From a virus: 53,025 nt of DNA. Below the pieces are notes generated by a model, which was not told the DNA's origin, did no database searches, and saw only the letters and a program-made list of their open reading frames with translations. This document shows, one piece after another, positions 1-53,025 of this stretch. The position numbers and the translations under genes are program-made. Position 1 is the first letter of the stretch; every line of letters begins with the position of its first letter. The stretch covers positions 1 to 53,025 of the IMG/VR virus record IMGVR_UViG_3300036389_000008, one strand, 5' to 3'.

Positions 1-1371
1 ATGAAAACACCGATGTCCTATTCACTCCGATTCAGATTTCGTAAAAATTACAAAGCCGGTCGGCAGCAGCTGATCTGCCGGCTGCGCGTAAACGGCGTGG
101 TGGCCACTGATTACGGTTCAGACGTTCGGGTGCCTGCTGAACACTTCGACATAAAAGCGCAGCAGGTACTCCCCTACCCGGTCGGCAAGCCTGATTCGAA
201 AGAGCGGCTAACGATGGAGTCGGTACGTAAGTACAATTCCCAGATTGCCACGGTACTGGCTCAGCACGAGGAAATTTATAATTTTCAGTCATCGCTTCGT
301 TATGACTCCGGCAAACGCTACCGGCCCAGCGCTGAATCCATTAAACGGCAATGGCTATTCGACGAAGAGCCGCCCATGCGGGAAGGTCCACCGCCGATCA
401 AGCTGCTCGACGCCTACCGGGAATGGCTGGCCGATCCTGACACCCGCGACGGGAAAGACGAAGCGACACTCAATCATTACTTCTACGGGCTGCATTATCT
501 GGAAATGCACCTAAGAACCATCGATAAGCCCGATCTGGAAGTATTAGGATTAACGCCTGGTTGGGGGCTCACTTATCACAAAGCGATTCAGGCCTACTTT
601 GCCGAAGAGAATCCAAACAAATCCTTTTCACCGGGCCGGGCTACCCGCTACGTTCGCCTACTTAGTAAAGCCCTCGACCGGCTTATATTATTAGATCGAC
701 TGCTTTACAATCCCTTCGCCAGTCTAAAACTACCCCGCCACAAGGATAAGCCCATTCGCTACCTGAATGAAGTACAGATCACAAAACTGTGGTTGCTGGA
801 TTTGATCGATACGGCCAATGTCGTGCGTAATTGGGCGCTACTGTGTTGCTATACTGGACTTGATTACGCTGACGCCGTGAAAGTCGCTCAAAGTCCAGAA
901 GAGTTTATGATGCTTACCGAGGCCGGGCCGAAACTAGTTTATCAGCGTTTGAAAGCAGGAGAGCAGGATTGGGGTGAATGCCACATTCCGCTTTTATACG
1001 AAGCCGAAACGCTACTGGGTCAGGCTGGCGACTGGCCAGTACTGGAAAACCAGACCATGAATCGTTACCTGCACATGTTCGAGGGGTTGATCGGCTGCAA
1101 ACATAGCATTACGACTAAAATGCTTCGAAAAACGGCCGGTGCCGTATTTCTGCTCAGGGGCGTTCGGGTGCAGGCCGTTCAGAAAATCTTAGGTCATAAG
1201 TTCATTACCACGACCCAGAAACACTACATTAAAATATTGCCATCCGTGGTTGACGAAGATATGCACAAGCTATTCAAGAACACACCCATGGAATTACCCA
1301 GGCCGAGTAAAACGTATTACCCGATGCCCGGTAAAAAGCAGTCTCCAGATCAGCAAGCCCCTAATCCATAA
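1..1371 (+). CDS. int: Tyrosine recombinase (phage integrase), Bacteroidetes arm type
   Basis: Site-specific recombinase expected to integrate and excise the phage. The 456-aa length and layout fit Bacteroidetes integrases: an arm-DNA-binding beta domain (about residues 5-100), a SAM-like core-binding domain (about 130-240) and a C-terminal catalytic domain (about 255-415). The nucleophile is Y409 in TTTQKHY, ten residues after the LGH motif (H399), and R376 is the second catalytic arginine. Two usual residues differ: the Arg I position in TGLDYADA holds D288, and the His of HxxR is K373. Bacteroides IntDOT is known to lack Arg I, so the enzyme may still work. It opens the window and reads toward the phage genes. 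The attachment site is not visible. Confidence 0.9.
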   Translation: MKTPMSYSLRFRFRKNYKAGRQQLICRLRVNGVVATDYGSDVRVPAEHFDIKAQQVLPYPVGKPDSKERLTMESVRKYNSQIATVLAQHEEIYNFQSSLRYDSGKRYRPSAESIKRQWLFDEEPPMREGPPPIKLLDAYREWLADPDTRDGKDEATLNHYFYGLHYLEMHLRTIDKPDLEVLGLTPGWGLTYHKAIQAYFAEENPNKSFSPGRATRYVRLLSKALDRLILLDRLLYNPFASLKLPRHKDKPIRYLNEVQITKLWLLDLIDTANVVRNWALLCCYTGLDYADAVKVAQSPEEFMMLTEAGPKLVYQRLKAGEQDWGECHIPLLYEAETLLGQAGDWPVLENQTMNRYLHMFEGLIGCKHSITTKMLRKTAGAVFLLRGVRVQAVQKILGHKFITTTQKHYIKILPSVVDEDMHKLFKNTPMELPRPSKTYYPMPGKKQSPDQQAPNP

Positions 1372-1539
1372 ATGACCGTCCTTGTCTATTATCAAGAACA
1401 GATTATTTACCTCTATCAGGTCGTAGCTACTCGTTACGGCCTGATGGCTGGTGATACGCTGACGGCAGATAACTGGAAACAGATCGTCAGTGATAATGCG
1501 CAGCACTACGCAAGGCTGAATACCATTTCGGCGAATTAA
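1372..1539 (+). CDS. Small 55-aa protein directly after the integrase
   Basis: A complete short frame starts at an ATG immediately after the integrase TAA and ends at TAA 1537-1539. The product begins MTVLVYYQEQ and is amphipathic, with several Tyr and Gln and no membrane segment. Zero spacing to int suggests translational coupling. I do not recognise a family. The position fits a small accessory such as a recombination directionality factor, but nothing in the sequence proves it. Confidence 0.45.
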   Translation: MTVLVYYQEQIIYLYQVVATRYGLMAGDTLTADNWKQIVSDNAQHYARLNTISAN

Positions 1540-1581
1540 CCTCCCCTCCCCCCGTATTTCCCTGAATTCTAGTCAACAGTA

Positions 1582-1638
1582 TTTGAAAATTAATTTTCTA
1601 ATATTGTTGCAATATTGTCTAATACTGTTGTAAGTTTG
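1582..1638 (+). promoter_or_regulatory. Early operon promoter and operator region
   Basis: The 144-nt gap 1540-1683 is AT-rich and precedes the left operon. TTG 1607-1609, 21 nt, then TAAGTTTG 1631-1638 matches the Bacteroidetes -33/-7 pattern. Overlapping it are AATATTG-TTG-CAATATT (a dyad around 1601-1615) and two near-identical TAATAyTGTTG motifs 21 bp apart, which look like repressor or activator sites. The regulator is not identified. Confidence 0.55.
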
Positions 1639-1683
1639 CTCTTAGTAATAACCCCGCTTCCAACGGGAAAACCTAAGAACAAA

Positions 1684-1875
1684 ATGCCAGAACAAACAAC
1701 CCCCAGACTCGACCGCCCGGTCGATCTGCTCAAACGACACCTCGTCGATTGGCAGAAACTCAAAAACGCGCTGAATGCGCTCGACGAGCAAACGCACCAG
1801 ACCTATCTGGATCACCAGTACTGCGAAGCGGAAATCACCGAAGTCGAATCGAAAATCGCTGGATTTACATGGTAG
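1684..1875 (+). CDS. Short coiled-coil protein, first gene of the left operon
   Basis: 63 aa from ATG 1684. A longer reading from a TTG at 1615 would run through the promoter, so the ATG is preferred. Residues 13-60 are helical, with regularly spaced Leu and charged residues (LLKRHLVDWQKLKNALNALD), which suggests a small coiled coil. The final codons TGG TAG overlap the ATG of the next gene. No family recognised. Confidence 0.55.
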   Translation: MPEQTTPRLDRPVDLLKRHLVDWQKLKNALNALDEQTHQTYLDHQYCEAEITEVESKIAGFTW

Positions 1876-2171
1876 CCCGGTCGCAGGTAATGATACTGGC
1901 GCATGCACTCCGGAAAGAGGGGGAGACCTTTTCCAGCGCACAAAAACGGGCTTGGGTAACGATTCGGCTAAAAGCTGAAATGATCGTCAAACCCGTCAGT
2001 TTCTTCTACCGCAAAAAAGACGGCAGTGAACGGATGGCCGTGGGCTACTTCGGTGCAGCACCGGCCACGAAAGGCGCTGACAAGCCCGGCTCTCCTTTAG
2101 TCATCAAGTACTTCGATACACTCGCTAACGACTGGCGCTCATTCCGCGCTGATCGGCTCATTCTCAATTAA
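1869..2171 (+). CDS. DUF2693-like SH3-beta-barrel protein
   Basis: 100 aa from ATG 1869, overlapping the preceding stop by 7 nt. An upstream ATG at 1749 is open but would translate another gene's sequence out of frame. The pattern of a helix (ILAHALRKEGETFSSAQKRAW), then FFYRKKDGSERMAVGYF and a C-terminal WRSFRADRLI matches the Bacteroidetes DUF2693/SH3-barrel family as I remember it. Members are common on phages and conjugative elements, and their function is unknown. It sits in a cluster of short coupled early genes. Confidence 0.6.
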   Translation: MVARSQVMILAHALRKEGETFSSAQKRAWVTIRLKAEMIVKPVSFFYRKKDGSERMAVGYFGAAPATKGADKPGSPLVIKYFDTLANDWRSFRADRLILN

Positions 2172-2179
2172 TCTGACTT

Positions 2180-2473
2180 ATGCCTACTACAATTTTCACC
2201 GGCCACACGCTCAACCTGACAGATATCGTCAGCGTCGGCCCAGTCATGCAACTCAGAAAATACGATGGATATGCTTCTACCCGGCGCACACTATTCATTG
2301 AAATCTTCTGTAAACACGGCGTCACGTTAAAGCATGATGCTTACGTGCAGAATGTTTTTAGCCAACCCACTCAGGAAGAGTACGATGATTGGGATAAGCA
2401 GTTTCAGGCACTTACTGACAAACGCTTTGAACTAATTGAGCAATGGGGGCAAGCGCTGGAACTGTCTATCTAA
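2180..2473 (+). CDS. Hypothetical early protein (97 aa)
   Basis: Starts 9 nt after the preceding stop and overlaps the next gene by 31 nt, so it is probably translated as part of the early operon. The N-terminal half looks beta-rich (TIFTGHTLNLTDIVSVGPV), followed by a helical C-terminus rich in Gln, Asp and Glu. No signal peptide or membrane segment. No family recognised. Confidence 0.55.
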   Translation: MPTTIFTGHTLNLTDIVSVGPVMQLRKYDGYASTRRTLFIEIFCKHGVTLKHDAYVQNVFSQPTQEEYDDWDKQFQALTDKRFELIEQWGQALELSI

Positions 2474-2721
2474 TTCACCTGGCTACGCCGATGGCTCACG
2501 CTAAACATTATATCGGGTATGCTCAGGATGTGTTGGCCCGGTTAGCGGAACACCGAGCCGGAACAGGAGCCCGGCTGTTGGCGGTCGCTGGTCAGCGCGG
2601 CATCGGCTTCGAACTTGTCAGGATGTGGCCCGGTGATCGCACGTTTGAGCGAAAAATGAAGAACCGGAAGAACGCCCCCCGTTACTGTCCGATCTGCAAT
2701 CCTGGCGTTTGCAAAATCTAA
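2443..2721 (+). CDS. GIY-YIG-like small nuclease domain protein
   Basis: 92 aa. VYLIH (8-12) and HYIGY (22-26) occupy the GIY and YIG strands. R33 follows in the helix, and E68 in TFERKMK fits the metal-binding glutamate. A CPIC motif (81-84) with C89 near the C-terminus may bind zinc. The ATG at 2443 overlaps the previous gene, but a later ATG at 2491 would remove the first catalytic strand, so the early start is needed. Single-domain members of this kind are presumed DNA nucleases. Here it could serve replication-fork or junction processing beside Rad52, or attack foreign DNA. Confidence 0.65.
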   Translation: MGASAGTVYLIHLATPMAHAKHYIGYAQDVLARLAEHRAGTGARLLAVAGQRGIGFELVRMWPGDRTFERKMKNRKNAPRYCPICNPGVCKI

Positions 2722-2772
2722 CCCTTTCACCCGATCGGGGCCGTGTTGCTCCGACCATAAACCAATTTCATC

Positions 2773-3294
2773 ATGCCAAAACCAACATTAGACATTCTGG
2801 CCTCGCCGATCAAGCCGGAAGAAATCGAATGGCGGGTTCAGAACCAGACCAAAGATGGTCAGAAAGTCGTCGTCGTTCCCTACATCACGAATCGCTGTGT
2901 GATGGAGCGGTTCGACGCTCAGTTCGGCTGGGATGGCTGGGAAAATACCTTCGAGCAGGTGACCGATGGCTTTATCTGCTGCCTCACGATCACTACGGAA
3001 GATGGTCGCCGGGTGACCAAATCCGATGCCGCCAGCCGCACGAATGTCGAACCCGTCAAAGGTGGATGCTCCGATGCGATGAAACGCTGCGCCGTTCAAT
3101 TCGGCCTGGGTCGTGGTCTGTACCGCTATCCGAAAGTGATGATACAGACGACGGATAAATATATACCTGACTGGGCCGAACGGCTGCTCGATGCATTAGT
3201 CGTCAAAATCAATCAGGGTAGTTCAGTCAACGATGTGATAGTACTCAAACCTGAACATGCTAAAAATTTAGCTCCTGTCTCCAAACAATCTTAA
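2773..3294 (+). CDS. Rad52/22-family single-strand annealing protein
   Basis: 173 aa. The diagnostic core is present: the AQFGWDGW-type segment after CVMERFD, then KGGCSDAMKRCAVQFGLGRG and LYRYP, typical of Rad52-type phage annealases. Such proteins bind ssDNA and anneal complementary strands in phage recombination and replication. The length is close to the usual Rad52 DNA-binding domain. A C-terminal extension (about 130-173) may contact other proteins. It lies downstream of the GIY-YIG-like gene. No ssDNA-binding protein or 5'-3' exonuclease is evident next to it. Confidence 0.85.
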   Translation: MPKPTLDILASPIKPEEIEWRVQNQTKDGQKVVVVPYITNRCVMERFDAQFGWDGWENTFEQVTDGFICCLTITTEDGRRVTKSDAASRTNVEPVKGGCSDAMKRCAVQFGLGRGLYRYPKVMIQTTDKYIPDWAERLLDALVVKINQGSSVNDVIVLKPEHAKNLAPVSKQS

Positions 3295-3306
3295 TCCCCC
3301 ATTCCA

Positions 3307-3759
3307 ATGAACATGAAAAATGCCACTAAAAAGCTGCTAGAAAGCTATTTCGGTAAGTCTTTAATGAATATGGACGGTCTGTTTGAAGTCCTAGAAAAGA
3401 CCGGAAATACAGAGATAGCCCTTGAATTAATGCTAGGGACATACCAACAACCCGAAATTCCAAAACAGTCTATAGTTAGACCAAGGTATGGGAATGAGAA
3501 GGTCACGGCTACGTTTCTGAGCTACGATAAATGGGAAGATAAGGTAAGCTTCAATTATACCGTAGTTGAATCTATTTACCGCTATTTCGACAATGACGTT
3601 GATCCTGCCACGATTACCTATGAGAACATAGCTCAGTTAGGTGATCTGAATTACTCCGGACGTCAGCGCATCGAACGCCAACACCCGGATGGTAAAACAA
3701 AAGTCGAAGAAAGTTCGACTGAACTCTACTACTGGCTGGAAGGTGCCAAAGGTCTATGA
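3307..3759 (+). CDS. Hypothetical protein, AT-richer than its neighbours
   Basis: 150 aa starting at ATG 3307; a second Met at codon 3 is an alternative. The product is acidic, with an N-terminal helical part (LLESYFGKSL) and a beta-rich centre (VTATFLSYDKWEDKVSFNYTV). Codon third positions are richer in A/T than flanking genes, hinting at separate acquisition. It overlaps the following ATG by 4 nt (ATGA). Function unknown. Confidence 0.55.
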   Translation: MNMKNATKKLLESYFGKSLMNMDGLFEVLEKTGNTEIALELMLGTYQQPEIPKQSIVRPRYGNEKVTATFLSYDKWEDKVSFNYTVVESIYRYFDNDVDPATITYENIAQLGDLNYSGRQRIERQHPDGKTKVEESSTELYYWLEGAKGL

Positions 3760-4040
3760 CCACTGATGAATTAGATGCCCTCCCGGTCGGTACGACGTTG
3801 TACCTGCCGACCGACTGGGAGGTAGTTGCCTGGACATTCGCTGGCCGGGTCGCTAATCGGAACTGGTACACCCTCCTTTATCCGCCTGATCAGGATGGAA
3901 CCATCAACAACCGCCGACCGCAGTACATCGATGCGGTCCACCTGATGACCGCCCAACTCGATGAGCGCACCGCCTGGCGGGAAGTGGTTGCTGGTTTGGA
4001 TGAACGTAAGGTCTGGATTCATAAACACAAACTGAAGTAA
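3756..4040 (+). CDS. Hypothetical early protein (94 aa)
   Basis: Coupled to both neighbours: the ATGA overlap upstream and TAATG downstream. The product has many aromatics (DWEVVAWTFAGRVANRNWYTLLYP) and a basic C-terminus, with no membrane segment. No family recognised. It lies directly before the methyltransferase-fold gene and may be an accessory of it, but that rests only on position. Confidence 0.5.
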   Translation: MTTDELDALPVGTTLYLPTDWEVVAWTFAGRVANRNWYTLLYPPDQDGTINNRRPQYIDAVHLMTAQLDERTAWREVVAGLDERKVWIHKHKLK

Positions 4041-4891
4041 TGGCACAGTCCCTAACGCCCATGGCGAAGGCCATTCGGAATCTGGCCTACCGGCACGGTA
4101 CTTACAACGTGTTTGCTGATTTCTGCGAAATGGCAGCCTGTTCCTTCTCGAACGCCGTCGATAAGCGCAATTACGAGAAACGGGAAGCGCGCTATATGGC
4201 CATTGTCCAGAAATACAGCAAAGAGGAGGTCAATATCTTCCCGGAACTGCTCGGCATGCTGTCGATGGAACTCGAATACGGTCCGCGTGATGTAATGGGC
4301 GAATTATTCCACGAGTTGGAGCTACACAACGAGCACGCGGGTCAGTACTTCACGCCCTGGCACCTCTGCGAAATGATGGCTCAGCTGACCTACGGCGAGG
4401 ACATTAGCCAGATCGTTGAGCAGAAAGGCTACGTCAGCGCGCAGGAACCAGCCTGCGGATCGGGTGCTTTGATTCTGGGGCTGGCCAGTGCGATGCTGAG
4501 CAAGAAGATCAATTACCAGCAATGCCTGCACGTGTCGGCCATCGACCTCGATAGTCGCTGTGTTCACATGGCCTACCTGCAATTCTCGCTGCTTCACATT
4601 CCGGCAGTTGTCTATTGTGGCAATACGCTCACGCTCGAACTGCACGATGCCTGGTACACACCCGCGCACATTATGGACGGTTGGGACTGGCGACTTGGGC
4701 GCGCCGATCGGCCCGACAATCCGCTGCAGGAGCTATTAGCCGTTGTCGAAAAAGTAGCCCAGCTAACCGAACCGCCTGTGCCGGTAGTAACCGTTCCCGA
4801 ACAAACTGTTCCCGCTCCTGCTGCCGCTGTAAAAGCACCGAAGACGAAAGCCGCTAAACAGGCGGCAATGGGTCAATTAACCTTATTCTGA
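4040..4891 (+). CDS. N6-adenine methyltransferase-fold protein lacking a visible NPPY motif
   Basis: 283 aa. HsdM-like features: GQYFTP (101-106), then the SAM-binding motif I EPACGSG (136-142), an AIDLD strand (167-171) and GNTL (194-197). After GNTL, where active N6-adenine methylases carry (N/D/S)PP(Y/F), the sequence reads ELHDAWYTPAHI, so the catalytic loop appears lost or remodelled. The C-terminus (from about 235) is a low-complexity Pro/Ala/Lys tail. It could be a weakly active methylase, a SAM-binding regulator or an anti-restriction decoy. It ends 24 nt before the PRTRC cassette. Confidence 0.65.
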   Translation: MAQSLTPMAKAIRNLAYRHGTYNVFADFCEMAACSFSNAVDKRNYEKREARYMAIVQKYSKEEVNIFPELLGMLSMELEYGPRDVMGELFHELELHNEHAGQYFTPWHLCEMMAQLTYGEDISQIVEQKGYVSAQEPACGSGALILGLASAMLSKKINYQQCLHVSAIDLDSRCVHMAYLQFSLLHIPAVVYCGNTLTLELHDAWYTPAHIMDGWDWRLGRADRPDNPLQELLAVVEKVAQLTEPPVPVVTVPEQTVPAPAAAVKAPKTKAAKQAAMGQLTLF

Positions 4892-4915
4892 TTATCAATT
4901 TAACCTCGTTTTTCT

Positions 4916-5593
4916 ATGAATTTTTTCCAACAACTCGCAGGCCTGGAACTGGTCGGCAATCTGAAATTAACCGTCACCGGATCGGCCGACAAAATGGTCG
5001 TTAGCGTCTTGCTCGACAACGACAAATGCGGGGACGATGCCCGGAAACATATCCCGCCGTTACTGCTGAAAGGCTCAGCCGCCGAAATGGACGGCGAATT
5101 CTTTTCCTCCATCGCTACGCCCCTGCAAAAATCGTCGGGCCTGATGGTCAATATGGAAACCTACCTGAAAGGCCAGGAGGAAGCCAAAAAGAAATCGGCC
5201 ATGGCGAAGGAAGTAGCTGATAAAGAAACCAAAGAAAAGGAGGCTAAGAAAAAACGCTACGATGAGTTCATGAAGAAAGTAGCGGATCTGGAGAAGGATA
5301 AAAAATACAAAGAGGCCATTGCCGCCCTGCCTGACGTGACCACCTATCCCGAACATGCCACAGCCATCGAAGCCCGGAAAAAAGAGCTTTCCAAGCACAC
5401 GACCGTTCAGAAATCCATATTCGACGAATTGCCCCCCGAAACCGGTTTGCCAGACCATCTGGAAGCTGAGCAGAAAGCCAATCAGGAGGAAAACTATTCA
5501 TACGACAGCGCTGAACACCGAGCCAGTGAATTAGGACTGGACGATCAAGAACCAGATTATAATGAAGATCAAAACGAAGAAAACGAAGAATAG
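4916..5593 (+). CDS. PRTRC system protein E-like
   Basis: 225 aa. The N-terminal 80 residues resemble PRTRC E: start MNFFQQLAG, a beta-rich segment, then IPPLLLKGSAAEMDGEFF and a PLQKSSGLMVNMETY stretch. Residues 85-165 form a highly charged coiled coil (Lys/Glu), and the last 40 residues are acidic. The role of PRTRC E is not established; the name comes from its constant neighbourhood with a ParB homologue and a ThiF homologue, usually on plasmids. It heads the cassette, with gene C 3 nt downstream. Confidence 0.7.
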   Translation: MNFFQQLAGLELVGNLKLTVTGSADKMVVSVLLDNDKCGDDARKHIPPLLLKGSAAEMDGEFFSSIATPLQKSSGLMVNMETYLKGQEEAKKKSAMAKEVADKETKEKEAKKKRYDEFMKKVADLEKDKKYKEAIAALPDVTTYPEHATAIEARKKELSKHTTVQKSIFDELPPETGLPDHLEAEQKANQEENYSYDSAEHRASELGLDDQEPDYNEDQNEENEE

Positions 5594-5596
5594 ACC

Positions 5597-5815
5597 ATGT
5601 TACTAGCCACTCAATTACCCCGCACGTTTCAATTTACCAGCAAAGGTCAGACGATTCAACTGACCGACCCTGACCCGCAGATGAGCGACAAAGCGGTGCT
5701 GAATTTCTACGCCGGTACTTACCCGGAACTGACGACTGCCAAGATCACCGGACCGGAAATCAAGAACGACACGCTGGAGTATAAGTTCGAAACCACGATG
5801 GGCACGAAAGGATGA
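5597..5815 (+). CDS. PRTRC system protein C-like (ubiquitin-like)
   Basis: 72 aa. The pattern TFQFTSKGQTIQLTDPDP then FYAGTYPELTTAKITGPE and a final TTMGTKG fits PRTRC C. That family has been classed as a prokaryotic ubiquitin-like beta-grasp fold (Pfam Prok_Ub, from memory). The product is near ubiquitin size and ends in a free glycine (G72), as a conjugatable Ubl would without proteolytic trimming. The stop overlaps the next ATG (ATGA). The E2-like and E1-like genes follow within 2 kb. Confidence 0.75.
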   Translation: MLLATQLPRTFQFTSKGQTIQLTDPDPQMSDKAVLNFYAGTYPELTTAKITGPEIKNDTLEYKFETTMGTKG

Positions 5816-5988
5816 GCCAGACACGCTTACGCTCCATTCGCTTAACCAGTACTGACAAAAAACAATGGAAACTCGCTCAGTCAATCGGCGACTTCGGTCA
5901 CAATCTCAACCGTCTACCCGACGCGGCCAGCGTTCGCAACAATCCGCTGCGCTCGGTGCCGCTGACCGATCTGCCCATGGTTTTTTAA
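5812..5988 (+). CDS. Small ORF between PRTRC C and F; possible N-terminus of F
   Basis: 58 aa from ATG 5812, coupled to gene C by ATGA. Composition is natural for a protein (WKLAQSIGDFGHNLNRLPDA). The same DNA read in the F frame gives an Arg/Ser/Gln-rich string, so this frame is probably the coding one. It ends in TAA inside the run of six T at 5981-5986, and the F frame is reached there by a -1 slip. It may be an independent peptide, or the true start of F joined by frameshifting or separated by an indel. Confidence 0.5.
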   Translation: MSQTRLRSIRLTSTDKKQWKLAQSIGDFGHNLNRLPDAASVRNNPLRSVPLTDLPMVF

Positions 5989-7007
5989 GTCATCGGTTTG
6001 CCTATCTGTGTGGTCGTAAAACGCTCACCAATTGGAAGAATCGGGAAAGGGATTTTTATAAGTCCCTTTCCTACCTCTGCGATTACTACGGCTTTCCGGC
6101 CCCGGTCAATGATCAGCCCTACCCGGCTAATATCGCCAGCGAGTTACACCGGGTTCGGGAGCTGCTCTGCGATCAGTCGCGGGAATACACGCTGGAAGTC
6201 GTCGAAGATGACGACGGCGGTATATGCCTGATGGTCGAGCAGGTCGTCGATACGATGCAGGATTTATACTACATACCCGTCCGGCCGCTATGGGATATGA
6301 AAGCCCTAGCGGACCGACCGGCGGCTGATCTGCTGATGTCCGTTTTCGCGTACCTGGTTGAGGTTGTCGGCGTGCCGTTTTACACCAAATACGGCTACGT
6401 TGCCTTTCAGTATGACCAGCTGGTCGATTACTATAAGTACGAATACGAGGATGAGGAAGATACGGAAAGCGTCGCCGAGTGTATTGCTGAGCTGGATGCT
6501 GCTCATAAAAATGGCGCGGTGTTTTACCGGAATCTAACCAGCCATCGTCACCTGCACGCGTTCGGTCGTCGTCTTCGTCGGTTTAAACCCGTTACGCCCC
6601 GAGAACAAGCCATTTGGCTCGTGGCTACCAAACTGTTCGCGCTGTATAAGGACTATCCGACCCGAAGGCTTGAGGATACCATCAACGAGCAGGTATTTAT
6701 TACCGACGACGGGGAAGTTGACAGCGATTATGAAGCATCCGAGCGGATTTCAGTCGATATGTACGTTTCGTTTATCTGGGACTTCGACTACATCCATGAT
6801 CAGATCGTCGAAACCTTCAATCAGTGCGAATACGCGAACGCGTCAGGTGTCGATGAGCCGCGGACCGTTATTTTTTTCGATCAGCCGCACCCGAAACCAA
6901 CGCATGATCTGACGTTTGATCGTGCTCTGTTTACGCTCATTGACGAATTAATTGCCGCCATGGCACCGCCAAAAGCCCATGAAAACAATAACCAAGCAGT
7001 TTCTTGA
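5865..7007 (+). CDS. PRTRC system protein F-like, acidic
   Basis: 380 aa if read from ATG 5865, but residues 1-40 overlap the 5812 ORF in another frame and look non-coding. Convincing sequence starts near residue 41 (LSHRFAYLCGRKTLTNW). The protein is helical, rich in Tyr and Asp/Glu, with an acidic patch (YEYEDEEDTESV) around residues 190-205. The assignment to F rests mainly on lying between C and B; the sequence match is uncertain. It overlaps gene B by 29 nt. The role in PRTRC is unknown. Confidence 0.5.
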   Translation: METRSVNRRLRSQSQPSTRRGQRSQQSAALGAADRSAHGFLSHRFAYLCGRKTLTNWKNRERDFYKSLSYLCDYYGFPAPVNDQPYPANIASELHRVRELLCDQSREYTLEVVEDDDGGICLMVEQVVDTMQDLYYIPVRPLWDMKALADRPAADLLMSVFAYLVEVVGVPFYTKYGYVAFQYDQLVDYYKYEYEDEEDTESVAECIAELDAAHKNGAVFYRNLTSHRHLHAFGRRLRRFKPVTPREQAIWLVATKLFALYKDYPTRRLEDTINEQVFITDDGEVDSDYEASERISVDMYVSFIWDFDYIHDQIVETFNQCEYANASGVDEPRTVIFFDQPHPKPTHDLTFDRALFTLIDELIAAMAPPKAHENNNQAVS

Positions 7008-7707
7008 TCTCTACAAGCCGAAACAGGCCTTGCTGATTTATCAGCACATGATGGAGTCGCCGATATGGGCAGGTGTGCCAAAATTTTACGTCGAATCCTA
7101 CGACATTGGGCCCGATGGTCGGCCGATCAACGCGCACCCGCTCACGGAAGCCGAAGCCGTCGAACTCTCAAAGTCGCTGTATGACGCCTACACCGAGAAA
7201 ACGGCGTTTCTGTGCCCTAAAGGACTGTTGCCCCGAAACGTGTTATACATCAATCCGTCGCCGGAAAACGGGTACGCGGTCTGGTATACGCCCATGCGGA
7301 AACGGCTGCTTTATTTCACGGATAATCTTTCGATTCCCAACGGAGCCGGTTACGTACCAGCCCTGGTCTGGAAAGCAACGAAAAAGAGCCTGACGCTGTT
7401 TGCGCTGCCCAGCAACCGCAAGCCGGGCGCTGACACCCCCTTGTACTACGCTCCTTTTTTTAACACGGCTGAGTCGGTATGTATGGGTACGGTGGAGGTC
7501 AGGATACCGAAAGGTATTTCACTCGAATCCTTTATGCAGGCCTGGGAGGACTATTTCTTCAATAGCTACTTCTCCCATACCCTGGGCACGGGTAATGTCG
7601 AAGGCAACATCGTGCAGCTATGGCAAAGCCAGATTGAAACGGGTGCAAAATTTCCGGTGAATGCACTCAAAAAAAGCGCGTCTACTTTAAAACATCTCAT
7701 CAAATGA
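6979..7707 (+). CDS. PRTRC system protein B-like (E2-like fold)
   Basis: 242 aa from ATG 6979; an upstream ATG at 6952 adds nine unlikely residues. The segment YVPALVWKATKKSLTLFAL, then ADTPLYYAPFFNT and SVCMGTVEV is the core of PRTRC B, a family related to E2 ubiquitin-conjugating enzymes (Prok-E2_D, from memory). C168 sits where the E2-like catalytic cysteine is expected, shortly after the APFFN motif. The stop overlaps the ThiF ATG by 4 nt (ATGA), as expected for partners made together. Confidence 0.75.
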   Translation: MKTITKQFLDLYKPKQALLIYQHMMESPIWAGVPKFYVESYDIGPDGRPINAHPLTEAEAVELSKSLYDAYTEKTAFLCPKGLLPRNVLYINPSPENGYAVWYTPMRKRLLYFTDNLSIPNGAGYVPALVWKATKKSLTLFALPSNRKPGADTPLYYAPFFNTAESVCMGTVEVRIPKGISLESFMQAWEDYFFNSYFSHTLGTGNVEGNIVQLWQSQIETGAKFPVNALKKSASTLKHLIK

Positions 7708-8486
7708 CACCGATCCACTATACCGCCAATTACCTACTGAACCCGACCAATCCGGTCTCTGTCGTGCTGATCGGCGCGGGTGGCACCGGCTCCCAGGTCT
7801 TGACGACGCTGGCCCGAATGAGCCACGCGCTGATTCAGTTAGGCCATCCGGGCTTTCACGTATCGGTTTGGGATGACGACGAAGTGAGCCGGGCGAATCT
7901 GGGTCGTCAGTTGTTTGCTGAATCAGAGCTTGGTTTTAACAAAGCGGTCGTGCTGATCAACCGCATCAACCGCTTTTTCGGCACCAACTGGAAAGCGTTT
8001 CCCAAACGGTTCGATGCGAAAACAGGCGCGAAGCATTCGGCCAATCTGTTTATTACCTGCGTCGATACGGTAGCGGCCCGGGTGGAGGTAGCTGCTTCCA
8101 TCCGGAAGATGCGAAAAGCGAAACAGAACGACCGGGATATGCCCTACTACTGGCTCGATTTCGGCAATAGTCGCTACACGGGTCAGGTTATGCTGGCAAC
8201 CGTTGACGCTATTAAACAACCGGAATCGAAGCAGTACAACCCGGTTGCTCAGCTGCCGTTCATTACCGACGAGTTTGCCGACGTGCTGCAACAGTCCGAA
8301 GCTGACGACAATACGCCTAGCTGCTCACTGGCCGAGGCCTTGACGCGTCAGGATTTATTCATCAATTCCACGCTGGCCACGATGGGATCGGCTCTACTCT
8401 GGAGCCTGTTCCGCAACGGCATGACCGAAAACCGGGGCTTCTTTCTCAACCTTCAAGATTTCCGGTCGCAACCGGTACGCGTATGA
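7704..8486 (+). CDS. PRTRC ThiF-family protein (E1-like adenylating enzyme)
   Basis: 260 aa. Rossmann nucleotide-binding loop IGAGGTGSQ (23-31), then VWDDDEVSRANLGRQLF with D57-D59 and R68, matching the ATP/Mg-binding features of ThiF/MoeB/E1 enzymes. FITCVDTVAARV is the conserved crossover strand. A TPSCSLAEA segment follows late in the protein. E1-like enzymes adenylate the C-terminal glycine of a ubiquitin-like partner, here presumably the 72-aa gene C product, and pass it to an E2 (gene B). Compact E1 forms of this kind lack the extra domains of eukaryotic E1. Confidence 0.85.
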   Translation: MTPIHYTANYLLNPTNPVSVVLIGAGGTGSQVLTTLARMSHALIQLGHPGFHVSVWDDDEVSRANLGRQLFAESELGFNKAVVLINRINRFFGTNWKAFPKRFDAKTGAKHSANLFITCVDTVAARVEVAASIRKMRKAKQNDRDMPYYWLDFGNSRYTGQVMLATVDAIKQPESKQYNPVAQLPFITDEFADVLQQSEADDNTPSCSLAEALTRQDLFINSTLATMGSALLWSLFRNGMTENRGFFLNLQDFRSQPVRV

Positions 8487-8665
8487 TAACTAAACCTGAG
8501 AAAATGAACGCTGAAACATGGCGTCAGATTTGTTCGGCGGCTAAGGCTTACGCCAAACCACACCGCCATGCTTACCGCTATAACGCTGTACTAGATGCTT
8601 ACAAAGCCGGTGCAGTGAATCAGTGGCTAACCATAGTAGCAATCATTGATGAATTAGACCTATGA
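8483..8665 (+). CDS. Small 60-aa protein after ThiF
   Basis: Overlaps the ThiF stop and the next ATG by 4 nt each, so it belongs to the same translationally coupled run. The product is mostly helical with several His, Tyr and Lys residues. The start could also be Met8. No family recognised and no membrane segment. Confidence 0.5.
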   Translation: MITKPEKMNAETWRQICSAAKAYAKPHRHAYRYNAVLDAYKAGAVNQWLTIVAIIDELDL

Positions 8666-9306
8666 TTCAGCCTTTTCCGCTTGACTGGCCTGCGGGCCAT
8701 CGACGATCGGGACCGCTTGAACAGGAACGCTCGTCAGTCAAATCGCCAATCGCTACCCTGTACCGGTCGATTCATACCGAACTCAAAGCCTGGAAAGCGA
8801 CCGGCGTGATCATCTCGTCGAATGCCGTTCTGAAAAAGGACGGTACACCTGCGGCCCGGCAAACCAAGCCGGCCGATACGGGAGCCGTCGTGTATTTCTG
8901 GTACCGTAATGTTTTTTACGGTCTGAGCCTTGATCACTTCACGGATTTGCCGGGCAATCTGAAGGAAATCCGGGATATTTTGAACCGGTTTCGTCGCTTC
9001 TGGCGGCTGTATAACTACGGGGTAATGCTGAAAATGCTGGCTGAAATCGCAACAGTTAAACAGCCACAGCAGCAAGAAAGACAGCAGCAGAAGCAGGAAC
9101 CACCCCCGAAACAAAAAACGGAGCGTTCGGCTGAGGATTGGCGAACCGTGCTCGAATTAGGTAAAGTCGTCACGTGGTCGCAGGTACGGGCTAATTATTT
9201 AAGACTCTCCAAAAAATACCATCCGGATAAAGGCGGTAAAACGGAAGACTTCCAACGATTACAGGCCGCTTACGAAAAAGGGAAAAAGCATTTCAATTTT
9301 AAATAA
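8662..9306 (+). CDS. J-domain protein at the end of the PRTRC operon
   Basis: 214 aa. Residues about 158-210 form a DnaJ-type J domain with the HPD signature at H187-D189 (SKKYHPDKGG), which would stimulate a host Hsp70 (DnaK). The N-terminal 130 residues are a separate domain of unknown fold (TGAVVYFWYRNVFYGLSLDHF), joined by a Gln/Lys/Pro-rich linker at about 133-155. J proteins often remodel replication or partition complexes. Coupling to ThiF suggests it serves the conjugation cassette or phage replication. Nothing shows the client. Confidence 0.75.
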   Translation: MIQPFPLDWPAGHRRSGPLEQERSSVKSPIATLYRSIHTELKAWKATGVIISSNAVLKKDGTPAARQTKPADTGAVVYFWYRNVFYGLSLDHFTDLPGNLKEIRDILNRFRRFWRLYNYGVMLKMLAEIATVKQPQQQERQQQKQEPPPKQKTERSAEDWRTVLELGKVVTWSQVRANYLRLSKKYHPDKGGKTEDFQRLQAAYEKGKKHFNFK

Positions 9307-9330
9307 AACGCACCCATAAGTCACAGCCTC

Positions 9331-9450
9331 ATGAAATTATTCATCCGCATCATAATTCTGGTCTTTGCCATGTACGCTGTTCATCATGCGCAATCGCGTT
9401 ATCATCGTCATCATCCAGTTCGACGAACAGTCACTGTTTGTAGTTGGTAG
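9331..9450 (+). CDS. 39-aa membrane or secreted His-rich peptide
   Basis: Short complete frame: ATG 9331, TAG 9448-9450. Residues 2-17 are hydrophobic (KLFIRIIILVFAMYAV), a signal anchor or signal peptide, followed by a basic His/Arg-rich tail (HHAQSRYHRHHPVRR). Lies in the gap after the J gene and before the operator repeats. Function unknown; small size lowers confidence. Confidence 0.4.
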   Translation: MKLFIRIIILVFAMYAVHHAQSRYHRHHPVRRTVTVCSW

Positions 9451-9461
9451 AACCGGATTTG

Positions 9462-9545
9462 TAGTACTGGAAAGTGCTATTTAAGTAATGGATAGTCAGT
9501 TTATAGTACTAGAAGTACTACGCCAAGTAATGGATACTCACTTAT
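9462..9545 (+). repeat. Two tandem ~42-bp operator-like repeats, each with a dyad
   Basis: Repeat A starts at 9462 and repeat B at 9504. Each begins with a dyad (A: TAGTACT-GGA-AAGTGCTA; B: perfect TAGTACT-AGA-AGTACTA) and continues with AAGTAATGGATA, then G or C, then TCA. They fill the gap 9451-9558 before the DNA-binding protein gene at 9559, so they look like binding sites for that protein or for an unseen repressor. Confidence 0.6.
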
Positions 9546-9558
9546 AAAATCCAAAACA

Positions 9559-9942
9559 ATGAGCTTATTGAATTTCACAACTGATCAACTAAAACAAGAA
9601 TTAAACCGTAGGTCAGCCGCTGGCGTGAGCAATGCCGGAATTGATGGCCAGCCTACATTTGACCAACTACCTGCTTACGTGGCTGAGTTAGGTCAAAAAG
9701 TAGAATACTTAATCAAAATCATAGGGCAAGGTGCTGGTAACTCGGATCGCTGGTTAAGCATAGAAGAACTACAAGACTATTTACCGGGCAGGCCATCTAT
9801 AACTACGCTTTATGGAAAGGTTCAACGAAATGAAATTCCTTTTCACAAAATGGGGAAAAGACTCATATTTAGACAATCAGAGATAGAAACGTGGTTACTC
9901 ACTTTAAAATCCGATAAGAGTAAAGTTGATAGCCAAGAGTAA
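9559..9942 (+). CDS. Excisionase-like helix-turn-helix protein
   Basis: 127 aa. Residues 64-113 form an excisionase/MerR-like wHTH (HTH_17 type): WLSIEELQDYL, then TTLYGKVQRNEIPFHKMGKR and FRQSEIETWL. The N-terminal 55 residues are helical and probably mediate oligomerisation. Such proteins bend DNA as recombination directionality factors or act as regulators. The gene follows paired operator dyads and is closed by its own terminator, so it is an independent unit, which fits a regulator that controls itself. Confidence 0.65.
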   Translation: MSLLNFTTDQLKQELNRRSAAGVSNAGIDGQPTFDQLPAYVAELGQKVEYLIKIIGQGAGNSDRWLSIEELQDYLPGRPSITTLYGKVQRNEIPFHKMGKRLIFRQSEIETWLLTLKSDKSKVDSQE

Positions 9943-9956
9943 TTTTATAAAATCAG

Positions 9957-9981
9957 CCCGGTCTAATCAACCGGGTTTTTT
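9957..9981 (+). terminator. Rho-independent terminator after the excisionase-like gene
   Basis: CCCGGT (9957-9962), 7-nt loop, ACCGGG (9970-9975), then six T. It separates the regulatory gene from the ParB/terminase operon. Confidence 0.85.
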
Positions 9982-9997
9982 ATTCAAATACACCATT

Positions 9998-10057
9998 ATG
10001 ATAATATAGATTTTATCTATCATATTTGACTTTACCTAATACCGTATCTATAATTTG
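9998..10057 (+). promoter_or_regulatory. Promoter and dyad operator before the ParB gene
   Basis: TTTG 10025-10028, 20 nt, then TATAATTTG ending at 10057: close to the Bacteroidetes -33/-7 pattern with one extra base. Just upstream, TAGAT-TTT-ATCTA (10007-10019) nests within ATGATA...TATCAT (9998-10023), an operator-like palindrome abutting the -33 element. The promoter would drive the ParB, glycosyltransferase and terminase genes. Confidence 0.55.
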
Positions 10058-10070
10058 TACTTCTTGAATT

Positions 10071-11138
10071 ATGCAGACAGTTCTTCTGCCTATTGACCTG
10101 CTCTCAGTCAATTCGGGGCAGGTTGCAGGCTTGCCTAAAAATCCGCGCTTCATCAAAGACGAGCGATTTCGTCAACTCATTCAATCCATCCGCGATGATC
10201 CCGAAATGTTATCGTTACGGGAATGTTTAGTATTTCCTCATCATGACCGGTACGTTGTCATTGCGGGCAATATGCGCCTGCGTGCGCTGATGGAACTTGG
10301 TTATGCTGAGGTTCCCTGTAAAGTGCTATCCCCGGAAACACCACCTGAAAAACTCCGAGCTATTACGATCAAAGACAATCTAAGTTTTGGGGGTGATGAC
10401 CTGGAAGCACTCGCAGCGGAATGGGATAAAGGTTTGTTGACAGAATGGGGGATGGAGTCCCACGAGTGGACGCCCGAAGTTGGCAAGCTGATCGATCTGG
10501 AAAAGGTAGCCGTTGCCGAGTTGAAGCCGCACCCACAGAATTATAAAGTTCATCCTGACGATCAGCTCCAACACATTGCCCGCAGCATCCGTGATCACGG
10601 CCTGTTCCGCAACGTCGTCATCTCTGCCGATGGCTTTATCATCGCTGGTCACGCGCTGGTTCTCGCCGTCGAACAGATGGGCATGCGATTCCTGCCTGTT
10701 GTTCGGCTCGATGTTACCCATGATTCGCCCATGGCCTTAAAACTGCTCGTGGCTGATAATGAAATCAGTCATCTGGCTGAAATCAATGATCGTAAACTTT
10801 CCGAAGTGTTACGCGACGTGAACATGGCCGATTCTCTACAGGGAACGGGCTATGACGAAATGATGCTGGCAAATCTGCTCATCGTTACCCGAAGCCGGGA
10901 CGAGATCAAGGATTTTAATGCCGCGGCCGAGTGGGTGGGTATGCCGGAATATGAACCAGCGACAAAGCCTGAATTTAAGCTGATCGTTCATTTCGCTACG
11001 GAACAGGACCGGTTTGCCTTTGAGCAACAGTATAAGGTTCCCATCATGACCAAAGGCACCAAGACCTGGACCACACAGCATCCGTTCCCCGGTCGACACG
11101 ATCTATCATCCTTAAAAATCGAATCCGGTGGAAACTAA
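10071..11138 (+). CDS. Protein with two ParB N-terminal-like domains
   Basis: 355 aa. Two ParB/Srx-fold domains: the first spans about residues 5-90 (RFRQLIQSIRDDPEML, then VIAGNMRLRALMELG), the second about 150-235 (LQHIARSIRDHGLFRNVVI, then IIAGHALVLAVEQMG). The first keeps the G-x-x-R-type box; in the second, GHALVLA replaces it, so that copy may be degenerate. No HTH is evident, so plasmid-type partition is unlikely. In phages such proteins often neighbour base-modification and terminase genes; here the glycosyltransferase gene overlaps by 11 nt. Possibly CTP-dependent, but unproven. Confidence 0.75.
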   Translation: MQTVLLPIDLLSVNSGQVAGLPKNPRFIKDERFRQLIQSIRDDPEMLSLRECLVFPHHDRYVVIAGNMRLRALMELGYAEVPCKVLSPETPPEKLRAITIKDNLSFGGDDLEALAAEWDKGLLTEWGMESHEWTPEVGKLIDLEKVAVAELKPHPQNYKVHPDDQLQHIARSIRDHGLFRNVVISADGFIIAGHALVLAVEQMGMRFLPVVRLDVTHDSPMALKLLVADNEISHLAEINDRKLSEVLRDVNMADSLQGTGYDEMMLANLLIVTRSRDEIKDFNAAAEWVGMPEYEPATKPEFKLIVHFATEQDRFAFEQQYKVPIMTKGTKTWTTQHPFPGRHDLSSLKIESGGN

Positions 11139-12018
11139 ATATCCGGTTTACGTGCCCTCCAAAGGTCGTTTCGAGAATTGTTACACCGCCAAATTTCTGC
11201 TGGCTGATCAAACGCCGTTCTGGTTAGTCGTCGAACCATCGGAATATGAGGAATACGCGTCGCGCTTTCCCAAAGACATCATCATCGTCACGCCGAAGGA
11301 TAACATGACGCTACTCGGTGTACGAAACTGGATTCATGATCGCAGTAAAGCCGCTGGCGATAAACGGCACTGGCAGCTCGACGATAATATCATGCGGACG
11401 CGCCGGCTCTTTAAGGGAAAACGTATTCCGTGCAACTCGGCCATTGCCCTTCGGATGTGTGAGGAGTTCACCGATCGTTATACCAACATTGGGCTATCCG
11501 GCTTGAACTACACCATGTTCGCCCTCAACACGACGCCCGTTCCTTACTTTCTGAACGTGCACGTGTATTCGTGCTCGCTGATCAACAACGAAATGCCGTA
11601 CCGTCATCGCCTGATCTACAACGACGATACGGATCTGTGTTTGCAGATTCTCGCGGGCGGCCACTGTACCGTTCTCTTCAACGCGTTCATGGTTGACAAA
11701 ATCCGGACGATGGTCGTCAAAGGTGGCAACACAACGGCGTTGTACCAGGGCGACGGTCGGCTGAAGATGGCGCGCAGCCTGGAACGGGTTTGGCCTGGCG
11801 TTGTTACGACCGATCGACGCTTTCAGCGGCCGCAACACGTGGTGAAAGATAGCTGGAAACATTTCGACACCCAGTTGATTCGAAGGACCGACATCGACTG
11901 GTCAGCTCTGGAAAATACGACCAACGAGTTCGGTATGCAGCTCGTCGTCGTCAATCCGGAATTGAAGAGCGAAGAACTAAAAAAACTGGTCGATCAACAA
12001 CAAATAATAAGAGAATAA
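11128..12018 (+). CDS. TET-associated-type (TAGT/GREB-like) glycosyltransferase
   Basis: 296 aa starting at GTG 11128 inside the ParB gene's end. Features of the TAGT group, from memory: YVPSKGR near the N-terminus (residues 8-14), the sugar-nucleotide/metal motif LDDN (D85, D86) and NDDTDLCLQIL (D166-D169). These enzymes are thought to put sugars on modified bases such as 5-hydroxymethylpyrimidines in phage DNA. No TET/JBP oxygenase or hydroxymethylase is seen in the window, so the acceptor is unknown. The terminase small-subunit gene starts 9 nt later. Confidence 0.65.
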   Translation: METKYPVYVPSKGRFENCYTAKFLLADQTPFWLVVEPSEYEEYASRFPKDIIIVTPKDNMTLLGVRNWIHDRSKAAGDKRHWQLDDNIMRTRRLFKGKRIPCNSAIALRMCEEFTDRYTNIGLSGLNYTMFALNTTPVPYFLNVHVYSCSLINNEMPYRHRLIYNDDTDLCLQILAGGHCTVLFNAFMVDKIRTMVVKGGNTTALYQGDGRLKMARSLERVWPGVVTTDRRFQRPQHVVKDSWKHFDTQLIRRTDIDWSALENTTNEFGMQLVVVNPELKSEELKKLVDQQQIIRE

Positions 12019-12026
12019 TAAGAGAA

Positions 12027-12428
12027 ATGAATGACCAGAACCTAAAACCGGTCCAACCCGGTGAGGTGCGAAACCCGAAAGGTAGGCCCACTGGTGCCCG
12101 CAATCGAAAGACGCTGGCAAAATGGATAATGACCCTGGCTGCTGATGAGGTTTTACCCGAATCAATTTTGGTAATCATGCGCGCAAAGTATCCGAATCTT
12201 AAAGACATGTCCGTCGAAGAGATCATGCTTTTGGCGCAAGTTGCCAAGTCGATTGATAAGCGGGATACGTTTGCTTTTAATGCGGTAATGGATACTGCCT
12301 ACGGCCGTCCATCGCAGGCGCTTGAAGTATCTGGTGAAGGTGGGGGCCCAATACAGGTAATTGCCTACATACCAGAATTTGATCCATTACCCGAACACGA
12401 AGAGGAAAATGACAGTCCAACGGATTAG
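12027..12428 (+). CDS. terS: Terminase small subunit candidate (DUF5681-like)
   Basis: 133 aa. The N-terminus PGEVRNPKGRPTGARNRKT is the DUF5681 signature, often found next to the terminase large subunit in phages. A central helical region (about 35-100) could be the DNA-binding/oligomerisation core, and the C-terminus is acidic. The end overlaps the large-subunit start by 20 nt. The assignment as TerS relies on that position. Confidence 0.7.
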   Translation: MNDQNLKPVQPGEVRNPKGRPTGARNRKTLAKWIMTLAADEVLPESILVIMRAKYPNLKDMSVEEIMLLAQVAKSIDKRDTFAFNAVMDTAYGRPSQALEVSGEGGGPIQVIAYIPEFDPLPEHEEENDSPTD

Positions 12429-14001
12429 GGTAAAACTTCAACCTGGATTTCAGGAAGCCTTTGTCCGCACACCCGCCGATATCGCCATCGGTGGCGGGGC
12501 CGCTGGTGCAGGTAAGAGTTATGCCCTATTGTATGAACCGGCCGTTCGGTACCAACATATACCGACGTTTCGCTCGGTATTCTTTCGCCGTACCTATCCG
12601 GAGATTACCAACCCAGGCGGTTTACGGGATACGTCCAATGGCCTGTATCCACTATTTGGGGCTAAACTGTCGCAAATGGACTGGAACTTCCCATCGAAGG
12701 CAAAAATCGTCTTTCGTCATCTTCAGCGCGAATCGGACATCTATAGCTGGCAAGGTGCCCAGATTCCCGATATCCGCTTCGACGAGCTCACCCACTTTAC
12801 GGCCACTCAGTTCTTTTACATGATGAGCCGGAATCGGAACCCAAACAATGACGGTATCGTCTCTCGAATTCGTGCCAGTTGCAACCCCGATCCAGATTCA
12901 TTTGTGGCCGAACTCATTGAGTGGTTCATTGATCAGGAAGAAAAGCTGCCCGATGGTTCACCAAATGGCCGGTATGGTTTCCCCATTCCTGAGCGCTGTG
13001 GGCAGTTACGGTACTTTGCTCGCAAAAACAACGAGTATATATGGGGGGCAACCGCGAAAGAAGTTATAGCCAAAGCGCCGGAACTATACACTGGTGAAAC
13101 GGCTAATACGCGCCCCAAGTCCATTACCTTCATCCCGGGTGACATCTATGGCAACAAGGCACTACTGCGCAGTGACCCTAATTATCTGGCTGGTTTAATG
13201 GCCTTGCCGGAAGAGGATCAGCAAAAACTACTCTTCGGTAACTGGAAGATTCGCGCCGATGGGCTGGCGCTCTATAATCCGTCTGCTGTTGGTTCGATCT
13301 TTACCAACTACCCTCCAGCTGGTGATCAGATGTACATCACCGCCGACGTTGCCCGGTTCGGGCACGACTGGACGGTTATTCTGGTCTGGCGAGGTTGGGA
13401 GGTGATTGAATGCGTAGTCATGAAAGAAAACGATTCGCCCGAAGCGGTGAACGTTATTGAAGGCTTACGGGAAAAACACCACATTATGGCGCATCATGTG
13501 CTGGTCGATCAGAACGGCGTTGGTGGAGCGGTACTTGACCTTCGGCCAGATTACGTTGGCTTTCTGAACAATGCCTCCGCGATGGAAGATCCGGCTATTC
13601 AGGTCAAAGAAAACTATAAAAACCTCAAAACGCAGTGCTTTTATCGGAGTGCCGAACGGGTGAATAGGGGCGCTTTGAAGGTGACACTCAACGATGATAC
13701 GGTAACTGTTTACGAATCGAGTCCATCCAAATCAGGTGGATTTAATCATGTCATCAACCGCGGTTGCCGTACTAAAATGGGCGGAAAAGTAGTCGATATC
13801 CGAGAGGTAATCAAACAGCAGTTACGCGCAATTCGCAAAGAAAAGCCAGATTTTGAGGGTAAAAAACAGATCAATACCAAGGAAGCTCAGAAAATACTGC
13901 TTAGCGGCTGGTCGCCTGACTTTGCTGACTGCGTTATGATGCGCGAATATTTCGAACTAGCACCGAAGCCACTTGACTTTGGTGGATGGGATATGTCGTA
14001 G
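12409..14001 (+). CDS. terL: Terminase large subunit
   Basis: 530 aa from ATG 12409 (an earlier in-frame ATG at 12361 lies deeper in terS). Walker A GGGAAGAGKS (28-37), Walker B FDE with D125-E126, and an RNase H-like nuclease with D313 in TADVARFG and D367 in VLVDQNGVGG. This ATP-driven motor packages DNA through the portal and cuts concatemers. Order and length are normal for tailed phages. The packaging type cannot be read safely from sequence alone. Confidence 0.92.
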   Translation: MTVQRIRVKLQPGFQEAFVRTPADIAIGGGAAGAGKSYALLYEPAVRYQHIPTFRSVFFRRTYPEITNPGGLRDTSNGLYPLFGAKLSQMDWNFPSKAKIVFRHLQRESDIYSWQGAQIPDIRFDELTHFTATQFFYMMSRNRNPNNDGIVSRIRASCNPDPDSFVAELIEWFIDQEEKLPDGSPNGRYGFPIPERCGQLRYFARKNNEYIWGATAKEVIAKAPELYTGETANTRPKSITFIPGDIYGNKALLRSDPNYLAGLMALPEEDQQKLLFGNWKIRADGLALYNPSAVGSIFTNYPPAGDQMYITADVARFGHDWTVILVWRGWEVIECVVMKENDSPEAVNVIEGLREKHHIMAHHVLVDQNGVGGAVLDLRPDYVGFLNNASAMEDPAIQVKENYKNLKTQCFYRSAERVNRGALKVTLNDDTVTVYESSPSKSGGFNHVINRGCRTKMGGKVVDIREVIKQQLRAIRKEKPDFEGKKQINTKEAQKILLSGWSPDFADCVMMREYFELAPKPLDFGGWDMS

Positions 14002-14030
14002 AGTTAAATCTAATATTGTAGACTTGATAG

Positions 14031-14060
14031 TTTGTAAAAATTAGTTTTTTTCTAATTTTG
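14031..14060 (+). promoter_or_regulatory. Late promoter 1 (Bacteroidetes -33/-7)
   Basis: TTTG 14031-14034, 18 nt, TAATTTTG 14053-14060: an exact match to the TTTG...TAnnTTTG pattern. Transcription would start near 14067, about 10 nt before the CTACCGGACGG box. Confidence 0.75.
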
Positions 14061-14076
14061 TTGCATCTCGCTTCAA

Positions 14077-14134
14077 CTACCGGACGGTTGGGCACTCGCT
14101 GCTGAGAGCAGCTCTTCACCGATCACCAATCGTC
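14077..14134 (+). promoter_or_regulatory. Late leader element copy 1: CTACCGGACGG box plus hairpin
   Basis: Box 14077-14087. GACGGTTGG (14083-14091) pairs with CCAATCGTC (14126-14134) as nine base pairs with one wobble, enclosing an inner hairpin GCTGCT-GAG-AGCAGC (14098-14112). The structure ends 3 nt before ATG 14138. Confidence 0.6.
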
Positions 14135-14137
14135 ATA

Positions 14138-14761
14138 ATGAAATTCCCAAGTTGTGGTTCCCTTACCGGGGCGTTGGTAACGCCAACGGCGTCCAACTGC
14201 ATGACCTGGCTGCTTCAATCGAAGCGCATGGGTTTCCAAAAAATCCCCCAGTCGTCGGCTCCTTTCGCCGATCAAGCTACAGCCCAGTTGCAGGCCAGTT
14301 GGAGTACGGCTCAGGCCTTGACCACGGACGCGAAGATTGTCATTCCCAAGTTCAAGAGCTTTTCGCCTGAACTACCACCTACTGAGCCTGTCACCTTCGG
14401 CTCGAATGACAACCAAACACCGGACGGCAATACGTTCATGATGGGCCAAACGGTACCCTCGTTCAATGCGAGTTGGGCGGGTTTGTCATCTGACCAATAT
14501 GATCAAACCGAAAATCTGTTTGCCTGGGGTAATCAGTCGGTTGACCTGGAAACCCTTGGCGTTTACTTTTTTCTGGGTCAACGGCAGGTCTTGATGAGCA
14601 AAACCTTCGGCCCGATTCCCGCCCGTAATTTCTTCATCGGTGATCCGAACGGGATGCAATTGCACGCCTTAACCATGTTCCCAATCCGCTTTGATCTGCT
14701 CAAAGGCTGGTTTCGGGATACGGTTCTTTTTGATTTAAGCTTCAACCACAACCTGTTGTAA
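14138..14761 (+). CDS. Hypothetical virion-region protein
   Basis: 207 aa from ATG 14138, right after the leader hairpin. From about residue 40 the sequence is convincing (FADQATAQLQASWSTAQAL, then VTFGSNDNQTPDGNTFMMGQ), beta-rich with many Asn and Gln, suggesting a structural protein. The first 40 residues are odd (Cys, Thr and Ser rich), and the +1-related frame over 14140-14260 reads better (LWFPYRGVGNANGVQLHDLA). The two frames meet at an A6/C5 run near 14237, so an indel or frameshift may have changed the N-terminus. Function unknown. Confidence 0.5.
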   Translation: MKFPSCGSLTGALVTPTASNCMTWLLQSKRMGFQKIPQSSAPFADQATAQLQASWSTAQALTTDAKIVIPKFKSFSPELPPTEPVTFGSNDNQTPDGNTFMMGQTVPSFNASWAGLSSDQYDQTENLFAWGNQSVDLETLGVYFFLGQRQVLMSKTFGPIPARNFFIGDPNGMQLHALTMFPIRFDLLKGWFRDTVLFDLSFNHNLL

Positions 14762-14795
14762 GCTCCTCGTTGTAGCGTACCTATCGTACTTAAAA

Positions 14796-15017
14796 ATGGC
14801 AAAATCTTCAACAACCGGGCAACCAAAGCCCACAAAACGCCTTCGGGAGCTGGATCCTCCGGGTGGCGTAGGCCTCGGCCGAGTTCAGGATTTCGACGCT
14901 GACCACGCCGATGCAATTTTGGCTCACGAGGCAGCCAATGGGGTCAAAAACTGGGAATTAGTCGACGAAACCGTACAGCTTTCTCCTGCCCCACGGGATG
15001 CCGCTAAATCCGAATGA
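14796..15017 (+). CDS. Small hypothetical protein before the portal
   Basis: 73 aa with a basic Ser/Thr/Lys-rich start (MAKSSTTGQPKPTKRLREL) and an acidic, Ala-rich C-terminus. Overlaps the portal start by 20 nt. No family recognised; likely a minor head or connector accessory by position. Confidence 0.5.
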   Translation: MAKSSTTGQPKPTKRLRELDPPGGVGLGRVQDFDADHADAILAHEAANGVKNWELVDETVQLSPAPRDAAKSE

Positions 15018-16890
15018 TCCAATAGTTAAAAAAGCGGACAAAAAAGGACTTCAGCAGGCAAAATTTGAGGACCAACGACACCGCTTGCACGCCGAGGCTG
15101 CCACTAGTGCGGCCTCGGCTTCGCCGTATTGGAAGAAATTCGTTGACGAGTTCATCAAAAAGACGGTAGTAGCGCCTGCCACCCAGGAACAGCTACTGCG
15201 TCAGATCGTCTTTCCGCTCGTATCGGTTGAAGTCGTCGACGAAATCATCGATGCGTCTTCAGCGGTGCATTATGCCCAGGATCGGAGCATTACCATCCGC
15301 ATGTCGGATGAAAAGTTACAGGCCAGTGCTGAACAGTATCTGGAAGAAATCGACCTGGCTAACTTTATTGCCCGAAACTGTCATAATGCACTGTTTTCGG
15401 CCCCTAACTCCTTAGTCATCGTTGATGCCCCAGCCGAACAAACTACCCCTTTCCCGGAACCGTACATCTATCTGGTCGCCAGCGACAAGGTAGAAAGCGC
15501 TGAATCTCTGGATTCACTCCGTGGGCCTGCCGATGCTGGTCTGCTGAACTTCGCGTTTTTCAAAACCGATAAGGATAAGCAGTTCGCGCTGTTCGATGGT
15601 GAAAATATTGGCATCTACACACGTGGTGTCAACGGGGAATGGGCTGAGGTGTTTAAGCCTGTTGCGCATAACCTGCCGTTCAATCCCGCCTGGAAAATGT
15701 GGGCCGATGTGGAGGACAATAACCCACTGGTGTCTAATTCGATGATTCGGCCGCAACTCGGTTCGTTTGATCGCTATGTGTTCTGGGACGGCGCTAAGGA
15801 AACAAACGATTTGTCGGCGGCTTTCCAGACCTTCTGGCATTTCAAAGGCAAAGATTGTGAGTACATCACCGAGGACAAGTTCAAATGTCAGAAGGGTATT
15901 ATTGAACGGCCAAATCCCAATCCCGGCCCGGGTGCTTTACCGATTCGTTCGGCCTGTCCGATTCGAGACCAGTGCGCAGCTCGTCAGGTAGGTGGCATTG
16001 GTGGACGGTTACCGATTCCGGTACCGACGACAAAAGATGGATTCGATATGCGGGAACCGGCTGGCTGGATCAAGGCCGCTGTCGATAACCTGAAATACGT
16101 TGAGGAAAAGGTCGAAAAGCTGAAAGCTAAACTGATCAAGTCAGCCACTGGCTACGAAGCTGGTCCTTCCAACAAACAAGCGCTGAATGAAGATCAGATC
16201 ATGGCCATTCTGGAGAAATCCCGGCAGGTTGGTCAGTACCTCGCTCAGCATTTTCAAACGCTTCACAAACGAGCCATCGACGCCATTCTCGGCATGCGCT
16301 ATGGTTCGTCTTATCTGGGTTGCAACGTCAACTACGGCCGTCGCTTTAATCTGCTGACCGGTGATCAGTTGATGGTTCTTTATGCATCAGCGAAAGAAGG
16401 TGGTCTCACCTGGCTGATGGAGGAAATTGAAGCCATGCTTCAAGATTACTACGCGCGTGCCGATCCGAATCGGCTGTTACGGTACCGCCTTATCGCGGAC
16501 CTCAACCCGTATCCGTTTATGGCCACGTCTGATCTGATTGAAGCAGACATTCACATTACCGATCAGCCAGGCTTCATGTTGTCAATCGCTCTACTTCGCT
16601 GGGTGCGTCAGTTCGAATGGGAAGAAAATGTTCCCATCGAGCGGTTCGGCATCACCATGGATTATGCAAAACGAGTACCCGAAATTTCAAAATCGCTTAG
16701 ACAGTATGTCAAAGACGCAAACTTCAAACCAATCGCCACCAGCGACGCCACCGGCAACGAATCAGGAGGCAACACCGAATCAAAATCAGGGGGAAAATCC
16801 GGTAGTTCATCAGGACGGACCGATTCAGGACGAAAGTCAGGAAACCGTACTGGAGGGAGTTCAGCCAAGCGAAAATCAGCCGACGCCTGA
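14998..16890 (+). CDS. Portal protein candidate with cysteine cluster
   Basis: 630 aa. Its position after TerL and before scaffold and capsid genes, its size, and its long helical region (WIKAAVDNLKYVEEKVEKL, about 358-376) fit a portal (DUF935/SPP1-like style), which forms the DNA channel at one capsid vertex. An insertion at 287-326 has four cysteines, C287-x9-C297-x22-C320-x5-C326, possibly a zinc site. The last 61 residues are Ser/Gly/Lys-rich and overlap the next gene; their Ser TCA and Gly GGA codons are unlike the rest, so that tail is probably overprinted. Confidence 0.7.
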   Translation: MPLNPNDPIVKKADKKGLQQAKFEDQRHRLHAEAATSAASASPYWKKFVDEFIKKTVVAPATQEQLLRQIVFPLVSVEVVDEIIDASSAVHYAQDRSITIRMSDEKLQASAEQYLEEIDLANFIARNCHNALFSAPNSLVIVDAPAEQTTPFPEPYIYLVASDKVESAESLDSLRGPADAGLLNFAFFKTDKDKQFALFDGENIGIYTRGVNGEWAEVFKPVAHNLPFNPAWKMWADVEDNNPLVSNSMIRPQLGSFDRYVFWDGAKETNDLSAAFQTFWHFKGKDCEYITEDKFKCQKGIIERPNPNPGPGALPIRSACPIRDQCAARQVGGIGGRLPIPVPTTKDGFDMREPAGWIKAAVDNLKYVEEKVEKLKAKLIKSATGYEAGPSNKQALNEDQIMAILEKSRQVGQYLAQHFQTLHKRAIDAILGMRYGSSYLGCNVNYGRRFNLLTGDQLMVLYASAKEGGLTWLMEEIEAMLQDYYARADPNRLLRYRLIADLNPYPFMATSDLIEADIHITDQPGFMLSIALLRWVRQFEWEENVPIERFGITMDYAKRVPEISKSLRQYVKDANFKPIATSDATGNESGGNTESKSGGKSGSSSGRTDSGRKSGNRTGGSSAKRKSADA

Positions 16891-17338
16891 GCCTAAAACC
16901 GTTATGATGACCCAGGATCAACTAGATCAACTGCTAGAAAGAACGCTGGCTAAAGGGCTGGAGATTGGAAAACAATCCGTGGCAACGTCTACGGACACCG
17001 TTACGCAGGCGACTGAAGGACCAGCGGCTGAGGCAACGCCGGTACAAGTTGATGACAGTGGGGCCATTTACGGCAATCTGGACAAAACGAAGGAATTTGA
17101 CCTGGCTAAGTTGATTCCGGGCCTGAAAGAGTTTCCGAAAGATAAAATCGTCATTGTCCTGCAGCAGTATTCAACGGACAAAGCCGGCGACGTAACCGAA
17201 ACCAAGAAACTCCGTAAAGCGCAGTTTATCGACATCGCCGATTTTATCGCTAATACCAAAAAAGACCCGGATACGGGCGATACGCTCTGGGACGTGATGC
17301 AGATCCGTTACACCGTCGTCAACGATCCCCGCAAATAA
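16706..17338 (+). CDS. Hypothetical head protein; N-terminus overlaps portal
   Basis: 210 aa from ATG 16706, overlapping the portal by 185 nt in another frame. ATG 16904, 13 nt after the portal stop, is an alternative that gives 144 aa. The overlapping part is Pro/Gln/Asn-rich (residues 1-64) and uses codons typical of the genome (CAG, CCG, ACG, GAA), supporting translation. After MMTQDQLDQLLERTLAKGL (67-85), a folded C-terminal domain follows (KEFDLAKLIPGLKEFPKDK). Could be a scaffold or capsid accessory. Confidence 0.55.
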   Translation: MSKTQTSNQSPPATPPATNQEATPNQNQGENPVVHQDGPIQDESQETVLEGVQPSENQPTPEPKTVMMTQDQLDQLLERTLAKGLEIGKQSVATSTDTVTQATEGPAAEATPVQVDDSGAIYGNLDKTKEFDLAKLIPGLKEFPKDKIVIVLQQYSTDKAGDVTETKKLRKAQFIDIADFIANTKKDPDTGDTLWDVMQIRYTVVNDPRK

Positions 17339-17373
17339 GCTTTTACCCGTAACAAATCAAGTATTTAACCTAT

Positions 17374-17423
17374 CTGGCCAGTTCACCGGCTGGCCAGAAC
17401 TAAACCAAACGTCTACCGGACGG
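17374..17423 (+). promoter_or_regulatory. Late leader element copy 2: hairpin then box
   Basis: CTGGCCAG (17374-17381), 8-nt loop, CTGGCCAG (17390-17397; the arm is self-complementary), then box CTACCGGACGG at 17413-17423, only 5 nt before ATG 17429. No TAnnTTTG promoter is visible, and no hairpin lies between the box and the ATG, unlike the other copies. Confidence 0.5.
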
Positions 17424-17428
17424 ACATT

Positions 17429-18355
17429 ATGGATATTACTTTAGAGAACATCACTGATCTTGAACTTCCTGCCGAACTTGAAACCGCTTTACTCGGCAAA
17501 TTAGAACCTAAAATCCCCACTTTCCTGACCGGAAAGAATTTTGTCGTTAAGCCTAAAGCCGATTACGACAATGAGTTCAATAACGCCGTAGCCGCAAAAA
17601 ACAAAGAGGCTATCGACGAAGAGGGAGCCCGGCTATATGGCAGCATCGACAACATTCTGAAGTTGCTCGGTATGCCTAAACCGGCCGGCGTTACCCGGAC
17701 TCGTGATCACGTACTCAACCTGGCTGCTGAGGGCAAGTTGCCCCTCACCAAAGAGCAGTTTGAGACGATGAAAAAGAAGCTGGAGGCTAAGGGAGCTACG
17801 GAAGCCCAGGCCAACGATGCGGTTGAAGACCTGAAAACTAAAATTGAGGAGATTGAGAATTCCGGAAATAAAAAAGATTCTGACAGTTTTACCAAGTCAG
17901 TGAACCGGGATATCAAACAATCGCTCAAAGATGCTCCGGTTCGGGTTGATCCTGATTTGAAGGAAGAGTCTGCCAAAACGGCCGCCAAAACCTCGGCGAT
18001 CAATGACATCAACGCCATCTTCAAAACCTATTATGAAGGTGTTGAAATTGAAGATACTGGCGAGATAGGTTACCGGAAAAAGGGTACAACGGCAATCCTG
18101 ATGAATGCTGAAGGCGAGCCGATGACGCCGATCGAGATCATCAAAAAGAATCACGGTATTTACCTGGCTCCGCAAAATCATCAGCAGACGGGTGGCGGCA
18201 CGAAAGGCGGCAATACAGGTGGCAAAAGTGAATCGCCTGCCGGTTTAACGTTAAAAGATATTTTGGTCGCAGCCGCTGAAAAAGGGCTTAAAACCAATAC
18301 ACCCGAATGGCGCACCTACGTCAATGCGGAGAAAAAAACTGCGGGAATTAAATAG
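17429..18355 (+). CDS. Scaffold-like protein before the capsid gene
   Basis: 308 aa, acidic and Lys-rich, with predicted coiled coil (FETMKKKLEAKGATEAQAND and neighbours, about 110-145). A Gly/Thr/Gln-rich linker (about 250-270) leads to a short C-terminal helical domain (LTLKDILVAAAEKGL). Length, composition and position directly before the major capsid candidate fit a scaffolding protein, but there is no family match I can name. It is preceded by a leader box and followed by another. Confidence 0.5.
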   Translation: MDITLENITDLELPAELETALLGKLEPKIPTFLTGKNFVVKPKADYDNEFNNAVAAKNKEAIDEEGARLYGSIDNILKLLGMPKPAGVTRTRDHVLNLAAEGKLPLTKEQFETMKKKLEAKGATEAQANDAVEDLKTKIEEIENSGNKKDSDSFTKSVNRDIKQSLKDAPVRVDPDLKEESAKTAAKTSAINDINAIFKTYYEGVEIEDTGEIGYRKKGTTAILMNAEGEPMTPIEIIKKNHGIYLAPQNHQQTGGGTKGGNTGGKSESPAGLTLKDILVAAAEKGLKTNTPEWRTYVNAEKKTAGIK

Positions 18356-18369
18356 CTCGCCATGTCTTA

Positions 18370-18465
18370 GGTCCGACCTCCTGCAGTAACGCGCAGCGGA
18401 CCCACAATACCGACTACCGGACGGAAGGGAAGTGCTGAGGTTTGTCTACTTTTTTTAACACAAAC
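18370..18465 (+). promoter_or_regulatory. Late leader element copy 3: hairpin, box, hairpin before the capsid gene
   Basis: GGTCCG (18370-18375) pairs with CGGACC (18397-18402), with inner CTGC/GCAG. The box CTACCGGACGG is at 18414-18424. Then GTTTGT (18440-18445) pairs with ACAAAC (18460-18465), ending 6 nt before ATG 18472. No U-tract follows the first hairpin, so it is not a classical terminator; it could be an RNA processing site. Confidence 0.55.
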
Positions 18466-18471
18466 GTAAGT

Positions 18472-19542
18472 ATGTCACTTAACGCTCTGTTATTGCCCGC
18501 TTTGCTGCTCAGTGTAGATACTGGCAAATTTGGTGCGTACGAAGGCCGGATCAGCCACTATGGTGCGCTGAACACCTTCGTCAATAACACCAATGAACTG
18601 TTCGGGGAGGATGCCATCGAGAAGATTCGGAACACGCCGTTTACGCGCGATGTCACGATTCCGATCCTCAACCGATACGATCACACGGTCCTGACGGTCC
18701 GTAGTTGTAATATTTCCGGTCCGGACATCAGCCCAACGCTGAAGAACCTGACCCGTGTCCACCTGGCCATCGATATGCAGGTCACCCCGGCCAAGTATCA
18801 GGATAATGCCGTTAGTGTACAGCGGGCGCTTCGTCATCAGTATATGAACGCCAAACGGGCGGTCTATACGATGCTAGATTCGATGGCCGCTACCACGCTG
18901 GATCTGAACAAGGATACGAGCACACTTTCCCAGGACACGAATCACCCGTTGTATACCCGCGTTGCCGGCGCTTATCAGATTCCGGCATCACGGCCTGAGG
19001 ATTTTTACCTCAACTTCGGCACGATCATGGAAGAACTGGATGTGCACGGTCCGTATTTCGACGTTGCTTCGACGATTGCGCTGGCGGATAAAATGAAACT
19101 GCGCAACCCGGGCGGTGGTACACAGCTGGATACGGCTGCCATTCTGCGCGAGTCAGGTATTGCCGAATTCGAGCATTCGAACCGGATTGCGCGGGGTAAC
19201 AACCGGACGGTGCACTACGTCGCTCCCCAAGGTTCGGTCGGCGTGCTTAATTTCATCGACTTCGACTATCAGGAAGGGCAGGCGCCTGAGCTTGGCTCAC
19301 CCGAAGATATCGACCAGTGGGATAAAGCGGGCAACCTATCCAATGTTGCCCTGTGGAGCCGCTGCAACGATGAGATTTATACCGGCTGGCAGTGGGGCGT
19401 TCTCCAAAAAATCGAGTGTCTAGCCGAACAACGCGTGTACAGCACCAAGCTATCGGCTGACTTCGCCTTCGCTACGGACTTTACGTCCGAAACCGGGGTA
19501 ACGCCAATTAAGCGTTTCGAGCTGGTTCAACAGCCCATCTAA
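18472..19542 (+). CDS. Major capsid protein candidate
   Basis: 356 aa from ATG 18472. A TTG at 18442 is open but lies inside the leader hairpin. Features: hydrophobic start MSLNALLLPALLLSVDTG, FTRDVTIPILNRYDH, and a central helix (QRALRHQYMNAKRAVYTML) resembling the spine helix of HK97-like folds. Position between the scaffold-like gene and the neck genes and a typical length support a capsid. A strong leader before it and a terminator after it fit high expression. The fold is inferred from context. Confidence 0.65.
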   Translation: MSLNALLLPALLLSVDTGKFGAYEGRISHYGALNTFVNNTNELFGEDAIEKIRNTPFTRDVTIPILNRYDHTVLTVRSCNISGPDISPTLKNLTRVHLAIDMQVTPAKYQDNAVSVQRALRHQYMNAKRAVYTMLDSMAATTLDLNKDTSTLSQDTNHPLYTRVAGAYQIPASRPEDFYLNFGTIMEELDVHGPYFDVASTIALADKMKLRNPGGGTQLDTAAILRESGIAEFEHSNRIARGNNRTVHYVAPQGSVGVLNFIDFDYQEGQAPELGSPEDIDQWDKAGNLSNVALWSRCNDEIYTGWQWGVLQKIECLAEQRVYSTKLSADFAFATDFTSETGVTPIKRFELVQQPI

Positions 19543-19549
19543 GTACATG

Positions 19550-19585
19550 GCAGGGGGCTAGCGCTCCCTGCTGTTTGGTTTTTTT
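19550..19585 (+). terminator. Terminator after the capsid gene
   Basis: GCAGGG (19550-19555), 10-nt loop, CCCTGC (19566-19571), followed by TGTTTGGTTTTTTT. It ends the capsid transcript and isolates the next gene. Confidence 0.75.
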
Positions 19586-19611
19586 CCATTCGTTATTTCC
19601 AAACTACAAAC

Positions 19612-19950
19612 ATGAAAGCATTTTTTGCCTTGGTAGTCTTAGTTGCTGCCCTTGTCTTTTCTCCGCCTGCAGCCCAGGCGCAAACGGCCGAGTATCCGAC
19701 GACGAATCGGATTGTGTACAGTACTAACGCGATTGAGTTGCAGGATTCGACAACCAAGTTTGTCGCTACCGTCAAAAAAGGAACGGTGCGCATCCTTACC
19801 CGCGGTACGGGTGTTGGTGCATCGGCCGCTATCATCGAGCCAACAACGAAGCTAATTCTATGGAAGGGGGCCGTTAACAAGATTCGAATTGTTGGTGTCG
19901 CGGCTAGTGATTCACTGAAGATTCTATCACTCAAAGCGACACCGTTCTAG
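19612..19950 (+). CDS. Secreted 112-aa protein, isolated cargo gene in the head region
   Basis: A clear Sec signal peptide (KAFFALVVLVAALVF, then AQA|QT, cleavage about residue 23) leaves a mature beta-rich domain of about 89 residues (KFVATVKKGTVRILTRG, then KLILWKGAVNKIRIVG). Terminators lie on both sides, at 19550 and 19981, so it is its own transcription unit among virion genes. Virion proteins do not need export, so this may be a lysogenic-conversion gene, for example one changing the cell envelope or blocking superinfection. No family recognised. Confidence 0.65.
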   Translation: MKAFFALVVLVAALVFSPPAAQAQTAEYPTTNRIVYSTNAIELQDSTTKFVATVKKGTVRILTRGTGVGASAAIIEPTTKLILWKGAVNKIRIVGVAASDSLKILSLKATPF

Positions 19951-19980
19951 CTAACAGCTTTTTAGATCGGATTAAAAGAC

Positions 19981-20009
19981 CCCACTGTCAGAAACGGCAG
20001 TGGGTTTTT
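19981..20009 (+). terminator. Terminator after the secreted cargo gene
   Basis: CCCACTG (19981-19987), 10-nt loop, CAGTGGG (19998-20004), then TTTTT. Confidence 0.85.
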
Positions 20010-20048
20010 GGGTGAAAAGCGATTCGTTTTACCATCTTTTTATCAGTC

Positions 20049-20282
20049 ATGACAGATAGTACACAGACATTCGGACAAAAGGCAGTTGGTTTAAAATTTA
20101 ACCCGTCAGGTAGCGACGCTGTCGGACAGTCTAAACAGGGATTTGCAGACCTCATCGATCAGATGAACGATTTACGGGCTAAATCCGAAAGTCAAGAGCA
20201 AAAACGATTAGCATCCGTTGCCATCACTCAGGCTCAAGATGCACAGATGTGGGCAACAAAAGCACTCACCTGGCAAGATTAG
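20049..20282 (+). CDS. Acb2/Vs.4-like cyclic-nucleotide sponge (anti-CBASS candidate)
   Basis: 77 aa. The layout KFNPSGSD (16-23), a helical middle (FADLIDQMNDLR) and a C-terminal helix RLASVAITQAQDAQMWATKA (53-72) ending in LTW fits the small helical-hairpin family that includes T4 Vs.4/Acb2. Acb2 proteins form hexamers that bind cyclic di- and tri-nucleotides and stop CBASS effectors from being activated. The family call is from remembered motif spacing, not a search. The gene is bounded by terminators at 19981 and 20310, so it is a cargo gene like its secreted neighbour. Confidence 0.65.
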   Translation: MTDSTQTFGQKAVGLKFNPSGSDAVGQSKQGFADLIDQMNDLRAKSESQEQKRLASVAITQAQDAQMWATKALTWQD

Positions 20283-20309
20283 GTTAAGGGTTAATAGGAT
20301 AGTTCAACA

Positions 20310-20340
20310 AAGCCCATTCCGGTGTTGGGATGGGCTTTTT
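20310..20340 (+). terminator. Terminator after the Acb2-like gene
   Basis: AGCCCATTCC (20311-20320) pairs with GGGATGGGCT, with a short GGTGTT-type loop, followed by TTTTT. The 13 nt after it lead to ATG 20353. Confidence 0.85.
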
Positions 20341-20352
20341 CTCTAAAACACA

Positions 20353-20607
20353 ATGGGACAAACAGTTAATGCAAACGATCTGATGATCGACAAAAAGGCT
20401 TTAGAAAAACAGGCCAAAGAAATCCGGCAGTATCTCTTTACTATTCGGCAGCAGGCATTGGCTCACGGTCGGCAACGCTTTTTTGAACTGGGCGAAATTG
20501 CCGAAATGGAAGTAACCGTTAAAGTAGCCGGAAAATCAATCAGGCTGGTCTACCGTTACGATGCACTAAATGATTCCATTTATCCAGTTGGACAAAGCTA
20601 TGCTTGA
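20353..20607 (+). CDS. Hypothetical protein (84 aa) before the neck gene
   Basis: Helical N-terminal half (KKALEKQAKEIRQYLFTIRQ), then a short beta segment (MEVTVKVAGKSIRLVYRYD). Overlaps the next gene's ATG by 8 nt. No family recognised. It may be a small head or neck component by position. Confidence 0.5.
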   Translation: MGQTVNANDLMIDKKALEKQAKEIRQYLFTIRQQALAHGRQRFFELGEIAEMEVTVKVAGKSIRLVYRYDALNDSIYPVGQSYA

Positions 20608-21883
20608 TACAAAAACACTGGCAACTGAACTTACCGGCCTGATTGGTCTGTATCCGGGCTTCTCAACCATTGGCCCGCTGCCTGCCGATTACCACCGGGC
20701 TCCGGTTGCCTTTCTGCAGGATGCCCATAAGCTGCTACGCTATGATATTCTGTCGGCCGTTGGGCCCAACCTGCCGGCCATCGTAGCGGAGCCATACACG
20801 GCTGAACGGACGTATGAGCTGTACGAGATCACTCAGAATACAGAAGGCCAGTTTTACGAAAGTAACGTGTCGGCGAATCAAGGGCACGACCTTACGGATT
20901 CGAACTACTGGCGCAAAACCACTCAGCTTTCAGCCTGGTACGGTCGTATCGAGCGGGGTGCTATCGGTAAGCTGATGCGTGAGCTGGTCGAATCACCACC
21001 GCCTGAACCCTTAATGCACCGGCAGGCGCTCTACAGTAAAGAATCGAATCTGGCGGGTGTTATTAATAAAAGCGGCTCGTTTCTGGCACAACGGCTCACT
21101 CTGTTAGCTCGCAATACGGCCATCAACATTGCCCGGTTGGGCATTCAGGTAAGTGGCCCGCTCGCCAATGTGCCGATGTACATTTTTCATTCGGATGATG
21201 CCGAGCCGGTTGCCATGGTGCGCTTAACGGGGAACACGTCAGGCCGCACAATCTGGGCCAATCCGAACGAGTATCTGTTTGAACGGCGCGAAGGATACTA
21301 CCTCATTGGTTATTTTGAATCAGACTTGCCAGCCGGTGTTTCCGCCGTTGGTGGCCAGCGGAATTTTCAGGTAACCGGCTGTAGCAACTGCAATCCAATC
21401 GACTACGAATTAGCCGTTGGCCGCTCTCCCTACGTGCATATCCAGCCGGTTTACGTGCCCAATCCATCGCAAACCGGCGTAATGAATTGGGCCGATGAAA
21501 TCGCTGTTGAAACCCAGACCTGGGGGATTAATATGCTCCTGGAGGCTGAATGCGATGTGACCCAGACGCTACTGGCTAACCGGAAAATAATGACGAACGC
21601 GCTTTTGTATACGATTGCCTGTGACGTATTGGAAGAGCTATCGACCAGCGACCGGGTAAATGCTGTAGCGAAAGACATGCGGGCGCAGGCCTACGTAGCG
21701 CTCTATGGCCAGCAGAATTCCAAAACTGATTTTGGTCTGACGACCAAGCGGGATAAGAAAATTAGCGAGTTGAAAGCGGTACTGGTAAGCATAGCACCCA
21801 ACTGCATACCTGCCGAAGAGGAAGAGCCGGAAGGACTCGAATTTGGATCCATGTTCGATGGCTACCCGGCGACGAATTGTTGA
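20600..21883 (+). CDS. Head-tail region structural protein (427 aa)
   Basis: Start ATG 20600; an earlier ATG at 20570 falls in the preceding gene. Contains a long domain with many Tyr and aromatic residues (YTAERTYELYEITQN), CSNC at about 265-268, and a helical C-terminal part (LLANRKIMTNALLYTIACDV). The acidic end overlaps the next gene by 26 nt. Its place after capsid genes and before tail-completion-type genes suggests a connector or adaptor role. No named family recognised. Confidence 0.5.
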   Translation: MLDTKTLATELTGLIGLYPGFSTIGPLPADYHRAPVAFLQDAHKLLRYDILSAVGPNLPAIVAEPYTAERTYELYEITQNTEGQFYESNVSANQGHDLTDSNYWRKTTQLSAWYGRIERGAIGKLMRELVESPPPEPLMHRQALYSKESNLAGVINKSGSFLAQRLTLLARNTAINIARLGIQVSGPLANVPMYIFHSDDAEPVAMVRLTGNTSGRTIWANPNEYLFERREGYYLIGYFESDLPAGVSAVGGQRNFQVTGCSNCNPIDYELAVGRSPYVHIQPVYVPNPSQTGVMNWADEIAVETQTWGINMLLEAECDVTQTLLANRKIMTNALLYTIACDVLEELSTSDRVNAVAKDMRAQAYVALYGQQNSKTDFGLTTKRDKKISELKAVLVSIAPNCIPAEEEEPEGLEFGSMFDGYPATNC

Positions 21884-22313
21884 CTCACGTGAGCTATTAG
21901 CTCCATTGTGGCTGATTAAGCTTGATCTGCTGTACCGGGTATTGGCTCACGTGCTGGAAGCTAACGCGGCTTTTATCGAAAACCTCAACCGGGCGCAGTT
22001 AGCCGCTGGCCTGAATGGGGATGGGTCGCCGATCAATCCACCCTACGTTCCGGCAACGGTCGCTAAAAAACGGGAAAAAGGCCAGCCGACCGACCGGGTT
22101 ACGCTCCACGATGAAGGCAGCTTTTACGCGTCGATTTTTACCGAAGTATTCACCAGCGCGTTCGATCTGAATTCGGATGACCCCAAAGCACCCGAGTTGA
22201 AAGCCAAATACGGCGACGGGATTTTGAGCTTAACTGAGGAATCGAAAGAGAAATTAATTGCCCACATTTTACCGCAGTTCGTTGCGGTACTAAAACGAGA
22301 AATCGGTTTATGA
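21858..22313 (+). CDS. Neck/tail completion candidate
   Basis: 151 aa from ATG 21858 (the upstream Met at 21843 adds five residues). Basic N-terminus (MATRRRIVDSRELL), then helices (LIKLDLLYRVLAHVLEANAA) and a C-terminal helix (ESKEKLIAHILPQFVAVLK). The TGA overlaps the next ATG (ATGA). Size and context fit HK97 gp10-like tail completion proteins, but no diagnostic motif is present. Confidence 0.4.
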   Translation: MATRRRIVDSRELLAPLWLIKLDLLYRVLAHVLEANAAFIENLNRAQLAAGLNGDGSPINPPYVPATVAKKREKGQPTDRVTLHDEGSFYASIFTEVFTSAFDLNSDDPKAPELKAKYGDGILSLTEESKEKLIAHILPQFVAVLKREIGL

Positions 22314-22849
22314 GCCAATCCCTGCAACCGCCAATTCAACTAAACAGCGCCCTGGATGGGGTCGATAAGGTTCTTTCCATCCTTCAGTATGCGCTGTATG
22401 GATTTACCGAAAACTCGCTGGGCCGGGTAAGGCCGCAACCCACTGAAAACGGTATCGAGCCGTGGGTTCAGCGATCGGCCGACGATCCGGAGTATTATCC
22501 GGCATACCCAAACGATCAGCTTGATTCGTTTTCCTGCCTTTACGCGCATGACGACGAAGCCTACGATGAAAATGGCATTTTTGGCACGCGCACGGTATCG
22601 ATCATCGTCTGGCTCAAACTGGAGAATAAACCATACACGGTAGCGAGTAAGAAAACAGACATGCTTAGAATTCTTCGTGAGCTGGATTGTGTGCTGGAGA
22701 TAAATGGGTCGAAAGATCAGACCACATCGGGTGCCCAGGGCATCTATCCGGGGTTCGATGTGTCCGGTTTTGATGGCCGTTATTTAACCTATCCCTACGG
22801 CGGTTTCCGCATGGAAATCGTCATTCACTTTGCTGACTTATGCTACTAA
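22310..22849 (+). CDS. Tail terminator-like protein (179 aa)
   Basis: Starts with a helical segment (LDGVDKVLSILQYALYGFTE), then a beta-rich body (TVSIIVWLKLENKPY) and ends in GGFRMEIVIHFADLCY. Overlaps both neighbours by a few nucleotides. Position between neck and tail chaperone genes fits a tail terminator; fold not proven. Confidence 0.4.
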   Translation: MSQSLQPPIQLNSALDGVDKVLSILQYALYGFTENSLGRVRPQPTENGIEPWVQRSADDPEYYPAYPNDQLDSFSCLYAHDDEAYDENGIFGTRTVSIIVWLKLENKPYTVASKKTDMLRILRELDCVLEINGSKDQTTSGAQGIYPGFDVSGFDGRYLTYPYGGFRMEIVIHFADLCY

Positions 22850-23109
22850 ACCTCATCATCACCGCGCTCATGGGCGCTACGGGCGTGATCCTGTTTGAAA
22901 AATGGGAGATCGATGACTACATGAACACCCACGGGATCTGGTGTAAATACTGGCCGGCTAATCCCTGTTTATTGTGCCGTGGTTACTGGTTTGGGTGGGT
23001 TACTTTTATCATCTTAACCTTAATACCGTACAGCATCTATGTTTTTGTGCCATTAGCGGCCATTCCGCTACAGATTTGGTTGTTCGGTTTTTTATCGAAA
23101 CGTCTATAA
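22840..23109 (+). CDS. Small membrane protein with CLLC motif
   Basis: 89 aa with three hydrophobic stretches (about 2-20, 50-68 and 70-86). A short charged segment holds the only soluble loop, followed by C-x6-CLLC-RGYWFGW. The paired cysteines could bind a metal. It overlaps the preceding and following genes (TAATG), so it belongs to the tail operon although it is membrane-bound. A role at the host membrane during infection or lysogeny is possible. Function unknown. Confidence 0.55.
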   Translation: MLLNLIITALMGATGVILFEKWEIDDYMNTHGIWCKYWPANPCLLCRGYWFGWVTFIILTLIPYSIYVFVPLAAIPLQIWLFGFLSKRL

Positions 23110-23528
23110 TGCAAACATTCACCCTACCGAACGGCATCGTCGTCGACGTTCACGATAGTCCGCGGACAATACCCGAATCACGACGAGTTGAACATGATTA
23201 TTACGCCCTTATAGAATCCGGTATTGGCTCGACTCAGGATGATTTCGACCGTCATTTCGAGCAAATGATCGGGCTTATTGGCTCGACTGATCCAGATGCA
23301 CAACTAAACGCGATCAACAACACGCGATTTCTGTTTGCCAACCTCATCGGTAAACAGTACTCACCGGCGTCGTTAGCGTTTGGCTGTTTAGTAGAAACTG
23401 TCGATGGTCAGAAATGGGATGATTATTCAGAAGCCGGCCTAGAACGATTGTCTAAGCAGCTAGACATTCCAATGAGTATCCTGATAGAATATTGGGAGGC
23501 CGTAAAAAAAAACTCTACGAAGAGCTGA
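23109..23528 (+). CDS. Tail assembly chaperone, short form
   Basis: 139 aa from ATG 23109. An acidic, helical protein that ends WEAVKKNSTKS at TGA 23526-23528. Near its end, codons GTA AAA AAA AAC lie on a run of nine A, and the -1 frame continues as the next ORF. This mirrors the G/G-T pair of lambda, where a short and a frameshifted long chaperone load onto the tape measure protein. A 267-aa gene and a cargo gene separate it from the tape measure here, somewhat unlike lambda. Confidence 0.65.
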   Translation: MQTFTLPNGIVVDVHDSPRTIPESRRVEHDYYALIESGIGSTQDDFDRHFEQMIGLIGSTDPDAQLNAINNTRFLFANLIGKQYSPASLAFGCLVETVDGQKWDDYSEAGLERLSKQLDIPMSILIEYWEAVKKNSTKS

Positions 23529-23878
23529 GTGAAGCCTTTCCTGATTTTTTCCCGGATAACGAACCCGAACAGGTAGCCCTCCAGCAACGGGCGTTATTAC
23601 TCCGGATCGACGAAACGCTGGATCCCGACAACCCGGCTCTGATAGATCAGCGAGCTTCGCTGATGTACGAAATTCAGGAAAGTATCAAACCACCGGTACT
23701 GGTTGGTGCCGAAAGTCAACTGAAAGCCATCCGCGATAATTATGTAAATAATAAAATCGCCATGGAGCTTGAAGGGCTACGGATCGACGACAATACGCCG
23801 AGTCTTAACTTCTGGCAATATTACAAGGCTTTAGACGCACGCTATAAACCCAAAATTCCCAATGTCCCTACTGAATAG
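23492..23878 (+). CDS. Tail assembly chaperone, frameshift extension
   Basis: Open from about 23492 in the -1 frame relative to the 23109 gene. Translation probably enters at the slippery run near 23507-23513 rather than at a start codon of its own. The extension is acidic and helical (LYEELSEAFPDFFPDNEPEQ), with a C-terminal part ending KIPNVPTE. It overlaps the next gene by 17 nt. Independent initiation at ATG 23492 cannot be excluded. Confidence 0.65.
   Translation: MGGRKKKLYEELSEAFPDFFPDNEPEQVALQQRALLLRIDETLDPDNPALIDQRASLMYEIQESIKPPVLVGAESQLKAIRDNYVNNKIAMELEGLRIDDNTPSLNFWQYYKALDARYKPKIPNVPTE
23504..23513 (+). other. Predicted -1 ribosomal frameshift site (A AAA AAC)
   Basis: Nine A at 23504-23512 followed by C. 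In the frame of the 23109 gene the heptamer A AAA AAC occupies 23507-23513, a canonical -1 slippery site. Slipping there reads AAA AAA CTC TAC and joins the downstream frame exactly (KKLYEELSEAF). The fusion would be about 256 aa, ending at 23878. Confidence 0.7.
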
Positions 23879-24665
23879 ATTCGGATTTATCGTTTTTAAC
23901 TCTACCGGGCCTGAGTGCTGGGATTTGGTTGACCTACCTGACGGGGGTGCGTTTGGCATGATGTCGGCCGCTGTAATCCTCGTACCAGGCGAAACCTACT
24001 CATTTTATATTCCCTTCGACTCAGAGGTAACGCTGGCTAACACAACGATTGACCTGGTTATCGATGGATCGAAATCACTGGCCTGGGCTGGCATTGGTAC
24101 GTTAACCGCTATCAACGTGCAGGCTGGCGTCAAGCACTACTCAGCTCAGATCAACATGGTGGCTAACACGAGCAATTTATTGCCGGTATATTACCGCTTC
24201 CGGCTGAACGTTTCGGGCGGCTCGCTTTACTCCAACCGGGTTTTGTTGAAAAAAGCTAATTATGCCGACACGACGGCCCTGGTTAGTTACCGAAACACCC
24301 GGCCAATTGGCCCGATCGCTTATGATCTGCCGGCGCTGGCGAATTTCCGAAACGTGTTGCGCGTAAAGTGCCAGATTGAAGCGTCGAAAACCGATGCCAG
24401 CGTTGAAGATTATGAGCGGATAACAACCGGTGTAAAAACAACGGTAGAAATTAAGGGTCATTTGTTCTATTCAGTAAAAACGCCGACAATCGACCCAATC
24501 GGCCACGAAGGCTGGCGTACGTTGTTATTTCATAAGGATTTACTGATAAACAATCGACCGTTTGCATTGAAAACCGGCTATGCCGAGGGGGAAGGAACGG
24601 CCAAACTAGCCACCGGAAGTTTTGAGGTGTGGGACCTGGCCTACTCCGCCGTGAATCGTTGTTAA
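23862..24665 (+). CDS. Tail structural protein candidate (267 aa)
   Basis: Beta-rich throughout, with alternating hydrophobic strands (VTLANTTIDLVIDGSKSL, then YYRFRLNVSGGSLYSNRVLL). Ends in a Cys codon before the stop. Length and position between the chaperones and the tape measure suggest a tail tube or tail-tip component. No family recognised. The cargo gene at 24721 follows. Confidence 0.45.
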   Translation: MSLLNRFGFIVFNSTGPECWDLVDLPDGGAFGMMSAAVILVPGETYSFYIPFDSEVTLANTTIDLVIDGSKSLAWAGIGTLTAINVQAGVKHYSAQINMVANTSNLLPVYYRFRLNVSGGSLYSNRVLLKKANYADTTALVSYRNTRPIGPIAYDLPALANFRNVLRVKCQIEASKTDASVEDYERITTGVKTTVEIKGHLFYSVKTPTIDPIGHEGWRTLLFHKDLLINNRPFALKTGYAEGEGTAKLATGSFEVWDLAYSAVNRC

Positions 24666-24670
24666 AAAGG

Positions 24671-24702
24671 TTTGCAGTAGTTGCGGCTGATTTACTTCTT
24701 TG
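24671..24702 (+). promoter_or_regulatory. Possible promoter of the SHOCT cargo gene
   Basis: TTTG 24671-24674, 20 nt, CTTCTTTG 24695-24702. The -7 element keeps TTTG but lacks TA, so this is a weak match. It sits 18 nt before ATG 24721. Confidence 0.3.
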
Positions 24703-24720
24703 TGGGAAAAATCAGTTTTC

Positions 24721-25254
24721 ATGGAGGACAAATTAGAAAAGCTTGAACGTCTTTCTCGGCTCTTTAAAGACGGTATGTTGACTCAGGCAGAATTTGAGCA
24801 GCAGAAAGCCCTATTATTAGGCGGTGTCCAATCACCAAAAGCACCACCGCCTGTTCCTAAAACTGTAATTGCCCAAGGCTCCAAATCAGATGGCACAGCC
24901 AGAGCCATTATTATTGGGATTCTCGTTTCAATCGTTCTATTGGCTATAGGCAACTTTATCTTTAGTGACAGTGGCCCGAAAACAAAACAAGAACTGCGGG
25001 CGGAGGATGTCAGTCGATTGTTTTCTGGTTTTGATGGCTCCCATGCAGAATTAGAGGCCGTCATCAAATCAGACATGAATGACCCGGAAAGCTATGAACA
25101 CGTAGAAACCCGGTACCGGGATGATGGATCTACCATTTATGTCATTACTACCTTTCGGGGTAAAAATGCATTTGGTGGCACGGTTACCCATAAAGCTGAG
25201 GCAACATTGGGAGGGAGTTCCGGTAAAATCATGAAATGGAAATTACTCAATTAG
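24721..25254 (+). CDS. SHOCT-domain single-pass membrane protein, cargo gene
   Basis: 177 aa from ATG 24721; a GTG at 24700 is open but lies in the possible promoter. An N-terminal SHOCT-like helix (KLERLSRLFKDGMLTQAEFE) is followed by a Pro-rich linker, one transmembrane segment (about 62-84, IIIGILVSIVLLAIGNFIF) and an external domain of about 85 residues. Composition is AT-richer than the tail genes, and it ends at a strong terminator, so it appears to be an inserted unit. SHOCT domains are thought to aid oligomerisation. A superinfection or host-envelope role is possible. Confidence 0.6.
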   Translation: MEDKLEKLERLSRLFKDGMLTQAEFEQQKALLLGGVQSPKAPPPVPKTVIAQGSKSDGTARAIIIGILVSIVLLAIGNFIFSDSGPKTKQELRAEDVSRLFSGFDGSHAELEAVIKSDMNDPESYEHVETRYRDDGSTIYVITTFRGKNAFGGTVTHKAEATLGGSSGKIMKWKLLN

Positions 25255-25264
25255 TATAAAGATT

Positions 25265-25290
25265 AGCCCGGCTTTGTTCCGGGCTTTTTT
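25265..25290 (+). terminator. Terminator after the SHOCT cargo gene
   Basis: AGCCCGG (25265-25271), 7-nt loop, CCGGGCT (25279-25285), then T run to 25290. Confidence 0.85.
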
Positions 25291-25350
25291 ATTACTTTTA
25301 CTTCGCTTCACTACCGGACGGTGAATCATCCCCCTCTTCACTCACCGTCC
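25273..25350 (+). promoter_or_regulatory. Late promoter 2 and leader copy 4 before the tape measure gene
   Basis: TTTG 25273-25276, 16 nt, TACTTTTA 25293-25300 (one mismatch to TAnnTTTG), overlapping the terminator. The box CTACCGGACGG is at 25311-25321. GGACGGTGA (25316-25324) pairs perfectly with TCACCGTCC (25342-25350), nine base pairs with a 17-nt loop, ending 3 nt before ATG 25354. Confidence 0.6.
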
Positions 25351-25353
25351 AAA

Positions 25354-28300
25354 ATGATCAATTTTGACGATATTATTAATGGTAGTGGTGTCCTCAAGGG
25401 ACTCAACAAGCTTGAACAGGCTACCATTAAATACGGCGACGTTGCTGTTGCGCAGAATAAACGGGCTGAGGAATCCCTAGCCTCGCTCGCTACCAAAATA
25501 ACGGAGTATCGGGGTCAGGTAGCCGGGCTTAACAATACGCAAAAAGGAGCCCGGACTCAGGTCGATGGCATGAAGGACGGCGTCGATAAACTCCTGAAAT
25601 CCTACCAGAATTACCAGGAACTTCTCAAGCGCAATCAGCAGCAACTGGATCTCAATACCGCCAGCATCAAAGCCATAAAAGGTCGCCTGGCTGATTTGCG
25701 GGTTGAATACGAAAGCCTCGATCGGAAGGAAGCGCAGAGCGTTGCCCGTCGGAAAGAAATTGCGAAGGAGACCCGCGCAACGGCCGTCATCCTGAACACC
25801 CTCACCAAAGCGATTCAAGAGGACACCCGGGCCACGGAAGCGGCCGAAAATTCCTATCGTGCCCTTGATCTTCAGACGCAGAAACTCCGCGCTGATCTGA
25901 AAGGCATGAAAGATGCTTTTGATCCGCTAACGGGCGAAATCAATAAGCATAATCGGGCCGCTGTCGAGATGCAGCAGCAGATCATGCGGAACGACCGGGC
26001 CTTGAAACAGGCTGACGAGTCTATGGGTTTGCACGGCCGTTCAGTCGGCGATTATGGCAATGCGTTACATAGTCTAAGCACAGGTGGGCTTCAGGGTGTA
26101 CTTGGAGCGGTTGAAGACATTGGCTACGGGATGGTGGCCGGTAGCGCCAATGCCGAAAAGTATGCGGCCCGGATTAGCGTAGTGGCCGGTGGTATTGCGG
26201 TGGCGATAGCCGCAATTTCTTCATTCGTCGAAACGGCTGAAAAAATGGACCGGGTTGATGCCATGCTCAAGGCCGTCAGCCGGGATAGTGCCGATTTTTC
26301 CCGTACCCAACAATTCCTGTTGGGCTTGGCCGACAAATTGGGCTTAGAATATAGTGATCTGGCCGATACCTACAAAAATCTTAAAGCCGCTACCAAAGAC
26401 ACAAAATTAGAAGGTAGGGAAACAGAAAAGATATACGCAGCTATTGCTACAGCTGGCGCCAGACTCAAATTAGGCAACGAGGCCGTAGAAGGTTCACTTC
26501 GGGCCGTCGCCAAAATGGTGTCATCGGGCAACGTCCAGATGGACGAATTACGTTCCGAATTAGGGGAACACCTTCCTGGGGCGCTCCGGATTCTTGGAGA
26601 AGCGCTCGGAATTTCGCAGACTCAGCTTAATAAAATGGTTGAGCAGGGCGAAATTCTGGCCGTTGATGCGCTGCCCAAATTGGCTGAAGGTTATGATAAA
26701 GCCTATGGTCTAAAACAGAATGAGAAAATTCAAAGCATTGCTGCCAGTACCAACCGGGTAACCAATGAAACAGGCTTGTTGGTAAAAACCATGAACGAAA
26801 GCAAGGGCATTGCTAGGTTCTGGGCTACCATTACCTCAGGCGCACAGGCAGCCTTACGCGATATCCGACTATTGGTTCAAGATGGGGCATGGGGTGATTT
26901 GATTGCTCTGGCAACACCTGGCGGCTTTGCGCTAACGGCTAATAAGCGGAAAGACCTGCGCGATAAAGAGGATGCTGTAAATGAGTTTTCGGGGTTGGAT
27001 GCAGCTGCTCGAAAAAAATATCTGAAAGATTTAGAGCAGGCCGAAGCAGATCTGATTGTTGCTGGTGAAACGGAAAAAGCCAACAAGACCCGAAGTATTA
27101 GGCGTAAGCTAGCTGACATCGACAGAAGGGCCATTGTTGCTGAACGGCAGGAGTCCGCCCGTCAGGAGCTAATCGCCGATAAAGAGGCCATCGAGAAGAA
27201 TGAAACCGACAAGACTCGCTTCCTAAAACAGTCGGTTAAAAAGCGTACGGCCGAGATTATTGCGCTTGAAAAACAGTTGGATGCCGATCCTCAAAATGAA
27301 ATATTAGCCAAAAAGCTGGACGTTTACCGGAAACTGGATGCCGAGCAGAAAGCCCGTGATAAGGAAGTTGCTGACCGGCTAAAAACTGCAAAACCGGACG
27401 ATGATTCTGCCTTTGAGAAGCTGGATAAAGAAATCGATAAGGTTAGCAAGAAGCTGGAAAAACAGATTCTGACCGGTGGTGTAAATCCTAAACTTGCTGA
27501 TGATCTTGCCCGACTAACGAAACAGGCCAAAGAAGCGCGTGAACAGTTGGAGCGAATTGAGAATGGCTGGTTTAACAAGCCAGTCCTCAGTGGTAAAACG
27601 GTCAATCCAATCTTTACGAGCGACCTGGACCGGCTTGGGGAAAAACCGCTTATTACTGGCCGTCGTGATAAAGAAGGTAATCTGTTGACCGATGCCCAGA
27701 TCAAGGCTGAGGAAGATAAACGACTAGCAGCCCAGACCGCCAACTTGTTAAAACAGGGGGAAATACTGCAAGAGTATGGCATCAAACGCTATGAATTGGA
27801 GTTTGATTTTTCCCGCACCCTAACGGGGCTAAGAAATGATCAAAAAGCGGAGCTGCTGAATTTGTTGCAACAGCAGCAGGAGGCTGAACAGGCGGGTAAT
27901 AATAAAGATCTTGAAAACCTGCGTCGGTTATTCGCTCAGAAGAAAGAACTCTACCAACAGGATGCCCAGGATCGCCGTGAAATAGCGATGAAGGCTGTAG
28001 AGATTGGTTCCACACTCGTCAATGGCTTGTTCGATATTGAACAACAGAGAAACCAGAACGCACTGGTCGATCTGCAAAAACGTAAGGATTATGAACTTTC
28101 GTTGGTTGGCGATAATGAAGCATCGAAATCAGCCATTGAGCGTAAATACGCGGACCAAAGCAAGCAAATTCAGCGCGATCAGGATCTGGCTGCCCGTAAC
28201 CAGGCACTGTTCAATATTGCCATCAATACGGCCGTCGAAGTCTCCAAATCGCTCTCCAAGCCCGGTTTAGCCGTGGCTATTGCTTTACTGGGTGCGGTGC

Positions 28301-28803
28301 AGGCCGGAATTGTTTTGAGCCGACCGCTCCCGCAGTATGCCGAAGGAAAAAACGTCGACGATAATTATGCAGGACCGGCCGTAGTTGGCGAGGCTGGCCG
28401 GGAAATCTGGATGCACAATGGTCAAGCCCAATTAGTCAATCAGGCTTCGGTTGTGAACGTCGGGCGAAACGATGTTATCTACCCGAACCACATTACGGAA
28501 AAGCTCCTACGGGGTGAATACATGGAAGGCAGTGCCATTATGAACCGGAATCAACGGCAACGACAATCGACCGATTCAATGGCTTATAACCGAGAAACCT
28601 ATCAATCGGGCTTGATTGCCCGCGCAATGGGCTGGGGTGGACCATCCGCCAAAGCCATTGGCAAAGCAGTGGGGGATGAAATCGCCAACCATCCAAAATA
28701 CGCGCTTTCGTGGGATAAAAACGGTTTCAACGTCTACCAGCACGACGCAGCTACTCGTCGGCAAACACAACGCAATAAACACCAGATTGGCAAACGGTCA
28801 TGA
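25354..28803 (+). CDS. Tail tape measure protein
   Basis: 1149 aa from ATG 25354. A GTG at 25321 is in frame but lies inside the leader hairpin. Long coiled coils occupy about 20-250 and 540-720. The conserved tape_meas_nterm region spans about 300-430, with VQMDELRSELGEHLPGALRI then NKMVEQGEILAVDALPKLAE. A hydrophobic region follows near 960-1000. It sets tail length, suggesting a long-tailed (sipho-like) virion since no contractile sheath gene is evident. The last 4 nt overlap the next gene. Confidence 0.9.
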   Translation: MINFDDIINGSGVLKGLNKLEQATIKYGDVAVAQNKRAEESLASLATKITEYRGQVAGLNNTQKGARTQVDGMKDGVDKLLKSYQNYQELLKRNQQQLDLNTASIKAIKGRLADLRVEYESLDRKEAQSVARRKEIAKETRATAVILNTLTKAIQEDTRATEAAENSYRALDLQTQKLRADLKGMKDAFDPLTGEINKHNRAAVEMQQQIMRNDRALKQADESMGLHGRSVGDYGNALHSLSTGGLQGVLGAVEDIGYGMVAGSANAEKYAARISVVAGGIAVAIAAISSFVETAEKMDRVDAMLKAVSRDSADFSRTQQFLLGLADKLGLEYSDLADTYKNLKAATKDTKLEGRETEKIYAAIATAGARLKLGNEAVEGSLRAVAKMVSSGNVQMDELRSELGEHLPGALRILGEALGISQTQLNKMVEQGEILAVDALPKLAEGYDKAYGLKQNEKIQSIAASTNRVTNETGLLVKTMNESKGIARFWATITSGAQAALRDIRLLVQDGAWGDLIALATPGGFALTANKRKDLRDKEDAVNEFSGLDAAARKKYLKDLEQAEADLIVAGETEKANKTRSIRRKLADIDRRAIVAERQESARQELIADKEAIEKNETDKTRFLKQSVKKRTAEIIALEKQLDADPQNEILAKKLDVYRKLDAEQKARDKEVADRLKTAKPDDDSAFEKLDKEIDKVSKKLEKQILTGGVNPKLADDLARLTKQAKEAREQLERIENGWFNKPVLSGKTVNPIFTSDLDRLGEKPLITGRRDKEGNLLTDAQIKAEEDKRLAAQTANLLKQGEILQEYGIKRYELEFDFSRTLTGLRNDQKAELLNLLQQQQEAEQAGNNKDLENLRRLFAQKKELYQQDAQDRREIAMKAVEIGSTLVNGLFDIEQQRNQNALVDLQKRKDYELSLVGDNEASKSAIERKYADQSKQIQRDQDLAARNQALFNIAINTAVEVSKSLSKPGLAVAIALLGAVQAGIVLSRPLPQYAEGKNVDDNYAGPAVVGEAGREIWMHNGQAQLVNQASVVNVGRNDVIYPNHITEKLLRGEYMEGSAIMNRNQRQRQSTDSMAYNRETYQSGLIARAMGWGGPSAKAIGKAVGDEIANHPKYALSWDKNGFNVYQHDAATRRQTQRNKHQIGKRS

Positions 28804-31502
28804 TCGAATTTCGTTTAGCGTCAAAAGTAAAAATGATCGGCATTGACGAGCCGGTGTTAGTGAATCCGGATATTAAGGAGCCGATAAAGTGGTCTGACAT
28901 ACCCTTAGTTGGGTCGGTGGATAAGCGCTTCCATGGCTTTCTGGAAAGCTATAATGAAGGGGATCTGAAGCTCGACTTTACGTGTGATTCCGGGCAGCAG
29001 TTGTTGAAAGATCAGTACTATGCCTACGGTACGGATGCATACGTACAATTTTTTGTCGTCGATGTCGATCGGTCCGGCCAAGAATACATTGATTTTTCAG
29101 GTAAAATTGATTACGAAACGATTGAGATATTGCCCGGTCGGGTGTCGGTCAGCATCGTCACCAATGACGATCATGACAAGGTGAATAGCCGATGGGAAAC
29201 ACCTATCGACTTGTCAAGTCCAATCAGTCTGGATAACGTCGGTTTTTCGGTTACGCCCGCTATCCAGATTCCGCTATACGGCCAAACCGTTCACGAAATT
29301 GGCGAATATAAATGGACCGACCGGCAGACCGAGAATGCCAATTTTTCCGCTGGCTACGACCACGGCGGAACCTTTTACGTTCTGCCAGGTATGACCAAGC
29401 AGTTGCCCGTTTCCCTGACGGCCTTGCCTAATGCCCTGCCGGCCCTAAGCACACTGAGCGGAGTAAACACCCTGGCGGCCACTATCGCTCCGCTATCCAT
29501 TCAGCCGCCGAGTTTAGTTGATGTATCGGCCACAACTGCTGGCGATTACCACCTTGAAGTAGACTGGAATTTTAAGGTTAACGTCGTACTGAGTAAGCCG
29601 ACCTTTTCCATTGGTAAGCCCAAATTTGCGTTACTTCGCTTTGAGCCAATACTGATCATCAACAAGCCGGGTGCGGCTCCACAGACCATTGCGCTGGCTC
29701 CGGCAAAATCCGGGGATGGCTATACCAACAGCGTCGAACACGCTTTTACTGTTAACTACAAAGGTGATTTCGATTGGCCGGTAGGCACCCAGGCCTATCT
29801 ATTTTGTAAAATACCTGCGTTTACCGTGCAAACGATTTCGCAAATCGGCCTTACGCTCGAAACCAGTACCATTCGCGTGCAGGTCGAACGAAAAACGAGT
29901 GCTGAGTCGACCCGCACGCAGGCCTATTTGCTGTCAGATGCGCTGAAGCATATCGTTGGTGCCATTACCTCCAATGTTATCGCCGGTGGCACTGGAGCCG
30001 CGTACGGTAGCCTGATCGATGCCGCCAGTGGATCCCAGGCCTTCGATGGAGCGGCTACCGAATATGCGATTACCAACGGCTCTTTACTGCGCGGAATGAA
30101 CAAAGCAGGCAGTTTTTCCATGAAAGATTTAATGGAAACACTTTGGGCGTTGCACCGGGCTGGTATTCTCTACGAAGCTAACCCGGTAACCGGCCAGCGC
30201 TCTTTACGGATCGAAGAAGGGGCTTGGTTCTATCGGGGTGAGGAAATTGCAGTGATTGAGGAAGTATTCGAATATTCCGAAGACCCTGACCTGGACTTGC
30301 TTTTCAATAAGATCACTGTCGGTTATGCTAAATATCCGGATTCTGGCGCGGGCGTAACTGAGGAATTCAATACAGTTCATACCTACCAGACACCCCTGGT
30401 TAATCGGGTGGCTACCGAAGAAATTTTATGCCCACTCATTGGGGCAGGAACTCAGATTGAAATGGCAAGGCGGTTGGGTATAACGCAACTGGTCAATGGC
30501 GTTTCACAATCATCAACTGATGCTGGCGCCTACGATGATGACGGATTTATCATTCACGTTCGATCAACCGTGCACGCGGACACGTTCACGTTTATTGTAA
30601 ATGCACCGACGGCTCAGAAGCCGTATGTATCGCATTATTTAAAATTTTCCTCCAATATCATTACCCGGTTAGCGGGCGGTGTCATTCTGAAAATTGGCGA
30701 TAAAATCACCATTTCCGGTACCGGTACGGTTAATGATGGGAAGACTTACACGATTTCGGCTGTATCGGGACTTCTGTTTTTATCCATATCACCTACTTAC
30801 GAAGTTAAACCGGATGTGCCCATGGTGGCGGCAGGTCCAATTGCTGGTAGTTGGCGCGTAACCGGCCAAACCGTTCAGCCGAGGACCAACGAGCGGTTGG
30901 ATGTTTCAGGAATAGCTGATCCGGCAACGACTTATAATCTAGAGCTTTCACCCGCCCGAATGCTACGTCGGCATGCTGCCTGGATAAATTCCGGGCTGGC
31001 TTACAAAAAGACGACGGAAGTCCTGCGGTGTACATCCTACAAGCAAAACGGAACGATGTCGACGCAGGCTAAAAGCAGCGCCAGTCCATTGCCCGGCGAC
31101 CCGGATAAGCAGTTCATTAAAGAGGTAGGCGATATTCCCCTTGGCGCCTTGGCTCGGTTTGAAAAGCTGTTTTCACCAGAACTGATCAAGGTCCAGTGTC
31201 GGATTCCGCGTGAAGTGCGCCGGGAAATCTTTGCGGCCATGACGAACCGGCATACAGACCCAGACAAGAACCTGGGGTATCTGACCATTCGGAATCCGGA
31301 TAAAAATCTGGTTTCAGGTTACCTTCGGGAAATACGGTACAATTATTCGTCGGAGGTGGCAGATCTGATTTTGCGGAAGCGGAAGCCCATCGTCGATGCC
31401 AACGGGTTTACCTGCAATGATTATGCGAACATGACGGTTGCCGAGTTAGCCCAGATCGACCCGCAGTTTTACATGTTCTGTTTATATTCTGATTTCGCCT
31501 GA
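28800..31502 (+). CDS. Distal tail / tail-tip structural protein (900 aa)
   Basis: Coupled to the tape measure gene by ATGA. The N-terminal 200 residues are beta-rich (YIDFSGKIDYETIEI, then GRVSVSIVTNDDHDK), in the style of distal-tail or hub proteins. The centre is long and rich in beta and Ala/Pro. The C-terminal half includes a TITVGYAKYP-like strand region and a final helix. In sipho-like phages this slot holds the tail-tip or tail-associated adhesin base. No enzymatic motif seen. Confidence 0.6.
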   Translation: MIEFRLASKVKMIGIDEPVLVNPDIKEPIKWSDIPLVGSVDKRFHGFLESYNEGDLKLDFTCDSGQQLLKDQYYAYGTDAYVQFFVVDVDRSGQEYIDFSGKIDYETIEILPGRVSVSIVTNDDHDKVNSRWETPIDLSSPISLDNVGFSVTPAIQIPLYGQTVHEIGEYKWTDRQTENANFSAGYDHGGTFYVLPGMTKQLPVSLTALPNALPALSTLSGVNTLAATIAPLSIQPPSLVDVSATTAGDYHLEVDWNFKVNVVLSKPTFSIGKPKFALLRFEPILIINKPGAAPQTIALAPAKSGDGYTNSVEHAFTVNYKGDFDWPVGTQAYLFCKIPAFTVQTISQIGLTLETSTIRVQVERKTSAESTRTQAYLLSDALKHIVGAITSNVIAGGTGAAYGSLIDAASGSQAFDGAATEYAITNGSLLRGMNKAGSFSMKDLMETLWALHRAGILYEANPVTGQRSLRIEEGAWFYRGEEIAVIEEVFEYSEDPDLDLLFNKITVGYAKYPDSGAGVTEEFNTVHTYQTPLVNRVATEEILCPLIGAGTQIEMARRLGITQLVNGVSQSSTDAGAYDDDGFIIHVRSTVHADTFTFIVNAPTAQKPYVSHYLKFSSNIITRLAGGVILKIGDKITISGTGTVNDGKTYTISAVSGLLFLSISPTYEVKPDVPMVAAGPIAGSWRVTGQTVQPRTNERLDVSGIADPATTYNLELSPARMLRRHAAWINSGLAYKKTTEVLRCTSYKQNGTMSTQAKSSASPLPGDPDKQFIKEVGDIPLGALARFEKLFSPELIKVQCRIPREVRREIFAAMTNRHTDPDKNLGYLTIRNPDKNLVSGYLREIRYNYSSEVADLILRKRKPIVDANGFTCNDYANMTVAELAQIDPQFYMFCLYSDFA

Positions 31503-31506
31503 GTTG

Positions 31507-31600
31507 TTGTAATTCAGGCCTCCTTTTGTATTTTTGGTTCACAATGCCCCTCTACCGGACGGAGCGGCTGCTACTTCACCTATTTCAGCAGCTTCGTTCC
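31507..31600 (+). promoter_or_regulatory. Late promoter 3 and leader copy 5 before the fibre genes
   Basis: TTG 31507-31509, 19 nt, TATTTTTG 31529-31536 (exact TAnnTTTG). Box CTACCGGACGG 31552-31562. GGAGCG (31561-31566) pairs with CGTTCC (31595-31600), and GCTGCT (31567-31572) with AGCAGC (31587-31592), leaving a TT bulge. The hairpin ends 1 nt before ATG 31602. Confidence 0.65.
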
Positions 31601-31601
31601 G

Positions 31602-32246
31602 ATGGCCGATATCAATCTCATCCTGCCGGGGGATCAAATCAATGTTTTTCGGGAAAAGGCCAATACAGCGTTCGGCGAGATTATTGTCGGTCTCGAACTA
31701 ACGCCCGACGGTATTTTTAAAGCCACCCGGCTTAGTGGGGAAGTCGTCGAATTAAATTTCTCACTGGTATTTCAACTCCTGGCCGGTGGCGGTAATTCAG
31801 GCTCAATCCCCTCTGCATCGCCTACAGAACTGGGTACAGTTCAGCTCTATGACGAGGACGACACCACTCAAATTACCAGCGAAACACGCGTTCCATCAAT
31901 TGCCACGGTCGTTCGTCTTCTTGATCAACGGCTAACCGGCCTTGGTGGAGGCCGTGGCCCCTACAACTGGTCAAAATCCTACAATGAGGAGGCTCAGCAG
32001 CTAACCATTACCATTATTACGGATGGTAATACGCCCCAACTGCGTCTTTTCGACATGGGCAATGCTCAGGGCTGGCAGGTAGCCCAAGCGGTAGTCGGTC
32101 AGACGAATCGATTCAGCTTCACCTTCACCAACGTAACCCAGAACGGCACGCTCGGCATTCGGGCGAACGTAGACGGTACCGTCGCACCAGGGGACCGGAT
32201 GCCGGTCGATATCTACGCCGAGGATTTTTTCGACTTTTCCAACTAA
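31602..32246 (+). CDS. Tail fibre component (214 aa)
   Basis: First gene after leader 5. The N-terminal part (DINLILPGDQINVFREKANT) looks like a fibre attachment region. A Ser/Gly/Pro-rich linker (NSGSIPSASPTELGTVQLYD) follows, then a beta-rich C-terminal domain (TNRFSFTFTNVTQNGTLG). PTELGTVQL is of the kind common in phage tail fibres. Probably a structural protein at the tail tip. Confidence 0.55.
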   Translation: MADINLILPGDQINVFREKANTAFGEIIVGLELTPDGIFKATRLSGEVVELNFSLVFQLLAGGGNSGSIPSASPTELGTVQLYDEDDTTQITSETRVPSIATVVRLLDQRLTGLGGGRGPYNWSKSYNEEAQQLTITIITDGNTPQLRLFDMGNAQGWQVAQAVVGQTNRFSFTFTNVTQNGTLGIRANVDGTVAPGDRMPVDIYAEDFFDFSN

Positions 32247-32253
32247 GCCTGCT

Positions 32254-32829
32254 ATGATCTTCTACAATCGACAGCAGGCGAAGCAGTTTTTCCGGAAGCT
32301 GGGCCAGGAACTGAACGAGTTACGAAATCGAATCTTCGATACGGAGGCTGGTATTTCGGCTTACCATAAACTGCGCAATCAGGTTTTTCAGCAAAATGGC
32401 GCGGTCTGGACATTCGTCGCCGGAAGTACCAAACCTCTTACGCCGGGTCGGGTCATTGCCGCGCATACCGACAAAGGTGTAGGCCGCTGGGAGCGAGATA
32501 CGTCCCTGCTGAGTGACGATCTGTTAGTTCTCTATCCCAACCTGCCCAACTTCCAAAGCCAGACCCAGGCCGATGGTCGGTACCGCAAACTAGCGGATAA
32601 GGTACCCTACGCCGAACTGTCAGGAAAACCGGATTTGACCATTTACCAGACCCTAACCCAAACTGACAACCGGTACCGAAAGCTGGCCGATCAGGTTCCC
32701 TTTGCTGATCTGTCCGGTGCGCAGGCTGGCCTTTTGGCCCTGTTTCCAGAACTACGCTACAGCATCGGCGGGGCAGTACGGGGCGTGTATCCCCAATTCT
32801 CCGCCGAGTTTTCCGATGATTTTGCTTAA
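32254..32829 (+). CDS. Tail fibre protein with internal repeats (191 aa)
   Basis: N-terminal coiled coil (RKLGQELNELRNRIFD) and a linker motif. Two internal copies, residues about 103-124 and 134-155, share DxRYRKLADxVPxAxLSG with a 31-residue period, typical of repetitive fibre shafts. It starts 7 nt after the previous stop and precedes the large fibre gene. Confidence 0.55.
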   Translation: MIFYNRQQAKQFFRKLGQELNELRNRIFDTEAGISAYHKLRNQVFQQNGAVWTFVAGSTKPLTPGRVIAAHTDKGVGRWERDTSLLSDDLLVLYPNLPNFQSQTQADGRYRKLADKVPYAELSGKPDLTIYQTLTQTDNRYRKLADQVPFADLSGAQAGLLALFPELRYSIGGAVRGVYPQFSAEFSDDFA

Positions 32830-32844
32830 CCCCCACCCGCACCG

Positions 32845-34896
32845 ATGAGCGACAACCGACCCCTATTTCTTCAGGTATTCGACACCCTTGCGGCCGGGGC
32901 TGCCCGGTACTGGCCATGGCCGAAGAATCGCCTGGACCGCCCGGTTTTGTCGGGTAAAGCCAAAGAGCTGTTTTCGGCTTCGCTCCGCACCAATCCCGAT
33001 GGGCTAACCACCCAGCTCGTAACGGATCTGCCCGATGGTGCCCGGAGCGCCGAAGCGGCTGAAACGGACGATTTACAGGGCATTACCAACCAGGGCAACC
33101 AAACCGACGACCATCTGATCACAAACGGCTATACCATGGAACAGTTCCCCACTGTCGAGCAGGCGACACTAATAGCCGTCATCGACAACGACACCTACCC
33201 CAATTACAACCAGGGCACCAAGGATTTACAAGGTATTAAGGCCATGAGCCTGACCAACCTGGCGGCTCAGTTAAAACCACTGCTGGATGAGTTGCCAAGC
33301 GTTGATGCGCCGATCGCTTCGGTCATTGGTCGTTACCGGGTTGTGGCCGATGCAGTCAGTCTGAAAGAAATTCGAATCGGTGGGGTGCTCGGCCTGGCCA
33401 AAGGTTCGTCAACGCCCAAAAGCGTCACGGCCTATTATACCGATGGTTCGACGCAGGACGTCACCGGCTCCGCGTCCAAATCAGTGTCTAATGATGCGCT
33501 GGCCAGTTGGTCGTTGGATGGGACGCTTACGGCCGCAGCCGGTTTGGGCAATAATACCATCGTGCTGACAGCGACGTATCAGGGAAAGAGTTTTACCCAG
33601 ACTGTGGCCCTGTCGGGTGACACGGCACCCTACGAAGTGAGCCGGGGTTTTTCGGGTCTTGGGTCACTAACCGAAGGTAGCGGATTGAGCCTGAGCATTA
33701 ATGTGGTCTCGCACATGTCCTCCGGGCCGGACCAACCGTTTACAGGCGGGAAGACCTACAGCAAAGCCGACGAGTTTCCTCCGGGTGCGGGACTGACGCT
33801 GATCAGTGGTGGTGGGGTGAGCGTATCAGCCCCCAATGCCAACACGCTACAGGCCGATCAGGTGCGTCATATCCGGTGCATGTTTGATGATGGTACGGCC
33901 ATCGAAGGCGAAATCACCTTCGTCAATACCGACGATGTGAACTTGCCGATGACAGGCGTCTCGGGGTTTACGCCCCAACTCTTCGATACGCCCCTGGCCG
34001 CCAATGTCCTGCCGACCGGCTGGCTCAAACCCAACGGCGGCAGCTGGCAGGTGGGCAGTGGGGAACTGTGCCAAAATTCGGACAGCACCTACGACGATAA
34101 TTACGTGGCGGTGATCACCGAAAACGGCACCTACCAACCGGCTAACTCAACGATCATCAAAGCCATCATTACACCCCGCTCATTTACCAACAACAGCGAA
34201 ACAACCCGCTTTGGCGTCGGTCTTCGGCACGGCACCAGTGCCAATTCGGGCGGGTATAATCTACTTTTTTATAACAATACCGGTTACGTCGAATTCCTGC
34301 ACGATGGGCAGGCGCATGGGCCGCACTATGCTTTCAACTGGCAGGGAAATGTACAATACGGCTTTCTGCTGGAGTACATGGAAACGCCCGATGGGCTGGC
34401 TACGCTGCGGGGCCGCATCTGGAAGATGACCGATGTCGAACCGACCACCTACCCATACCAGTGGGTTGGCGTTCCTCGCCAGTCGGGTTACCCAGCCCTG
34501 ATTTTAGGTGCCTGCCTGACGGCGGGGGAGCCGTCCAAAGCCTGCTGTCAGGAAGTCTACACCTTCAAGCCTAATACGCCCCAGATTGATACGATCTGGT
34601 GTAAGCGCCGGGCGGATTCGTCGGGCAATATCAACATCAATCTCGTCGTACAGGGAACCGGCCGTTTTGAATACCAGATGGTCAAAACTCCGCTGGAGGA
34701 TTACGTCGGCTTCATCCTGCCCTCCGCGACCGAACCCACATCGGCCACCTCCGGATCGGTTATTTCCACCACGGCCAGCGACATGACTGACCCGGCTTCG
34801 GTGCGCATTCGGGTCGAAGGCGATGATTCGACGGCTCAAACCGTCCTTATTCCGGCCGCTACCAACACCTGGACTAAAGTTTATCAACGCTCATGA
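32845..34896 (+). CDS. Large tail fibre with Ig-like domain (683 aa)
   Basis: Residues about 172-256 resemble a bacterial Ig-like (Big_2) domain: TPKSVTAYYTDGSTQDVTGS, then WSLDGTLTAA and NTIVLTATYQGKSF. Later regions are beta-rich with Trp/Gly (WLKPNGGSWQVGSGELCQ), like concanavalin/laminin-G binding modules. Phage Ig-like domains often bind carbohydrate. The gene overlaps its successor by 4 nt (ATGA). Confidence 0.6.
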   Translation: MSDNRPLFLQVFDTLAAGAARYWPWPKNRLDRPVLSGKAKELFSASLRTNPDGLTTQLVTDLPDGARSAEAAETDDLQGITNQGNQTDDHLITNGYTMEQFPTVEQATLIAVIDNDTYPNYNQGTKDLQGIKAMSLTNLAAQLKPLLDELPSVDAPIASVIGRYRVVADAVSLKEIRIGGVLGLAKGSSTPKSVTAYYTDGSTQDVTGSASKSVSNDALASWSLDGTLTAAAGLGNNTIVLTATYQGKSFTQTVALSGDTAPYEVSRGFSGLGSLTEGSGLSLSINVVSHMSSGPDQPFTGGKTYSKADEFPPGAGLTLISGGGVSVSAPNANTLQADQVRHIRCMFDDGTAIEGEITFVNTDDVNLPMTGVSGFTPQLFDTPLAANVLPTGWLKPNGGSWQVGSGELCQNSDSTYDDNYVAVITENGTYQPANSTIIKAIITPRSFTNNSETTRFGVGLRHGTSANSGGYNLLFYNNTGYVEFLHDGQAHGPHYAFNWQGNVQYGFLLEYMETPDGLATLRGRIWKMTDVEPTTYPYQWVGVPRQSGYPALILGACLTAGEPSKACCQEVYTFKPNTPQIDTIWCKRRADSSGNININLVVQGTGRFEYQMVKTPLEDYVGFILPSATEPTSATSGSVISTTASDMTDPASVRIRVEGDDSTAQTVLIPAATNTWTKVYQRS

Positions 34897-37076
34897 GTAC
34901 TTTGCAAGAAAACGACATCATCGATGTTTTTTTAACGCCGGAGGGCGAACAGACCTTTCGGCTGATGCCAGCCGGTACCGATTGCTCGGTCGATCTAACC
35001 ACGCTCAGTCAGGCCATTAGTCTGGCCAGGTCGGGTGATCTGCTGGCCGCTTCGGCACTCCTGCCCGGTTATCATATTGAATCGCTGGGCTGCGCCTTTA
35101 ACGACGAGCTGTTTCTATTGACCAGCGATGCGGATTATACCGAAGTCGAGGCCGGTACCGGATCTGGCTTCGATTATTCCTACCAGCCGGCGATCGCAGC
35201 CGGTCAGGATTTCTTAGGCACACCCATTCAGACCTCGGCAGCACCACGGCTCACGGCCATTGCCCAGATCAAACCACGGCCCAAGGGCAACTGGTATCCC
35301 CTGCCGGAGCAGACTGCGCTGAACGTCGCTAAGCCCGACCGGATACCACCGTTTGTGGCGCGGGGCATGATCAGCTACGCTGGTGGTTTCTACAGTGAGG
35401 AGATCAATAACCAGTTCGACGAGCGGTTTACGCATTTCGCTGAATCGGCGCAGTGGCCGGGGGGTACGTATCCGACCACCCGCAAACGCATGATCGAGCA
35501 GGCCTTTTACCAGCAGGCCTGGGAATGCGCCAACGCGCTGGCTGATCCGAATTTTATCCAGAATGTGCCCGATCGGGACACCGTTCGCCAGCAGCTCTAC
35601 GACTGGAGCTCACGTCAGGCCAGCGGCCCGGACAATGGGTATGAAGGAAATCACATCCTGATCACTAGTGAAGAGGCCTGCAAATGGTACGCCCTCTACA
35701 TTTACCTGCTGTTCAATACGCCCGACTGGAAGGGAGCTGGCGTCGATGCTTTTTCGATCAATCAGGAGGTCAACACCCGGCGCGAGGAAGGCGGTTTGAC
35801 GGCCTACCAGCAGTGGTACCAGCAGGGGGCGTGGCTGGTGAAGTGGATTCTGTCCTGGGCGGCTACGGGTGGCAACAACACCATGATCAGCGTGCTGACT
35901 GACCACGGTAACCTGACTCACCCAAACCCCGAATACTACGCTGATCCGGTGAATGGCGATCCGAATCTGCCGGGCTACATGCATTACAGCACGATGCCCG
36001 AATACATCCGGGGGACGAGCCAGAGCGACCCGATCGGTAATACGACGCTGCTGTCGCAACAGGTCCGATCGGGCAAAGCGACCATCGGCTCGAATACCTA
36101 CTGCCGGGCTACGCGCTCAGCCAGCATGTTCGAGAAAAATTCGGATGGCACCTTTAAGATCGTCAATGGCGAGCCGGTTCTGCGCACCGATAAACGGACG
36201 GTGACCATCAACGGGCAAACCTGCATTCTGACCCGTTTTGATGGCTACCGGGCGCTGGTGGGACATTACAACATGCTGGCCCGGTATCTGGCGAATGATT
36301 TCTTTCTGGCGGGCTGTGTGCACCTGGCTGATTATAATACCCGCAAATCAGGCTACGAAGCGATCCAGCTATCGGGCGCTTACCGGCTGGATACCGAAGT
36401 GCCACCGGAAGTGGATCAGCTGGGACTATCGCCTGACGAGGTGGATTCGCTTAATAATCGTCCGCTCTATGGTCCCTGGGCCGAATCCTGGGCCTTCTGG
36501 CTGTATATGCATAACCCCATCATTCGGGGCTTTATGGAGAATCAGCCCATGACGGTGCTGGGGGCTGATAATGGCAAAAAGTCCAAAGCCAGAGCCTCAG
36601 TCGAGACGACGTTGAAGGGTTTCCAACGGGCGGCCAATTTCAACTGGCTGTTTACGGTACCACACAAGATCGGCTACGCCAAGCTGCCCATTTTCAAGAA
36701 TTACACCGATTTCACCAGTGAGCGGTATGAGCAGTTCTGGCGTAAACCGGCCATGCAGGTGCGGATTGCGACCAAAGACGGTCTGCCGACGTTGTGGTTT
36801 GCCGGTGAAATGCCCTGGCAGGATGAAGGCGTAATGACCGACGGCGTTTTGTGGGGTGATAACGGGGCTGGCGTAGTGACGCCGGGCTACAAAGTCACCT
36901 TCGACGGACCGATTTTAACGGCGGATTATTTCTCGCTACCCTCGGCAGCAACGGGCCTTTTGCCCAAGCACATCTACCTGCAGCTGACGGATATGACCGG
37001 CGAGCTGCTCACCTTCCGGTTTGACTACCGGGAAGCCCGCATTACCAATCACCCCACCCCTCCGTCACTAGCCTAG
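34893..37076 (+). CDS. Large tail protein, possible TIM-barrel-like domain (727 aa)
   Basis: Rich in Trp and Tyr. The centre (about 265-375) has strand-helix features reminiscent of glycoside hydrolase barrels (KGAGVDAFSINQEVNTRR, then LSWAATGGNNTMISVLTDHG), with acidic residues that could be catalytic. C-terminal strands end at 727. A polysaccharide-degrading tailspike is possible but rests on pattern only. The next gene begins 4 nt downstream. Confidence 0.5.
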   Translation: MSTLQENDIIDVFLTPEGEQTFRLMPAGTDCSVDLTTLSQAISLARSGDLLAASALLPGYHIESLGCAFNDELFLLTSDADYTEVEAGTGSGFDYSYQPAIAAGQDFLGTPIQTSAAPRLTAIAQIKPRPKGNWYPLPEQTALNVAKPDRIPPFVARGMISYAGGFYSEEINNQFDERFTHFAESAQWPGGTYPTTRKRMIEQAFYQQAWECANALADPNFIQNVPDRDTVRQQLYDWSSRQASGPDNGYEGNHILITSEEACKWYALYIYLLFNTPDWKGAGVDAFSINQEVNTRREEGGLTAYQQWYQQGAWLVKWILSWAATGGNNTMISVLTDHGNLTHPNPEYYADPVNGDPNLPGYMHYSTMPEYIRGTSQSDPIGNTTLLSQQVRSGKATIGSNTYCRATRSASMFEKNSDGTFKIVNGEPVLRTDKRTVTINGQTCILTRFDGYRALVGHYNMLARYLANDFFLAGCVHLADYNTRKSGYEAIQLSGAYRLDTEVPPEVDQLGLSPDEVDSLNNRPLYGPWAESWAFWLYMHNPIIRGFMENQPMTVLGADNGKKSKARASVETTLKGFQRAANFNWLFTVPHKIGYAKLPIFKNYTDFTSERYEQFWRKPAMQVRIATKDGLPTLWFAGEMPWQDEGVMTDGVLWGDNGAGVVTPGYKVTFDGPILTADYFSLPSAATGLLPKHIYLQLTDMTGELLTFRFDYREARITNHPTPPSLA

Positions 37077-37079
37077 TCC

Positions 37080-39110
37080 ATGAAAAAGTTACTCGTTTTT
37101 CTGTTTTCCCTGCTTTCCCTGACGGCTGTTGGTCAGGGAAAGCAGAAAGTGGAGGTTCGTAAAAAAGGCGCGGCCTTAAGCTCTCCACCGCTGTATACCG
37201 TCGAAGCCATTCGCGATAAAACCAAGTATCCGCTTGGTAGTCTGGCGATGACCAACAGCTTCACCACGGCCGCTGTATCGGGTGCGTTTAACCTGACGGT
37301 ACTCTGTGAGAGTGGTGCCCGGCCGGTGATCCCCAAAGGTACCCGGCCACCGACCGTTTCACCCTGCCCAACGAGCGCAGTATCCGCCACGAGCACCATC
37401 GGCCTGGCGGTTCGCTATACCTACGGAGCTAACAAGCTGCAGCTGCGCGGGTCGGGTACGGGTGAGTTTCAGATGATGATCGAGCCCGTCGACGGCCGCA
37501 CGCTTACGCTGTCGAATGAGCAGAACCCGGTGCTTCACCAGAGCCAGTTCTACTCGCCAGGCCTAGTCAATGACGGTAGTACGTATACGCTCGACTGGAC
37601 CTTTCAGGGCGTGCCACAGATCCCGCTGAAGCTATCGTTTCGCCGGGATGGGGTGACCTACGTCCGCACGATCACGCCCGTTGTCACGGCCACGGCCCAG
37701 CAGCTATTCGTAGCGGCTAACTCCAGTCCACCCACCACGACGCCAGCCTATTCGTCAACCTTTGCTCAGCTGTTTGTCTCGCAACCCGATCAGGGCTGGA
37801 GTGGCAGCGATGTAAAGACCATTTCGAACGGCAGACTTACGCTGGGCTTTAAGCGGTCGCTGGGGGCGGCTCTGTATTCGGCTATTTATAACCTGAAGGA
37901 GCACATTAACGATCTGATCGTTAATCCGAATGGTACGCCGATTTCGGACAAAGGCCGTCAGGATATGAAGTCGGTCTACCGATCTCCCCGCAGGGCGTTC
38001 CTGATCAACGGCTACAGCACGGTAACGGAAGGCTATGACACCGGCGATAACGGCGTGCAGGGTGGCAACAAAGATCCGCACTTCGATGTCTCGACAGTCT
38101 ACGCCAGCGCCATCTATGATCATCCGACGCTGGGGACGATGTTCTACGCCAAGTTCCGACCCAAAGTCTGGGGCGTACCCAACACCGACTGGACCGGAGT
38201 CATCGAGCAGTGGTTCTGGATGGATGGGAATGCCTGGGGGCAATACTACCGGATGGTCACTGAGCCGGGCTTTGAAGATCAGCGCCAGTTTAAATCTGAA
38301 GATCAGGAGAACCCGTCGATTTATGCCTGGGCCAGGTTTACCGATCAGCGCATTCCGGTCGGGACGCCAGGCTCAGGCTCGACGAATTTCTTTCCGAGCA
38401 ACTACCAGCAGGAGAATTTCTCGAAGAATATATTCTCCTCCGAGTGCCGGGCGGGCGTGTACGGGCAGGGAACGGGGCTGACCATTTATTCGCCCATCGA
38501 TGCTAATTACAAGGTCGGCCAGTTCAGCAATATCGACGATGGTCCCAATGGCCACGGCGCTTCCTACGTGGCTAACTGCGGCCAGCGTAACTACGACTCA
38601 CCGGGCACGTATGAGGATTGGGTGTTTGTCATTCTGGGTACGGAAAGTGAAGCCGTGGCCAAGATTGCCACCCTGCCGCCGATCGATCAGTCGGTTAATT
38701 TTCTCTTCAATACGGTCGATAATAAATGGCAGAACGGCGATTGCCGGGCTAAACTCGAAAACGGCCAGTGGACCGTCTACGTCGGTGATCAGAAGGAAGA
38801 CAATGGTCACTTCTCTACCAACGGCTCGTTTACTTCCCCGGTTCGGGCCTGGTCGAATCTAGCGGGCGCTACCCTCAAATTCGATATGGCGGTAACGGGT
38901 ACCGACCAGCTCCGTTTCACCTGGGATACACCCGGCGTGTCCGGCCAGAACCATCACGAAATGACGATCCCCGTCAACGGCGACGGGGTTCGGCGCACCT
39001 ACACCGTTACGCCGGCCTGGTCAGGTGTGATCAGTTGCTTCGGGCTTCAGGGCAACGATCACGTTCAGGCCGGCGTGGGCAAACTCATCATGTATTCTGT
39101 AACTAAATAA
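37080..39110 (+). CDS. Tail-region adhesin-like protein with Sec signal peptide (676 aa)
   Basis: Starts with a strong signal peptide, MKKLLVFLFSLLSLTAVGQ (about 1-19), followed by a long Thr/Ser/Pro-rich beta protein. Sequence such as VLHQSQFYSPGLVNDGS and repeated YxxP-type strands suggest extracellular modules. It is packed between fibre genes with tight spacing, yet a Sec signal is unusual for a virion protein. It may be a captured host surface protein, or a fibre exported in the lysogen. Confidence 0.6.
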   Translation: MKKLLVFLFSLLSLTAVGQGKQKVEVRKKGAALSSPPLYTVEAIRDKTKYPLGSLAMTNSFTTAAVSGAFNLTVLCESGARPVIPKGTRPPTVSPCPTSAVSATSTIGLAVRYTYGANKLQLRGSGTGEFQMMIEPVDGRTLTLSNEQNPVLHQSQFYSPGLVNDGSTYTLDWTFQGVPQIPLKLSFRRDGVTYVRTITPVVTATAQQLFVAANSSPPTTTPAYSSTFAQLFVSQPDQGWSGSDVKTISNGRLTLGFKRSLGAALYSAIYNLKEHINDLIVNPNGTPISDKGRQDMKSVYRSPRRAFLINGYSTVTEGYDTGDNGVQGGNKDPHFDVSTVYASAIYDHPTLGTMFYAKFRPKVWGVPNTDWTGVIEQWFWMDGNAWGQYYRMVTEPGFEDQRQFKSEDQENPSIYAWARFTDQRIPVGTPGSGSTNFFPSNYQQENFSKNIFSSECRAGVYGQGTGLTIYSPIDANYKVGQFSNIDDGPNGHGASYVANCGQRNYDSPGTYEDWVFVILGTESEAVAKIATLPPIDQSVNFLFNTVDNKWQNGDCRAKLENGQWTVYVGDQKEDNGHFSTNGSFTSPVRAWSNLAGATLKFDMAVTGTDQLRFTWDTPGVSGQNHHEMTIPVNGDGVRRTYTVTPAWSGVISCFGLQGNDHVQAGVGKLIMYSVTK

Positions 39111-39114
39111 GTCA

Positions 39115-41595
39115 ATGGCAGCGCTTTCGTTAACGGCACTCGTCGACCTGATCAAGGCTAAGTTTACCCTTACGGCCTATACGGACCGCATCACCGCGCA
39201 GTCGCTCCGGGATGTGAATCTGGCGATGGTGGATACCATTGCGTCATTCAAGAATTTAGCCAATAATCCCAAAGGAGCCTGGAACGCATCGACCAATACA
39301 CCAACCCTATCGGCAACCCCGTCAGCGGCTGGCGATGCCTACGACGTCTCCGTGGGTGGCACGCAATCGATCACCGGCACCTCAGAAACCTTTCAGGCCG
39401 GTGATATCATCAAATCCGATGGCACGCACTGGTACCGGATACCCAGTGTCAATGTACCCGCCGATGGGAGTGTGACCGACTCCAAGCTGGACTCGTTTGT
39501 AAAGGCCCGGCTGAATGCGATCACGACCATCAGCTTTAAAAATACCGGCGTGCCCAGCTTTGCCACCGGCCCAGGCTCGACGGCCGCTACGGTCACCTTT
39601 TCCAATAGCCTGCTGTCGGTTCGGGCTACCGACACCAGTAAGTTCGCAGCGGCCGTCAACTCAGCGGAGGTGCTCAGCGCCGTGGTATCGAACGTAAACA
39701 GCTTTGTCGTTGTCGGTACCGGGGCGGGTAAAACCTTCTTTGTGAACGTGGCCATCGGGGGTGATCTGGGTAAGCTGTATACGGTCAATTCGGGTGGATC
39801 GCTGAGCGTAGTGACACCCTTGGACGGCTTTTCGGCCATTAATGCGGGCAACAAAATAAAGGTTGCTTTTTCGCCTACCCAGGTCGTATTGACTAAATCC
39901 GGCGACGGAATTACTTGGTCACCGCTGGGTACAGTTGACCGCGCCTACGGCATTACCAGTGCGCGTATCGGTACGATCAATTTCAGCACCTCGATCATTG
40001 AGGACTTGACCTTCTCCGGCGTCGTGCTGACCGAGCAGGGCGTAAAAAGCGAAGTCGATCTATCCAGCATCGACCAGGCGAATGCGCTAAGCCGAACCGC
40101 GCAGGAGTTTGTCCTATTAGCCGATCCAGCCTCCCCCTCTGGGCTAAAGCGAATTCCCTCGGTGACCCTGTTTCCAGACGTGGCGGCCAACGGCAACAAA
40201 ATCACCTATGCCCAGAATCAGGCGGTCAGTTTTTCGCTGGCCAATAATCCGGGGGGTACGTTTAGCTTCAATTATGCGCCCAATGGACTGCTGCAGGTGA
40301 GCGCGGGAAATACCACCGGCACGGCCATCGCCAGCGCCATCACCGATCAGGAGGTGTCGCAGGCGTACCTGAATTTCTCAGCCGGAAAGCCAGGCTGGAT
40401 CGTCACCGGCGCGTCAGGCAGTGGCAATACTACACTGGTGTATTCGCTCAACATCAACAGCCCACTCGCTGAATTTATCGTCATCAATCAGGCGGGGGTG
40501 TTTTCCAACCTGGCTAACGTCGTGCCCGTCACTGGCGCAGCCCTAACGGGTAGTCAGTGCCGAATCGACTTTGCGGCAAGCACCATCAAGGTGTACGATT
40601 ACGTGAATGGCGCGTTCGTGCTGTGGGCAACCATCAATAAGTCTACGTATGGCATTACCCGCAACGTGACGGGTACCTGGGGGGCGGGCACCTTCGGCAA
40701 CCTGATCCGCTTCAGCTCGATCAACCTGGTGTATTCGGGGAATGGGCAGACGGTTGATCTAACGACCGTGGCCGAAGTGACCAATCTGGACGCTAACACA
40801 TTTGTTGGGCTGTATTCGCCAGGCGTTACGGCTGGGGTGGGTAAAACAACGCTGCCGAATCTGGCCACAGCGCTGGGGGTTCGGCGTGCCTGGGCCGGAA
40901 AGACGATTGTGCTGTACATGGATAGTATCTCCAGCAGCTACTATCCGGAATACGGGATTCAGTTATCGGCGAAAACCGGCGCCACGGTCATTTCCAAAGG
41001 CTATCCGGGATTGAACGTGGCGCAAACGGCCGATACCACAAAGCTCGATGATGTGGCCGCGCTGCATCCTGATTTGATTATTCTACTACCAGGTGGGAAC
41101 GATGACGGGGTTGCGGGAACGGTGGGTACGTTTTACGGAGCATCGGGCGAAACGATGGTAAATGATCCGAACCCATCGGCCCCATACGCGGGTACAAAGT
41201 ACATCGAAGCGATCGCCTACACGGTGCGGTATCTGAACAGCAAATTGTATGATTTCCGCATCGGCAACACGGGCCCGTATACCGGTGTCAAAAAGCCGCA
41301 GATCGTGCTGTGTAACGGACTACCGAGAAAGGTTTCCAGCAATGATCTGACAACGGCATCGAACAACCCAGCCAATCATTTGCGCAAAGCGACGGCCGTT
41401 CGAGAGATCTGTGACCGCTATCACCTAAAAATGGTCGACACGTTTCGGGGTTGCGGCTGGGACATGAGCCTGGAGCCCTACTTCGATCCGACGATTGATT
41501 ATCAACTGAACCGGGGTGTGCTCACCAATGACGGATTACACCCCAATGCCTACGGTTACGACCGCATCACTGACCTGGTTGTGGCTACGATATAG
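39115..41595 (+). CDS. Tail fibre with C-terminal SGNH/GDSL esterase domain (826 aa)
   Basis: N-terminal part (1-100) and middle are fibre-like beta repeats rich in Thr, Ser, Asn and Gly (GNKIKVAFSPTQVVLTKSGD; a related copy lies near 430-540). The C-terminal about 225 residues form an SGNH hydrolase: S604 in MDSIS, N662 in PGGND, and D806/H809 in DGLHPN. The first Gly of GDS is Met here. Such domains in tails usually remove acetyl groups from surface polysaccharides to clear the receptor. No signal peptide. Confidence 0.75.
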   Translation: MAALSLTALVDLIKAKFTLTAYTDRITAQSLRDVNLAMVDTIASFKNLANNPKGAWNASTNTPTLSATPSAAGDAYDVSVGGTQSITGTSETFQAGDIIKSDGTHWYRIPSVNVPADGSVTDSKLDSFVKARLNAITTISFKNTGVPSFATGPGSTAATVTFSNSLLSVRATDTSKFAAAVNSAEVLSAVVSNVNSFVVVGTGAGKTFFVNVAIGGDLGKLYTVNSGGSLSVVTPLDGFSAINAGNKIKVAFSPTQVVLTKSGDGITWSPLGTVDRAYGITSARIGTINFSTSIIEDLTFSGVVLTEQGVKSEVDLSSIDQANALSRTAQEFVLLADPASPSGLKRIPSVTLFPDVAANGNKITYAQNQAVSFSLANNPGGTFSFNYAPNGLLQVSAGNTTGTAIASAITDQEVSQAYLNFSAGKPGWIVTGASGSGNTTLVYSLNINSPLAEFIVINQAGVFSNLANVVPVTGAALTGSQCRIDFAASTIKVYDYVNGAFVLWATINKSTYGITRNVTGTWGAGTFGNLIRFSSINLVYSGNGQTVDLTTVAEVTNLDANTFVGLYSPGVTAGVGKTTLPNLATALGVRRAWAGKTIVLYMDSISSSYYPEYGIQLSAKTGATVISKGYPGLNVAQTADTTKLDDVAALHPDLIILLPGGNDDGVAGTVGTFYGASGETMVNDPNPSAPYAGTKYIEAIAYTVRYLNSKLYDFRIGNTGPYTGVKKPQIVLCNGLPRKVSSNDLTTASNNPANHLRKATAVREICDRYHLKMVDTFRGCGWDMSLEPYFDPTIDYQLNRGVLTNDGLHPNAYGYDRITDLVVATI

Positions 41596-41608
41596 CCTAA
41601 AAACAGAA

Positions 41609-41705
41609 AACAGTCTGGCTACTTGTGCAGGGCGCCCGGACTGTTCTCAAATGAGCTCATTGCCCGATCCTTTCCCGGAAGGAGCGTAACAAATAACGCT
41701 TCTTT
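41609..41705 (+). promoter_or_regulatory. Degenerate late leader copy 6 before the signal-peptide fibre gene
   Basis: AACAGTCTGG (41609-41618) pairs with CCGGACTGTT (41636-41645). Next, TCCCGGAAGG near 41673-41682 keeps CCGGA of the box. GAAGGAGCGT (41678-41687) pairs with ACGCTTCTTT (41696-41705), ten pairs with two wobbles, ending 2 nt before ATG 41708. No clear promoter. Confidence 0.45.
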
Positions 41706-41707
41706 CG

Positions 41708-43123
41708 ATGAGAAAATCAATTCTTCAATTCCATCAGATCGGCGTATCGATCTGGCTGGCTGTACTGCTGACGAGTAGCGCCTTTGCGCAGTTTGGACAA
41801 CCGCGTGTCCCTCAATTTCGGCAGGGCAATAACAACCTGCTTGGTATGCGGTTATCGCTGATTGGCGAACTGGTCACGCCGTCCTCATCGCTAACGGTAC
41901 TTACCGAAATCCGTACCTGTGAAGCCTGTCCGGTTGCCTGGCAGGTTAACATGCTTCCGGTTGGAAACGGTACTGGCTTGATTCGAGGGCAGCTCCCAAA
42001 TCTCGGACAAGGCATCTACTACTGGGGCTTGCGCATCAAACGGGCTAATGGAGAAATACCTTTCGCGGGGGGTATTGGTAAACTTCAGGTACTACCAACG
42101 GGTGCGCTGGAAAGCATCAGCGATGCGACCGGCTATACCATCAATATCAACGAGGATAAGCTGGTTACCTATGTGAATATAGGGAGCGAACCGGGCGCGG
42201 CCATTGCGGCTTATCTAGCTGGTGAGATGCGTAAAACCGCCGATTCCATTTTTGCCGTTCAGGATGGTATTGACTCATCGGCTACTGTCGCTCAGGCGAA
42301 CGCAGCCGCAGCACTGACCTACAAAAACGCGGCTGCTACCTCGGCAGGGCAGGCCTCCGCCAGTGCGACCGCAGCCCAGACGTTTAGTCAGCAGGCACAG
42401 ACCTACGCCGGGAACGCCAATACCAGCGCTGGAAATGCCAGTACTAGCGAAGCCAACGCACTGACCTACAAAAATGCAGCTAGTACGTCGGCTGGGCAGT
42501 CGTCCGCTAGTGCAGCCGCTGCCGCAACGTCGGCCAGCAACGCTACTAGTTCAGCGCAGGCCTCGGCTACGTCGGCGGGTCAATCATCTGCCTCAGCCAC
42601 AGCCGCGCAGACGTCCGCTACAAATGCGAACAATTCCGCGACGGCCGCGGCTACCAGTGCCGGGCAGGCCTCCGCCAGTGCGACCGCAGCTGCTACGTCG
42701 GCTCAGGCAGCTGCCACCTCAGCTAGTCAGGCCAGTGCCTCAGCCACAGCCGCGGCTACCAGTGCCAGTAATGCCCAGGCATCGTATACCGCCACAGCCG
42801 CACTGGTAGCTAACCGAGTCGTGACAGCGGCTTCAGTGGCTACAACTTACACGATCGATCTCTCGCAGGCCGATAACACCTTCGCCTTTATCACGCTGAC
42901 GGGTAACACCACGCTGACAATCTCGAATGCGGCTCAGGGCAAATCCTTGTATCTGCGCGTAGTGCAGGGGGGAGCGGGTTCATTCACGCTCACCTTTCCG
43001 GCTGGGGTGAAGTTTCCGGGAGGATCGGCGATCGATTGGAACACGACGGCGGGATCTGTGAATGTGTTTTCGCTGGTCGCTTCCTCTAGCTCTGCGTATG
43101 ATGGCTTCTACTCCAAACAATAA
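41708..43123 (+). CDS. Ala/Ser-rich tail fibre with Sec signal peptide (471 aa)
   Basis: Signal peptide to about residue 27 (SIWLAVLLTSSAFA|QF). Residues 190-360 are a low-complexity Ala/Ser/Thr/Gln region with repeats of TSAGQASASATAA type, as in the coiled shaft of long side tail fibres such as lambda Stf. The C-terminus (about 375-471) is a beta domain (NTFAFITLTGNTTLTISNAA). Export would be unexpected for a virion fibre. Leader copy 6 precedes it. Confidence 0.6.
   Translation: MRKSILQFHQIGVSIWLAVLLTSSAFAQFGQPRVPQFRQGNNNLLGMRLSLIGELVTPSSSLTVLTEIRTCEACPVAWQVNMLPVGNGTGLIRGQLPNLGQGIYYWGLRIKRANGEIPFAGGIGKLQVLPTGALESISDATGYTININEDKLVTYVNIGSEPGAAIAAYLAGEMRKTADSIFAVQDGIDSSATVAQANAAAALTYKNAAATSAGQASASATAAQTFSQQAQTYAGNANTSAGNASTSEANALTYKNAASTSAGQSSASAAAAATSASNATSSAQASATSAGQSSASATAAQTSATNANNSATAAATSAGQASASATAAATSAQAAATSASQASASATAAATSASNAQASYTATAALVANRVVTAASVATTYTIDLSQADNTFAFITLTGNTTLTISNAAQGKSLYLRVVQGGAGSFTLTFPAGVKFPGGSAIDWNTTAGSVNVFSLVASSSSAYDGFYSKQ
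42295..42790 (+). repeat. DNA repeats coding the Ala/Ser-rich fibre shaft
   Basis: In-frame repeats of Ala/Ser/Thr codons. A segment containing GGGCAGGCCTCCGCCAGTGC occurs near 42347 and again near 42661, and related copies lie between. Such repeats allow shaft length to change by recombination. Confidence 0.7.
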
Positions 43124-43129
43124 CCATCC

Positions 43130-44410
43130 ATGAAAAAGCTACTCATTATTTTATTTCTGACCATTAGCCTGGCTGCCTGTGGCCAGATGACTATTCGGCC
43201 GACGATTGGCCAGTTTACCCCATCGCTCGTGCTGGATTTTTCGCGCGGTACCTTCCCGATCGGGCCAACGTTTACGCGCTCGTCGATTGCTACCTATTTC
43301 GATCAGACGGGTACGATGCAGACGGCTTCGGCCAACACGCCCCGGATTGATTACGATCCGGTGACAGGCGATTGTAAGGGATTATTGATTGAGGAGTCGC
43401 GGACGAATATGCTTATTTACAGCAATACGTTAACAACTTGGACGTCAGCAGGTGCAGTTGCGGGTGTTTCAGCTATAACTTTGCCAGGTACTTCTTTAGG
43501 CTATAACCGCTTTAGTGTATCCAGTGCAGGGCAGGTCTGGCATCGTATTGAGAATCCGAATACCTCACTAAGCGTTACGTCAGGGACGACATACGCTGGT
43601 TTTGTTATCTATGAAACAACGGGTACTTCGGGGCGCATTCGAATTGTGCTTCGAGATGGCACTTCTGGGTCTTCAAATGAAACCTTAATATCTGGCCTTG
43701 TTGGGTCGCCAGTTAATTCTCAAACGCAATCGGGTACTGTCACGATCTTGTCAAATGTTGCGCTCAGTCCAACAGTCCGGAAGGTCTCTTTTAGTTATAC
43801 CCCCAACTTTACAGGCAGGCTACTTTTAGGCTTAGGTGCGGATAATGCAACTTCAGGCACAACCGCCGTATTTCTGGCCGCTCAACTTGAGCAGGGCGCT
43901 TTCCCCACCTCCTTCATTCCCACCACGAACGTAACTGCCACCCGCGCGGCTGATGTGTGCAGCATGAGCAATATTTCAAGCTGGTATAATCAGAGTGAGG
44001 GGACTGCCTTGGTAGAATTCAGCGAGATGACGACTACAGCGAGTCGGCTAATTAGCTTTTCGGATGGGGGGAGTAACAATAGTATCAACGCTGGGGGGCG
44101 GACAGCTGCCAGCTTTTACATCTTCAACAATATTACAGTTGGAGGAACTAACACTGCAAACGTAACAACCAATTCGCTCTCTACCCCTCAGTCTGGTAAG
44201 CTAGCTACGGCCTGGAAAGCAGGCGATCATGCTTCAAGTTTGAACGGAGGAACAATACAATCGTCCTCAAACGCGGCCGCTCTACCTACTGTGAACAAGT
44301 TAAATATAGGCCGAAATGAAAGCGGTGTGACCCTAAACGGCTATATCCGACGCCTGGTCTACTACCCCCGTCGCCTGCCCAACGCCTACTTACAATCCTT
44401 AACGCAATAG
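43130..44410 (+). CDS. Tail adhesin-like protein with lipoprotein signal (426 aa)
   Basis: N-terminus MKKLLIILFLTISLAACGQ has a lipobox LAAC with C17, so the mature protein could be anchored to the outer membrane. After it, TFTRSSIATYFDQTG and DYDPVTGDCKGLLIEESRTN match a module common in phage tail proteins, followed by LamG-like beta repeats to the C-terminus. This makes it either a lysogen surface protein or a fibre whose leader was gained by recombination. The next gene starts 3 nt later. Confidence 0.6.
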   Translation: MKKLLIILFLTISLAACGQMTIRPTIGQFTPSLVLDFSRGTFPIGPTFTRSSIATYFDQTGTMQTASANTPRIDYDPVTGDCKGLLIEESRTNMLIYSNTLTTWTSAGAVAGVSAITLPGTSLGYNRFSVSSAGQVWHRIENPNTSLSVTSGTTYAGFVIYETTGTSGRIRIVLRDGTSGSSNETLISGLVGSPVNSQTQSGTVTILSNVALSPTVRKVSFSYTPNFTGRLLLGLGADNATSGTTAVFLAAQLEQGAFPTSFIPTTNVTATRAADVCSMSNISSWYNQSEGTALVEFSEMTTTASRLISFSDGGSNNSINAGGRTAASFYIFNNITVGGTNTANVTTNSLSTPQSGKLATAWKAGDHASSLNGGTIQSSSNAAALPTVNKLNIGRNESGVTLNGYIRRLVYYPRRLPNAYLQSLTQ

Positions 44411-44412
44411 CT

Positions 44413-44811
44413 ATGTTTCTTCTCGATTCCCCCGACAAGTGGAGGGCAGTATGGCCCTTTTTAACTGATGCCGAAATCGCTAATTACGTCGCGGACGGCA
44501 CGCTGATTCCTGAACTGCAAGCCGAAGCCCATCCCCGAACAACCGGCCAGCAGTATTCGGGCAATGCAGCTGTTCGTGCTGTTTTCTTATTCCAGGGCGA
44601 GCAGGTTTCGCCCATTGGAGCGCCCTGGTTTCAGGTCGTCATGAAGCCCGCGACGATCTGGAAAGTGGCCATGCTGGTCGCTCAGGAAGAGACCGAAATC
44701 GCGGCAAAGCTCATCGAATTGAACGGCGGCACCATGCCCAACATCCGGCCACCGCTGCCACCGGCCGAGCCAGTGCCGACCGAACCGGAGACGCCCGAAG
44801 CCGGCGAATAA
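44413..44811 (+). CDS. Hypothetical protein (132 aa) after the adhesin
   Basis: Globular N-terminal 90 residues (LLDSPDKWRAVWPFLTDAEI, then FQVVMKPATIWKVAMLVAQE), followed by a Pro/Glu-rich tail (PPLPPAEPVPTEPETPEAGE). Possibly a tail-fibre chaperone or accessory because of its position. No family recognised and no membrane segment. Confidence 0.5.
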   Translation: MFLLDSPDKWRAVWPFLTDAEIANYVADGTLIPELQAEAHPRTTGQQYSGNAAVRAVFLFQGEQVSPIGAPWFQVVMKPATIWKVAMLVAQEETEIAAKLIELNGGTMPNIRPPLPPAEPVPTEPETPEAGE

Positions 44812-44847
44812 GTACATTTTTCACCTAACAACTCATCGTAACGCGTA

Positions 44848-45210
44848 ATGAAAGAGGGCTATGAAGCATGGAAAGCAGTGCCTGGTGATGTACTTATTGC
44901 CATGTGCCTATTTGTGGGCGCCCTGGCCCGGTTGACCCGGAACGAAGCAATTGGCATCTGGGTCGCAGCGAAGGAGTTTTTCTACTCGCTGGTCGTGGGT
45001 GCCGTAATTACGGGCTTTGCGATCTGGCTCAGTGACTGGGAGCTAAAGACCGCCTGGTGGGTGGCGCTGGCCGCTCCGATGGCCTGCTCGATGATCGTCG
45101 AAATTGCTGAAAAGAAAGCGCATGACATCCGGGATATGAGCCTGACGGAGACGATTACCTTCATTTTCGATGAAATTCAAAAACGCTTAAAAAAGCAAAC
45201 ACAACCGTAA
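44848..45210 (+). CDS. Holin-like membrane protein
   Basis: 120 aa with membrane segments at about 15-32, 40-62 and 68-88 (LVVGAVITGFAIWL, WWVALAAPMACSMIV) and a charged C-terminal tail ending in KRLKKQTQP. Two to three segments with a basic cytoplasmic tail and a place ahead of the endolysin fit a holin that times lysis. Sequence alone does not prove pore formation. Confidence 0.6.
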   Translation: MKEGYEAWKAVPGDVLIAMCLFVGALARLTRNEAIGIWVAAKEFFYSLVVGAVITGFAIWLSDWELKTAWWVALAAPMACSMIVEIAEKKAHDIRDMSLTETITFIFDEIQKRLKKQTQP

Positions 45211-45215
45211 ACTGT

Positions 45216-45677
45216 ATGATCACTGTAACTGATTTAATCCTTCTTGCCGCAGCGCTGCTGTCGGTTTTCTTTGTGGCAGGCCTGCACAATGTCCCCTTCA
45301 TCGTTCGGGGATCGGTCGGGCTGATTGGGCCAGGCTTTCTGTTGACGTTCCTGCTGCACTACCAATACGCCCGGCACGTTGACTACGGGCTTATTCTGAC
45401 GGGCGTGGCGCTGATCCTGTCGGCTAGTACCGGGTTTCGCTACCTGAAGAACACGCCGATGACGCGCGGGGAAAAATTCAAACTGGCCTGGCGCTTTGCC
45501 ATCGGCTTTGCTCTGTCCGCAGTCGCAGTAACGGCCGTGGCCGCGCTGATCCTGGGCTTTGAAAAAAGCCGGGCATCACCGCCAAAGTCTACCCAGGCAC
45601 CGGTTTCGGCTACGGTCGCCGTAGGGGATACCACAGAAGCCGCTATCGCCAAATTCAATTCGGTCCGCGGGAAATGA
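45216..45677 (+). CDS. Multi-pass membrane protein in the lysis cassette
   Basis: 153 aa with about four hydrophobic segments (2-24, 30-48, 58-74 and 92-114) and a C-terminal soluble tail rich in Pro, Thr and Ala. It begins 6 nt after the holin-like gene and overlaps the next gene's ATG by 4 nt. It may be an antiholin, a second holin or an envelope accessory. Family not recognised. Confidence 0.5.
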   Translation: MITVTDLILLAAALLSVFFVAGLHNVPFIVRGSVGLIGPGFLLTFLLHYQYARHVDYGLILTGVALILSASTGFRYLKNTPMTRGEKFKLAWRFAIGFALSAVAVTAVAALILGFEKSRASPPKSTQAPVSATVAVGDTTEAAIAKFNSVRGK

Positions 45678-46060
45678 GCACGTTCGATCGACTCCTGATT
45701 CACCTGGTCATTGGCCTATTGTGCATGGCCGGTTTGCTGTTTTGTGCTGGCGCGAAGGCGCAGACGATGCCGTCGTTTTATTCCCAGGATCCGGGTTACT
45801 GGTACGGTCAATATCTAACCCAGAGGTCGAAAGCCGATAGTCTGTCCAAGTTCGGCACAACGGCCATTAACGGCTTGCAAGCCAGCTTAGATACTGCTAA
45901 TAATCGAATTAGCAAGCAGGCAGCAATTCAGCAAAAGTCGGATGATCTGCTGACGGACCTGAAAGACGAGCTGGACGATGAATTTATTCGCGGCCGGTTT
46001 CTGGGCTGGGGACGCAGGGCATTTATTAAAGGACTACTTAAAAAGCTACAATCGAAATGA
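45674..46060 (+). CDS. Spanin-like exported coiled-coil protein
   Basis: 128 aa. Residues 8-27 form a signal peptide or anchor (LLIHLVIGLLCMAGLLFCAG), with possible cleavage AKA|QT. The periplasmic part contains a coiled coil (about 60-105, INGLQASLDTANNRISKQAA) and a basic C-terminus (GRRAFIKGLLKKLQSK). Topology and position just before the endolysin fit an Rz-like inner-membrane spanin. No nested Rz1 lipoprotein frame was found. Confidence 0.5.
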   Translation: MSTFDRLLIHLVIGLLCMAGLLFCAGAKAQTMPSFYSQDPGYWYGQYLTQRSKADSLSKFGTTAINGLQASLDTANNRISKQAAIQQKSDDLLTDLKDELDDEFIRGRFLGWGRRAFIKGLLKKLQSK

Positions 46061-46509
46061 ACCGATACACGATTTCAAAAGCGGGGATAGCCTTTATCAA
46101 GAATGAGGAAGGCTGTAAACTCCGAGCCTACAAAGATCAGGTTGGCGTTTGGACCATCGGCTATGGCCATACCGGGCCGGATGTGACACCGGGCTTACAG
46201 ATCACGGCCGAACGGGCTGAGCAGTTACTCGTTCAGGACCTAGGCAAATGTGAAAAGGCAATTCAGACAAAGATCACGCGGGTATTATCGACGAACCAGG
46301 TTGATTCGTTGTGCTCGTTCGCCTTTAATGTTGGAGTTTCCGCCTTTGAGGACTCGACATTATTAAAAACGATCAACGTCGATCCGGTTAGTCCGGAGGT
46401 TCGTCGTCAATTTATGCGGTGGACAAAAGGGACAATTAATGGAAAGAAAGTCGATCTGCCGGTATTGATTGCCCGTCGCAAACGTGAAGCCAACCTGTAT
46501 TTTTCATAG
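46057..46509 (+). CDS. Endolysin, GH24 lysozyme (T4/lambdoid-like)
   Basis: 150 aa. The catalytic triad is visible with T4 lysozyme spacing: E18 in NEEGCKLRAY, D27 and T33 in WTIGYGHT (compare E11, D20, T26 in T4 lysozyme). The motifs CSFAFNVG and FMRWTKG also fit. It hydrolyses the glycan chain of peptidoglycan during lysis. There is no signal peptide, so holin release is required. Coupled to the preceding gene by ATGA, followed by a bidirectional terminator. Confidence 0.92.
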   Translation: MNRYTISKAGIAFIKNEEGCKLRAYKDQVGVWTIGYGHTGPDVTPGLQITAERAEQLLVQDLGKCEKAIQTKITRVLSTNQVDSLCSFAFNVGVSAFEDSTLLKTINVDPVSPEVRRQFMRWTKGTINGKKVDLPVLIARRKREANLYFS

Positions 46510-46534
46510 AGTGAGATTATTAGGAAGGAATGTA

Positions 46535-46568
46535 AAAACCCAGACTGTCTTACGGCCTGGGTTTTTTG
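46535..46568. terminator. Bidirectional terminator between lysis and minus-strand operons
   Basis: AAACCCAG ... CTGGGTTT with T-rich flanks on both strands lies between the converging lysozyme (+) and 46570-46815 (-) genes, so it can stop transcription from either side. Confidence 0.8.
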
Positions 46569-46569
46569 T

Positions 46570-46815
46570 TTATAATGACTGAATATAATTATAAGTAGCA
46601 TTTACGTCCGTCGAGCGGAAAATATACCCCTTTGGCTGATTACCACTGACGATGAGCACGTCATCGTCAGCTTCAGCGCCCGGCTCCTCATTAGCTTGGG
46701 CAATGCATGTATAAGGCTGATCGCCGACCATAAAATACAGGAGTAGGCCACGATTTTCGTGGATAACGCCGTTACCAAGTTGGGTTTTAAGTTGCAGGAG
46801 TTTGGGTTGATTCAT
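46570..46815 (-). CDS. Hypothetical protein (81 aa), last gene of the minus-strand operon
   Basis: Beta-rich start (LLQLKTQLGNGVIHENRG), then acidic (EEPGAEADDD) and a C-terminal strand (KGYIFRSTDVNATY). No signal or membrane segment. The 75-nt gap upstream (46816-46890) shows a small hairpin but no clear promoter. Function unknown. Confidence 0.5.
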   Translation of the reverse strand: MNQPKLLQLKTQLGNGVIHENRGLLLYFMVGDQPYTCIAQANEEPGAEADDDVLIVSGNQPKGYIFRSTDVNATYNYIQSL

Positions 46816-46890
46816 ACGGTTTTTGCAAGTTTGGACACGCTTTTCAGGGTTTTCGATTCATTTTCTGCATTTTTTTTCCAGAAATGGAAA

Positions 46891-47175
46891 TTATTTCTCG
46901 TACCGATTATTCTTCCGATACTCTAACTCTTCATTCAAAAGCTGATCAATCCGACGAACCGGAAAAATGGGTTGAACTGGCTTTAACGAACGCTCCAGTT
47001 TCTTAACCCGGTCCAACAGATCCACATACTGTTTTAGTGTTAAGAGCACTAGTGAATCGTCACTCGTAACCAGTACCGGCGTAGGCTTAATGGCCTTACT
47101 GATCGAATCGGCTGGCGTTTGTGCCAGTGCGGGGCTGGCCAGCAGCAGCAGGAGAATAAGTTGAATCAGTTTCAT
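46891..47175 (-). CDS. Exported 94-aa protein with coiled coil
   Basis: Signal peptide to about residue 18 (LIQLILLLLLASPALA|QT). The mature protein has a coiled coil (YVDLLDRVKKLERSL, about 50-64) and a charged C-terminal helix. It overlaps the ASCH gene by 4 nt. It might be a second, divergently placed lysis or envelope component, or a lysogenic protein. Confidence 0.55.
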   Translation of the reverse strand: MKLIQLILLLLLASPALAQTPADSISKAIKPTPVLVTSDDSLVLLTLKQYVDLLDRVKKLERSLKPVQPIFPVRRIDQLLNEELEYRKNNRYEK

Positions 47176-47624
47176 AGTAAATCGAATATGGACAGTTGCC
47201 CGGTGTACGAATTCACAAGCTCAGTATCGAATTGCCAGAAGCCCTGGCTCCCTTTGGCGGGAATCGGTTTGTCGAACAGGACCGGATCGGTCAGTTTCCA
47301 CGCATAACGATCAGGTGAATAATCGCCGTAATAAAATTCCTTTGGCTTACCCGGTCGGCAGTGTTTCTTCATCCAGGCCTCGGAGGGGATGCAGTCGACG
47401 AGGTTGACCGTACCGAGGATGGAGCCGCACGGCAGTTTAACATCCTTTAGATCTGACGCGAACGGTTCCTGCAGCAGCAGTTCCTTACACCATTTCGGCA
47501 TTTTCTTCGACGCATGAATGCCCAGTTCACCGCGGACTTTCGTTGGCCAATGCCGGGTCTCGAATTTTTTCAGCCCTAACACAACGAGCGTTGCGTAGGG
47601 CTGATAGAGGCTAATAATTCTCAT
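47172..47624 (-). CDS. ASCH-domain protein
   Basis: 150 aa. QPYATLVVLGLKKFETRHWP at the N-terminus, KVRGELGIHASKK, and CGSILGTVNLVDC are ASCH signatures (a PUA-like fold). Known members bind or hydrolyse nucleic acids or modified nucleosides, and some are RNases. The C-terminal half (YAWKLTDPVLFDKPIPAKG) is also typical of the phage/plasmid subgroup. Function here is uncertain; it might act on the phage's own modified base or RNA. It overlaps the RyR-like gene by 4 nt. Confidence 0.75.
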   Translation of the reverse strand: MRIISLYQPYATLVVLGLKKFETRHWPTKVRGELGIHASKKMPKWCKELLLQEPFASDLKDVKLPCGSILGTVNLVDCIPSEAWMKKHCRPGKPKEFYYGDYSPDRYAWKLTDPVLFDKPIPAKGSQGFWQFDTELVNSYTGQLSIFDLL

Positions 47625-47998
47625 TTAAGCGCATCGACGATTGACTGAAACAGCTTATCCTTTTTCTGCTGGAATTCGGGCAATTCCTCAAAAGGCACTA
47701 GGCAGGGGTGCGTTTTCTTCTCCGCATCTTTCACTTTGCCATATTTCCAGCCATTCGCGATCTTATCGGCAGACCAGGCCTCGTGCTGAGCCGACGCCGG
47801 CGCATCTGGATTTTCTAAGCGAAACCGGACGCCAGCAATAGCCGAATCGCGTTGCCATTGCTCGGCTTCGTCCCAGTGTTTTTGTGAAAAATCACCGTCT
47901 GATTGGCACCAAGCTCGGTTCGCTTCGTGGCAGGCCTTGGCGATAAAAATGGTAATCATAGTCAGGTAACCAGGCGAATTTTTAGGGGTTGATTGCAT
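47621..47998 (-). CDS. RyR-domain protein
   Basis: 125 aa, or 112 if it starts at the second Met (47959). ACHEANRAWCQSDGD, then WQRDSAIAGVRFRLENPDAP, AWSADKIANGWKYGKVKDAE and HPCLVPFEELPEFQQ match the bacterial RyR repeat very well. RyR domains are found in ryanodine receptors and in bacterial proteins, where ligand binding is suspected but unclear. Probably a single-domain sensor. The ASCH gene overlaps by 4 nt, so the two may work together. Confidence 0.85.
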   Translation of the reverse strand: MQSTPKNSPGYLTMITIFIAKACHEANRAWCQSDGDFSQKHWDEAEQWQRDSAIAGVRFRLENPDAPASAQHEAWSADKIANGWKYGKVKDAEKKTHPCLVPFEELPEFQQKKDKLFQSIVDALK

Positions 47999-48011
47999 TG
48001 TATGAATTGGT

Positions 48012-48290
48012 TTAATTAGTTGCTTGTGGTTGATACTTGCCGCAGGTAGGCCAGCCGATCAGGTGATCTGTCGTCACGGATGCCGACACACCCCGGTATT
48101 CGCATTTGTAGTACCGTTTGCCATTATGGGCATTGCAGCACAGATGATCGCATGATTTACACTTTGTCCCTTCGGGGCCTTTCCCGTACACCTTCACCAT
48201 CGGGTTACCGTGTTTGGTGCCCGAATGCCAGGCGCTTTTCACTTGTTTTTTAGGTATGTCAGATACCTCTTCGCCGAATAGGTTAGTCAT
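48012..48290 (-). CDS. Cysteine-rich small protein, probable zinc binder
   Basis: 92 aa. CKSCDHLCC (44-52), C63 in YYKCEYRG and C83 in PTCGKY resemble a treble-clef or zinc-ribbon-like cluster seen in small phage proteins. The N-terminus MTNLFGEEVSDIPKK is low complexity. Overlaps the next gene by 8 nt. Could bind nucleic acid; no more can be said. Confidence 0.55.
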   Translation of the reverse strand: MTNLFGEEVSDIPKKQVKSAWHSGTKHGNPMVKVYGKGPEGTKCKSCDHLCCNAHNGKRYYKCEYRGVSASVTTDHLIGWPTCGKYQPQATN

Positions 48291-48516
48291 CGTCTTCGAC
48301 AGTTTTCGTTTTAGTATAATCGGTATAGCCTAATTCCTTCAGGGCTTGAATCCGTAGTTTTCGCTCGGCCCAACTCAGCATCATCGGAAACTTGCTGATC
48401 AAATCCTGATAGTAGATCTGCAGAAACCCGCGCGAATAGTTGCGGTGCAGGAACTGCATTCGGTCCAGCACATCGTGCGAAAGGGACTGTTTCTTAGGCT
48501 TCGTTTTGGTGGCCAT
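48283..48516 (-). CDS. Hypothetical basic protein (77 aa)
   Basis: Basic N-terminus (MATKTKPKKQSLSHDVLD) and helices (RMQFLHRNYSRGFLQIYYQD, AERKLRIQALKEL), acidic at the end. Overlaps the preceding zinc-rich gene's start. May bind DNA by charge. No family recognised. Confidence 0.5.
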   Translation of the reverse strand: MATKTKPKKQSLSHDVLDRMQFLHRNYSRGFLQIYYQDLISKFPMMLSWAERKLRIQALKELGYTDYTKTKTVEDDD

Positions 48517-48541
48517 GATCAGTCATAGTGCGGTATGAGTG

Positions 48542-48574
48542 AAAATTTCCCCGACTCAATGCGGCCGGGGAAAT
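48542..48574 (-). terminator. Terminator after the clamp gene (minus strand)
   Basis: ATTTCCCCG (48545-48553) and CGGGGAAAT (48566-48574) form a nine-pair stem with a 12-nt loop. Read on the minus strand it is followed by TTTT (48542-48545). It separates the DnaN transcript from the downstream small genes. Confidence 0.8.
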
Positions 48575-48601
48575 CCGGATTCAACGGTAAACTAGTTTGG
48601 A

Positions 48602-49735
48602 TTAATCGTTCAGCATAAGCGGCATGATCAGGCTGGTAACCGTCACGTCGTCGTTGGTTTGTTCCTGAATGAAGGCCGCTTTGTAAGGGGATCTAAACGC
48701 GAAACTGATCAGGGCACCATCGACGTGCTGGACTAGTTCCAGCAGCAGTTGACCGTTAAACCCAATCGCCATTTTGTCGTCTTGATAGCTGGCCAGCAGG
48801 GTTTCTTTCGCCCGGCGCTTCATATCGTCGTTATCGGCCGAGAGCGTGAGTTTATTCAGCGCTAAATCCAGTCGTATTTGGGCCGTGTTCTTGGTGGCGA
48901 ACAGCAACAGGGTTTTCAGCCGGCCAATGAAATCCGCTTTGCCGATTTCCAGTTCGTAGGGATTCTGAACAAAGAGTCCGTTCACATCCGGGTACTTGCC
49001 TTCCGCCTGACGGGTGAGCAGTTCATAGGGGCCAATCTCGAACAGGATGGTTTTAGGCGAAACGATGATCAGCACATCGCCGGCTGCTTCTTTCAGCAGT
49101 TTGTTCAGCAGCAAATCAGCCGCTTTGCGGGGTAGCAGCGCTTTGAAGGGGTGCAGGCCGTTATTCGGCCGTTCGACCCGAATAAGCCGGTTGCCATCAC
49201 TGCCGAAAAAGTGAAGTAGGCTGGGGCCGGACTCAATGGCGACGCAACCCATCGCTGGTTTCGAATCATCGGTCGAGGTGGCAAACGCGGTGTGGTATAA
49301 GGCGTGCTGCAACTGCTCGACCGGCAGTGAGACGTCAAACCCACCGTCGTCGGTATTCGTCGGCCAATCGATGGCTTCCGTCAAGGGAAGCTCGTAATTA
49401 CCCGTATCGGTACGGATCAGGAGCTGGCTATCTTCCAGATTGAACAGCAGGGTAATCGGTTGTTCGGGCAGAGAGGCCAGGCAGTCGGTCAGCAATTTGG
49501 CCGGTACGCAGCAGATCAGCTCGTCATTACTGGATTCGACCGGAATGCGGGTCGTTAAAAAATCGATGTTGTCGGAGGCCGTCACGATGAGCGTGTTGCC
49601 TTCGGTTTCCATCCGGAAATGGTCCAGGATCGGTAAAACGGGATTACTTGGAACGGTACTTTTGAGCGTACCGAGGAATCTCGACATGACGCCGGAACTG
49701 ACAATGACTTTGGTGGTTGCTAATTCGGAAACCAT
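48602..49735 (-). CDS. dnaN: Phage-encoded DNA polymerase III beta clamp (DnaN)
   Basis: 377 aa, normal length for a bacterial clamp. Three clamp domains can be traced: LPILDHFRMETEGNTLIVTA in domain I, then ALYHTAFATSTDDSKPAMG in domain II and GFNGQLLLELVQHVDGALIS in domain III, ending LIMPLML like the usual MPMRL. A phage copy could load the host polymerase at the phage origin or titrate host factors. Next to it lies the VRR-NUC gene, and the initiator is upstream in the same operon. Confidence 0.9.
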   Translation of the reverse strand: MVSELATTKVIVSSGVMSRFLGTLKSTVPSNPVLPILDHFRMETEGNTLIVTASDNIDFLTTRIPVESSNDELICCVPAKLLTDCLASLPEQPITLLFNLEDSQLLIRTDTGNYELPLTEAIDWPTNTDDGGFDVSLPVEQLQHALYHTAFATSTDDSKPAMGCVAIESGPSLLHFFGSDGNRLIRVERPNNGLHPFKALLPRKAADLLLNKLLKEAAGDVLIIVSPKTILFEIGPYELLTRQAEGKYPDVNGLFVQNPYELEIGKADFIGRLKTLLLFATKNTAQIRLDLALNKLTLSADNDDMKRRAKETLLASYQDDKMAIGFNGQLLLELVQHVDGALISFAFRSPYKAAFIQEQTNDDVTVTSLIMPLMLND

Positions 49736-49748
49736 GAGTGTTTTACGT

Positions 49749-50144
49749 TTAAGGATGAGATAAATAGGAATGAATACACTGGCGAAATTCTTCGTAGGTT
49801 CTCGGCATGGCGACCTCGAAATCGACGCTTCGCAGGTAAGCGTGAACGATGATTTGATTGTCGGATGGATCGCCGTTAACGGTCTTCATTTCGATAAAAA
49901 GGCCGTGTTTTCCGTTATGGGGGTAGGCCAGAAACAGATCGGGCCAACCGGCAATCATGCCCTCGGCCAGTAGCCGACCGCGCTCGGCTTTGGTCCGTTT
50001 TCCGGCGTTGGGTGTGGCCTGGAGCATCAGCTGCGGGTAGGCCAGTCGAAACCAGCGCACACAACGAGCCTGTAAGCCGTGCTCCTGCTGATCGACGTAT
50101 TTGGCCCGAAACTGGTCGGCCGACATTTCGTTATTTTTTGCCAC
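49749..50144 (-). CDS. VRR-NUC nuclease
   Basis: 131 aa. HGLQARCVRWFRLAYP, PNAGKR, then GWPDLFLAY with D69 and FIEMKT with E85 and K87, plus Q97 in SDNQ: the PD-(D/E)xK core of VRR-NUC enzymes. They cut branched or junction DNA. Its role here could be resolving replication intermediates. Neighbours: DnaN 13 nt downstream, and an overlap of 14 nt with the gene upstream. Confidence 0.8.
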   Translation of the reverse strand: MAKNNEMSADQFRAKYVDQQEHGLQARCVRWFRLAYPQLMLQATPNAGKRTKAERGRLLAEGMIAGWPDLFLAYPHNGKHGLFIEMKTVNGDPSDNQIIVHAYLRSVDFEVAMPRTYEEFRQCIHSYLSHP

Positions 50145-51288
50145 TTTTCTTTAAAAGTTTAGGGTTTTTGGCGGTGCGTTTTTCCCATTCGGCTGTGGCC
50201 AGTTCATAGACATCGAGCACGTTGCGCCGGCGCGCTTCGAGCTGGAGATTCGAGACTGTTTCGTCGTCCATCTTGGGCAGGTCCGCTTTCAGGTTTTCAA
50301 TCCAGGCGTGATGGCTGAAGGGTTGCGTCGGTGGCAGGTTGATTGTCTGCGGGGACGACATAACCTGCATTGGTTCTTGGGGTGGGGCTGGTTTCTCAGC
50401 AATGGGCCCCGCTTTTTCTTTCAGAAAATTTTCCAGGCAGATCTGCCAGGCCTGGGAGCGAACACGCTTCACATAATCGCCTTCCCGGTTCATGACAGCA
50501 GCCAGGCGTTTGCCGATCACGTCGCCTAAAATTTGGGAGTCTTTGAAGCGTTTGGCCAGTTCCTTTTGCTCGGCCAGTTGCACCGGCACATCTTTCTGAG
50601 CCTGTTTAAGTGCGGCATGCCATTGGTCCTCAGTAGGCCGCAAGTGGCCTTTATCATAGAGCCATTTGAACAGCGCGTTCCCCCAATCGATGTACTCGTA
50701 TCCAGCCTTTACCCGGTTGATGGCCGCCCGAACGCATTTGCCCATGTAGCGATCAATCTCGACTTCGGTCGGTTCCGGTGGTTCGGGTAGATAAAGGCCT
50801 TGACTCAGGACTTTGGAAACTTCGGTATCGTTGTCAACTAACCGACGGTAGGCCGCCAGCACTTCGCCAACGGTTTTTGGGTCGAGCATCCGGAAGGCCT
50901 CCAGAATCTTACCGTCAGCTTTGGTCAGTTCCTCCATCGACAGGTAATTGTAGGCCAGTCGAACCTCTTCGCAGGTTAGCCCCCGTGGGCCGTATTGCCT
51001 CCGTAACCAGTCGTTCAGGTCAACCAGGTCAGCGTAGAAGAACTGCTCATCGATTTCGTTTTTGAACTGGATCTTCAGCAGGTTAACTACCTCCGTCCAC
51101 ATCGATGACAATTGTTCGTCCGTCGCTTCCTTCACCTGGGTTCCGAGCAGACGCGCTTTCACGACGAAGTTTGTCTGCAGTGATAACGGGAGTTCGTCGA
51201 GTCGGGCGGCTATTAGTGGTTTGTTCTCCTCCCGTTTGGCGGGAACGAACGCCATTGACGGGGTTTGTTTGAGCAACTGCTGATTCAT
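50131..51288 (-). CDS. Replication accessory candidate (385 aa)
   Basis: Acidic-basic mixed, helical protein: LPLSLQTNFVVKARLLGTQV at the N-terminus and a domain with WTEVVNLLKIQFKNEIDE. Its N-terminal region overlaps the initiator gene by 206 nt. A later helical part is rich in Lys and Gln, and the C-terminus is basic. In lambda this slot would hold a helicase loader (P), but there is no sequence evidence beyond position. No Walker motif is seen. Confidence 0.5.
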   Translation of the reverse strand: MNQQLLKQTPSMAFVPAKREENKPLIAARLDELPLSLQTNFVVKARLLGTQVKEATDEQLSSMWTEVVNLLKIQFKNEIDEQFFYADLVDLNDWLRRQYGPRGLTCEEVRLAYNYLSMEELTKADGKILEAFRMLDPKTVGEVLAAYRRLVDNDTEVSKVLSQGLYLPEPPEPTEVEIDRYMGKCVRAAINRVKAGYEYIDWGNALFKWLYDKGHLRPTEDQWHAALKQAQKDVPVQLAEQKELAKRFKDSQILGDVIGKRLAAVMNREGDYVKRVRSQAWQICLENFLKEKAGPIAEKPAPPQEPMQVMSSPQTINLPPTQPFSHHAWIENLKADLPKMDDETVSNLQLEARRRNVLDVYELATAEWEKRTAKNPKLLKKSGKK

Positions 51289-52126
51289 CGCGCTTCTGGT
51301 CTTTCAGGTAATTCAGGTGCCATTTGGCTAATCGGGTGGAGGTGTCCCATTTGCGCTGGGTGCGCCAGTCTTCTTTGCCGTTGTTGGATTCCTTCTCGTC
51401 ATTCTGGACAATGCCCGTCCAGTGTTCGAGAAATTTGATGATCATTTCGACCGGCAGATTCTCTTCGGGATGGCCGCGAACATGCTCTCGAACGAGCTCC
51501 TGTAATTCACCATCGCCGAACTTGCGTTTGAGTGGTTTCGGCGGTGGCAACTCGGGGGAAAGGGGGGCCGCGGAACTTGGGGTTTGGGGGTCTTTTTTTT
51601 CGGCGTCTACAGGTAAAAGATTGTTATCGGTCACACGCGCGTTTTCGTGATCGTCATCATCAATTTCTTTTTTGCTTTCCTCTATGCTTTCTATTATGCT
51701 TTCAATCCTTATATATGGCTCTTTAAGATGTTTAAAGAGGCTCTTTAAGGATGTTAAAAAGGCTCTTGAAGAATGTTTAAGAGGCTCTTTAAGAAAGTTA
51801 AAGAGGGTATTTAAGGAAGTTAAAGAAGGCTCTTTAACAATCTTAAAGAGGGTATCACCCGACCGATACAGGTGAATTTCGCGCTTATTACCCCGTTCCG
51901 TTCCCGGATCAATGCAGATGTAGCCCTTATCATCGAGCGACTTCAGATTCAGACTGATACTGGTTTCGGAAATCGCTAATTGCTCGGCAAAGTGTCTGTT
52001 TCTGGCCGTACAAGGTTCATTCAACGCCAACGGAATGACCGCACAGAGTACGACCTTTTCCGTCGGCGTTAGCTCCTTAATGGCCAGTACTGATGCGGCC
52101 ATCCAAATGCCAGTGAACTCACTCAT
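51083..52126 (-). CDS. Lambda-O-like replication initiator with internal iterons
   Basis: 347 aa. Residues 15-75 form a winged HTH (LTPTEKVVLCAVIPLALNEP, then NRHFAEQLAISETSISLNLK). Residues 93-137 are encoded by six 22-bp iterons, and an AT-rich segment follows in the coding direction. The C-terminal half (about 190-270) is a separate domain (LQELVREHVRGHPEENLPVE). In lambda O the ori iterons likewise lie inside the gene between the two domains. The last 67 residues (281-347) overlap the next gene and are probably overprinted. Confidence 0.65.
   Translation of the reverse strand: MSEFTGIWMAASVLAIKELTPTEKVVLCAVIPLALNEPCTARNRHFAEQLAISETSISLNLKSLDDKGYICIDPGTERGNKREIHLYRSGDTLFKIVKEPSLTSLNTLFNFLKEPLKHSSRAFLTSLKSLFKHLKEPYIRIESIIESIEESKKEIDDDDHENARVTDNNLLPVDAEKKDPQTPSSAAPLSPELPPPKPLKRKFGDGELQELVREHVRGHPEENLPVEMIIKFLEHWTGIVQNDEKESNNGKEDWRTQRKWDTSTRLAKWHLNYLKDQKRDESAVAQTNPVNGVRSRQTGGEQTTNSRPTRRTPVITADKLRRESASARNPGEGSDGRTIVIDVDGGS
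51661..51716. other. AT-rich DNA-unwinding candidate beside the iterons
   Basis: Low-GC stretch next to the iteron array with three GCTTTC copies exactly 12 bp apart (51674, 51686, 51698) and a TATATA segment. In iteron origins an AT-rich segment next to the array melts first. It is coding on the minus strand, so the base bias also reflects the Glu/Ser/Ile-rich protein segment. Confidence 0.5.
51717..51849. repeat. Six 22-bp iterons, candidate replication origin
   Basis: Units start at 51717, 51739, 51761, 51783, 51805 and 51828 (one extra base before the last). Consensus GGCTCTTTAAGAATGTTAAA plus GA; each unit is a dyad CTCTTTAA-N5-TTAAAGAG. Spacing of 22 bp (two helical turns) is not a multiple of three, so the DNA rather than the protein is under selection. 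A partial unit GGGTATC follows. Confidence 0.75.
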
Positions 52127-52132
52127 AAAAAA

Positions 52133-52453
52133 CTAGTGATTACCGCCCCGTAATTGAGCGTAGAGAGATAGGCCGTAGGCAATGCCCAGCAGCAATAGAC
52201 CGCCTAAACCAGCAATAAATGCCCATTTGATGGGTGAATAGGTTGAGTTCGGAACGGCCTTAACTGGCCTCAATTGTCGACGACGACGCCAACGGTAATA
52301 CCAGCGTGGGTAATCGAATGGAAACCGACCGCCGTACATGGACTGTAACGCGCGAAAAGAACTAGGACCAAAGATTAATAGGGTAAGTCCGATCCCGATG
52401 CCACCGCCGTACAGCAGGGTTTTTCCGATAAACTGAGCGGCTTCGGTTAGCAT
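52133..52453 (-). CDS. Small two-pass membrane protein (106 aa)
   Basis: Two membrane segments (about 9-28, IGKTLLYGGGIGIGLTLLIF, and 75-97, WAFIAGLGGLLLLGIAYGLS) separated by an Arg/Trp/Tyr-rich loop (PRWYYRWRRRRQLRPVK). Overlaps the neighbour upstream by 7 nt and ends just before the initiator gene. Possibly a membrane anchor or an exclusion protein. Unknown function. Confidence 0.55.
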   Translation of the reverse strand: MLTEAAQFIGKTLLYGGGIGIGLTLLIFGPSSFRALQSMYGGRFPFDYPRWYYRWRRRRQLRPVKAVPNSTYSPIKWAFIAGLGGLLLLGIAYGLSLYAQLRGGNH

Positions 52454-53025
52454 GGCGCTACCTCCTCTTTGCTCATCAGAGCGTCAATAATCCCATCCGT
52501 GCGATTCCAGAAACCTTCGTGTTTGACGTAAGACGGTGCCTCTTCGATTAACTGCTGATAGGCATCAAGGCCAATTTCCTCGGCAATGTGTGTTTCGTTG
52601 GCCGTTGCAACCCGGTTAACCAGCTGAATGAGCCGTAGTTGTTCCTGGTAAATATCCAGATGGTAAAATGCCTGTGGACAGGTCTGGGCCTGGCATTTTT
52701 GGTTAAGTAGATCACTTAAAAAATCGACAGAAAGACCGCTTTTCTGGTAAAAACCTTCATGGAACAACGCCGAGACAAGGGAGTGCTGAACCAGCGTGAA
52801 ATGGGTTTCGTAGCCCAGCGTGAGCATGACAGCCTGGTTCGATAGACTGACTGCGTTAAAGGCGTCGATGTAAATGCGGCTAATGGCGTCGATTTTGATC
52901 TGATCGACATCCATAATATCGATGGCCACTGAAAATTCAGACGTCCAGCTGTAGGTCAGCAGACGCGCTAGTCTTTTTAAACCGTCATCGTTCAACTTAA
53001 CCGGTTTGATTAATTCAGTACGCAT
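52447..53025 (-). CDS. Hypothetical protein at the window's right edge
   Basis: 192 aa reading from the final codon (CAT at 53023-53025), so the true start may lie beyond the window. Helical and soluble, with acidic patches; LNQKCQAQTCPQAF has a C-x4-C. No family recognised. As first visible gene of the minus-strand operon it could be an early regulator; the promoter is outside. Confidence 0.5.
   Translation of the reverse strand: MRTELIKPVKLNDDGLKRLARLLTYSWTSEFSVAIDIMDVDQIKIDAISRIYIDAFNAVSLSNQAVMLTLGYETHFTLVQHSLVSALFHEGFYQKSGLSVDFLSDLLNQKCQAQTCPQAFYHLDIYQEQLRLIQLVNRVATANETHIAEEIGLDAYQQLIEEAPSYVKHEGFWNRTDGIIDALMSKEEVAPC

Follow-up and report, generated by a model that had tools for sequence, protein, structure and literature searches.

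A phage genome carries a PRTRC cassette, a module known mainly from plasmids, in a phage-borne variant that lacks the JAB protease, protein A. Whether the phage uses it as a working JAB-less ubiquitin-like conjugation module within a DNA-handling operon is, in our estimate, about evenly balanced. For about two decades PRTRC has counted as a candidate ubiquitin-like system (operon type 6d), and the literature searched contains neither a reported function nor biochemistry for the family. Our literature search also returned no report of PRTRC in phages, though one may exist in a subscription journal.

A PRTRC operon on a phage genome

The operon occupies positions 4916-9306 of the window, which is the whole stretch of viral DNA analyzed (53,025 nucleotides, IMG/VR record IMGVR_UViG_3300036389_000008). 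Taking NCBIfam TIGR03735-03742 as the PRTRC reference, we assigned its tightly packed genes, all on the + strand, from sequence and profiles: E, C, an F-position protein, B, ThiF, a 60-residue ORF and a J-domain protein. The preliminary description had proposed that E, C, an F-like protein, B and ThiF form one coupled run, and both the five genes and their order were confirmed by the profiles and by touching or overlapping genes. PRTRC protein E (4916..5593) scores above both applicable cut-offs (PF19556, 3.2e-62, 210 bits against 26; TIGR03741, 9.4e-10, 38.4 against 37.95). Its stop at 5593 is followed at 5597 by the start of the 72-residue protein C (5597..5815), whose suggested ubiquitin-like nature is upheld by PF14454 Prok_Ub (1.6e-25, 89 bits against 25), TIGR03738 (3.5e-20, 71.9 bits against 46) and the alignment of its tail. 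The gene for the 380-residue F-position protein (5865..7007) runs past the start of the E2-like protein B (6979..7707), which exceeds the cut-off of PF14460 Prok-E2_D (1.5e-29, 103 bits against 25) and matches TIGR03737 over its full length (4.7e-29, 101 bits), yet below the cut-off of 131. The E1-like adenylating enzyme ThiF (7704..8486) exceeds the TIGR03736 cut-off (4e-79, 265 bits against 145) and contains the predicted intact GAGGTGSQ loop. Thus, the profile search proposed at the outset placed E, C and ThiF above their NCBIfam cut-offs and B above that of Pfam only. The matches of the E, C, B, ThiF and J profiles far exceed chance.

The run does end with a J-domain protein, as originally described (8662..9306; PF00226, 1.1e-7; phrog_9210, 2.5e-27; HPDK present), but the 60-residue ORF between ThiF and J (8483..8665) had been overlooked. 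Overlaps of 4 nt join B to ThiF, ThiF to this ORF, and the ORF to J. The small ORF has no notable match in Pfam, NCBIfam or PHROG and no tblastn relative in the surveyed loci. J relatives sit downstream of ThiF in three other loci (L002, L003 and L027). We rejected J as an obligatory PRTRC component, because just 5 of the 25 J relatives from viruses are located next to PRTRC and the J-domain gene of L003 lacks the HPD motif. The "F-like" label held for position and failed for family: a protein of roughly 300 residues or more occupies the F slot at 160 of the 161 loci, and the one here has no TIGR03742 (PRTRC_F) match at E up to 1. Iterative searches link the F-slot proteins into one family in 133/161 loci. 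The AlphaFold2 (AF2) model of this fast-diverging protein (pLDDT 85.9) is largely helical and has no convincing fold match. Immediately upstream of E lies an N6-adenine DNA methyltransferase-like gene (4040..4891; PF02384, 1.4e-6; phrog_5696, 8e-76), its product 38% identical to the methyltransferase near PRTRC on plasmid pMOL28 and 60% identical to one elsewhere on viral record G001, one of the nearest relatives. Erf, this methyltransferase and the cassette form a single uninterrupted gene run.

The rest of the window encodes Erf, terminase, portal and tape-measure proteins, in keeping with the original placement of the cassette on a phage, and also an integrase. A survey of other phages, likewise suggested beforehand, found PRTRC relatives on at least 128 viral contigs, and one cultured phage, Burkholderia phage BgVeeders33, has the full cassette. 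TerL is also present on 22 of 50 cassette-bearing viral contigs tested, and a coupling protein above cut-off on none of the 50. We therefore reject a plasmid piece misassembled into a phage, since independent viral records have the same cassette with TerL downstream and no coupling protein above cut-off. This confirms that the cassette is carried by a real phage. On the ThiF tree the phage label changes 10 times, and the supported branches force at least five carrier changes, which implies that phages kept or regained the cassette repeatedly.

Conserved residues of ThiF and B

The proposed catalytic residues of ThiF and B are kept across phages, integrative conjugative elements (ICEs) and plasmids. 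In an alignment across highly divergent loci, ThiF residues G24, G26, G29, D57, N65, R68, K80, D121 and C207, adenylation residues among them, are identical in 166/166 sequences. ThiF is a single 260-residue domain whose profile matches the structures of E1, UBA5, ThiF, MoeB and Cap2, and we infer that C207 is equivalent to the E1/ThiF cysteine. Protein B has cysteines at positions 79 and 168. The predicted catalytic Cys168 is invariant across divergent loci together with Asn162 (167/167), and His200 is present in 156/167. The assignment of B as E2-like thus stood at the level of family and cysteine and less firmly at the level of fold. Its AF2 model (pLDDT 92.2) superimposes on E2 structures with Z scores of 2.4-4.0 and RMSDs of 4.3-5.2 Å over 93-126 residues, and E2s recur among its structural matches, covering most of the E2 length. 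Foldseek returned no significant match, and the model hints only weakly at an E2 fold.

The tail of C and protein A

Protein C stops exactly at ...TTMGTKG. Neither TIGR03735 nor Prok-JAB was detected in this phage or its nearest relatives (G000, G001, G002, G003) by a search that found both in all six A-positive viral records. Protein A is present in the proteobacterial PRTRC type and absent from the surveyed Bacteroidota type; the Bacteroidota plasmid loci named PRTRC by NCBI have no annotated A. Among the loci of the main survey without detected A, C ends flush in 138/138 and is extended in none; 135 of these 138 proteins terminate in glycine, almost throughout as GxKG or GxLG. The A-positive phage and plasmid loci of the same survey have an extended C in 23/23, a contrast that rests on three tree changes. 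A two-way rule equating JAB presence with an extended C fitted 161/161 loci at first and was then broken by plasmids on which A occurs together with a C that ends flush. The one-way rule stands: C is extended only where protein A is its neighbor, the pattern predicted for trimming of C by JAB.

Genomic neighborhood and proposed function

The neighbors of the cassette are DNA-replication and recombination genes rather than defense genes. SSB lies near it in 64/80 bacterial loci and DUF932 in 51/80, with conjugation-type genes in about 30/80. Viral loci have DnaB (25 loci), a DEAD-box helicase (13) or a replication initiator (12) nearby. A sliding clamp precedes E by no more than 100 nt in 17 distinct loci, and this trait changes 11 times along the ThiF tree; clamps share no conserved stretch that could serve for a collection-wide scan. 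The clamp of the window is not adjacent to the cassette; in G002 the gene immediately before E encodes a relative of it (35%). No candidate lysine is conserved among the clamps adjoining the cassette. PADLOC does not model C, E, F, B or J, and it reported only generic E1 and methyltransferase similarity and a marginal mad1 match. The gene context does not support the virion-tagging or defense-like role raised in the preliminary description. Reasoning from neighborhood is guilt by association.

Judged from sequence, C, ThiF and B probably form a conjugation cascade. We infer its enzymatic activity, transfer order, C207 role and target class as follows. C would be made pre-matured with a reactive glycine at its end; ThiF would adenylate this glycine and may also bind C via C207; C would then be handed on to Cys168 of B, which would attach it to target proteins, possibly guided by the E or F protein. 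Since no cognate JAB protease was found, the phage itself probably cannot reverse the tag. The targets, phage or host factors, would most likely act on incoming or replicating DNA. We favor replication, recombination or DNA-protection proteins over virions because the neighbors are SSB, DUF932, sliding clamp, DnaB and helicase genes, not defense genes, though we put this target class at somewhat less than an even chance. A narrower proposal, that phages, ICEs and plasmids modify the sliding clamp, or some other protein of the fork, with C and without a cognate deconjugase and so favor replication or recombination of the element, would be loosely analogous to ubiquitin and SUMO on eukaryotic PCNA, and we regard it as unlikely.

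The strongest alternative, though a doubtful one, is that the module tags host defense proteins such as restriction enzymes and nucleases soon after entry. It would account for one module being found on phages, ICEs and plasmids alike, since all of these enter as foreign DNA. The methyltransferase directly upstream here, the one near the cassette on pMOL28, and the SSB and DUF932 genes adjoining ICE loci fit as well, as plasmid leading regions, in which anti-defense genes abound, typically contain methyltransferases and SSBs (PMC11541004). However, that leading-region survey does not mention PRTRC, and sliding clamps, DnaB and replication initiators are not anti-defense genes. It is less likely still that a prophage uses the module to tag structural proteins of rival phages, by analogy with BilABCD. 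The integrase suggests that this phage may persist as a prophage, and the E1/E2/Ubl cascade of Bil reportedly counters the assembly of phages (Hor et al. 2024, cited in PMC12135933 and PMC13373217). However, the gene content is not that of Bil, the modeled PADLOC systems do not include C, E, F, B or J, and the cassette lies in an Erf/methyltransferase run beside replication genes, not in an immunity region or among defense genes. Deleting a "Bil-like" system, which may or may not be PRTRC, from a Bacteroides strain also left hankyphage assembly unaffected. Sulfur-carrier chemistry, in which ThiF and C act like ThiF and ThiS to form a thiocarboxylate rather than a protein conjugate, is improbable: a ThiF-superfamily E1 with adenylation residues and a profile match to ThiF and MoeB, and the C-terminal glycine of C, would suit it, but B is always present with an absolutely invariant cysteine and an E2-family profile, and the common neighbors include no sulfur-transfer gene. 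That a plasmid or ICE module merely hitch-hikes on phages without serving them is highly improbable, for although plasmids and ICEs have the same cassette and the phage label switches 10 times on the tree, the catalytic residues stay invariant in phage copies that are 40-66% identical, the cassette of many phages keeps a fixed place right behind the clamp, the one here is part of a recombination run, and the forced carrier changes point to repeated retention or regain.

Carriage by many phages, one of them cultured, invariant proposed catalytic residues and replication neighbors make the function of this candidate conjugation module testable. Phages allow direct measurement of any effect on replication, recombination or host range, and C, ThiF and B of the JAB-less form, with its pre-matured tag, would make up a minimal cascade of three proteins for reconstitution.

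Comparison with known systems

PRTRC of plasmids such as pMOL28 of Cupriavidus metallidurans has the order ParB-E-C-F-B-A-ThiF. The phage cassette shares the E, C, B and ThiF families and their order, the occupied F slot and a nearby N6-methyltransferase. It differs in lacking protein A, in a C that ends flush at GTKG, in an F unrecognizable by profile, in the attached J-domain gene, in its phage carrier, and in having no PRTRC-type ParB match, as the ParB-like protein of the window (10071-11138) matches other ParB models only. Like operon type 6d of Iyer et al. 2006 (PMC1779556), it combines a ubiquitin-like protein with a C-terminal glycine, an E1-like protein, an E2-like protein with a downstream conserved histidine, and a rapidly diverging helical protein. 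In type 6d, however, JAB is described as either a fusion partner or invariably the product of a neighboring gene, and none was detected in this phage or its nearest relatives. The helical protein was suggested to be an enzyme (PMC1779556); in contrast, an alignment of 58 F-position proteins has no invariant column, which, with the lack of a convincing fold, rules against an enzyme.

The ICE-borne PRTRC of Bacteroidota (E-C-F-B-ThiF) has the same A-less layout and flush C, and a ThiF up to 65% identical. It adjoins SSB, DUF932 and conjugation-type genes, whereas the cassette here adjoins phage genes, and a J relative occurs in only 1 of 80 such loci (L027). BgVeeders33 and its IMG/VR relatives also carry PRTRC on a phage, but in the order E-C-F-B-A-ThiF, with protein A and a C extension of 60-100 residues, neither of which this phage has. 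BilABCD has a tandem-Ubl BilA, the JAB protein BilC and an E1 with inactive and active adenylation domains (PMC11354881), unlike the single 72-residue domain of C, the single 260-residue domain of ThiF and the undetected JAB here. More broadly, the cassette differs from BilABCD, CBASS Cap2 and Bub in its protein families and gene context, with no fused or two-part E1 and no CD-NTase, but it shares their E1-E2-Ubl logic, and its ThiF is generically similar to Cap2 and to the E1-E2 models of PADLOC.

The PRTRC cassette and its phage

In a 53,025-base virus record (the window), the cassette occupies positions 4916-9306 on one strand and runs, nearly without gaps, through genes for E, the ubiquitin-like C, the protein at the F position, the E2-like B, the E1-like ThiF, a 60-aa ORF and a J-domain protein. 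Profile searches confirmed the PRTRC assignment of the preliminary description, with strong matches for E, C, B and ThiF and no match for the F-position protein. The GAGGTGSQ loop of ThiF and Cys168 of B, both part of that description, are correct in the sequence. Upstream, the operon-like run includes an N6-MTase gene (4040-4891) and reaches as far as the gene for an Erf-like annealing protein (2773-3294); a 252-nt gap follows the J gene. The phage is genuine, since the window encodes integrase, Erf, TerL, portal, tape measure, processivity clamp and lysozyme. A separate replication block on the minus strand (47172-50144) contains an ASCH-domain protein, a sliding clamp (48602-49735) and a VRR-NUC nuclease.

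Downstream of the cassette, an HTH protein (9559-9942) is similar to MAD1, a component of the methylation-associated defence system (NF047737; 49 bits against a cut-off of 80), and is as likely to be an ordinary excisionase-like regulator. The region 10071-12018 encodes a double ParB-like protein and, after it, a TET-associated glycosyltransferase (PF20691, 5e-46), an indication that the phage DNA is hypermodified.

J relatives lie 3' of ThiF in three surveyed loci (L002, L003 and L027), and likewise in three additional viral contigs whose cassettes are more distant (L200, L204 and L212); 20 of the 25 J relatives found in viruses are without a neighbouring cassette. The J gene is a recurrent partner of the cassette, not a defining part. 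The J-family protein of L003 (11679-12326) no longer has an HPD motif and may therefore have given up its chaperone-recruiting role in this phage.

Active sites and predicted folds

Nine ThiF residues (G24, G26, G29, D57, N65, R68, K80, D121 and C207) are invariant among 166 ThiF proteins. C168 and N162 of B are invariant in 167 proteins and H200 is present in 156 of these, exactly the arrangement of a Cys and a downstream His described for the E2 of operon type 6d (Iyer et al. 2006, PMC1779556). B was confidently modeled by AF2 (pLDDT 92.2), with no significant Foldseek match to solved structures; E2 enzymes (UBE2L3, Ubc12, Rad6, UBE2L6 and others) recur in a second-look list, with Z-scores of 2.4-4.0 over 93-126 of ~150 residues. 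The modeled order of helix, beta-meander, Cys loop and then helices appears compatible with that of E2s, and an E2 fold is likely for B. The F-position protein, also confidently modeled, matches no known structure convincingly and has no invariant residue among 58 relatives, and therefore seems likelier to be an adaptor than an enzyme.

The C tail and protein A

In the main survey, C stops at the domain end in 138/138 loci with no detected JAB protease, protein A (GTKG ending in 113, Gly as last residue in 135), and carries 5-100 extra residues after GTKG or GAKG in all 23 A-positive loci. Further plasmids combine A with an extended C (Rhodoferax, Polaromonas, Manganitrophus and Hydrogenophaga) or with a flush C (Rhizorhabdus, Methylomonas, Aromatoleum and Robbsia); two Deinococcus plasmids were left outside these classes. 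Thus, the rule is one-way: an extended C was observed only in loci with A. JAB maturation predicts an association in this direction, although its statistical weight is small, with only three changes of each trait on the tree. Neither the window nor the phages most closely related to it gave a match to PRTRC_A or Prok-JAB, in a search that matched 6/6 A-positive records with both models.

Distribution among phages, bacteria and plasmids

Only two GenBank phage records contain a clear cassette: Burkholderia phage BgVeeders33, a sewage isolate with a contractile tail, and an unverified faecal contig (MT839883), in which the ThiF reading frame is apparently split in two. At least 128 IMG/VR contigs contain a ThiF relative. 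Among 50 tested, 22 also contain TerL (one TerL model); a conjugative coupling protein scored above cut-off in none of the 50. In the window and in its viral relatives G001 and G003, TerL is encoded about 3-5 kb 3' of the cassette. Relatives were also found in at least 540 bacterial genome stretches and 374 plasmids. The closest 80 bacterial loci are all from Bacteroidota, about 30 with conjugative-transposon-type clusters downstream (including TraM and DUF4138). The ThiF tree groups the window, with modest support, with G001, G002 (another viral relative), Spirosoma and Arsenicibacter, whose contig is identical with G003. On this tree there are 10 changes of the phage label, at least five of them on supported branches; phages have thus held the module repeatedly or over a long time. 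On plasmids, we observed a rearranged E-ThiF-C-(F position)-B order with no annotated A in Thiodictyon (L183, 4505-8070), and a second ubiquitin-like system (multiubiquitin-domain protein and ThiF) ~7 kb from the PRTRC cassette in Tunicatimonas (L016, 15450-17259).

Genomic neighbours and likely function

Clustering of flanking genes from bacterial and viral loci revealed SSB (64/80) and DUF932 (51/80) beside the bacterial cassettes. In 17 distinct viral loci, a sliding clamp gene ends <100 nt from the start of E, with 11 changes on the tree; other viral neighbours are DnaB (25 loci), a DEAD-box helicase (13) and a replication initiator (12). In G002, the cassette-adjoining clamp shares 35% identity with the window clamp, which is itself encoded away from the cassette. 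Cassette-adjoining clamps share no conserved lysine. For C, E, F, B and J, PADLOC lists no model; ThiF matches only generic E1-E2 models. Taken together, by guilt by association, the neighbours and the PADLOC outcome point to a role in DNA replication, recombination or establishment rather than virion assembly. An establishment or anti-defence role would also fit, and is suited by the nearby N6-MTase and SSB (PMC11541004). The same replication-type context and generic PADLOC result do not favour the defence or virion-tagging role proposed initially.

Comparison with known systems

The sequences support a putative phage-carried Ubl-conjugation system, as originally proposed. We found no demonstration of PRTRC activity or of a target in the accessible literature. 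As a kind of system it is already known (PRTRC, type 6d), but we found no earlier report of this variant, which is phage-borne and JAB-less, lies inside a DNA-recombination run and includes a J gene. This form differs from the description by Iyer et al. (2006, PMC1779556), in which JAB is always fused or adjacent.
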